36,017 nt of DNA from Candidatus Omnitrophota bacterium. GTDB taxonomy: Bacteria > Omnitrophota > Gorgyraeia > Zapsychrales > Fredricksoniimonadaceae. Shown piece by piece: positions 1 to 36,017 of this stretch (the stretch's first letter is position 1; the number at the start of each line of letters is the position of its first letter). The DNA lies in contig PEAF01000014.1 in NCBI GenBank assembly GCA_002753465.1, positions 1 through 36,017 of the forward strand, in the 5' to 3' direction. Below the pieces are notes generated by a model, which did not search any database, was not told the DNA's origin, and was given only the letters and a program-made list of their open reading frames with translations. A program made the translations under genes and the position numbers.

Positions 1-477
1 TGTCCGTGCGGTCATTTGGGCGATCGCCAAAAACCATGCCGCTGTTCCAATGCCCAGATCCAGAACTACCGTGGCAAGGTATCGGGTCCCCTGCTTGACC
101 GCATCGACATACACCTTGACGTGGCAGCGCTTAAAACAGAAGATCTGATGAATGCGCCGACGGGCGAAACATCTGACATGATCCGGGAACGGGTCATCCG
201 CGCACGCGCCCTTCAAGTCGAACGCTTTAGCAAAGACGGGATCTATGCCAATGCTCAAATGACGCACCGGCATATCAAGAAGTTCTGCATGCTGGATCAT
301 GAAGCGCGGGATCTTTTGCGCCAAGCCGTCGATAGCCTGGGATTGTCAGCGCGTGCGCACGACAAGATCCTGCGCCTGGCGCGCACCATTGCCGATCTCG
401 ATGAGAAAGAAAGCATCCTTCCGGGACATTTAGCTGAAGCGATCAGCTATAGGACGCTGGACAGGTCGATCAATTAA
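1..477 (+). CDS. comM: ComM/YifB-family Mg-chelatase-like AAA+ ATPase, C-terminal part
   Basis: The frame is open from the first base of the window, so the gene is cut at its 5' end and only about 158 residues remain. The segment opens with a Cys-rich stretch (CPCGH, then CRCS) followed by SGPLLDRIDIHLDV. These are the hallmarks of the C-terminal part of the YifB/ComM family, AAA+ proteins related to Mg-chelatase subunit I. ComM is a hexameric helicase that helps branch migration when transformed DNA is integrated. The tail, with ARAHDKILRLARTIADLD and AISYRTLDR, matches the helical C-terminal Mg-chelatase domain. It is the only protein gene on the plus strand, and it converges on the secreted-protein gene at 608-850. 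The Walker motifs would lie upstream of the window, so ATPase integrity cannot be judged. Confidence 0.9.
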   Translation, partial: CPCGHLGDRQKPCRCSNAQIQNYRGKVSGPLLDRIDIHLDVAALKTEDLMNAPTGETSDMIRERVIRARALQVERFSKDGIYANAQMTHRHIKKFCMLDHEARDLLRQAVDSLGLSARAHDKILRLARTIADLDEKESILPGHLAEAISYRTLDRSIN

Positions 478-544
478 CGCGCATTTTCTGTGCGAGCGCT
501 TCCGTCCTGAAAGAACGACTATTGCACAATCTAAGCTTAATAAA

Positions 545-575
545 AAGGGCGGGTCATTTTCATGAACCCGCCCTT
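545..575 (-). terminator. Intrinsic terminator of the Lys/Ala-rich protein gene
   Basis: A 9-bp GC-rich inverted repeat (AAGGGCGGG with CCCGCCCTT) surrounds a short loop. On the minus strand it is followed by a T-rich tail (CCCTTTTTATTA). It lies about 30 bases downstream of the stop of the minus-strand gene that ends at 608. There is no T-run on the plus side, so it serves the minus strand. Confidence 0.8.
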
Positions 576-607
576 AGATCAAGCAAATACCGACCGCCGG
601 CCGGAAA

Positions 608-850
608 CTATTTTACAGCTTCATCCTTAGCTTCCTTCTTAGCGGCTTTCTTATCCGCCTTCTTATCCGCTCTCTTAGACGCCTTGTGCTGTTTCTTCAT
701 CTTCCACTTCTTGGCTTTCTTTACACCTTGTTCCGGAGCTTTGTCCGCATTCACGATCGTATTAGCAGTAACGGAATCTGCCGGAGCCTGAGCGAAACTG
801 ATGCCGGTGAACATACCTAAAACGATGAGTGTTAATAATACTTTCTTCAT
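608..850 (-). CDS. Small secreted Lys/Ala-rich protein
   Basis: This 80-residue protein of unknown function starts with a typical Sec signal peptide: MKK, a hydrophobic core, and GISFAQA with likely cleavage after FAQA. The mature part is short. Its second half is almost entirely lysine, alanine, glutamate and aspartate, including several KKA/ADKKA repeats, and is probably a disordered or helical, highly basic tail. A clear ribosome-binding site (AAGGAAGG) precedes the ATG, and an intrinsic terminator follows. Such basic periplasmic peptides may bind nucleic acid, polyanions or the cell envelope, but nothing in the sequence identifies a ligand. The gene appears to be a single transcription unit. 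Confidence 0.75.
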   Translation of the reverse strand: MKKVLLTLIVLGMFTGISFAQAPADSVTANTIVNADKAPEQGVKKAKKWKMKKQHKASKRADKKADKKAAKKEAKDEAVK

Positions 851-906
851 GATAACTTTTCCTTCCTTCTGGTTTATATAAGTGTTTTATCGAAATTTGC
901 TAGAAA

Positions 907-1173
907 TCAACCCATCACAGGCGGAGGGCGCTGCTGGTCAACAAGGTAATATTCTTCAAAATACCGGACAGTCTTCCTCTGTTCGACATACTCTTTGATA
1001 AATACCGGCAATGCCAGTGAAATGGCAAAGCTCTCGCCGGGTAAAGCGACCGGGACTAACTCAAAAGACACCGTCGACACACATTGATCGTCAAACACGG
1101 CGCTGAAAGCAGGACGCCCGAATGCGACCAGAACGAATAAAACAACTAATAAGAAAATGAGGGTCTTTTTCAT
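907..1173 (-). CDS. Small secreted or periplasmic hypothetical protein
   Basis: I do not recognise this 88-residue protein. It begins with MKK and a strongly hydrophobic stretch of about 18 residues ending in RPAFSA, which reads as a Sec signal peptide with cleavage near residue 25. The mature chain of about 63 residues is moderately hydrophobic, has a single cysteine (DDQCVS), and ends in a polar, proline-rich tail (QQRPPPVMG). It starts 5 bases after the stop of the CBS-domain gene and has no obvious Shine-Dalgarno sequence, so it is probably translated by coupling as the last gene of the PilZ-CBS unit. Confidence 0.6.
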   Translation of the reverse strand: MKKTLIFLLVVLFVLVAFGRPAFSAVFDDQCVSTVSFELVPVALPGESFAISLALPVFIKEYVEQRKTVRYFEEYYLVDQQRPPPVMG

Positions 1174-1178
1174 AATAT

Positions 1179-1595
1179 TCAGGCAAAAGCGATATTGATC
1201 ACATCATGACGGCCGACCACACCGACCAGATTATCCCCGTCGTAGACAGGGATCGTAAGAGCGTTGTGCTTATGCATCACAGCGATGGCCTTAGCGGTCG
1301 TGTCTGTTTGCTGAAGGCGTATGAACTGAGGGTTAACGAATTCTTTAACAGGCTGATCAGCGACTTTGTTCAAGGCCAGCGCACGGTGCGAACCTGCCAT
1401 GCTCAGATCCATCAAATTCAAAAAATCATGCGTCGTAAAAACCCCCAGCACATTCTTCTCATCATCCGGCGCCACGACAAGGATCCCGTTGATACGGTAC
1501 CGCAGCAGAAGATGCGCCAGATTACGGATAGACACATCCCCTTTGACCTTGATGGGATGATCGTTCATGATATCGCTGACAGGAAGATTAAGCAT
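1179..1595 (-). CDS. CBS-domain pair protein
   Basis: The 138-residue protein consists of two tandem CBS modules with no other domain. The first begins at VSDIMNDHPIKVKGDVSIRNLAHLLL and closes at VLGVFTTHDFLN. The second begins at VKEFVNPQFIRLQQTDTTAKAIAVM and closes at LVGVVGRHDVINIA. Pairs of this kind fold into a Bateman module that usually senses adenine nucleotides or S-adenosylmethionine. The gene lies 17 bases after the PilZ gene in the same direction, which suggests co-expression and perhaps a role in second-messenger or energy-status signalling. The ligand cannot be predicted. The start is preceded by a GGGGA stretch. Confidence 0.85.
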   Translation of the reverse strand: MLNLPVSDIMNDHPIKVKGDVSIRNLAHLLLRYRINGILVVAPDDEKNVLGVFTTHDFLNLMDLSMAGSHRALALNKVADQPVKEFVNPQFIRLQQTDTTAKAIAVMHKHNALTIPVYDGDNLVGVVGRHDVINIAFA

Positions 1596-1612
1596 AAGTC
1601 CCCGGGGAAATA

Positions 1613-1966
1613 CTACTGCTTCGGTTGACGCAGCAGGCAGAAATTGTAGAGCTTCAAACAGGTATCTTCGGCGGCAAGGTCATTCATCTTGAACCTGAGT
1701 CCTGTACGGATATCTTCATGACTCGATATCGGCCCGGACCATGCCACCTCACCGGTGATATTGATCGGCCCCTCAAAAGGAAGTTCCAGCACAAGGCGCA
1801 CCACCTGGCCCTGCTCTAAAACGACATCGCCGTGGATACAGCAACCCTGATGATGCATATCCGTGATCTCGACCAGGTCATAGCGTGCCGGCCCGTCGAC
1901 AACACGGCACTTGGCCGGCATATTGACGGTAACCCTGTGCCACTCTCTCTGCTCTTTACCCATCAT
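1613..1966 (-). CDS. PilZ-domain protein (probable c-di-GMP receptor)
   Basis: About 117 residues. The N-terminal REWHR fits the RxxxR arm of the PilZ family, and DMHHQG occupies the place of the [D/N]xSxxG motif, with histidine instead of serine. A beta-rich segment follows (VVRLVLELPFEGPINITGEVAWS) and then GLRFKM, typical of the PilZ barrel. PilZ domains bind cyclic di-GMP and control motility, exopolysaccharide or transcription. A longer reading frame extends upstream to 2014. The ATG at 1966 is preferred because GAGGAAG sits 7 bases before it. The substituted serine leaves open whether nucleotide binding is retained. The CBS gene follows directly. Confidence 0.8.
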   Translation of the reverse strand: MMGKEQREWHRVTVNMPAKCRVVDGPARYDLVEITDMHHQGCCIHGDVVLEQGQVVRLVLELPFEGPINITGEVAWSGPISSHEDIRTGLRFKMNDLAAEDTCLKLYNFCLLRQPKQ

Positions 1967-2003
1967 AATCGATCTTCCTCTGATCAACTTATACAAAACA
2001 CAA

Positions 2004-2050
2004 CAGGCCTGCATGCCTATAGTAATTAACTATTAAAGCACGCAGACCTG
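2004..2050 (-). terminator. hcp: Probable terminator after hcp
   Basis: Arms CAGGCCTGC (2004-2012) and GCAGACCTG (2042-2050) pair with one mismatch. The AT-rich loop contains its own small repeat (ATAGT/ACTAT). On the minus strand the structure is followed by TTGTGTTTTG, a weak T-tract. It lies 36 bases beyond the hcp stop and just before the PilZ gene. The long loop makes this a moderate call. Confidence 0.5.
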
Positions 2051-2085
2051 TTAATGACAAGCGCTTCTGTAAGAGTCTTTAAACC

Positions 2086-3762
2086 TTAAACCCCTGCCAT
2101 CATGGCCGGCACATCTACCGCAGCAGTTGCCGTTGGCTTGATCCCGAACTTCTCCACCAGGACCTTGGTCACATTCGGTGACAGGAACGCCGGCAGGGTC
2201 GGTCCCAGACGGATATTCTTGACGCCCAGATACAAAAGGGCCAATAGGACCGTAACCGCCTTTTGCTCATACCAGGCGATATCGTACGAGATCGGTAATT
2301 TATTCACATCATCAAGGCCGAAAACTTCCTTGAGCTTGAGGGCGACAACAGCCAACGAATACGAATCATTGCACTGCCCGGCATCGAGAACGCGCGGGAT
2401 ACCGCCGATGTCACCTAAGGGCAACTTATTGTAACGGTACTTCGCACAACCTGCCGTCAGGATGACAGTATCTTTGGGAAGGGCATTAGCCACATCTGTA
2501 AAATACTGACGGTCCTTCATGCGGCCATCGCATCCGGCCATGACCACAAAACGCTTGATCGCACCGGATTTGACAGCGGCGATAACCTTATCCGCCAAAG
2601 CCAGGATCTGGTTGTGGGCGAAGCCACCGACGATCTCACCCTTCTCAAGTTCAACCGGTGACGGGCACGCCTTGGCCAGGGCAATGATCGCGGAGAAATC
2701 CTTACGCCCATTGACCGGACGCTCAGCAATATGTTTAGCCTCCGGGTAACCAGCCGCGCCGCTCGTGAACAGGCGGTTCAAATATGTACCCTTAACCGGG
2801 ATAATGCAATTGGTCGTCATCAGGATCGGGCCGTTGAATTTCTCAAAATCCTCATTCTGATGCCACCATGAACTGCCATAATTCCCGACAAGATTATCAT
2901 ACTTCTTAAACTTCGGATAATAATGAGCCGGGAGCATTTCGCTATGCGTATACACATCAACGCCCGTACCCTTGGTCTGCTCAAGCAGGTCTTCCATATC
3001 GCGCAGATCATGGCCGGAGATGAGGATGCCGGGATTCCTACGCACACCCAGATTGACCTTGGTGATCTCGGGAGAACCGTACGTCGTCGTATTAGCCTTA
3101 TCCAGGAGCGCCAGTGTGCTCACCGCGATCTCGCCCGTCTTTAACGTAAGCCCGACAAGGACGTCAGCGGAAAGATCCTTGGTCGTTGCGGCGAACGCTG
3201 TCACAACATGATCGTAGATACCCGTATCTTCATACCCTAACTCCATCGCGTGATGAGCGTAAGCACAGATCCCTTTCACGCCGTAAGTGATCAGTTCGCG
3301 CAGCGAGCGGATGTCTTCATTCACCGTTGCCAGGACGCCGACATTAACCGCCTTGGCACGTATGCTGTCGTCTGTGGTAGCTTCCCACGTAGCGCATTCC
3401 GGCAGCGCCTCGGTTTCACCGCCGCATGAACAACCGCAACCCGATCCGCAACCGCCCAGCGCCTTGACGCGCCACGCATCGCGGACCTTGATGGCTTCAC
3501 GGATATATTTGATGATCACTTTCTCGTCAAAGTTCGCATTCGTAATCGTCGTAAATATCGCCGTCGTCATGAACTTGCCGGTCGGCTTATCGATCGCAAC
3601 GCCGCTCTTGCGCGCCGCTTCCACCCATACCGCGATCCCCTTGACCACAAAGATCAAAAGGTCCTGCAACTGCGCGGTCGTATCAACCTTGCCGCAAGCG
3701 CCCTTGACCTTACAACCGACGCCGCCAGCTGTTTCCTGACACTGATAGCAAAACATACTCAT
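2086..3762 (-). CDS. hcp: Hybrid-cluster protein (hydroxylamine reductase)
   Basis: Hcp carries a hybrid Fe-S-O cluster. It reduces hydroxylamine in vitro and handles nitric oxide in the anaerobic cytoplasm. The N-terminal cysteines C5, C8, C17 and C23 (CYQC, then GCKVKGAC) follow the spacing of the [4Fe-4S]-containing anaerobe-type enzymes rather than the enterobacterial [2Fe-2S] type. All expected hybrid-cluster ligands are visible: His in SGHDL, Glu in THSEMLPAH, Cys in [21 protein letters not shown] and AGQCNDS, and Glu in WYEQKA. The length of about 558 residues is normal. The open frame reaches 3789, but AAGGAGG lies 6 bases before the ATG at 3762, so I place the start there. It is the last gene of the operon with the Rrf2 regulator and the ferredoxin-domain protein. 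Confidence 0.96.
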
Positions 3763-3781
3763 AACCATCCTCCTTGTTTTA

Positions 3782-4606
3782 TTAAACAATATCGCCCTGT
3801 AACCCGATCGTATATTCTTTCATCATCACATTCTTGCCGGAACGCCGTACCGCATCTTCGACAATACTCACCACGCCGCCGCAACACGGCACTTCCATGC
3901 GCACCGCCGTTACCGAGCGCACGGTATTCTGACGAAAAATATCCGCCAGCTTCTCAACATAGCCATCAAGGTCCTCATCCAGTTTTGGACAGAAGATCAC
4001 CAGCGCCTTGCCTTTTAAAAACTTGCGGTGAAAATCACCGTAGGCGAAGGCCGCACAGTCCGCACTGACCACAATATCCGCATTCTGAAAATACGGCGCC
4101 CCGGGATTAAGAAGCTTCAACTGCACAGGCCATTGACGCAGTTCAGACGCCACCGCCCCCTGCGCTGATGCCACGGCTGCCTCTTTAGCCACACCGCGAA
4201 AATCCTTGGCCATACTGCCCGGACATCCGCACGCCATGGGTTTACCCGCGTGATCATTATTCATACCTGTTCCTTTCGTCTGTAAATACTGCTCGGCAAC
4301 TTTCACATACTCATCCTGACCATGATCTTTCAAATGTTTCAAATGCGCCGCAACGGCGGATGTGCCTTCCTTCATAATATTTTCTAAAGCTTCAACCTCA
4401 TTATATGACTTTGCTTCTCGTGTTTCGATCCTGATCGCACCCTGCGGACACTCGCCCAGACAAGCCCCTAAACCGTCACACAAAGAATCAGCCGCCAGCT
4501 TGGCTTTACCGTTAATGATCTTGATGGCGCCTTCATGGCAGGCCGGCACGCACTGCCCGCAACCATTGCACTTGTCTTCATCGATATGAATGATATTTCT
4601 TTTCAT
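3782..4606 (-). CDS. Ferredoxin-domain iron-sulfur protein of the hcp operon
   Basis: The N-terminal 60 residues form a two-cluster ferredoxin: [16 protein letters not shown], then [17 protein letters not shown] linker of about 60 residues follows, and then a domain of about 150 residues with further cysteines: [26 protein letters not shown] and VPCCGGV. Proteins of this architecture are commonly encoded next to hcp, and I infer that this one passes electrons to Hcp. The second domain may hold an extra metal centre, but its chemistry is not established here. Its ATG overlaps the Rrf2 stop codon (ATGA), which indicates translational coupling, and hcp starts 19 bases after its stop. It fills the place of the NADH-dependent Hcr reductase of enterobacteria, which is absent. 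Confidence 0.85.
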
Positions 4607-5010
4607 TTGCCGTTCCTTATAAGATCCGCCAGGGTGACCGCCTTCAAACGCGCGGTGACCATCTCTTCCATATCCTTCACCTCACGCCTTAAAGGGCATG
4701 TGGCGACACATGTGCACAATTTCTTCTTAAACAGACAATCCCCGAGTGAAATATTACCCTGAAAGACCTGCATGAGATCGATCAGCCTGATCTTCGCCGG
4801 CGGCATCACAAGTTTAAAACCACCCCTGTTGCCCTTAACAGAACTGAGATACCCTGCCTTCTGCAAGGTTTGAAGGGTCTTACGCATAAAAGGCCGCGGT
4901 AACTTCAACTCACGGTCAAGATCCGCGGTTGAAACAAGACCCTGCTCATGTGTGGCCATGTAAATGAGGGCCCGAACGGCATAATCTGTATCGCGTGAAA
5001 GTAAATTCAT
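4603..5010 (-). CDS. Rrf2-family transcriptional regulator (probable Fe-S sensor)
   Basis: About 135 residues with the typical Rrf2 layout: an N-terminal winged helix (LLSRDTDYAVRALIYMA, then LPRPFMRKTLQTLQKAGYLSSVKGNRGGF) and a C-terminal dimer helix. Four cysteines, C92, C99, C101 and C105, lie in the region that binds the Fe-S cluster in NsrR, IscR and RsrR. An NsrR-like nitric-oxide or redox sensor would suit the hcp operon it heads. The annotated frame could also start at a TTG two codons upstream, but the ATG at 5010 is preferred. No Shine-Dalgarno sequence precedes it, and the promoter lies so close that the mRNA is probably leaderless. Confidence 0.9.
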   Translation of the reverse strand: MNLLSRDTDYAVRALIYMATHEQGLVSTADLDRELKLPRPFMRKTLQTLQKAGYLSSVKGNRGGFKLVMPPAKIRLIDLMQVFQGNISLGDCLFKKKLCTCVATCPLRREVKDMEEMVTARLKAVTLADLIRNGK

Positions 5011-5013
5011 GCT

Positions 5014-5044
5014 CAAATGATACCACTAAGGTATCATTTGTCAA
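5014..5044 (-). promoter_or_regulatory. Promoter with overlapping operator of the Rrf2-hcp operon
   Basis: On the minus strand a consensus -35 box TTGACA (5044-5039) and a -10 box TATCAT (5022-5017) are separated by 16 bases. A perfect inverted repeat with 11-bp arms, CAAATGATACC and GGTATCATTTG, and a 5-base spacer occupies 5014-5040. It covers the spacer, the -10 box and the end of the -35 box. This is the geometry of a repressor operator. Autoregulation by the adjacent Rrf2 protein is the natural reading. The predicted transcription start falls on or within a base or two of the ATG at 5010. Confidence 0.75.
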
Positions 5045-5055
5045 GAAAAAATATC

Positions 5056-5077
5056 CCCGCAAGTTCTTTTCTGCGGG
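5056..5077 (-). terminator. Terminator upstream of the Rrf2 promoter
   Basis: The arms CCCGCA and TGCGGG enclose a 10-base loop. On the minus strand they are followed, after GATA, by a run of six Ts that ends directly at the Rrf2 -35 box. It would insulate the hcp operon from the polyamine operon, which ends about 190 bases upstream. The short stem and displaced T-run make it moderate. Confidence 0.55.
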
Positions 5078-5098
5078 TGACGCGCAAGCAATCCCTTA

Positions 5099-5188
5099 TC
5101 AACTGAAGTTAACGGCTTTCCTCATCCCTTCAACGGTCTGCGCTTTCTCCGATGTCATTTCTTTGTTCCAGTTCAGTGAAACCAGCAT
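5099..5188 (-). CDS. Possible 29-residue small ORF downstream of the decarboxylase
   Basis: The 190-base stretch between the decarboxylase stop and the terminator at 5056-5077 contains an ATG-started frame of 29 codons with a plausible protein-like composition: MLVSLNWNKEM at the start and GMRKAVNFS at the end, with a charged middle. The stop lies just ahead of the terminator. There is no convincing Shine-Dalgarno sequence, so this could be an unused frame or the remnant of a larger gene. I see no other structure in this stretch. Confidence 0.25.
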   Translation of the reverse strand: MLVSLNWNKEMTSEKAQTVEGMRKAVNFS

Positions 5189-5269
5189 TCATCAGATGCG
5201 CTCAGCAAGCCGTTTCGAAAGGCGATAAAGGATTGCTGAAAGCGGCAGGACCCGCAGAAAATACCGCCG

Positions 5270-6451
5270 TTATTTATTAATATGTATGATCTTCGCCGGC
5301 GGGAATCCGTTGAAATACGTCGATGAAGCATGTGAATAGGCGCCGATATTCTCGGCATACACCAGGTCATGGATATCCAGCTCAGGCAATTCAGCCGACA
5401 ACGTGATCGTATCCAGCGCATCGCACGTCGGTCCGAATACCGCCGAGACCTGCGTCTCACCTTCTTTGAAAGCCTTGACCGGATAATTACAATGATCGAA
5501 TATCTGCCCGGAGAACGTATGATAAACGCCGTCGTTGATATAGTAACAGGGCTTGCCGTCTCTCACAGCCTTGCCCACAACCTTGGCGACCACCGTGCAG
5601 GCATCAGCGACCATGAACCTGCCTGGCTCCGAAAGAATATGCATGTCTGCTGGAAATAATCTGGCAACCTCGCTGTTCAGTTTCTTGGCGAGCAACTTGA
5701 ACGCCTTGACCTTCTCATCATATTGAACAGGAAAACCGCCGCCGATATCAATGATGATCAATTTCTTATTCAGGCGCGTCTCAACTTCCTTGATGATATT
5801 CGCTGAAAGCTGCAGGGCCTGGATGTAATTATTAAAATTGGTGCACTGGCTCCCCACGTGAAAGCTGAGACCTTCCACAATAAGGTCCATGTTGAACGCT
5901 TCCTCGATCAGGTCAACGGCTTCCCCCGGCGATGCGCCGAACTTCGACGACAGCTCCACCATGGAGCCCGTGTTAGGGACCCGTATCCTTAAAACAAGGC
6001 CGGCATTGGGCGCATGTTTCTTGATCTTCTTAAGCTCTTCACTATTATCATATGTGACCAGCGGCTTGTATTTATCCAAAGCCTCGAGCGTCTCCACGGG
6101 CTTGATCGTATTAGCATAAATGATCTTGTCCCAGATCCAATCCTGTCTCTCCTGATCCGGCAGATCCTTGATATTCTCATGCACGAGCATGAATTCCGGC
6201 ATCGAAGCCACGTCAAAGCTTGCACCCATGTCATAAAGCGTTTTAATAATATCCGGATTTGAATTAGCCTTCACCGCATAGTAAGCCTGGACGCGCGGCA
6301 AATGCTCCTTGAACTCACGGTAATTCTGCCTGATCTTTTCATGATCGATAACAAACAGCGGCGTGCCATGCTCTTTGGCAAGCGCCTGCATGAGGACCTT
6401 CTCATCATCAGAAAGCGTGAACCCTGTATTTTTCCTGTTATTTCCGTTCAT
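5270..6451 (-). CDS. PLP-dependent ornithine/lysine-type decarboxylase (fold type III)
   Basis: The 393-residue protein belongs to the alanine-racemase-fold decarboxylases (Orn/DAP/Arg decarboxylase 2). The PLP lysine is K61 in YYAVKAN. Further family signatures are SFHVGSQ, IDIGGGFP, SEPGRF and GPTCDALDT; the Cys-Asp pair of the last is the active-site motif of ornithine decarboxylases. Diaminopimelate and carboxynorspermidine decarboxylases usually differ here, so an ornithine (or ornithine/lysine) decarboxylase making putrescine is the best reading. It follows homospermidine synthase by 11 bases, and that enzyme uses putrescine. Exact substrate choice among ornithine, lysine and arginine cannot be settled by eye. 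AAGGTG precedes the ATG. Confidence 0.85.
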   Translation of the reverse strand: MNGNNRKNTGFTLSDDEKVLMQALAKEHGTPLFVIDHEKIRQNYREFKEHLPRVQAYYAVKANSNPDIIKTLYDMGASFDVASMPEFMLVHENIKDLPDQERQDWIWDKIIYANTIKPVETLEALDKYKPLVTYDNSEELKKIKKHAPNAGLVLRIRVPNTGSMVELSSKFGASPGEAVDLIEEAFNMDLIVEGLSFHVGSQCTNFNNYIQALQLSANIIKEVETRLNKKLIIIDIGGGFPVQYDEKVKAFKLLAKKLNSEVARLFPADMHILSEPGRFMVADACTVVAKVVGKAVRDGKPCYYINDGVYHTFSGQIFDHCNYPVKAFKEGETQVSAVFGPTCDALDTITLSAELPELDIHDLVYAENIGAYSHASSTYFNGFPPAKIIHINK

Positions 6452-6462
6452 TCCATATCACC

Positions 6463-7908
6463 TTAGGCTATAAATGTGAAGTTCTTGAATTGCCACGGGT
6501 CCTTGTGATCAAGCTTGTTCGCCGGATTCTCTTTAAAATAGGTTTTCCTGTTCTTAAGCGGCGTCCAGTCATACGCTTTTGAAATAACCTTCCCAAGATA
6601 GGGCTTGGCGATCTTAAGCACGTAATCATGCGGCAGATCATCCGGCAGGCAAAAACCCTTCTTCGGATTTTCGATCATCCACATGGCAGCCGCGATGATG
6701 CCCAGCGCGACCTGTATCGTCGTCGCATTCTGACCCGGCGCCAATTTCCTTGCCTCTTCAATCGACAGGATACTGCCCGTCCACCAGGAATTGTAATCAT
6801 GCCCCATCAGCAAAGCGCCTAAAATATCCTCGCCTGATGTGATCTCATGGTCCTTCAAAATACGCAGGCGTGACTGCATCTCATAATTATTACCCCTAAG
6901 CTCATGCAATGACATGATCGTTTCATCGCACGGCATATAGGCGTAATGGACCGTCGGCCTGTAAATAGCCTTGCCATTCTTTCGCAGCGTCCACCTGTCA
7001 GAAATACCAAAAGCCTCGCCATGGCGAATGACCATACCGACGATCTCGTAATTCGGAACAAAGGACCTGACCCAGGTATTCATCCCCATCTGCGCCAGGA
7101 AAATCTGGTTCTGCGGGCCTTTGGGCGGACGAACAGCCAAAGCAGGCAGTGTTTTCTCATGTGTACCCCAGCCCATCTCCGCCGGAGCCGTACCCTCTTC
7201 CCGCAAGCCTTCAATGCTCCACGTCCCGACAAACTCATCGACCTGCTTAGGTCTATTCGTTACCTGAGTATCTCTTTCCGAGCAGTGAATGACCTTGATA
7301 CCGATTTCATTGCCGAGCGCCGCAAAATCCCTAGCATCGATCATTTTCTCAAGCTGCACGGGGTTCTTGGCTTTATTATCCTTGATGAGCTTATGCGCGA
7401 TATCAACAGCACCCTGCTTGGCAAAATGTGAAATAAGCCCGGGATTAGCGCCATGGTCCACCACAAAGGTCGTGGCGTCTTTCCAACCCTTGGTCATTTC
7501 CCTTAACTTCATCTGCCGGCAATATAGTGACTTCTGATACGGCGTGGCCGTAAATCTCTCGTCAAAAGAATCCCACACCTCCACCGAGGTATTCAGATAG
7601 AAAACATTATTGTCATGGCACCACTGAACGATCTCGCAGCAATCGATGTTCCAGGCCAGATCGATCAAAAGCCCGCCATTCTCCAGATGCTGTGAAAGCA
7701 CCTTGCCCATATTGGCCGGCGTGACCTTCTGTTTGAAATATTTAACACCTCTGGCCGTGAACTCTCTTAAATCCGCCGCCTTATCCTCAAAATCAATGAT
7801 CGTGATGTTCTTGGGGGACATTTTGACAAGCTTAAGTAAAATAGGCAACGTGCAGCGCGATACCGACCCGTAGCCTATGATCAAAACTTTCTTATCGAAT
7901 TCCAGCAT
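6463..7908 (-). CDS. hss: Homospermidine synthase
   Basis: At 481 residues it has the size of bacterial homospermidine synthase, an NAD-dependent enzyme of the saccharopine-dehydrogenase-like fold that condenses two putrescines to sym-homospermidine with release of ammonia. The N-terminal dinucleotide-binding site is VLIIGYGSVSRCTLPIL. Further family segments are LIDLAWNIDC, NTSVEVWD, VVDHGANPGLISHFAKQ and the long conserved C-terminal region containing GHDYNSWWTGS. The gene is preceded by GAGGTGG and lies between the HisI-like gene and the decarboxylase, so one transcript would carry both steps from ornithine to homospermidine. Homospermidine replaces spermidine as the main triamine in some bacteria. 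Confidence 0.92.
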   Translation of the reverse strand: MLEFDKKVLIIGYGSVSRCTLPILLKLVKMSPKNITIIDFEDKAADLREFTARGVKYFKQKVTPANMGKVLSQHLENGGLLIDLAWNIDCCEIVQWCHDNNVFYLNTSVEVWDSFDERFTATPYQKSLYCRQMKLREMTKGWKDATTFVVDHGANPGLISHFAKQGAVDIAHKLIKDNKAKNPVQLEKMIDARDFAALGNEIGIKVIHCSERDTQVTNRPKQVDEFVGTWSIEGLREEGTAPAEMGWGTHEKTLPALAVRPPKGPQNQIFLAQMGMNTWVRSFVPNYEIVGMVIRHGEAFGISDRWTLRKNGKAIYRPTVHYAYMPCDETIMSLHELRGNNYEMQSRLRILKDHEITSGEDILGALLMGHDYNSWWTGSILSIEEARKLAPGQNATTIQVALGIIAAAMWMIENPKKGFCLPDDLPHDYVLKIAKPYLGKVISKAYDWTPLKNRKTYFKENPANKLDHKDPWQFKNFTFIA

Positions 7909-7935
7909 GTCGCCACCTCAAAAAGTATTTTCTTA

Positions 7936-8373
7936 TCACTTCACAAATTCAAGCTTGTCGCCCTTGATCTTCCGGTAATAACAACCGAAACGCGTTTGAC
8001 CGACAGCGTCTTTCACGTGACAGGACCCCTTGCCCTTCATATTAACAAGGTAAAGCAATGAGTTCTGTTCGCAATTAACGCGGACTTCGACGATATGCAA
8101 CTCATCACCCGAAGTCTTGCCCTTGATCCAAAGCTCATGACGCGATGTGCTCCAGAATGTGGCGATACCTGATTCGAGCGTATAACGCAGTGCTTTTTCA
8201 TTGGCGTAAGCCAAAATCAACACTTCTTTAGTTGCCGCATCCTGCACAACAACAGGGACAACCGGATCAGGACTTTCGGCCACTTTGCGCAGCTTCTCAA
8301 AGTCAATGATAATACCGTCCTGATTCTCTAAAACATCATGGGTGACCGGACCCTTAAAATCTTTGCGGTTCAT
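7936..8373 (-). CDS. hisI: HisI-like phosphoribosyl-AMP cyclohydrolase, atypical metal site
   Basis: The 145-residue protein aligns by eye with HisI, the third step of histidine biosynthesis: VLILAYANEKALRYTLESG, ATFWSTSRHELWIKGKTSG and the Cys-containing C-terminus. The zinc cysteines are present (C101, C118, C131), although C118 and C131 are 12 residues apart instead of the usual 6. The magnesium motif DCDxD reads NCEQN at 100-104, so all three aspartates are replaced. No other his gene is nearby; the gene heads the homospermidine operon. It may be a valid subfamily or a protein with another substrate. The frame begins at a TTG at 8394, but the ATG at 8373, preceded by GGAGAAGTC, is the better start. 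Confidence 0.8.
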   Translation of the reverse strand: MNRKDFKGPVTHDVLENQDGIIIDFEKLRKVAESPDPVVPVVVQDAATKEVLILAYANEKALRYTLESGIATFWSTSRHELWIKGKTSGDELHIVEVRVNCEQNSLLYLVNMKGKGSCHVKDAVGQTRFGCYYRKIKGDKLEFVK

Positions 8374-8439
8374 GACTTCTCCGTCGGAAAACAAGCATTT
8401 AAGTTTATAGTCAAAAGGAACGAAATGATATTGGTAGGA

Positions 8440-8468
8440 AATTTAACATTAATTAACATCTATTGCAA
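8440..8468 (-). promoter_or_regulatory. Possible promoter of the hisI-hss-decarboxylase operon
   Basis: In the AT-rich gap upstream of the HisI-like gene, the minus strand shows TTGCAA (8468-8463) and TAAATT (8445-8440) with exactly 17 bases between them. This gives a leader of about 60 bases. The boxes are only moderately close to consensus. Confidence 0.4.
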
Positions 8469-8516
8469 TAATAATTTACCTTTAGGACAGGAAAAATCAA
8501 TGTATCCAGATTTTCA

Positions 8517-9200
8517 TTAGAATTTAAAGTTTATACTGCTCGCCACGGCCTCGCCCGCGCCAAAAGCGCCTTCCACATTCACCCAGACCTTAGGCGTGAG
8601 GGGAATGTCCATGCCGAGCACCGCATCAAAGCGACGGTCTTCAGGTGAATAAATGCGGTCGGCATCATTGTTCAGTCGGTGCAGATAATCTGTCGTGCCG
8701 TAGCGCAACCCGGTATATGGCGTGAACTTCTTGAACGCATACGACACCAGCGCAGAACCCTGCCAGTCGTCCAGAATGGCATTATTCTTTTCACCGTTAC
8801 GCTTAACCGTCCGGGGATGGACACTGATATGCTGAAAACCGCTGACCACCTTAACAGGGCCGTTCTCATAAAGCCGCACACGGAAGCCGTAACCGCCGCC
8901 CCAAATAGGATGATCATATTTGATCTTCGTTCCATCCTGGTCAACATGCGTAATGTTCCCGCGCGTCCATTTAAGGTCGAGGGTGAACCAGTCCGTTACG
9001 CCATAGGACAAAAGGACATGGTCCTGCTGGCTCCTCAGATCGCCGTGATCTTTGTTAAGGTCCCGGTCAAGAATGGCGTAATGCTGCAGCCCCCAGAACA
9101 CTTCCTTCTTCAGAGGCATTTTCGTGCCATAAGCGGGTGCCGCTATGGCGGCCGCGGTTGCCATAAAAGAAATTACAGCCAATAAGACGACCTTGCGCAC
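8517..9200 (-). CDS. Small outer-membrane beta-barrel protein
   Basis: The 227-residue protein has a Sec signal peptide (MRKVVLLAVISFMATAAAIAAPA, cleavage near residue 22). Alternating aromatic beta-strands follow, such as WFTLDLKWTRGN, GGYGFRVRLYE, GSALVSYAFKKFTPYTGLRYG and KVWVNVEGAFG, and the chain ends in INFKF, the aromatic C-terminal residue expected for BAM-dependent barrels. An 8- to 10-strand barrel is likely; the ligand is unknown. The start is GTG, set by a perfect AAGGAGG a few bases upstream. It follows the ArsP-like permease by 15 bases, so it may provide the outer-membrane part of that cassette. Confidence 0.75.
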   Translation of the reverse strand: MRKVVLLAVISFMATAAAIAAPAYGTKMPLKKEVFWGLQHYAILDRDLNKDHGDLRSQQDHVLLSYGVTDWFTLDLKWTRGNITHVDQDGTKIKYDHPIWGGGYGFRVRLYENGPVKVVSGFQHISVHPRTVKRNGEKNNAILDDWQGSALVSYAFKKFTPYTGLRYGTTDYLHRLNNDADRIYSPEDRRFDAVLGMDIPLTPKVWVNVEGAFGAGEAVASSINFKF

Positions 9201-9215
9201 AAACCCTCCTTGAAA

Positions 9216-10178
9216 TCAATGAATAAAGAAATGCTGAACCGCGTTGAATAAATATCCAGTTGCTATGATCCCGACGGTCGTGACACCAAAGAATATCAGG
9301 ATAAGCTGCAACCGCATAGCCCGGCGTAGCATCACCGCCTCCGGCAAACTCAGCGCGGCGATGGCCATCATGAACGCCAGGGCCGTGCCCAGAGGGACAC
9401 CCTTCTGGAACAAAGCAATGGCGATCGGCACAATGGCCGCACAACTGCCGTACATCGGCACCCCCACCAAAGTCGCCAAAGGCACCGACCATATGCCCGT
9501 CGACTTTGTTACGGCATCGACCATCGATTGCGGCACGTAATTATGAATAGCCGCTCCCAAGGCGACACCCGCGATGACCCAGATCCATATTTTAGATAAA
9601 ATGGAAACAGCCTCATCCCACCCATACTTTAAACGATCTGTCCACGTGCGTGCTGCGGCTTGCGTCAGATCGACATCACCTACAAGGCCCATATCTTCAA
9701 CAATAAATCGTTCCAGCTTCATCTTCCCGAGGATAAAACCGCAGACGATCCCCAGCACAATGCCGCTGAAAGCATACAACGCTGCGATCTTCCAGCCGAA
9801 GAACCCGGCCATGAGAACCACCACATATTCATTGACCAGCGGTGATGTGATCAGGAAAGAAAAGGTTACACCCAAAGGCGCGCCGGCTTTAAGGAAGGTA
9901 AAGAAAATTGGAATAGATGAACAGGAACAAAATGGCGTGACCGCCCCGAAAATGGCGGCCGCCACATAACCCATGCCGCCGGGCAAACTCATCCACCGGC
10001 GAATGCGTTCAGCGGGAATAAAAGTGCGTACCACACCGATGATAAAAATAAGCGCGACCAGAAGCACCGTGATCTTGACGGTGTCGTAAAAAAAGAATTC
10101 CACCGTTGACCCCCAGCGCGAAGCAGGGTCAAGCCGCAGCACATCGGCGACCAGCCAGCGGCTGAATATCAGCAGCAT
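9216..10178 (-). CDS. ArsP/DUF318-type permease
   Basis: This 320-residue membrane protein has about eight hydrophobic segments. The family signature GAVTPFCSCSSIPIF is followed by SFLITSPLVNEY. The repeat half carries GVPMYGSCAAIVPIA and ALSLPEAVMLRRAM. Members of this family (PF03773) include the organoarsenical exporter ArsP and putative Cu/Zn efflux permeases. The paired cysteines of TPFCSC are thought to handle soft metals or thiol-reactive compounds. A transport substrate cannot be chosen from sequence. Its ATG overlaps the end of the Cys-rich peptide gene by 10 bases, and a small beta-barrel gene follows, so the three are probably one cassette. Confidence 0.88.
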   Translation of the reverse strand: MLLIFSRWLVADVLRLDPASRWGSTVEFFFYDTVKITVLLVALIFIIGVVRTFIPAERIRRWMSLPGGMGYVAAAIFGAVTPFCSCSSIPIFFTFLKAGAPLGVTFSFLITSPLVNEYVVVLMAGFFGWKIAALYAFSGIVLGIVCGFILGKMKLERFIVEDMGLVGDVDLTQAAARTWTDRLKYGWDEAVSILSKIWIWVIAGVALGAAIHNYVPQSMVDAVTKSTGIWSVPLATLVGVPMYGSCAAIVPIAIALFQKGVPLGTALAFMMAIAALSLPEAVMLRRAMRLQLILIFFGVTTVGIIATGYLFNAVQHFFIH

Positions 10179-10321
10179 GAAGACTTCTTGTCATCCTTGG
10201 ACTTCGGCCCGCAGCAGCAACCGCAGCTATCCTTGGCCTTAGTTTCCATTTTCTTGTCCAGCGATTCAAATAAACGCGCGAAGAAACCTTTTTTCTCATT
10301 CGGATTCTTATTCTCTGCCAT
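10169..10321 (-). CDS. 50-residue Cys-rich peptide coupled to the ArsP-like permease
   Basis: This short gene was found by reading the minus strand directly. ATG at 10321 is preceded by AAGGAG with 6 bases of spacing, and the frame runs 50 codons to TGA at 10169. The peptide begins MAENKNPNEKKGFFARLFES, continues with a basic amphipathic helix (LDKKMETKAK), and has two cysteine clusters: SCGCCCGPK and a C-terminal SSCC. The cysteines suggest a soft-metal or arsenical-binding chaperone for the permease, whose start codon lies inside its last codons. Short Cys-ending peptides next to such permeases are known to me only as a general pattern, so the function is inference. Confidence 0.75.
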   Translation of the reverse strand: MAENKNPNEKKGFFARLFESLDKKMETKAKDSCGCCCGPKSKDDKKSSCC

Positions 10322-10337
10322 ACGTCGCTCCTTATTA

Positions 10338-10366
10338 TTGGTTTTCCATTTTACAATTTCTATGTT
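10338..10366 (+). promoter_or_regulatory. Possible promoter of tRNA-Arg
   Basis: TTGGTT (10338-10343) and TATGTT (10361-10366) are 17 bases apart, about 15 bases before the tRNA. Both boxes are weak matches, but the spacing and position suit a tRNA promoter. It lies back to back with the Cys-rich peptide gene. Confidence 0.35.
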
Positions 10367-10381
10367 ACTATTTCTTCCGAT

Positions 10382-10456
10382 GTCCCCTTAGCTCAACGGA
10401 TAGAGCACGAGCCTCCGAAGCTTGGGATGTGGGTTCGATTCCCCCAGGGGGCGCCA
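10382..10456 (+). tRNA. tRNA-Arg (anticodon CCG)
   Basis: A cloverleaf can be drawn by hand. The acceptor stem is GTCCCCT with AGGGGGC, the D arm is GCTC/GAGC, and the anticodon stem is CGAGC/GCTTG with loop CTCCGAA, giving anticodon CCG at 10415-10417, which reads CGG. The T loop is TTCGATT. The CCA end (10454-10456) is encoded. The T stem GTGGG/CCCCC contains one T-C mismatch at its second pair, which is unusual. The tRNA stands alone on the plus strand. Confidence 0.92.
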
Positions 10457-10462
10457 TTATAC

Positions 10463-10516
10463 ACAAAAGCCTTTTTGTTAGAATGAACGTCCCATTCTAC
10501 ACAAGAAGGCTTTTGT
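10463..10516. terminator. Shared hairpin terminator between tRNA-Arg and the porin-like gene
   Basis: ACAAAAGCCTT (10463-10473) and AAGGCTTTTGT (10506-10516) form an 11-bp stem. It is extended inward, after a small bulge, by TTGT/ACAA and TAGAATG/CATTCTA. A TTTTA tail follows on the plus side and CTTTTGTGTAT on the minus side. The structure begins 6 bases after the tRNA and ends 6 bases from the stop of the convergent porin-like gene, so it probably works in both directions. Confidence 0.75.
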
Positions 10517-10522
10517 TTTACC

Positions 10523-13033
10523 TCAAAATCTCTTCTGATACGACATGCGCACGATATGTTCCGTACTGAGAACCGGTGCGGCATAAAATCCCAATGCCGG
10601 GTTCGTCATGGACGTATCCACAATATACGCGGGACCGACCCCGTACGATAAGGCGAAAATATTGTTCTTGCGGGCCACGTAACGAGCCTCCAGAAATACA
10701 TTGTGATACGTACGATATTTCAATATCGGGTTCGCAGAATTCAGCATATTCAGGTCATACCCGCGGGACATGGTATAGCGCGCATAGAAACCCAGTTGCT
10801 TGTTCGGCACCAGCGACGTCTCAAAACCGACGTGGTTCATGTTGTCATCGATCTGTCCGGCAAACTTATTGGGATTACGCGTATAGTCCACATAAACGTC
10901 CCAGATGGCCGTCGGCTGCAAATGAAGTCCAGTCTTGATAATATTGTGATAGGCGTACGGCGCCCGGGGGAAAATGGTCTGATTATAAAGGAACGGGACC
11001 GGGACGCGGTAAACAAGCCCATTGTCGGTGAAAGTCCTGAAGCTGGCATTGCTGTAATTGCCCTCCGGAAAATTGTCCGTCCCCAATGCCATATCATTGG
11101 AATATTCCCACACGCCATTCACATCCGCCCAATCGGATAATTCATAACGCGCGCCCATCGAGCCCGTCTTAAGATTGGCATCTTTGCCGCCCTCGACATC
11201 GCGGCTTAACAAATTCTCGCCAGTACTCCCCGACGTAATATAAGGATCGACGCCTGCCGTTGTCGGGGGGACGCTATGCAATACGCCCAAAGCCTTCGCG
11301 CTTAATTTATCCGTGGCCTTATATTCCCAGGCCGTGCGCGAGACCGTCTCGATCTTCTTACGATGTTCATTTGCCGCTACGTAGCGTACGTCAGCCATAC
11401 CATCGACCTTGCCGTCCACCAACGTTGTGTTACCGCGCCAGCCTACGACATTACGCCCGTAATCAAGCCCGTTGCCGATCGCGAAAGCCTCAACATCCGC
11501 CTCACCCATGGTCGCACCGGGAATGCCGGGCATTTTACGGTACGGTGACGGATAATACGTCAGATGCCGGCTCCAGTACGCATCGTTGCGCGTAGCATGA
11601 TAATTCGAAAGGCTGGACTCAAAGTTCTGGTCCATACGTCCGAAGAAAAGTTTGGTCTTGTAAAAATCCCCGGCACCTTCCGCGCGTTTCTGCGCCAGGT
11701 AATCTGTTTTAAGAACATCGACTGCACTGGAGATCGCCTCAACAGAAGCGTAATAAGCCTGGCCTTCCTGCTTGGTACGATAATCATGGTTCGTCCAGTC
11801 ATTACGGCTCTCTGACTGACTGATCTGTGCCTGTATCTTAACATTCTCCACAGGCTCAATACCAGTATCAACGCTGCCGACAAAATTTTTCTTGTCGATA
11901 TCCTTATTGATCAGCCCTAGATGCATATTACCTGTGCCGCCGACATAAAGTTGATCGCCGATGAATCGCTTGACCCGCATGCTGCCGGGGACCGCCGTAA
12001 TTTCACTGTAATCCTGCCACAACGTTTTGGGTGAAGCCACGGTCGCCTTCAGCGTTGTATCCTCATCCGGCTTCATATCAACCGCCACACCACGCAAGGC
12101 CGTCAAACGTGTCCCGTCACTGTCACGCGCCATGAATGCCAATCCGCGGTCCCATGAACCTTTGAAATAATCCTGCGGGATAGGCGTCGTATCCAAATGC
12201 CCTGCCTGCCAATCGTCGATCCACGGGCTTTCTTCCCACCAGCTTTTATTGTTGGATAGCCTTAAAGGATCATCTGTGGTCAGGGCCTGATCCTGATAAG
12301 CCATGGGGAAAAGACGGATCTTGCCCGTGTCGCCAGGCTTCAAGTCGACCCACAACTCCCGGATGGGCTGAAAGGTATTCTTGACGTTCAGATCAGGGAT
12401 ATCGAACCGGTCGCCGAACGTCGATGTAAGGCTGGTGCCCGGGACCGTGTTATGCTTGACCTTGGTCTCCGGCGGGGCTAACCCGTCACCGATCAAGTTC
12501 GTCGTATAAATACGGTTCAGTGTATACCCGTTGTTCCCCCAGAACAAGTGCTGAACGGTCAACGTGTCATTGCCCCAGACGCCGGTCACGGTCGTCGGCG
12601 CCGTCTTGCCTGTATAACTCCACGGGTCCACGGTCAAATTCAAATGCAGGGCCACCGCATCTGTCACAGCGGCATCGACCACAAGTTTAATCCGGTCATA
12701 GATCGCGGGATCATACGTGTTTTGACGGTTATTCAAGGCGTCACTATTTAAAAGGCGCCAGTTGCGCTCATTAAGATCAGCATTCGAACGGTTAAAAATG
12801 GTCTGGCCATTGGATTCAATGCCAAAAGAAGCACGCACCTCTCCCGAAATCTTTACCTTCTTATCAAAGTTTTCCGGGATGAAATGACCAAATTCCTGCT
12901 GGTAAGTCTCCATAACGGCATTAACGATCTCATCGCGTGTCGCCCACGGGCCTGTAGCCTGCTGAGCCGAGCACACATCCGTCATAAATAGGAGAAAAGC
13001 GCATAAAAAGAATATTGCGACATTCTTGAACAT
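10523..13033 (-). CDS. Large porin-like outer-membrane beta-barrel protein
   Basis: The 836-residue protein has a signal peptide ending in DVCSA (about residue 23) and a C-terminus typical of outer-membrane barrels (EHIVRMSYQKRF). A region near residues 28-60 (TRDEIVNAVMETYQQEFGHFIPENFDKK) may be a short periplasmic helix. The rest is rich in aromatic, Asn, Asp and Thr residues with repeated amphipathic strands, for example NVFLEARYVARKNNIFALSYGVG near the end. This suggests a barrel of 16 or more strands with long loops. I do not recognise a named family. Nearby genes give no hint of a substrate. It has its own likely promoter and shares a terminator with tRNA-Arg, so it is probably monocistronic. 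Confidence 0.75.
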   Translation of the reverse strand: MFKNVAIFFLCAFLLFMTDVCSAQQATGPWATRDEIVNAVMETYQQEFGHFIPENFDKKVKISGEVRASFGIESNGQTIFNRSNADLNERNWRLLNSDALNNRQNTYDPAIYDRIKLVVDAAVTDAVALHLNLTVDPWSYTGKTAPTTVTGVWGNDTLTVQHLFWGNNGYTLNRIYTTNLIGDGLAPPETKVKHNTVPGTSLTSTFGDRFDIPDLNVKNTFQPIRELWVDLKPGDTGKIRLFPMAYQDQALTTDDPLRLSNNKSWWEESPWIDDWQAGHLDTTPIPQDYFKGSWDRGLAFMARDSDGTRLTALRGVAVDMKPDEDTTLKATVASPKTLWQDYSEITAVPGSMRVKRFIGDQLYVGGTGNMHLGLINKDIDKKNFVGSVDTGIEPVENVKIQAQISQSESRNDWTNHDYRTKQEGQAYYASVEAISSAVDVLKTDYLAQKRAEGAGDFYKTKLFFGRMDQNFESSLSNYHATRNDAYWSRHLTYYPSPYRKMPGIPGATMGEADVEAFAIGNGLDYGRNVVGWRGNTTLVDGKVDGMADVRYVAANEHRKKIETVSRTAWEYKATDKLSAKALGVLHSVPPTTAGVDPYITSGSTGENLLSRDVEGGKDANLKTGSMGARYELSDWADVNGVWEYSNDMALGTDNFPEGNYSNASFRTFTDNGLVYRVPVPFLYNQTIFPRAPYAYHNIIKTGLHLQPTAIWDVYVDYTRNPNKFAGQIDDNMNHVGFETSLVPNKQLGFYARYTMSRGYDLNMLNSANPILKYRTYHNVFLEARYVARKNNIFALSYGVGPAYIVDTSMTNPALGFYAAPVLSTEHIVRMSYQKRF

Positions 13034-13060
13034 GTTATTTCCGTAGTTGTGTTGTCAGGA

Positions 13061-13089
13061 AATATATACTATATATGATAATAAATCAA
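13061..13089 (-). promoter_or_regulatory. Promoter of the porin-like gene
   Basis: On the minus strand TTGATT (13089-13084) and TATATT (13066-13061) are separated by 17 bases in a very AT-rich stretch. The predicted start gives a leader of roughly 20 bases before the ATG at 13033. The Shine-Dalgarno (ACGGAAA) is weak. Confidence 0.5.
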
Positions 13090-13114
13090 TATCAGGCGAG
13101 AAACAAGATGAAAA

Positions 13115-15010
13115 TCAAGAAGTTCTGATGGCTTCCAACTCTTCCCAGCGCTTATATGATTCAAGGATCTCAAAGGCAACGGCCGCTGACCTGGCATTCA
13201 CACGGGCAACCTCGGCGGCATCTTTCTTATAAAACTCCACATCAGCCAAAAGCGCGCAAAGCGCCGTCTGCTCGGCTTCCAGCTTTTCGATCTTCTTGGG
13301 TAAATTCTCAAGGTCACGGCTGTCTTTAAACGATAACTTATTGAGTGTCCGCGGCTTTTCGATCTTCGGTTCATCCTTGAGCGGTTCTAGCTCTACGGGC
13401 GGCTTCGTTTTCCCTGACTTACGCTGCGCCAGCCAATCGTCATACCCGCCCGGGTATTCATTGGCCTCGCCGCCGCCCTCAAGCACAATGGTTGAGGTGA
13501 CAACATTGTTCAAGAAGGAACGGTCATGACTGACAATGATAAGCGTGCCGGCATAGGCGACCAGAAGGTCTTCCAATAGTTCCAGCGTTTCCATATCAAG
13601 GTCATTCGTAGGCTCATCCATGACCAGCAAATTGGAAGGCTGCGTAAAAAGACGCGCCAGCAAAAGGCGGTTACGCTCGCCGCCCGAAAGCACTTTCACG
13701 GGCGTACGCGCCCGGTCAGGTGAAAAAAGGAATTCCTGCAGATACCCGATAATATGCCGCGGCTTGCCATTGACCATGACCGTCTCGCTTTGACCGGCGA
13801 CATTTTCCATCACGGTCTTCTCTTCATCAATGGCCTCACGCATCTGATCGAAATACGCGATCTGAAGTTCAGTGCCGAAACGCGCGGTTCCCTTCGTAGG
13901 CGTATGCTTACCCAGGAGGATGCGCAGTAGCGTCGTTTTGCCGGAACCGTTCGGCCCGATCAAACCGATCTTATCGCCGCGCATGATATTCGTTGAAAAA
14001 TCCCGGATCAGGCATTTATCGTCATAGGTCTGTCCGATACGCGAAGCTTTAATGACAAGATGCCCGGAAATATCCGCTTCCTGCACGCGAAACCTCGCCT
14101 GGCCTTCACGCGCCCGTCGGGCTTTGCGCTCAACGCGCATTTCTTCCAAAGCCTTAACACGGCCTTCATTGCGACAGCGACGGGCCTTCACGCCGCGCCG
14201 CACCCAGACCTCTTCCTCGGCCAGCCTCTTGTCAAATACAGCCTGTGAGGTCTCCTCCATCTGCAACGCCAATTCTTTACGCTCCAGGAAAGTTTTATAA
14301 TCACACGCCCAGCTCATCAGCCGCCCGCGGTCAAGCTCCAGGATACGGGTCGTGACATTTTCCATGAACATGCGGTCATGCGTAACGAAAAAGACGGTGC
14401 CGGCATAACTTTTCAAGAAACCTTCCAGCCAGTCGATCGAATCAATATCAAGGTGATTGGTCGGCTCATCTAAAAGTAACACATCCGGCTTAAGGACCAG
14501 CGCCCGCGCTAAAAGCACGCGGCGCTTCTGCCCGCCGGATAAATGCGCCATTTCCATATCCGGATCAAGCTTCATTTTAGCAATGGCCTGCTCGATCTGA
14601 TGGTCAAGTTCCCAACTGTGCGTACGGTCCAATTCAGACTGCAGGACATCCAGCCGGTGCATCAGCTCAGGCGACTGATCCGTATGCAATTGATGCGTCA
14701 CGTGGTGATAATCGCTGAGCAGCCTGGCGCGATCCCCTAGACCTGATGCCACCATATCAAAAACATCCCCGGTCATATCCCGCGGCACTTCCTGTGGCAG
14801 ATACGCGACCACGAGTCCTTTTTGAAATGACACGCTCCCCACATCTACTCCCAGCTTACCCGCCAGGACCTTCATGAGCGTGGTCTTACCGGTGCCGTTA
14901 CGGCCCAAGAGCGCAATGCGCTCACCTGCCTCGATCTGCAGCGAGAGTTTATCAAAAAGTTTCGGCCCGCCGAAGGCGAGGGTTATTTCAGAAAGACTGA
15001 TGAGTGACAT
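13115..15010 (-). CDS. uup: Uup-type ABC-F ATPase
   Basis: The 631-residue cytoplasmic protein has two ATP-binding cassettes and no membrane segments. Walker A motifs are GRNGTGKTT (near residue 36) and GPNGSGKTT (near 350), and the signature motifs are LSGGQKRR and LSGGERNR. Both cassettes have Walker B DEPTNHLD/DEPTNDLD. The C-terminal 100 residues form the charged coiled coil of the Uup subfamily (LSFKDSRDLENLPKKIEKLEAEQ region). ABC-F proteins act on ribosomes or, for Uup, have also been tied to DNA branched intermediates and transposon excision. Its stop-to-start distance from the preceding small HTH-like gene is 8 bases, so the two are co-transcribed. Confidence 0.92.
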   Translation of the reverse strand: MSLISLSEITLAFGGPKLFDKLSLQIEAGERIALLGRNGTGKTTLMKVLAGKLGVDVGSVSFQKGLVVAYLPQEVPRDMTGDVFDMVASGLGDRARLLSDYHHVTHQLHTDQSPELMHRLDVLQSELDRTHSWELDHQIEQAIAKMKLDPDMEMAHLSGGQKRRVLLARALVLKPDVLLLDEPTNHLDIDSIDWLEGFLKSYAGTVFFVTHDRMFMENVTTRILELDRGRLMSWACDYKTFLERKELALQMEETSQAVFDKRLAEEEVWVRRGVKARRCRNEGRVKALEEMRVERKARRAREGQARFRVQEADISGHLVIKASRIGQTYDDKCLIRDFSTNIMRGDKIGLIGPNGSGKTTLLRILLGKHTPTKGTARFGTELQIAYFDQMREAIDEEKTVMENVAGQSETVMVNGKPRHIIGYLQEFLFSPDRARTPVKVLSGGERNRLLLARLFTQPSNLLVMDEPTNDLDMETLELLEDLLVAYAGTLIIVSHDRSFLNNVVTSTIVLEGGGEANEYPGGYDDWLAQRKSGKTKPPVELEPLKDEPKIEKPRTLNKLSFKDSRDLENLPKKIEKLEAEQTALCALLADVEFYKKDAAEVARVNARSAAVAFEILESYKRWEELEAIRTS

Positions 15011-15018
15011 GATGATCT

Positions 15019-15243
15019 CTAGTAATTGAACAATTCTTTAAGGGTAAGTGCCTGTGGTGCGGGGAGCTTGGCGAACGCACGCATGATCTTGTATTTAATA
15101 TTTAATGAAATACGACGGCCTTTGCAGGCTTTGTTGACCATCTTAAACGATAGCTGCTCCGTCGATGCTTTGACAAGGTCAGCATGCGTAATACCAAGCT
15201 TGGTCATGATCGCTTCTAAAGGCTGCGGTCCAAGTTCTTCCAT
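15019..15243 (-). CDS. Small HTH-like protein upstream of uup
   Basis: About 74 residues, basic and helical: LGPQPLEAIMTKLGITHADLV, followed by STEQLSFKMVNKACKGRRISLNIKYKIMRAF. The pattern of a helix, a turn and a second helix, with a GRRIS segment and a conserved-looking tail TLKELFNY, resembles a small DNA- or RNA-binding helix-turn-helix. I do not know a named family. Two ATGs lie two codons apart. The second (15243) is favoured because AGAGG stands 8 bases before it. It is sandwiched closely between the RlmI-like methyltransferase and uup, so a role in translation or nucleic-acid metabolism is plausible. Confidence 0.7.
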   Translation of the reverse strand: MEELGPQPLEAIMTKLGITHADLVKASTEQLSFKMVNKACKGRRISLNIKYKIMRAFAKLPAPQALTLKELFNY

Positions 15244-15263
15244 TTTCATTCCCTCTTTCTAAA

Positions 15264-16205
15264 TTAAAACTCGACAAGAACAGCTGTCAGGCAACTCTCC
15301 GCCATAAAACCTGTTCCCGGAAAGTCAACATCCTGCCCCAGGGGCTGCATCTTTTTGATCTGCCGGCCGCGTGAAGCCCCTTTGACCATATTCTGCAGAT
15401 TCGAATACAGCATTTCACTGTGATTGGTCGCCGCGAAGAGCACACCTTTAGGCTCAAGGACTTTAACCGCCATCTCGATAACGCGCGGCAGGTCGTTCTT
15501 CACGCTGAAAATACGCCCGTCATAACGCGCGAAAGACGGCGGATCAAGGATGATCATGTCAAAAAAGTTCTCTTTTTTGATCGCGCGCTCCAGATATTCA
15601 ACCGCATCAGCGCGAATAAATTCATTCTTCTCCGGCACAAGGCCGTTCAATTCATAATTCACGCGCCCGCGGTCAAGGACCTTGCGGCTGACATCCACAT
15701 TCACCAGCGCCGACGCCCCCTGCTTGCGGCAATGAACGCCGAAAGCGCATGTGTACGAAAAAAGGTTCAGCACCTTGCGTCCTTGAGCCATGCCCGCCAC
15801 CTTATGCCGGTTGGCACGCATATCCAGAAAAAGCCCGGTATTCAATGTGTCGTTGAGCTCAACCTGAAACTTCACGCCATGTTCTTCAACAACCGTTGAA
15901 GATACGCCGTCGATCCATACATCAAAGCCGATCCCTTCGGGCCTGGGTGTGGCGCTCTGCGTCCTGTCCTTGACGACAAAATAAACGCCACCGAGTGATC
16001 TTACAAAATCAATGAGGACCGTCTTTTCTTCCAGCCAGCGGGGTTCAAAGATCTGCGCCACAAAATGAGATGCATGCTGTTCGAGCACCAACCCGTCAAG
16101 GTCATCCCCGTAACCATTCACCAAGCGAATGGCATTGGTATAAGCCCTTAAAGGCTCACGTTGCTGATAGGCTTTCTGAAGTAAGGTTGTTGTCTGGTCT
16201 GTCAT
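15264..16205 (-). CDS. RlmI-like class I SAM methyltransferase (short form)
   Basis: The 313-residue protein matches the COG1092 family of 23S rRNA m5C methyltransferases: an N-terminal EEHGVKFQVELNDTLNTGLFLDMRANR segment, the SAM site VLNLFSYTCAFGV, and the catalytic DPPSFAR, which is unusual in class I enzymes and typical of this family. The family's usual N-terminal PUA domain appears to be absent, since the chain begins shortly before the second domain. Whether the target is rRNA cannot be settled. The frame opens at a TTG at 16235; the ATG at 16205 is preferred, although no strong Shine-Dalgarno is visible. The structured repeat at 16259-16385 lies between it and rho. Confidence 0.85.
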   Translation of the reverse strand: MTDQTTTLLQKAYQQREPLRAYTNAIRLVNGYGDDLDGLVLEQHASHFVAQIFEPRWLEEKTVLIDFVRSLGGVYFVVKDRTQSATPRPEGIGFDVWIDGVSSTVVEEHGVKFQVELNDTLNTGLFLDMRANRHKVAGMAQGRKVLNLFSYTCAFGVHCRKQGASALVNVDVSRKVLDRGRVNYELNGLVPEKNEFIRADAVEYLERAIKKENFFDMIILDPPSFARYDGRIFSVKNDLPRVIEMAVKVLEPKGVLFAATNHSEMLYSNLQNMVKGASRGRQIKKMQPLGQDVDFPGTGFMAESCLTAVLVEF

Positions 16206-16258
16206 ATCGTTTAAAAAAGTTGCTGCGTTTAACAACGTCGTCGAATTACCTGTTTTTA

Positions 16259-16385
16259 CCTGATTTAAGGCTGAAGGTATGCCGCAGCTGCGAGTTTGGA
16301 AACCAAGCTTTCCAAAACTCTATTTTAGAAAAAGCTGTTTCCACTGTCTGAGCAGCCAGGCATACCGCAAGCCTTAAAGATCAGG
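16259..16385. repeat. Structured intergenic repeat, copy 1
   Basis: A nested inverted repeat fills most of the gap between rho and the methyltransferase. Outer arms are CCTGATTTAAGGCT (16259-16272) and AGCCTTAAAGATCAGG (16370-16385, 2-base bulge). The next pair is GGTATGCC/GGCATACC. Inside these are GCTGC/GCAGC and a hairpin made of GGAAAC-AGCTTT with AAAGCT-GTTTCC. The blocks GCGAGTTT (16290-16297) and ACTGTCTGAGC (16343-16353) flank the hairpin and recur in copy 2. There is no T-run on either side, so it is not a plain terminator. Confidence 0.75.
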
Positions 16386-16397
16386 GAAAAACAATGT

Positions 16398-17393
16398 CTA
16401 AACACCAATATTCGCGAGCAGTTCTTTATTAGTCGTAAATTTACCCAGGCGGCTGACAAGATCCTGCATGGCCTCGACCGGATTAAGGTCCGCGAGCGAA
16501 CGGCGGATCAACTGGATCTTCTTGTATTCTTCCGCCGGGATCAACAGCTCTTCTTTACGCGTACCGCTTTTTGAAATATCAATGGCCGGGAAAATACGGC
16601 GCTGTGAAATATCACGTGAAAGGACGATCTCCATATTACCCGTACCTTTGAACTCCTCAAAGATCACCTCGTCCATGCGGCTGCCCGTCTGCACAAGGAT
16701 GGTCGCGAGAATAGTCAGCGACCCGCCATGCTCGATCTTGCGCGCGGCACCAAAAATACGGCGCGGCACTTCCATGGCACGCGAATCAACGCCGCCGGAA
16801 AGCGTGCGTCCGCTCGTACTGCGCTGGGCATTATGCACACGCGACAAACGGGTAAGAGAATCAATGAGCACAACGACATCCTTGCCTTCACCCGCCTCGC
16901 GCATCGCCTGAAGCATCAGTTCATCGGCAATGGCCACATGGTTCTCGTAATCCTGGTCAGACGAAGATGAGCGTACATCCGCCGTAACGCTGCGCTTGAA
17001 ATCCGTCACCTCTTCGGGGCGCTCATCAACCAGTAAACAATATAACTTCATTTCAGGGCGGGATTTCGCAATGGCCTGGCAAATATGTTTCAGGAAAGTC
17101 GTTTTACCCGAACCCGGCGGCGCCACGATAAGCCCGCGCTGCCCCATACCAATGGGACAAATAATATCCATCGCGCGCATGGTAAGCTCCGAACACCCAT
17201 CCTCAAGGCAGATACGCGGCGTAGGATCAACCGGAACGCCTTTAAAGAACTTGGCCTGGGCTTCGTCCATCGGACGCCGTGGTGCAGGACGACTATCGCC
17301 GCGGCCCCGCCCGTCTGATCGCCCGTGGCGTGAACTGACATGCCCTTTAAACCCGGCTTGATGGGGTTTCTTGAAATTCGAAGATCCGCGCAT
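16398..17393 (-). CDS. rho: Rho transcription termination factor lacking the N-terminal RNA-binding domain
   Basis: At 331 residues this is about 90 shorter than typical Rho. The ATPase/translocase core is complete: KGVPVDPTPR, Walker A APPGSGKTT (91-99), LLVDERPEEVTD, VVLIDSLTRLSR, the secondary-site loop TLSGGVDSRAME, GGSLTILATILV, FKGTGNMEIVLSRD and RRIFPAIDISKSGTRKEELL. The usual Rho-N and cold-shock-like OB fold are missing. In their place is a 42-residue Arg/Gly-rich basic tail (RHGRSDGRGRGDSR). An in-frame stop 30 bases before the ATG excludes a hidden N-terminus. The basic tail could bind RNA non-specifically. Whether this is the only Rho of the cell, or a paralogue, cannot be told. 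AAGGAAATGT precedes the start. Confidence 0.9.
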   Translation of the reverse strand: MRGSSNFKKPHQAGFKGHVSSRHGRSDGRGRGDSRPAPRRPMDEAQAKFFKGVPVDPTPRICLEDGCSELTMRAMDIICPIGMGQRGLIVAPPGSGKTTFLKHICQAIAKSRPEMKLYCLLVDERPEEVTDFKRSVTADVRSSSSDQDYENHVAIADELMLQAMREAGEGKDVVVLIDSLTRLSRVHNAQRSTSGRTLSGGVDSRAMEVPRRIFGAARKIEHGGSLTILATILVQTGSRMDEVIFEEFKGTGNMEIVLSRDISQRRIFPAIDISKSGTRKEELLIPAEEYKKIQLIRRSLADLNPVEAMQDLVSRLGKFTTNKELLANIGV

Positions 17394-17452
17394 ACATTTC
17401 CTTGTTATTTTTTGAAGAAGTCATATCGGCCTGATCAGGCCCTAATGATGTT

Positions 17453-19165
17453 TCAATGCGGATCCGTCAAAGGAAGACGGACCGTGAACGTGCTGCCTTC
17501 ACCCACACAGCTTTTAACGCTAATATGTCCCTGATGCTGGCGGATTATATCATACGAGATCGATAACCCCAAACCTGTCCCTTGCCCCACAGGTTTTGTG
17601 GTAAAGAATGGCTCAAAAATATGCCCCGTGATTTCCGGCGGGATACCGCAGCCGGTATCGATGAATTCCAATACGATATCATGCCCGTCAACATACCCTT
17701 TGATCGTGATCTTGCCCCTGGTCTCAATAGCCTGCGCGGCATTCATCAAAAGATTTATAAAGACCTGACTCAATGGCTGAGGATAACATAAAAACGGCGG
17801 AAGTGCGGTGAATTCTTTAACAACCTCAACCTTATACTTGATCTCGTTCCAAATGATGCTAAGAGCAGACTGGATCATATCCTCGATCTTGGCATATTCC
17901 ATTTGTTCATGCCCGGCATGCGAGAATATCTTAAGGTCCATCACGATCTTCTTGATCCGGCGGGAACCGTCGAGCGATTCCTGCACAAGCCGTTTCGAAT
18001 CCTCGAGGATGTAAGCCACATCCAGGGCCTCCTCATGCTTCTTTAATTCCTGCAGAATGCGCTCCACCTCCGGCGGATGACCCTGGCTCAGTACAGCCTC
18101 GGCTTCATGATGCTTTTCAATGATCTGCGACAAACTCGAAAGATACTTGTTAAGGACCTCGAGATTACACATGACAAAAGCTGTCGGATTATTAATTTCA
18201 TGCGCTACGCCCGCAGCCAACTGACCGATCATGGCCATCTTCTCGATCTGGACCAGCTGATCCTGAGCGTCTTTAAGCTGGATGTAGGCCCGACTCAGCT
18301 CTCCCTCCGCGCGTTTACGCTCCTCGATCTCACCTAAAAGGCGGTCTCGAGACACCATGGTCTTTTGAAGGTCTTCCGACATCCTATTCACCGCCACGGC
18401 CAGCGCGCCCATCTCGTCACGCGAATTCATCCCCGTTTCACGGCTTATAGATTGCTGCGGCAACTCCTGAGCCGAACGGCCATCATCAGGCCTGATCTTG
18501 ATCTGGGTCGTCAGATCGCCCGCACCCATCTTGTCCACAAATAAGCCGATCCGTAGCAAGGGGCGCATGATCAACTTGTTAAACAGCAAAAAGATCGCCC
18601 CGATGACCAGAAATATAAAAATGACCTGTATCAACCCGATGCTCCAAAGCGTACGTAACATCCTGTCTAACGTATGTTGATAAATGATCGTCATGCTCAG
18701 CCCGGCCATAACACTTCCCTCACGGAAATCCGGGTGGCACGCCATGCACGATCTTTCAGTAATAATAGGAATAACGCGTCGCACCGCCCGGTGATCGCCG
18801 GCCATGGTCTGGGTATTGACCTCTTTGCCGTTGGCGAGCACCTGTAGATCAATGCTGTCCCTGACACGCGCCCCGTTCTTGACCCCGAGTTCCTTTTCCA
18901 ATAAAGGCGAACGGATAACCCTGACCTCGGTCACGGAATCAAACTTACGCGCTTTCTCTAAATAAGCATCAAGATTCTCCTGCCGGCCTGCATTCATGAA
19001 CTCGTGGGCCGCATCATGCACGGAAGAAGACAAACGGGAGACGCCTTTCAGCGCCTCATCGAGGGCATTATTGTAGGAAATAAAACCGACCCAGAACATC
19101 ATGACCACAGTCCCTACCAGCAGGATGACTGAAATCGTGAGCATGAACTTTATTTTGATCTTCAT
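17453..19165 (-). CDS. c-heme-binding sensor histidine kinase
   Basis: The 570-residue membrane kinase has TM helices near 9-29 and 174-196 enclosing a periplasmic domain of about 140 residues. That domain carries CMACH (140-144), a c-type heme attachment motif, in the layout of the Tll0287-like/DUF3365 sensor domain. A HAMP linker, a coiled coil and a kinase core follow: H322 in GVAHEINNPTAF, NLLMNAAQAI, DTGCGIPPE, GTGLGLSI. Heme suggests sensing of redox state, O2, NO or CO. There is no receiver domain and no partner response regulator nearby, so its output is unknown. The start lacks a clear Shine-Dalgarno sequence. It ends 60 bases before rho, and a 14-base palindrome lies in that gap. 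Confidence 0.88.
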   Translation of the reverse strand: MKIKIKFMLTISVILLVGTVVMMFWVGFISYNNALDEALKGVSRLSSSVHDAAHEFMNAGRQENLDAYLEKARKFDSVTEVRVIRSPLLEKELGVKNGARVRDSIDLQVLANGKEVNTQTMAGDHRAVRRVIPIITERSCMACHPDFREGSVMAGLSMTIIYQHTLDRMLRTLWSIGLIQVIFIFLVIGAIFLLFNKLIMRPLLRIGLFVDKMGAGDLTTQIKIRPDDGRSAQELPQQSISRETGMNSRDEMGALAVAVNRMSEDLQKTMVSRDRLLGEIEERKRAEGELSRAYIQLKDAQDQLVQIEKMAMIGQLAAGVAHEINNPTAFVMCNLEVLNKYLSSLSQIIEKHHEAEAVLSQGHPPEVERILQELKKHEEALDVAYILEDSKRLVQESLDGSRRIKKIVMDLKIFSHAGHEQMEYAKIEDMIQSALSIIWNEIKYKVEVVKEFTALPPFLCYPQPLSQVFINLLMNAAQAIETRGKITIKGYVDGHDIVLEFIDTGCGIPPEITGHIFEPFFTTKPVGQGTGLGLSISYDIIRQHQGHISVKSCVGEGSTFTVRLPLTDPH

Positions 19166-19249
19166 ATATTAATGATACACAATTTAGGCACGTTTTGCAT
19201 ACTTTTTATGTGTGCATTAAAGCGCCTATTTCTATACGCGTAAAACAAG

Positions 19250-19281
19250 AAAGCCTCCCGATCTTTCGACCGAGAGGCTTT
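19250..19281 (-). terminator. Intrinsic terminator of the cold-shock gene
   Basis: On the minus strand two 14-base arms pair fully, counting two G-U pairs, and close a GAAA tetraloop. CTTGTTTTACG follows. On the plus strand the same two positions would be C-A mismatches, which shows that the minus-strand RNA is the selected one. It begins about 20 bases after the csp stop. Confidence 0.85.
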
Positions 19282-19301
19282 CATTGCAGAAGTTAAAGCT
19301 A

Positions 19302-19502
19302 TTACAGCTTCACGACGTTCTTGGCCTGCTCACCCTTTGGACCCTGGGCGATCTCGAACTCAACTGCCTGACCGTCGGTCAGCGTTCTGTGGCCTTGACC
19401 CTGGATCTCAGAGTGATGTACGAATACATCTTTCCCTGACTCAGGTGTAATAAAGCCAAACCCTTTTTTGTCGTCGAACCACTTAACTTTTCCGTTAACC
19501 AT
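19302..19502 (-). CDS. Cold-shock domain protein (CspA family)
   Basis: The 66-residue protein is a single cold-shock domain: [32 protein letters not shown]. It has the RNP1-like KGFGFI and RNP2-like VFVHH RNA-binding motifs and the usual C-terminus [13 protein letters not shown]. It binds single-stranded RNA or DNA and acts as an RNA chaperone, although not every family member is cold-induced. The gene is monocistronic, with a strong promoter overlapping the hypE stop, a leader of about 114 bases that includes an internal terminator, an AAGGAG site 8 bases from the ATG, and its own terminator. Confidence 0.97.
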
Positions 19503-19616
19503 GAAACTTTCTCCTTGTTATTGAATTTGAGCAGATTCTGGTGGATCCAATAAAAAAACCGCGAGGTATGAAGCTCCTACCCTGCGGTCTAAGATCACTT
19601 CACCAATCTGCTCACG
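19503..19616 (-). promoter_or_regulatory. Structured cold-shock mRNA leader
   Basis: Read on the minus strand, the leader starts with GAGCAGATTGGTG (19613-19601), which can pair with CACCAGAATCTGCTC (19543-19529) with one 2-base bulge. This 13-bp helix encloses the terminator-like hairpin at 19552-19588. The ribosome-binding site (AAGGAG) lies just after the helix. The arrangement is typical of a leader that decides between early termination and read-through, or that changes fold with temperature. This is inferred from sequence only. Confidence 0.6.
19552..19588 (-). terminator. Internal terminator (attenuator) in the cold-shock leader
   Basis: On the minus strand ACCGC/GCGGT and GGGTA/TACCT form a stem broken by one A-C mismatch, with a 9-base loop, directly followed by seven Ts. 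It lies between the promoter and the csp start codon, so RNA polymerase must pass it to express the gene. It could instead end read-through from hypE. Confidence 0.65.
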
Positions 19617-19622
19617 TGATGA

Positions 19623-19651
19623 AGTATGCACTACGTTTCCTGTTTTGTCAA
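19623..19651 (-). promoter_or_regulatory. Promoter of the cold-shock gene
   Basis: On the minus strand TTGACA (19651-19646, perfect) and CATACT (19628-19623) are separated by 17 bases. The -35 box overlaps the last codons of hypE. The predicted transcription start is near 19616. Confidence 0.75.
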
Positions 19652-20694
19652 CAAATTCTTGGCAGGAGCTGTCCGGGCAGCATTTCTACGACGCGGAAAG
19701 TGCCCAGAATATTTTCCATGACAACGCGTTCCCGGCGCACAGCGGCGACATTCCCGATCGCGGCGGCCTGATCGCCACCCGGCCCCTGCCTGAGGATCGC
19801 CAGCGCTGCGGCCGCATCTTTCTCAGGGACTACCGCAATAAAGCGCCCTTCATTAGCCACATACCATGGATCAAGCCCCAGGATCTCGCACACCCCGCGC
19901 ACCACCGGCACGACCTGAGCATCCTGTTCACGCACATGGATATCAAAGCCGGATGACCGGGATATTTCCACCAAAGCTGTCGCCAGGCCACCGCGTGTCA
20001 GATCCCTCAGGCAATGAAGAGCAACCCCGTTTTTAATAAGTGCCGCTACAGTATCCGCCAAAGGCGCGGCATCGCTTTCCACAGGCGTTTCAAATGACAG
20101 GCCTTCGCGTGCGGCCATGACCGCTATGCCATGACGGCCGATATCGCCGCTTAAAAGGACCACATCCCCCGCCGCGACCGATGAAGGCGCCACGACCATG
20201 TCATGCTCGAGGACGCCAATACCTGTGGTATTGATAAAAAGCCCGTCAGCCTTACCCTTGTCCACCACCTTGGTGTCCCCGGTAATAATGGAAACGCCGC
20301 AGGCTGCCGCCGCCGCTTTCATCGATGCCACGATACGGATGAGCGTTGCGGTCTCAAAACCTTCCTCGATAATGAATGCTGCCGTCAGGTATAACGGACG
20401 CGCGCCGCACATCGCCAGATCATTGACACTGCCGTAAACAGCGAGGTGGCCGATATCTCCGCCCGGGAAAAATAATGGCTGGACCACATACGAATCGGTC
20501 GTCACAGCCAGGCGGCCTTTGGGCATGGCCGCCACCGCGCCGTCATGCGCCTGGCGCAGCAAGGGATTATCAAAAGCGGGCGCAAAGACTGTTTCAATAA
20601 GCTCATGCGTCAACGCCCCGCCGCTGCCATGGCCCAACAGGATGCGGCTGTGGCCTTTAAGAGGCAAAGGGCAGCTCAAGGCAAAGTCTGTCAT
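19648..20694 (-). CDS. hypE: HypE hydrogenase maturation protein
   Basis: HypE dehydrates the carbamoyl group delivered by HypF on its C-terminal cysteine to a thiocyanate, the cyanide donor for the NiFe centre. The chain ends in PRIC, the exact carrier tail, and has the AIR-synthase-like ATP site ([64 protein letters not shown]). The frame is open to 20805, but the ATG at 20694 overlaps the hypD stop as ATGA and gives the usual length of about 348 residues. It is the last gene of the hyp operon, and its end overlaps the cold-shock promoter. Confidence 0.96.
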
Positions 20695-21785
20695 ACCGTC
20701 GCTCCCCTGCGATACTGATAATACGCGGCGCAGGCACCTTCCGACGAGACCATAGGGGCCCCCAAAGGATGCTGCGGCGTACAGGCTAAACCGAATGCCG
20801 GGCATTCATGCGGGCGCTTGATCCCCTGCAGGACCACTCCGCTGATACACGCCGGTGACTCCTCGGCCGTTATACCGCCCACGTCAAAAGCGCGTTCAGC
20901 GTCAAAATCCTTATAAACATCCGCCAGTCCCAGACCGCTTTGCTTGATCACGCCGATCCCGCGCCACGGGCGATCAATCACTTTAAAGACTTTAGCCATC
21001 ATTTGCTGGGCGAGAATATTGCCATCAAGCCGTACCGCCCGCGCATACTCATTCTCCACGTTGCAGGTACCGGCTTCCAGCTGGCAGACGCATAAATAAA
21101 TGCCGCGCAGGATATCCAAAGGCTCAAAACCTGTGACCACGACCGGAACATTGAATTCACGGGCAATCGTTTCATAGGGAGTACATCCCATCACCGCGCA
21201 CACATGCCCCGCCGCCAGGAAGCCCTGAATGCGATTATCCGCTGAACCCAAAATAAGACGCATGGCCGGCGGCACCAAAACATGCGCGGCCAGCAAAAAG
21301 AAATTCCTGACCCCCGCTTCCCTGGCCTGGTAAACAGCCATGGCGGTCGCGGGCGCGGTGGTCTCAAAACCGACGGAAAAGAAAACCACTCTTTTAGACG
21401 GATTATCGACAGCGATCTTAAGCGCGTCCAAAGGCGCATAAACGATGCGCACATCAGCACCTTCGGCCTTGGCTGTCAAAAGATCCCTCGATGACCCCGG
21501 CACACGCACCATATCGCCGAAAGAACAGAAGATCACATCCTTCTCCATAGCGACGGCTATCGCCCGATCGATAGATTCTAAAGGCGTAACGCACACCGGG
21601 CAACCAGGCCCGTGAATGAGCGATACTTCTTGGGGTAAAAGCGTATCAAGCCCAAACTTGACAATGGCATGCGTCTGCCCGCCGCAGATCTCCATGATCT
21701 TCCACGGGCGCGTGACCTTGGCCTTAATGGCCTCGCTCAACGTGTGAACGTCTTTGGCATTTCTGAACTCATCGACAAATTTCAT
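20691..21785 (-). CDS. hypD: HypD hydrogenase maturation Fe-S protein
   Basis: At 364 residues it has normal HypD length. With HypC it forms the scaffold on which the Fe(CN)2CO unit is built. Key motifs are present: [13 protein letters not shown], the [11 protein letters not shown] box, [13 protein letters not shown], and the C-terminal cysteines of the [4Fe-4S] site ([19 protein letters not shown], near the end a CTPQHPLG segment). The start overlaps the hypC stop as ATGA and the stop overlaps the hypE start in the same way, so the three proteins should be made in balanced amounts. Confidence 0.97.
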
Positions 21786-22030
21786 GATTCTTCCTTCATC
21801 AACTCTTCGATCGAATGAATATCATCGATCATCTTCTGCGCTTCATCCGCATTGATCTTACTGAGCGCCATGCCCACATGCACGACCACATAATCCCCCG
21901 GCTTGACCTCGGGCAAAAAACCCAGGCTCACCTCACGCACCATGCCGTCAAAACTCACCTTGGCCGTACGCTTGATCGGATCTTCATTGTTCTCAACGCT
22001 CTGCACTAAACCCGGAACAGCTAAACACAT
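21782..22030 (-). CDS. hypC: HypC hydrogenase assembly chaperone
   Basis: The 82-residue protein begins MCLAVPG, whose Cys2 binds iron in the HypC-HypD complex after removal of the initiator methionine. The beta-rich core ([34 protein letters not shown]) and the acidic helical tail ([15 protein letters not shown]) fit the HypC/HybG family. A GGAG site precedes the ATG. It is separated from the other upstream hyp genes by the sensor kinase gene. Confidence 0.96.
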
Positions 22031-22053
22031 GTCTATCTCCGATCAATACCTGC

Positions 22054-24606
22054 TTATTTCTTCTTCCTGTACTGCAAAACCTTTGCCTTTAGATCTTCGA
22101 ACATGACAGGCTTGGAAAGATAATCCGTCATACCCAGCTCCATCAAACGCTCTTTTTCACCCGACATGGCCGCCGCCGTTAAAGCGATCACCGGAAAATC
22201 CCGGCTGATGGACGTGCGGATAATATTCAACGCTTCAATGCCACCCATGACCGGCATTTGAATATCCATCAAACACACATCATATTTACCGCACCCCTGG
22301 CGCAGCAGATCGACCGCCTCCTGCCCGTTGGACGCATAATCTGCCGTGCAATCCAGCATCGCAACAAACTCCTTCATCAGGGCCTGATTGGCCGGATTGT
22401 CTTCAGCGATCAGAAGACGGGCGCCGATGGTCGATGCACTAACCTCAACCGCAGGCTTATCCGGAACAATTTCGCCGGACAAGAACAGCCTGGGCAGGGA
22501 GATAGAAAAATAAAATTCACTGCCTTCGCCGATTTTTGAGCGCACTTCAAGTTTTCCGCCCATATGTTCGACGACAAATTTGGATATGGAAAGACCCAGG
22601 CCCGTACCGCCGAATTCCCTGGTCGTTGAAGTATCCGCCTGCATAAAAGGGTCAAAGATGGACTTAAGCTTCTTATCAGAGATCCCGATACCCGTATCTT
22701 TGACCGAAAATAAAAAATGCTCCTGCCCGCCACGCACGCTCTGCCGGCGTACCGTCAGAACGATCTCACCGGAGGCGGTGAACTTGGCGGCATTACCCAA
22801 AAGATTGATCAAAACCTGACGCAGGCGGACCGGGTCCCCCTCGTACCGGCCGGTTATCACAGGGTCAATATGCGCGGTCATATGTGCGCGCGGCGACTGC
22901 ACCTGAGGCTCAACAACGCGCATCGCCTCGGTCAAGGTCTCACGCAGGTCAAAAGGGATCTTCTCCAGGGCCATGTGGCCGGATGTGATCTTGGAAATAT
23001 CCAGAATATCATTGATAATACTGAGCAGAAGCTGGCCGCTACTCAGGATCGCCGTGACATAATATTTCTGCTTGTCGCTCATGTCGGTCCGCTTCATCAG
23101 CTGGCTGAATCCCAGCACAGCATTCATGGGCGTGCGTATCTCATGGCTCATATTCGCCATGAAGTCGCTCTTGACCTTAGAGGCACTTTCCGCCACTTCT
23201 TTCGCCTGTCTTAGCTCCGTGATATCGCGATTGCAGGCGCGCCGTCCGATAAATTCCCCCTTACGTCCGAACACAGGGCTGCAAACATGCTGCATCCAGC
23301 GCACATTCCCCGCCGAATCAATGATACGAAACTCACTCTCACACTTACCCTCACTTTGATGCGTGGCCGACATATGACGCCTAACAGCATCCCTGTCATC
23401 GGGATGAATCACGGCAAAGATCAGCTGTGCATCCTGTTTGAAATCCGCCGGCTTATGCCCCGTAAATTTTTCGCATGACGGGGACATCCATTTAAATTCC
23501 CCGTTTTTACTGATCCAGTATTCCCAGTCGTACGTAAAATCCGTGACCGTGCGCAGCAATTCTTCGTTCTTGCGCACACGTCGGCCCAAGGCTAAATTCA
23601 CGATCAGGCCCGAACACAGCAAAACAAAAAGACCCGCGCCTCCCAGGAAATAGTATGCATAATCCTCCCACAGCAAAAGAAAGGAGCTGCGATCAAAATC
23701 CTTATAACCACCGACCCGCAGTGAACGCAGGCATTCATGGACCGGACGGTAATTCAAAGGCGTGGTCCAGCCGAAATATTTTCCGGCTTTAGCCGCATCA
23801 CTCTCAGGCTTGATGCTAAGTAGGATCCTTGACACTTCTTCGGCGGCTTCACGCGAGACGCTGTTGAGTTTCACAAAAGGCCATTCAGGATAAAGGGCGG
23901 TACTGACCAGGAATGGAAAATCCAGCGCTACCGTTAAGGTGGGGAGTTTAATTACGCTTACCCTTGATAAATTGACCAAGCCCTTGCTGGCCAGGGTTTC
24001 AAGGGTATCCGTCCTCACAAATCCGACATCATAGGTCCCATCCATAACGCGCAAGACAACCTCATCCTGATTGTAAAGCGCGACGACCTTCCTGAAATGG
24101 TTCTTAACGCTGATGCCCTGCTCTTTGAGCGTCTGCGCCTCGCTCAAATACCCCCCAAAAGACTCCTCATCGGGTATCGCCAATGTCCGCCCCTTAAGGT
24201 CGGCAAACGTTCTCATGCCCCTGCCTTTTCGGGTAAAGATCACGCCGCCGAAAACAGTCAGCGCTTTATCCAGGCGCTTGTTCACCAGCGTGGCAATGGC
24301 CTGGCCGCTTTGGGCCAGTTCGATCTGCACATAGTAATTCGGATTGAGGATAAGAAAGTCTGACTTAGGCGCCTCGATCTCAACCAGCATTTCCTTGAAC
24401 GTCATGGGCACCAGCTCGAATCGAAGGCCAAGAAGGTTTTTGGCATTAAGCTCATTTATCGTCGGCTGCCACAGCGCCGCACATTCCTCCTTGCCCTTAT
24501 TCGCCAGTACGGCTACTTTATAAACAGACGCCGCATAAGCTGCCGCATCCAGATAAAAACATACAAGCACGACGGCCAGTAACTTCACTATACGATGCCC
24601 CATCAT
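22054..24606 (-). CDS. Hybrid sensor kinase with PhnD-type periplasmic domain, PAS and receiver
   Basis: The 850-residue protein has a signal-like N-terminus (to about residue 26), a substrate-binding-protein-like domain of the PhnD/phosphonate-oxyanion type (about 28-295: YKVAVLANKGKEECAALWQP, FLILNPNYYVQIELA, FADLKGRTLAIPDEESFGGY, DVGFVRTDTLE) and one TM segment at about 316-340. A PAS domain follows (about 345-465). The kinase core has H488 in MSHEIRTPMN, NLLGNAAKFT, DTGIGIS and GGTGLGLSI. The C-terminal receiver domain has D781 in CLMDIQMP. The layout resembles TtrS-type sensors with an added receiver. It lies inside the hyp operon, 24 bases after hypF and before hypC, so a link to hydrogenase control is likely. 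The ligand is unknown. Confidence 0.9.
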   Translation of the reverse strand: MMGHRIVKLLAVVLVCFYLDAAAYAASVYKVAVLANKGKEECAALWQPTINELNAKNLLGLRFELVPMTFKEMLVEIEAPKSDFLILNPNYYVQIELAQSGQAIATLVNKRLDKALTVFGGVIFTRKGRGMRTFADLKGRTLAIPDEESFGGYLSEAQTLKEQGISVKNHFRKVVALYNQDEVVLRVMDGTYDVGFVRTDTLETLASKGLVNLSRVSVIKLPTLTVALDFPFLVSTALYPEWPFVKLNSVSREAAEEVSRILLSIKPESDAAKAGKYFGWTTPLNYRPVHECLRSLRVGGYKDFDRSSFLLLWEDYAYYFLGGAGLFVLLCSGLIVNLALGRRVRKNEELLRTVTDFTYDWEYWISKNGEFKWMSPSCEKFTGHKPADFKQDAQLIFAVIHPDDRDAVRRHMSATHQSEGKCESEFRIIDSAGNVRWMQHVCSPVFGRKGEFIGRRACNRDITELRQAKEVAESASKVKSDFMANMSHEIRTPMNAVLGFSQLMKRTDMSDKQKYYVTAILSSGQLLLSIINDILDISKITSGHMALEKIPFDLRETLTEAMRVVEPQVQSPRAHMTAHIDPVITGRYEGDPVRLRQVLINLLGNAAKFTASGEIVLTVRRQSVRGGQEHFLFSVKDTGIGISDKKLKSIFDPFMQADTSTTREFGGTGLGLSISKFVVEHMGGKLEVRSKIGEGSEFYFSISLPRLFLSGEIVPDKPAVEVSASTIGARLLIAEDNPANQALMKEFVAMLDCTADYASNGQEAVDLLRQGCGKYDVCLMDIQMPVMGGIEALNIIRTSISRDFPVIALTAAAMSGEKERLMELGMTDYLSKPVMFEDLKAKVLQYRKKK

Positions 24607-24630
24607 ATCTTTTTCCTGCCCCGTTATCGC

Positions 24631-26916
24631 TTATAGAGAAATCCGCACCCTGTGCGCCGCCATGATCTGGCCGAGCGCAAGGCCGCCGTCATTGGGCGGA
24701 ATACGCTGATGCCAAAATGGCTTAAACCCTTCTTCACGCAAACGCTTAACAGCATGCTCGCTCAGATACCGGTTCTGAAAACACCCGCCTGTTAAAACCA
24801 CATGCCGCATACCGCTGGACTGAGCCGCCCAAACCATGACCTCGACCAGCATATTATGGAACTTTGCGCTGATCTGCGCTACTGATTTCTGCCGTTCCAT
24901 ATCCTCGAGGACCTCATCCCACACGGGCGCCTGAATAATGTACGGCCGGCCCGCTTCACGCCCCGAGATGCGAAATGAATAGGCGTCCCGCGGCACCTGT
25001 TCCGGCAGAATGAATTCCAACGCCATGGCGGCCTGGCCTTCGAACTGATTGACATGGCCTAAACCCACCAAAGCCGCCAGGGCATCAAAACGCCGACCGA
25101 CGCTCGATGTTAACGGCACATTCACGCGCTTGACAAGCATTTGCCGCAGAAGATGCAATTCCTCATCTTTAAACCCTGAAAGATAGGGCCGGTATCGATC
25201 TTCGAAAATGCGCTCACCCATCGCCGTAAATAACGCACCCAGTAAGGCGCGCCGCGGTTCGCGCACCGCCGCTTCACCTCCGGGTAAATAAAATGGCTCA
25301 AAACATGCCAGCCGCTGCATATCCTTATCGTTCACGCTAAAGAATTCGCCGCCCCATACAGTCCCGTCGGGCCCGTAACCCGACCCGTCCCAGGAGACTC
25401 CCAAAACAGGCGCAGAAAGCCCATTATCCGCCATGCACGCCAACACATGCGCCTGATGATGCTGCACCGTGACAACGGGAATACCCAGTCCCTGTGCGTA
25501 ATACGTCGAATAATAATCGGGGTGAGCGTCACAAACAACATGCTCGGGCTTAATATCAAGCAGCGTTCCCATATCATCGATCGACCGCTGGAACGCCTCA
25601 TTGGAGGGCACGGTCTCAAGGTCGCCAATATGTGAACTGATAAAAACATCCTTGCCCCGGGCCAGGGCAACGGCATTCTTCAAATGTCCTCCGACAGCTA
25701 AAGCAGGCAACATATCATCATCAACCATAACGGGCAACGGGGCATAACCCCTGGCCCGGCGGATAACTTGCTCTGTATCACAAATGACACGCACGACCGA
25801 ATCATCCACAGGCCGCAGGATGGGCCGATCATGCACCAAGAAAATGTCGGCAATATCTTCCAGGCGCTTTAACGCTTCGCGCGCATCGATGCATATCGTC
25901 TCTTCCGCGATATTGCCGCTGGTCGCCACTACGGCCCGCCCGACACCTTCAAGTAAAAGTTGATGTAAGGGTGAGTACGGCAGCATAACACCCCAATATG
26001 GATTGCCCGGGGCCACCGAAGCGGCAATAACATCCCCTGCCACCCGCCGTAAAAGCACAATAGGGGCCTGAGGCGATATTAAAAGACGTTCTTCCAAAGG
26101 CACGACCACACACGCCGTCTTGACCGATGCAAGATCTGGGAACATCAAAGCCAGGGGTTTGGCGAAACGGCGCTTTCTTTCACGCAAACGCATGACCGCC
26201 GTATCGGAGGCGGCATCGACCAGTAAATGGAACCCGCCAATACCCTTGACCGCCACGATCTTCCCGTCCAGGATGGCGGCAACGGCGGCCGCAATGGCCT
26301 CACCGTCTTTGGCCAGCACCCTGCCGGAACCATCCCATAATGCCACACGCGGACCGCACGCGGCACACGCATTGGGCTGGGCGTGAAAACGCCGTGCCAG
26401 GGGATCATCATACTCGCGCTGGCACGCGTCGCACATCTTAAATTGCTTCATGGATGTATTCACGCGGTCATACGGCAGACGTTCGATCATGGAGTACCGC
26501 GGGCCGCAATGCATGCAATTGGTAAACGGATAGGCAAAGCGGCGGTTGGATGGATCGGCGATTTCCTGTCGGCAATCATCACACATGGCAATATCAGGAG
26601 ACACCCAGGTATCCACAGCGCCTTCCCGGCTTTCGCGGATCTCAAAACCCCGATGCCCGACAGCCTCAATGAAAACAGGCTCCACCGAAGCCATCGCGGC
26701 ACGCTCAGGCGCTTCACAGGAGATCTTAAGAAGGAAATCACGCAGAAGGGGCTCATCGCCTTCAACTTCGACGATGACGCCGCCGGCTGTATTGCACACA
26801 AAACCCTGAAGGCCAAGGCGCTGTGCCAGGCGGAAAACAAAAGGCCTGAAACCCACTCCCTGCACCGCGCCGCGGATGGTGAGTTTCAGGCGCTGAAAGG
26901 AATCCTTATTTACCAT
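24631..26916 (-). CDS. hypF: HypF carbamoyltransferase
   Basis: HypF (761 residues, full length) makes the carbamoyl group that becomes cyanide at the NiFe site. The domains appear in order. The acylphosphatase domain (about 8-95) has GAVQGVGFRPFVFRLA. Two zinc fingers are CDDC...CMHC and CDAC...CAAC, between about 112 and 190. The YrdC-like domain (about 200-380) has VKGIGGFHLLVDA and TSGNIAEE. The Kae1/TobZ-like carbamoyltransferase domain has VQHHQAHVLACMADN, GVSWDGSGYGPDGTVWGGEF and VLTGGCFQNRYL. Its ATG overlaps the end of hypB by 11 bases. No metal ligand appears to be missing. Confidence 0.97.
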   Translation of the reverse strand: MVNKDSFQRLKLTIRGAVQGVGFRPFVFRLAQRLGLQGFVCNTAGGVIVEVEGDEPLLRDFLLKISCEAPERAAMASVEPVFIEAVGHRGFEIRESREGAVDTWVSPDIAMCDDCRQEIADPSNRRFAYPFTNCMHCGPRYSMIERLPYDRVNTSMKQFKMCDACQREYDDPLARRFHAQPNACAACGPRVALWDGSGRVLAKDGEAIAAAVAAILDGKIVAVKGIGGFHLLVDAASDTAVMRLRERKRRFAKPLALMFPDLASVKTACVVVPLEERLLISPQAPIVLLRRVAGDVIAASVAPGNPYWGVMLPYSPLHQLLLEGVGRAVVATSGNIAEETICIDAREALKRLEDIADIFLVHDRPILRPVDDSVVRVICDTEQVIRRARGYAPLPVMVDDDMLPALAVGGHLKNAVALARGKDVFISSHIGDLETVPSNEAFQRSIDDMGTLLDIKPEHVVCDAHPDYYSTYYAQGLGIPVVTVQHHQAHVLACMADNGLSAPVLGVSWDGSGYGPDGTVWGGEFFSVNDKDMQRLACFEPFYLPGGEAAVREPRRALLGALFTAMGERIFEDRYRPYLSGFKDEELHLLRQMLVKRVNVPLTSSVGRRFDALAALVGLGHVNQFEGQAAMALEFILPEQVPRDAYSFRISGREAGRPYIIQAPVWDEVLEDMERQKSVAQISAKFHNMLVEVMVWAAQSSGMRHVVLTGGCFQNRYLSEHAVKRLREEGFKPFWHQRIPPNDGGLALGQIMAAHRVRISL

Positions 26917-27559
26917 TCTTCATGGCCAGCAAAAACGCCACCCATGGCGCAAGGCCGTCTGACTTGAGGTTATCGACTTTAAAAATAGGGGCCGCAGGAT
27001 TAAGTTTACGGAACGCTTTCTCCGCTTCGTCCATATTGAAATTCGTCAGATGATGCATGCTCATCTTGGTGATCAAAAGGGCTTTAGCCTCGGAGAACAA
27101 CAGCGGATATTTCTCGATCTTGTCATCCCCTTCGGTGACACTCAGGACAGCGATCTTGGCCGCCTCGCCGATATCAAATTCGGCCGGACAGACCAGATTG
27201 CCGATATTCTCGACGAAAATAATATCAAATACTGTACTAACGCTAAGGTCCTTGATGGCGGCATTGACCAGATTGGCGTCAAGGTGACAGGCCGTGCCTG
27301 TATTGATCTGACAGACCGCAACACCCTTTTTCTGGATACGCTCGGCGTCTTTGGTCGTGGCAATATCCCCCTCAATAACACTGACTTTATATTTATCCTT
27401 GATCAGATCCAGCGTCGCTTCCAACAGCGCCGTCTTGCCCGCGCCCGGAGAGCCGATGAGATTGACCATGAGCACATTGCCCGCCTTAAGGACCGAACGG
27501 TTCTCCTGGGCCCAGGCATCATTGGCCGCCAGTACTTTATTCATCACCTTGATTTCCAT
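26906..27559 (-). CDS. hypB: HypB nickel-insertion GTPase, altered guanine motif
   Basis: The 217-residue protein has Walker A GSPGAGKT (36-43), EGDIATTKDAERI, the metal-site pair C91-H92 in NTGTACHLDA and ENIGNLVCPAEFD. Together with HypA it inserts nickel into the hydrogenase large subunit. It has no N-terminal His-rich nickel store. The place of the NKxD guanine-recognition motif reads TKMS (164-167): the lysine is kept and the aspartate lost. The frame can be read from a TTG at 27562. The ATG at 27559 is better, since GGAGG stands 7 bases upstream, and it overlaps the hypA stop by one base (TGATG). Confidence 0.93.
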   Translation of the reverse strand: MEIKVMNKVLAANDAWAQENRSVLKAGNVLMVNLIGSPGAGKTALLEATLDLIKDKYKVSVIEGDIATTKDAERIQKKGVAVCQINTGTACHLDANLVNAAIKDLSVSTVFDIIFVENIGNLVCPAEFDIGEAAKIAVLSVTEGDDKIEKYPLLFSEAKALLITKMSMHHLTNFNMDEAEKAFRKLNPAAPIFKVDNLKSDGLAPWVAFLLAMKNGK

Positions 27560-27912
27560 CAATCAACCTCCAGTTTATCGAGATAGATCTCGTTATTCGG
27601 TCGGGGGATAACGTCTTTGGCCGCGCAGTGCGGACACGCGGTATCCAACAATGGCTTTCTGTCTTCCTGAAAGAATTCCTTGCGGCACGCCAGGCACTGC
27701 CAGCGTTCGGCCAGACGGCGCACCTTGATCACGGCTTTTGCGAGGCAGGTACCTTCCGCAACAGTCTGCATGCAAAAGTTAAGGGTTTCCTCGGAAAGGC
27801 AGTTGTACATGCCGCAGGCGATATGCACTTCATGTACAGTTTTGAACTTGCGCTCTTTCTGCTGAGCGCTGACCTGGGTGATCAAACCCTCGACAATGGA
27901 AACCTCATGCAT
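27559..27912 (-). CDS. hypA: HypA nickel/zinc metallochaperone
   Basis: The 117-residue protein starts with MHEVSI, whose His2 is part of the nickel site. The structural zinc site is CLACRKEF and, after 12 residues, CPHCAAKDV. HypA delivers nickel with HypB to the hydrogenase large-subunit precursor. Its start codon lies inside the last codons of the ABC-F gene (8-base overlap), so expression of the hyp genes is coupled to that gene. The stop overlaps hypB. Confidence 0.95.
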   Translation of the reverse strand: MHEVSIVEGLITQVSAQQKERKFKTVHEVHIACGMYNCLSEETLNFCMQTVAEGTCLAKAVIKVRRLAERWQCLACRKEFFQEDRKPLLDTACPHCAAKDVIPRPNNEIYLDKLEVD

Positions 27913-29524
27913 CAGCGATCTGCTTCCTTAACGTCTTGATCCTTTCATCGGCCAGGTAATCATCGAAATTCATGCCCACGCGATCGATAACGCCTTTGGG
28001 CGTGATCTCAACAATGCGGTTAGCGACTGTCTGCACCAGCTGATGATCATGCGAGGAAAAAAGTACCGTTCCCTTAAAACGCTGCAGGCCATCGTTAAGG
28101 GCCGTAATGGATTCAAGGTCAAGGTGATTGGTCGGTTCATCCATCACAACAACATTCGGGCGGGATAACATCATGCGCGAAAGCATACAGCGCACCCTCT
28201 CACCGCCGGAAAGGACATTGACCGGCTTCATTGATTCTTCGCCGGTAAAAAGCATCTTGCCCAGAAAGCCGCGGATAAAGCTCTCGGCCTTCTCGTCTGA
28301 ATACTGCCGCAGCCAATCCACGATGGTAAGCTCCGACGTAAAGAATTTGGAGTTGTCCTTGGGCAAATACGCACGGCGGGTTGAAAAGCCCCACTTGAAC
28401 GTACCGGCATCCGGCGTCACCTCACCGGCCAATGCCTGGAACAATAATGTCTTGATAAGGTCATTCGGCCCCACAAAAGCCACCTTGTCGCCTTTATGGA
28501 TCACCAGCGATAATTTATTGATCACCGGTTTTCCGTCGACTGATATACAAAGGTCATTAATATCCAAAAGGTCATTGCCCGCCTCGCGCTCGGCGTCAAA
28601 ATGCACGTAGGGATACTTCCGGGAAGACGGCTGAATGTCATCGACCACCAGCTTTTCAAGGATCTTCTTGCGGCTGGTCGCCTGACGCGACTTGGAAAGA
28701 TTGGAACTGAAGCGCGCGATGAAATCCTGCAATTCTTTACGGCGCTCCTCGACCTTCTTGTTCTGCTCGGTCCGCTGACGTGCCGCCAGCTGACTTGACT
28801 CTGACCAGAACGTATAATTACCCGAATAGACCTTGATCTTGCTGAAATCAATGTCCGCGATGTGCGTACATACATTATCCAGAAAATGGCGGTCGTGCGA
28901 AACGACGATGGCCGTATTCTCGAAACGCGACAGGAATTCCTCGAGCCACATACACGTTTCAACATCCAGATGGTTGGTCGGCTCATCGAGCAAAAGAATA
29001 TCAGGATTCCCGAAGAGCGCCTGCGCCAGAAGAACGCGCACCTTCTGTGAACCTTCGAGCTCTTTCATGAGCATCGTATGCATACTCGTCGGGATGCCGA
29101 CTTCCGTTAAAAGCTTGGCGGCGTCTGATTCAGCATTCCAGCCGTCCATTTCAGCGAACTCGCCTTCGAGCTCGGATACGCGCATACCATCAGCGTCGGA
29201 GAAATCCGGCTTGGCATAGATCGCATCTTTCTCCATCATGACATCGTAAAGTTTCTTATGCCCCATGATAACGGTCGTCAGCACAGAATATTCATCATAC
29301 GCGAACTGGTTCTGCTTGAGCATGGACAGGCGTTTACCAGGCGGGATCGATACCTCGCCGGCGGTTGAATCGATCTCACCGGAAAGCACTTTAAGGAACG
29401 TTGATTTACCCGAACCGTTCGCGCCGATCAAACCGTAACAGTTGCCCGGCGAGAAAACAATATTCACCTCGGAGAAAAGTTTACGCTGGCCGAACTGCAA
29501 TGTGACATTATTAACCGTGATCAT
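27905..29524 (-). CDS. YbiT-like ABC-F ATPase
   Basis: The 539-residue protein has two ATP-binding cassettes joined by a charged linker. The first has Walker A GANGSGKST (near residue 36), a divergent signature LEGSQKVR (near 155) and Walker B LLLDEPTNHLD. The second has a degraded Walker A, GPNDLIKT (near 355), with a normal signature LSGGERVR and Walker B VVMDEPTNHLD. YbiT/EttB-type ABC-F proteins bind the ribosomal E site and modulate translation. The altered motifs may belong to this subgroup and need not mean loss of function. The start follows GAGGAG by 5 bases. Its end overlaps hypA, making it the first gene of the hyp transcript. Confidence 0.9.
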   Translation of the reverse strand: MITVNNVTLQFGQRKLFSEVNIVFSPGNCYGLIGANGSGKSTFLKVLSGEIDSTAGEVSIPPGKRLSMLKQNQFAYDEYSVLTTVIMGHKKLYDVMMEKDAIYAKPDFSDADGMRVSELEGEFAEMDGWNAESDAAKLLTEVGIPTSMHTMLMKELEGSQKVRVLLAQALFGNPDILLLDEPTNHLDVETCMWLEEFLSRFENTAIVVSHDRHFLDNVCTHIADIDFSKIKVYSGNYTFWSESSQLAARQRTEQNKKVEERRKELQDFIARFSSNLSKSRQATSRKKILEKLVVDDIQPSSRKYPYVHFDAEREAGNDLLDINDLCISVDGKPVINKLSLVIHKGDKVAFVGPNDLIKTLLFQALAGEVTPDAGTFKWGFSTRRAYLPKDNSKFFTSELTIVDWLRQYSDEKAESFIRGFLGKMLFTGEESMKPVNVLSGGERVRCMLSRMMLSRPNVVVMDEPTNHLDLESITALNDGLQRFKGTVLFSSHDHQLVQTVANRIVEITPKGVIDRVGMNFDDYLADERIKTLRKQIADA

Positions 29525-29695
29525 TTTAACTCCTCGTTATATTCAACTTTCCCTGATCTTCAAAACATTCAATATACTTTGCTCTTAGAGCCTGCTGGGC
29601 TTCTACGCCAAAGTGATCCCTTCGCCGTCCCAGCAAAGAATTCCAGTCGCCCTGCCCTAGCTCACACATTGTTTTCAGCCGACAAGCGCCCCGAA
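29525..29695. other. Intergenic region upstream of the ABC-F/hyp operon, no gene seen
   Basis: Together with repeat copy 2 this forms a 312-base gap without a convincing gene. It holds one 7-bp hairpin (TGCTGGG at 29593-29599 with CCCAGCA at 29629-29635) and an AT-rich stretch next to the ABC-F start. On the minus strand, TATAAC at about 29544-29539 with TTGAAG 16 bases upstream could be a promoter, but it would put the ribosome-binding site at the very 5' end, so I do not claim it. Confidence 0.4.
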
Positions 29696-29802
29696 GTTCA
29701 ATGCCCTAAGGGCGAGTTCCACAGCCATCCGTTTTCTTCCTACGCCCTTAAAATCCTGATAAAACGGATGCGCGAGGACTGTCTGAGCCACAAGGCATGA
29801 AC
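29696..29802. repeat. Structured intergenic repeat, copy 2
   Basis: Outer arms GTTCAATGCC (29696-29705) and GGCATGAAC (29794-29802) pair with one bulged base. Inside is a perfect 10-bp hairpin, CATCCGTTTT (29726-29735) with AAAACGGATG (29761-29770), and a 25-base loop. As in copy 1, the hairpin is flanked by GCGAGTT (29712-29718) on the left and ACTGTCTGAGC (29778-29788) on the right, and the outer arms end in ATGCC and GGCAT. The stems differ in sequence but keep pairing, while the flanking blocks are conserved. Both copies have the same orientation on the plus strand. Confidence 0.75.
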
Positions 29803-29836
29803 GAGGACCATAGCTTGGCGGATAACTCAAAATCCT

Positions 29837-31597
29837 CTATCTAAATTTACTCCTGTGCTTCTCTTCGCCCAAAATGCGCAAGGCCTTGTCAATCAAAGGC
29901 GCACTCTTGGGATTCTGCGACTGCACCAGCGCCCGCTGCATGGCGCGCTCATTATCCTTAGGCACATAAACCGCCTTGCCTGTCATGGGGTGCTTGCCCG
30001 TATGATACATCGCCCCCGATACTGTCATCGGCAGCGGCAAAAAATCCTGCACCTGCTCGGGCAGCATACCACAGGATAAAAGCGTCATTGCACTGTCGAA
30101 CGCCTGCTTTAGTCCTGCACCGGGGTGCGCGCTTACAAAATAATTGACCAAGTATACACGTTTCTTGAGCCGGCTGTTAATATTTTCAAACGCATCCACA
30201 AAATCACGGTATTTCTGGTGTGAAGGCTTGTTCATCAGCTTTAACACCTCATCCGATGTATGCTCGGGGGCCACCTTCATCTGCCCGCTGATATGCTTTT
30301 CGCACAGCGCCTTAAAATACTCCCGCGCATCAGGTTCCATCAAAAGATCATACCGCAGCCCGCTTTGGATAAACATATGTTTAACACCCGGTGTGGCACA
30401 GATCATCTCATAAAGCTCAAGCGCGCTGGCACTGCCCAATTTAAGCGAGGGGCATTTCGATGGCATCAAACATTGCTTGCCGTGGCAGGCCTTGCCCTTC
30501 GTCCAATTCTCGCACTGGGCCCCGTATAAGTTAGCTGTAGGCCCGCCCACATCACTGATCGTGCCGTGAAAATTTTTATCGAGAGTGAACTGTTTAACCT
30601 CACGCTGAATAGATGCCGGCGTCCTGTTTTGCACGATGCGCCCCTGATGCATGGCGATGCCGCAAAAACTGCATTCACCCGGACAGCCGCGCAGCGCTGT
30701 AATCGACCAGCGCACCGTCTCAAGACCTTTGACCCCGCCATGCCTGGCATACACAGGATGGGCCTGACGCGTATACGGCAAATCATAACTGGCGTCCAGT
30801 TCTTCAGACGTCATCGGCAGGGCGGGCGGTAATTGCAGGACAACCTGATCCGCATGCGCCTGCGCTAAAACCCTGGCATCTGCCGGCGACATTTGATCGT
30901 AAGCGACACGAAAAGCGTCATTGAACGCGTCTTTATCCTGGCTGACCTTTTCAAATGAAGGCAAAATAAGCGCATCCGCCGAAACGTCGGCTTGCTTAAC
31001 GCGCACCACAGTGCCGGCTACATTACGGATGGCATTTATGGTCTCACCTTTAGCGAGGCGTGAAAGCACGTCGGTGATAGGCCGCTCACCCATGCCGTAA
31101 ATGATCATATCGGCTTTAGCATCGATCAAGACCGAACGGCGCACGGCATCGTCCCAGTAATCATAATGCGCCAGACGGCGCATACTGGCCTCGACACCGC
31201 CCAGAATAACCGGAACGCCTTTGAAGACCTGGCGCGCGCGCGTGGCGTAAACGATCGACGCGCGGTCTGGCCGCTCACCCAGCACATCATCATCACCGTG
31301 ACGCTGGCGCTTGTTGGCCGTGTAATTCGCGACCATGGAATCCACATTGCCTGCCGTGATGCACACGGCCAGGCGCGGTGTCCCCAGCCGGATGAAATCA
31401 TCCGGAGAGCGCCAGTCAGGCTGGGCAATAATACCCACCCGATAACCCTTAGATTCAAGCACCCGGCCTATCAAGGCCGTGCCAAAGGAAGGATGGTCCA
31501 CGTACGGGTCGCCGCTGATAATAAGCACGTCCAGCGCGTCCCAACCTTTAGCCTTGATCTCATCGGGGAACATGGGAAGAAAAGAAAAAGCCTTCAT
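29837..31597 (-). CDS. YgiQ-family radical SAM protein
   Basis: The 586-residue protein belongs to the YgiQ/UPF0313 family. It has an N-terminal region (MKAFSFLPMFPDEIKAKGWD, then DVLIISGDPYVDHPSFG and VPVILGGVEASMRR) related to B12-binding folds, and a central radical SAM core with the cluster motif CPGECSFCG near residue 310. SDVGGPTANLYG and KVAPEHTSDEVLKLM follow, and then a C-terminal region with PMTGKAVYVPKD. The reaction catalysed by YgiQ is not known. The open frame begins at a TTG at 31606; I choose the ATG at 31597, with a weak GGTGG ahead of it. It lies 57 bases after the UDP-sugar dehydrogenase gene. Confidence 0.93.
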   Translation of the reverse strand: MKAFSFLPMFPDEIKAKGWDALDVLIISGDPYVDHPSFGTALIGRVLESKGYRVGIIAQPDWRSPDDFIRLGTPRLAVCITAGNVDSMVANYTANKRQRHGDDDVLGERPDRASIVYATRARQVFKGVPVILGGVEASMRRLAHYDYWDDAVRRSVLIDAKADMIIYGMGERPITDVLSRLAKGETINAIRNVAGTVVRVKQADVSADALILPSFEKVSQDKDAFNDAFRVAYDQMSPADARVLAQAHADQVVLQLPPALPMTSEELDASYDLPYTRQAHPVYARHGGVKGLETVRWSITALRGCPGECSFCGIAMHQGRIVQNRTPASIQREVKQFTLDKNFHGTISDVGGPTANLYGAQCENWTKGKACHGKQCLMPSKCPSLKLGSASALELYEMICATPGVKHMFIQSGLRYDLLMEPDAREYFKALCEKHISGQMKVAPEHTSDEVLKLMNKPSHQKYRDFVDAFENINSRLKKRVYLVNYFVSAHPGAGLKQAFDSAMTLLSCGMLPEQVQDFLPLPMTVSGAMYHTGKHPMTGKAVYVPKDNERAMQRALVQSQNPKSAPLIDKALRILGEEKHRSKFR

Positions 31598-31653
31598 AGC
31601 CACCAAGTATGCCTTATTCGGCGGAGAACGTCAAATGGAAAAGATAGGGGGAC

Positions 31654-32940
31654 CTATAAAACGTGGATATTCTTCTGCGGCTTTTGGGAATAAACATTCT
31701 TCACATCAAAGACCATCTTGGCATGGCGGGCGATCATGGCATAATCGACATCTGTATGATCAACAGCAATAATAACGATATCATATTTCTTTACACCGGC
31801 AGGTGTTAAGGCAGCCGAATCCATCTTAAGGTCGGTGATATCCAGATACGGCACCATGGGATCATGATAATCAACCTTGCACTGGTCCTGCAAAAGCGCC
31901 AGAAGGCGCAACGGCGGGGATTTGCGCAAATCACGCACATCCTTCTTGTAGGTTACGCCCACGACCAGCACTTTAGCCTTGGCCAAAGACTTCCCTTTAG
32001 ACTTAAGCAGGGTCTCAACACGGCCGATGGCATAATTCGGCATCTGATGGTTCAAGTCAGCCGAAAGCTTAATGAACTTGGAACTGAAGCCATATTTGCG
32101 GGCTTTCCAGTAAAGATAAAGCGGATCTTCAGGGATACAATGCCCACCGACGCCCAGGCCCGGATAGAACGGCATAAACCCGAACGGCTTGGTCTTGGCC
32201 GCATCCACCACTTCCCAGATATTGATCCCCAGACGATGACACATCATAGCGGCTTCATTGATCCAGCCGATATTCACAATGCGGAATGTATTTTCCAGGA
32301 GCTTGGTCATCTCTGCGGCGCGCGGCGATGAAACAGGATGGATATGCTTGATGATCTTCCCGTAAAGAGCGACGGTCAAGGCCGTGCATTTAGGCGTCAA
32401 ACCACCGACCACTTTGGGGATATCCGTGACCTTGAACTGTTTATTGCCCGGATCAATGCGCTCAGGTGAGAACGCCAGATTGAAATCTTTGCCGGCCTTC
32501 AAGCCACCCTTTTCAAGGATGGGCTGAATCAATTCTTCCGTCGTTCCCGGGTAAGTAGTACTCTCTAAAACAACCAAAGCTCCCTTACGGATATGGCGCG
32601 CAATGCTTTCACACGCCCCCACCATATAGGAAACGTCCGGTGTATAGCGCTTCTTGATCGGCGTGGGCACACAAATGATGACCACATCCGCACTCTTTAA
32701 TAAAGCAAAATCCGTCGACGCCTCAAACCTGCCCTTGTCCACGACCGCCGCCACATCCGCCGACGGGATATCCGTGATGTAACTTTTTTTAGCCTGCAGT
32801 TTGGTGATACGGTTCTCGGCCACATCAATGCCCAGCACCTTAAACCCCTTGCGGGCAAAGGCCACGGCCAAGGGCAAACCGACATACCCCAGTCCGACAA
32901 CGGCAATAACGGCTTTATGTAATGCGATCTTCTGCTTCAT
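31654..32940 (-). CDS. UDP-sugar 6-dehydrogenase (WbpA/UDP-GlcNAc type)
   Basis: The 428-residue protein is a two-domain NAD-dependent nucleotide-sugar dehydrogenase. The Rossmann motif is VVGLGYVGLPLA (15-26). The central part has VVLESTTYPGTTEE, NLAFSPERIDPGN and KLLENTFRIVNIGWINE. The catalytic cysteine is in PGLGVGGHCIPEDPLYL. The C-terminal domain has VLVVGVTYKKDVRDLRKSP. The ESTTYPGTT and SPERIDPGN forms point to the UDP-N-acetylglucosamine or -mannosamine branch and away from UDP-glucose dehydrogenase. The product, a UDP-amino-sugar acid, would feed surface polysaccharide synthesis, but no glycosyltransferases are nearby. GGAG precedes the ATG. Confidence 0.92.
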   Translation of the reverse strand: MKQKIALHKAVIAVVGLGYVGLPLAVAFARKGFKVLGIDVAENRITKLQAKKSYITDIPSADVAAVVDKGRFEASTDFALLKSADVVIICVPTPIKKRYTPDVSYMVGACESIARHIRKGALVVLESTTYPGTTEELIQPILEKGGLKAGKDFNLAFSPERIDPGNKQFKVTDIPKVVGGLTPKCTALTVALYGKIIKHIHPVSSPRAAEMTKLLENTFRIVNIGWINEAAMMCHRLGINIWEVVDAAKTKPFGFMPFYPGLGVGGHCIPEDPLYLYWKARKYGFSSKFIKLSADLNHQMPNYAIGRVETLLKSKGKSLAKAKVLVVGVTYKKDVRDLRKSPPLRLLALLQDQCKVDYHDPMVPYLDITDLKMDSAALTPAGVKKYDIVIIAVDHTDVDYAMIARHAKMVFDVKNVYSQKPQKNIHVL

Positions 32941-32966
32941 TCAAACTCCAATATTATGAAAAGTAC

Positions 32967-32990
32967 GGGGCGGGTTTAATAGCCCGCCCC
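32967..32990 (-). terminator. Intrinsic terminator of the CZB chemoreceptor gene
   Basis: A perfect 8-bp stem GGGGCGGG/CCCGCCCC encloses an 8-base loop. GTACTTTTC follows on the minus strand. It lies 33 bases after the chemoreceptor stop and just upstream of the UDP-sugar dehydrogenase. Confidence 0.8.
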
Positions 32991-33023
32991 TGTGCTCTTA
33001 TCGAATCAGAAATCAATTATACC

Positions 33024-35384
33024 CTACAACATCCTTTTCAGCGCGGATAATTTCGAGATCAATTTGCTGGAAAGCGATTTGAAAGTGCTGCCGCCGCCGA
33101 TCAACTTGGCCGCCTCTTCTTTTTTTCCCTCTAAAGCCATTTCCAGGATCTTGCCGGCCTCCTGATGAAATTCAGCGTGCAACGCCTTGATCTCTTCATG
33201 CAAAGGATTGTTCTTTAGCACAGCCGGGAATTCACTGTAGAACCATTTGCCGAAAGCGCATTTATCATCGGTCTTGACGGTCGCCGGCTTGAAATCACTC
33301 TTGCCTGTTTTGATCGCATCCTGCAGGCGGGAATACCACTGCCCGTGCGCGCTCAAAGCGCCATCAACAGCCTTTCTGTTCTTTTCACTCTCAGGACTTA
33401 ATGCCTGCTGCGTCTGGACAACCTCGCCGTCACCCCCATCCAGTTTAAACTGCGCGACCACCTGCTGCAGGGCTTCAGCCTGAGCGGCCATCTGCTCCGC
33501 TGTCGCGGCCAACTCCTGCGCGGCCGATGCATTAGACTCGGTGATCGACGTATTCTCTTCCATGGCCGCCGCCTGTTCCTGCGTCGCATGCGAGATCTGC
33601 TGAAGCTGTTCGGCCATATCATTAATAAGCCCGATGATAACGGACGTACGGTCACCCGCTCGCTTGGAAACCGTTACGCCATTTTGAACTTCCTTAAGGC
33701 TTGTTTTAATAAGCCCGTGTATCTCTTTAGCGGAAGCAGCGCTGCGCGACGCCAGATTCCTGACCTCATCCGCCACCACCGCAAAGCCCTTACCATGCTC
33801 ACCGGCCCGCGCGGCTTCAATGGCCGCATTCAAGGCCAGCAGATTCGTCTGGTCCGCGATCTCGGTGATAAGCTGTACCGCTTCGCCCATCTGCTTGGAA
33901 CTTTTCTCAATAACGACCATGGCATCAATGGTATTGGTCATGGCATCACGTGTTTCATTGGCATTCACAACGGCCTGCTGCGCGATCCCCGTCGCATTCT
34001 TGGCATTTTCCGCACTGGCCTGAACCGAAGCGGAAACCTGCTCAAAAGAAGCTGACTGCTGCTGAACACCGTCGGCGATCTGCTCACTCGTTTTGGTGAT
34101 CTCATTGGTCGCGGTCGCGAGTTCCTGACTGGAACTTTTGACACGGCTGACAATATCCGCTAACCCGACGATCATGCTGTTGAAACTGGTGCCCATATCG
34201 CCGATCTCATCATCCGAATGGATCGCCGCGCGGTCCCTCAGATTACCTTCAGCCACTGAATCCGTGACCTTGGACATACTGGCAATGCTCTTGGAGATCA
34301 AACTGCTGATCGAAATACCGATCACCAAAGCTAGAATAAGCGCAAGGATGATAATGAACGGCATGAGGACCTTAGCCGATGATTCAGCGTCGCCGGCGGT
34401 TTTTTCCGCCCCATCCACTTGAACGGTCAGCTCATCCATGAGCGCGTTGGAGATCTTTTCACTCTCGGCACTGATCACATCGATCTTCTGCGTGATCTCT
34501 CCCTTTTGCGTTCCCACGTCAAAGCTGAGTTTGGCAATGGCTTTATCCAGCCTGTTAAAAGCGCCGATCAACTTGACCCGCATTGTTTTGGTCTTTAAGA
34601 AAAGCTCCGCTTTCTCTTCAGCAGACGCGGCCACATTACGCTCAGCCACCACCTTAAAAAGTGCACCGAGTTGCAGCCTTACATCTTCAACAGCCGTCTT
34701 AACCCTGGCATCCAGAGGGTCAACTTCATAGACCCACTTACCCAGCATGATCTTTTTCGGATCTGTCGTCTGTGCAAATTCCGTACCAATAGACCCTGAA
34801 CTTTCCAAAGCGCTTTCCCAGCCAAGATACTGCAATTTAGCCTTTGGCAGGAAATTCTCCAGCTCCATCGAAACGCCGCCTGATATAGCAGTCATCTCTT
34901 TGATAAAACGTTTCTGAAGATCAACAAATTCTTTCGTCTGAACCTTCAGTTCATCAAATTTCTTCAACTCTGCCATAACCAGATCGGCAACCCTGCCTTC
35001 TGCTTTATGCACCTTGAGCGTCAACTTATGCTCTTTATACATCGCCGCAGCGGGGTCATTCTGAAATTCCGGGGAATCCGTGCCATACATCGCCATCTTA
35101 AGCCACATGTTATAGTCAGCCTGAGCGTCGATCAGTTCATTTTCTTCTTCACCAAAATGCCCGCCATTCTCAACGGCGCACTCATTAACCTTTTCCTGGA
35201 TCATGGTCAAAGACCTGGCCCCGTTCAATAAAGCATACCGCAGCGGCGAAACGCTCCGGATAACGACGTCACTCGCCTGCGAGATCCTGGAGATCATCCA
35301 AAGGCCGGCGCCACCCGCCAGAACAACAAGCAGGGCTACGGCTAAAAAACCGCCGATCAACTTAGTTTTTAACGTCAGCCTCAT
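33024..35384 (-). CDS. Methyl-accepting chemotaxis protein with C-terminal CZB zinc domain
   Basis: The 786-residue transmembrane receptor has TM1 near 10-32, a long periplasmic domain (about 33-340), TM2 (MPFIIILALILALVIGISIS), HAMP (SVAEGNLRDRA) and the cytoplasmic signalling hairpin with the invariant tip ADQTNLLALNAAIEAARAGE. After the signalling domain comes a CZB domain: SAHGQWYSRLQDAI, CAFGKWFYSE and LHAEFHQE supply the three-His, one-Cys zinc site. CZB domains sense zinc and, in some receptors, hypochlorite. The periplasmic part contains MLGKWVYEVDPLDARVK, which resembles a CZB segment without ligands. AGGAG lies 6 bases before the ATG, right after a terminator. No cheA/cheW is in the window. 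Confidence 0.92.
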   Translation of the reverse strand: MRLTLKTKLIGGFLAVALLVVLAGGAGLWMISRISQASDVVIRSVSPLRYALLNGARSLTMIQEKVNECAVENGGHFGEEENELIDAQADYNMWLKMAMYGTDSPEFQNDPAAAMYKEHKLTLKVHKAEGRVADLVMAELKKFDELKVQTKEFVDLQKRFIKEMTAISGGVSMELENFLPKAKLQYLGWESALESSGSIGTEFAQTTDPKKIMLGKWVYEVDPLDARVKTAVEDVRLQLGALFKVVAERNVAASAEEKAELFLKTKTMRVKLIGAFNRLDKAIAKLSFDVGTQKGEITQKIDVISAESEKISNALMDELTVQVDGAEKTAGDAESSAKVLMPFIIILALILALVIGISISSLISKSIASMSKVTDSVAEGNLRDRAAIHSDDEIGDMGTSFNSMIVGLADIVSRVKSSSQELATATNEITKTSEQIADGVQQQSASFEQVSASVQASAENAKNATGIAQQAVVNANETRDAMTNTIDAMVVIEKSSKQMGEAVQLITEIADQTNLLALNAAIEAARAGEHGKGFAVVADEVRNLASRSAASAKEIHGLIKTSLKEVQNGVTVSKRAGDRTSVIIGLINDMAEQLQQISHATQEQAAAMEENTSITESNASAAQELAATAEQMAAQAEALQQVVAQFKLDGGDGEVVQTQQALSPESEKNRKAVDGALSAHGQWYSRLQDAIKTGKSDFKPATVKTDDKCAFGKWFYSEFPAVLKNNPLHEEIKALHAEFHQEAGKILEMALEGKKEEAAKLIGGGSTFKSLSSKLISKLSALKRML

Positions 35385-35402
35385 GGTATCTCCTGGAAAA
35401 AA

Positions 35403-35426
35403 GAGGGGGCAGTTATCTGCCCCCTC
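35403..35426 (-). terminator. Intrinsic terminator between the Cache-type gene and the chemoreceptor
   Basis: A perfect 10-bp stem GAGGGGGCAG/CTGCCCCCTC has a 4-base loop and, on the minus strand, an uninterrupted run of six Ts (35402-35397). It is the strongest terminator in the window. Its T-run touches the ribosome-binding site of the next gene. Confidence 0.9.
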
Positions 35427-35444
35427 ACTTATTAAACCTGAATT

Positions 35445-35930
35445 TTACTTCTTATACCCAACGTAATAAACGCCTATGGTCTCACCGGCGGCATTCTTGA
35501 TCGGCTCATAGCCTGTCTCATACTTGCTACCTAAAATATCCGCTTCGCCATAATACGCTTCACCCTTACGGATCATGGGGATCGCCGGACCATTCGGGTC
35601 AAGCATGGTGCCGATAGCGCGCTTGCCTTCTTTGATAACGTTAGTGGCTATGCGCTGAAAGCCGTCATCTTTCTTCATGAAAACCGTGGCGGTGCAATCA
35701 TGGGCATCGGCCACCTCATCGACCACATCATAATTACCGTTGATCTCGGTCGTACCGAACGAAATAACGCCATCAACCAGCTTCGGTGCGCCCAGGGCAT
35801 TGAGCTTGGTCTTAAGCATCGCCATCGATTCCTTGACCTGCGCGGCCTGATCGGCATGCACCTGAGCGATACTGACCGTCATCAACGCTGCACCCGCCAT
35901 CAACCCTACGACCACCTGACTTAATTTCAT
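35445..35930 (-). CDS. Stand-alone periplasmic Cache-type sensor-domain protein
   Basis: About 161 residues. A signal peptide (MKLSQVVVGLMAGAALMTVS, cleavage near HADQ) is followed by one domain that looks like the membrane-distal Cache_3/Cache_2 module of chemoreceptors: HDCTATVFMKKDDGFQRIAT, KRAIGTMLDPNGPAI, GEAYYGEADILGSKYETGYEPI and the end GVYYVGYKK. No membrane anchor or signalling domain follows, so it is probably secreted and may act as a ligand-binding subunit for a neighbouring receptor. The frame extends to a TTG at 35948, but the ATG at 35930, with AAAGGGG upstream, is preferred. It lies between two chemoreceptor genes. Confidence 0.85.
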   Translation of the reverse strand: MKLSQVVVGLMAGAALMTVSIAQVHADQAAQVKESMAMLKTKLNALGAPKLVDGVISFGTTEINGNYDVVDEVADAHDCTATVFMKKDDGFQRIATNVIKEGKRAIGTMLDPNGPAIPMIRKGEAYYGEADILGSKYETGYEPIKNAAGETIGVYYVGYKK

Positions 35931-35961
35931 ACTCTTGCCCCTTTCCAACGGTTAGTGTTAT

Positions 35962-36017
35962 TTACGCATTGATCTTGAACTGGGCGACCACTTCACGCAA
36001 AGCCTCGGCCTGCGCCG
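35962..36017 (-). CDS. Methyl-accepting chemotaxis protein, C-terminal end only
   Basis: The last 17 codons of a gene entering from beyond the window: reading inward from the right edge gives AQAEALREVVAQFKINA and a TAA stop at 35962. This nearly repeats AAQAEALQQVVAQFKLDG of the receptor at 33024-35384, the segment right after the signalling hairpin. So it is the tail of a second receptor, but one that ends there and carries no CZB domain. The Cache-type gene follows 31 bases later. Confidence 0.8.
   Translation of the reverse strand, partial: AQAEALREVVAQFKINA

Follow-up and report, generated by a model that had tools for sequence, protein, structure and literature searches.

The locus considered here raises the question of whether the DNA directly before a regulator gene can serve at once as promoter, operator and start of the message for a redox operon. 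Hcp, the hybrid cluster protein, reduces NO or hydroxylamine, and its gene lies behind rrf2 and ferX in the 36,017-nt stretch of Omnitrophota DNA that was analysed (the window). A 37-base stretch before and including the first codon of rrf2 appears to be the promoter, the repressor-binding site and the start codon of an Fe-S stress regulator gene; the reading considered likely is that of an NsrR-like autorepressor of rrf2-ferX-hcp, with an operator embedded in its promoter and transcription from the A of the ATG.

The rrf2-ferX-hcp operon and its neighbours

The rrf2 gene (4603..5010, minus strand) encodes a 135 aa NsrR-like Fe-S regulator identified by the Pfam Rrf2 profile (PF02082, 1.1e-31). 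It is followed by ferX (the name used here; 3782..4606, minus strand), which encodes a 274 aa protein with a 4Fe-4S ferredoxin domain recognised by Pfam and whose start overlaps the rrf2 stop (ATGA), and by hcp (2086..3762, minus strand), the product of which scores 813.8 bits against NCBIfam PRK05290 (cut-off 367). Shine-Dalgarno (SD) matches of 5 nt and 7 nt belong to ferX and hcp, respectively, with AAGGAGG upstream of the hcp start; no SD match longer than 3 nt is found upstream of the rrf2 ATG, which bears out the initial annotation in its claim that rrf2 has no ribosome-binding site.

Upstream of rrf2 is a PLP-decarboxylase gene, named nspC here. An intrinsic-terminator-like hairpin between the two genes (CCCGCA-loop-TGCGGG with a T run; 5047..5077, minus strand; fold z-score -2.84) abuts the -35 hexamer and probably ends nspC transcription. 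Its T run merges with the -35 region, and a similar layout is seen in several family members; an upstream terminator as a class-wide conserved part was rejected (40/114 vs 29% in shuffles). The minus strand of 5270-7908 holds the PLP decarboxylase (Orn/DAP/Arg decarboxylase family) and a saccharopine-dehydrogenase-like gene, a pair which we presume may represent a carboxynorspermidine-type polyamine pathway. The sole Rfam match of the window is a tRNA (10382-10453, plus strand) amid minus-strand genes and adjoining an ArsP-type permease gene.

A segment predicted to unite promoter, operator and start codon

Direct reading of the minus strand upstream of rrf2 gives TTTTTTCTTGACAAATGATACCTTAGTGGTATCATTTGAGCATG. 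The TTGACA/TATCAT promoter originally proposed before the ATG at 5010 is confirmed as a sequence match both by this reading and by a promoter scan: the -35 hexamer TTGACA (5039..5044, minus strand) is separated by a 16-nt spacer from the -10 hexamer TATCAT (5017..5022, minus strand), which is preceded by TGG as an extended -10. This is the only sigma-70-like site in 4900-5300, matching 11/12 consensus positions with a TG before the -10. Six bases (TTGAGC) lie between the -10 and the start codon (5008..5010, minus strand); counting the last -10 base as -7, +1 is the A of the ATG, and transcription is predicted to start on this A at 5010 because the 6-nt gap equals the usual distance. An alternative TTG start at 5016 is unlikely, as its position falls within the palindrome described below and N-terminal conservation sets in at ATG 5010. 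A -10-like TAnnnT about 12 bp before the start codon together with the lack of an SD has been used as the criterion for a leaderless gene (PMC3160421), and rrf2 displays both features.

The putative operator, CAAATGATACC-n5-GGTATCATTTG (5014..5040, either strand), was identified by an inverted-repeat search and by class-wide conservation. Its arms (5014-5024 and 5030-5040) are 100% complementary over 11 bp and cover the promoter core, just as had been noticed at the outset. The 36-kb window has no other perfect 11-bp inverted repeat with a loop of 3-20; since Markov-1 random windows average 0.3 such repeats, the palindrome by itself is only mildly unusual and conservation must carry the claim. 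The operator was also described at the outset as unlike the IscR site, from which it does appear to differ. That promoter, operator and start codon share one segment holds as a prediction.

Leader states among rrf2 orthologs

Orthologs of rrf2 were sought in 190 relatives, with start codons set by alignment; they occur in named Omnitrophota genomes and in a few MAGs carrying the titles of other phyla. With transcription starting 7 nt past the -10, orthologs with a short gap between -10 and start codon cannot hold an SD, whereas those with a long gap can. The gap is 5-10 nt in 47 of the 115 orthologs (36 of them at the mode of 6 or 7 nt), is never 11-12 nt, and is at least 13 nt in all others. 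SD matches of at least 5 nt are found in 0/47 short-gap genes vs 21/39 genes with gaps of 13-60 nt (p = 1e-9, a value that overstates independence, since related genes are counted as independent and four pairs are usable); at a threshold of at least 4 nt the counts are 6/47 vs 32/39. On the best protein tree, where many forks are weak, the leader state changes at least 29 times. Independent pairs on well-supported branches number only four, too few for significance, and all that differ do so in the predicted direction (3.2 vs 0 on average). The relatives appear to have kept the binding site while repeatedly changing the interval between site and gene, which supports a message starting at the first codon; the claim that rrf2 is leaderless is strongly supported by this distribution of gaps and SD matches but unproven.

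It is unlikely, though the best placed of the alternatives, that the operator and autorepression are real while the message is not leaderless, beginning at an upstream start or another promoter, with rrf2 translated by coupling or from a short leader lacking an SD. The 8-10-nt gaps of ten orthologs, which would leave a leader of 1-4 nt, fit such an arrangement; it is opposed by the single promoter-like site in the region with a terminator-like hairpin directly upstream, by the gap peak at exactly 6-7 nt, and by the SD matches found in orthologs whose leaders are long enough for one.

Operator conservation and predicted regulon

The case for the palindrome rests on conservation across the class. 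The upstream regions of the orthologs share TTGAC-AAATGATAC-n7-GTATCATTT; the pattern AAATGATAC-n7-GTATCATTT, allowing at most 2 mismatches, is found in 187/384 class genomes, while the reversed-pattern control is found in roughly 15 (counted by eye from the table). The operator is present in 65 of the 74 genomes with an Rrf2 ortholog vs 7/94 without a detected ortholog (p = 3e-28, from Fisher tests that treat related genes as independent); the exceptions are nine ortholog-bearing genomes without the site and the seven that carry it with no ortholog detected. Of 72 ortholog sites, 62 have an exact TTGACA on the flank away from the gene, in one of two registers (spacer 16 or 17), and none comes within one mismatch of it on the mirrored flank; the restriction of TTGACA to one flank implies selection for a promoter as well as for a palindrome. 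Among the 115 aligned sites the first four bases of the -10 (TATC) are present in 100%, with a near-invariant G before them; the two TG bases (alignment positions 15-16) occur in 96% and 77%, and this extended -10 TG breaks the symmetry of the palindrome. Conservation reaches 1.3-2.0 bits at most arm positions. Chance can be set aside, since the element is found again and again upstream of orthologous Rrf2 genes across Omnitrophota and tends to occur in the genomes that have the Rrf2 ortholog; on these alignments promoter and operator are to be read as one element.

Within the fetched loci, 115 rrf2 orthologs, 12 ferX and 7 hcp genes are preceded by the conserved compound element TTGAC-AAATGATACnnnnTGGTATCATT, hcp having its own operator copy in some relatives. 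Several of the other 30 sites precede Pfam-confirmed redox genes and the remainder are unassigned or chance matches; the redox genes encode AhpC/TSA, Redoxin/Tpx-like proteins, desulfoferrodoxin, DsbD, FMN reductase, rhodanese, DUF438-hemerythrin and YHS proteins, and the sites before ferX, hcp and other redox-stress genes mostly have TTGACA in register. A second operator copy often lies exactly between rrf2 and ferX (L097, L099, L101, L102, L103, L105, L115), which suggests an additional internal repressed promoter in several relatives. A genome search for the palindrome, as initially proposed, returned a single copy in the window's own draft genome (64% complete) and, in relatives, sites that point to a class-wide redox regulon; looser operator searches of the draft yielded only 3-mismatch sites with no clear meaning.

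The earlier suggestion of self-regulation is likewise upheld as a prediction, given the co-occurrence and the sites before ferX and hcp in relatives. The same co-occurrence with this Rrf2 clade, and the sites before the clade's own gene in 115 orthologs, make it very improbable that the palindrome belongs to another regulator while the neighbouring Rrf2 acts elsewhere, even with two more Rrf2 proteins in the same genome. It is barely credible that the palindrome acts within a longer transcript, as an RNA hairpin or a weak terminator, and not at the DNA level: the perfect 11-bp repeat with its 5-nt loop would fold in RNA, but against this stand the class-wide conservation of the arm sequence itself, the fixed position of the -35 relative to the palindrome, and a predicted transcription start that lies past it.

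Identity of the Rrf2 protein

The regulator belongs to the Rrf2 family (PF02082, 110.1 bits vs a cut-off of 30; TIGR00738, 100.5 vs 73.3). Plain NsrR is ruled out by the curated cut-off (NF008240, 63.9 bits vs 182), and the scores for plain IscR, RirA and CymR also fall below their cut-offs (49.9/207.55, 74.2/193 and 35.7/195, respectively). Across 18 orthologs, in the numbering of the alignment tool, D9, C92, C99 and C105 are invariant and R13 is nearly so; the E. coli NsrR row of the alignment serves as a guide only. These residues correspond to those of Streptomyces coelicolor NsrR (ScNsrR), in which Asp8, Cys93, Cys99 and Cys105 are the cluster ligands and Arg12 forms a salt bridge with the Asp (PMC5411485); the NsrR-type ligand pattern (Asp8/Arg12-type plus three Cys) is thus present. 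The best reading of this pattern is that the protein works like NsrR, though it is not classed as NsrR.

The operator differs from the published NsrR and HcpR sites (PMC1274295), as the initial annotation had stated: the NsrR consensus gATGyAT-N5-ATrCATc is matched neither by the window nor by the class consensus. Since the outer ATG of the operator is similar to an end of the NsrR half-site (gATGyAT), the operator may be a distant variant of the NsrR site. We infer that the protein senses either NO or redox changes in general; the class-wide regulon resembles one for general redox stress more than one for NO alone.

Proposed mechanism

In the proposed mechanism rrf2-ferX-hcp would be a regulator-first operon in which the -35, spacer and -10 of the sigma-70 promoter form the operator of its own Rrf2 protein. 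A cluster-loaded Rrf2 dimer would bind the palindrome and block RNA polymerase; loss or nitrosylation of the [4Fe-4S] cluster would release it, and Hcp and its ferredoxin-like partner would then be made along with more repressor. The rrf2 mRNA is predicted to begin at the A of the ATG and to be translated leaderless, presumably weakly, while ferX and hcp would be translated via their SD sites. An uncultivated phylum would gain a clearly delimited NsrR-like regulon whose consensus is searchable and testable in vitro.

Cysteine microORF leaders in relatives

At gaps above 100 nt, most leaders contain a conserved cysteine microORF (M..TI[KR][YF]MLRPVAHCKEGC) with a strong SD. It is considered coding because all six Arg and all six Leu codons are used. 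The microORF is found in 128/384 class genomes and 0 controls, and is absent from the window's family as sampled; it lies upstream of rrf2 and of other genes (L077, L174, L179, L159, L021, L178 and about 60 further loci). A 26-nt element at a fixed distance after the microORF fits an H-type pseudoknot, GUCCUGGGCAUGACGUUAAACUGCCC, which holds the stop codon; both-side changes are seen in six of the eight pairs, paired cells amount to 96.7% and 0/500 shuffles do as well, in what is a first test, the sequences having been hand-picked as distinct versions. Copies of the element are also found before hcp, desulfoferrodoxin, peroxiredoxin-like, ribonucleotide-reductase-like and cupin-like genes, names that were in part profile-checked and in part judged from sequence. 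Rfam gave nothing convincing for the element, and Pfam nothing for the peptide.

The microORF is possibly a cysteine leader peptide controlling stress genes. There is about an even chance that a fixed promoter-operator is combined across Omnitrophota with interchangeable translation modules: none, as in this window, a short SD leader, or a Cys-microORF with pseudoknot. The last would then be a new class of redox-responsive element for leader-peptide/pseudoknot control, adding a second layer to that of the Fe-S repressor and lying before hcp, peroxiredoxin-type, superoxide-reductase-type and other genes as well. The Cys microORF and pseudoknot before stress genes may accordingly represent a new type of leader control. 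The orthologs form a series that pairs one promoter over and over with leaderless, SD-led or microORF-led translation, and so allows a direct test of the rules by which initiation switches between the leaderless and the SD mode.

Comparison with known systems

NsrR, a [4Fe-4S] repressor that senses NO (PMC5411485, PMC1274295), shares with the protein described here the Rrf2 family, the Asp/three-Cys/Arg pattern and, by prediction, control of hcp; unlike the NsrR site (gATGyAT-N5-ATrCATc, PMC1274295), the window operator (AAATGATAC-n7-GTATCATTT) is promoter-embedded and its gene predicted leaderless. The regulation of hcp and frdX by HcpR is similar in that an hcp and ferredoxin-like gene pair is regulated in anaerobes; HcpR, however, belongs to the Crp/Fnr family and has the sites wTGTGAnnnnnnTCACAw, TTGACnnnnGTCAA and others (PMC1274295). 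Rv1460 SufR of Mycobacterium tuberculosis is also an Fe-S-related repressor encoded by the leaderless first gene of its operon, but differs in operon, operator and species (PMC6034842). In the open-access papers searched, no earlier description was found of Rrf2 with leaderless translation, the hybrid cluster or Omnitrophota, nor of this operator and regulon.

The closest parallel in layout is acuR-acuI-dddL of Rhodobacter sphaeroides, where it has been proven experimentally that the transcript starts exactly at the acuR AUG, and where acuR is translated far less than the downstream acuI-dddL genes (PMC3017554). Both systems are regulator-first, lack an SD for the regulator and have the -35/-10 immediately upstream, with an inverted-repeat operator overlapping the promoter and autorepression (predicted here); weak leaderless translation of rrf2 with SD-driven enzymes is the likely reading. 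AcuR differs as a TetR-family acrylate sensor with the operator TAATAGAC-n6-GTCTATTA (PMC3017554), whereas here the regulator is of the Rrf2 family, the operator is another and the start is predicted. The layout was already known from acuR-acuI-dddL; what is new in the present case is the operator together with the regulon and the naturally occurring series of leader states.
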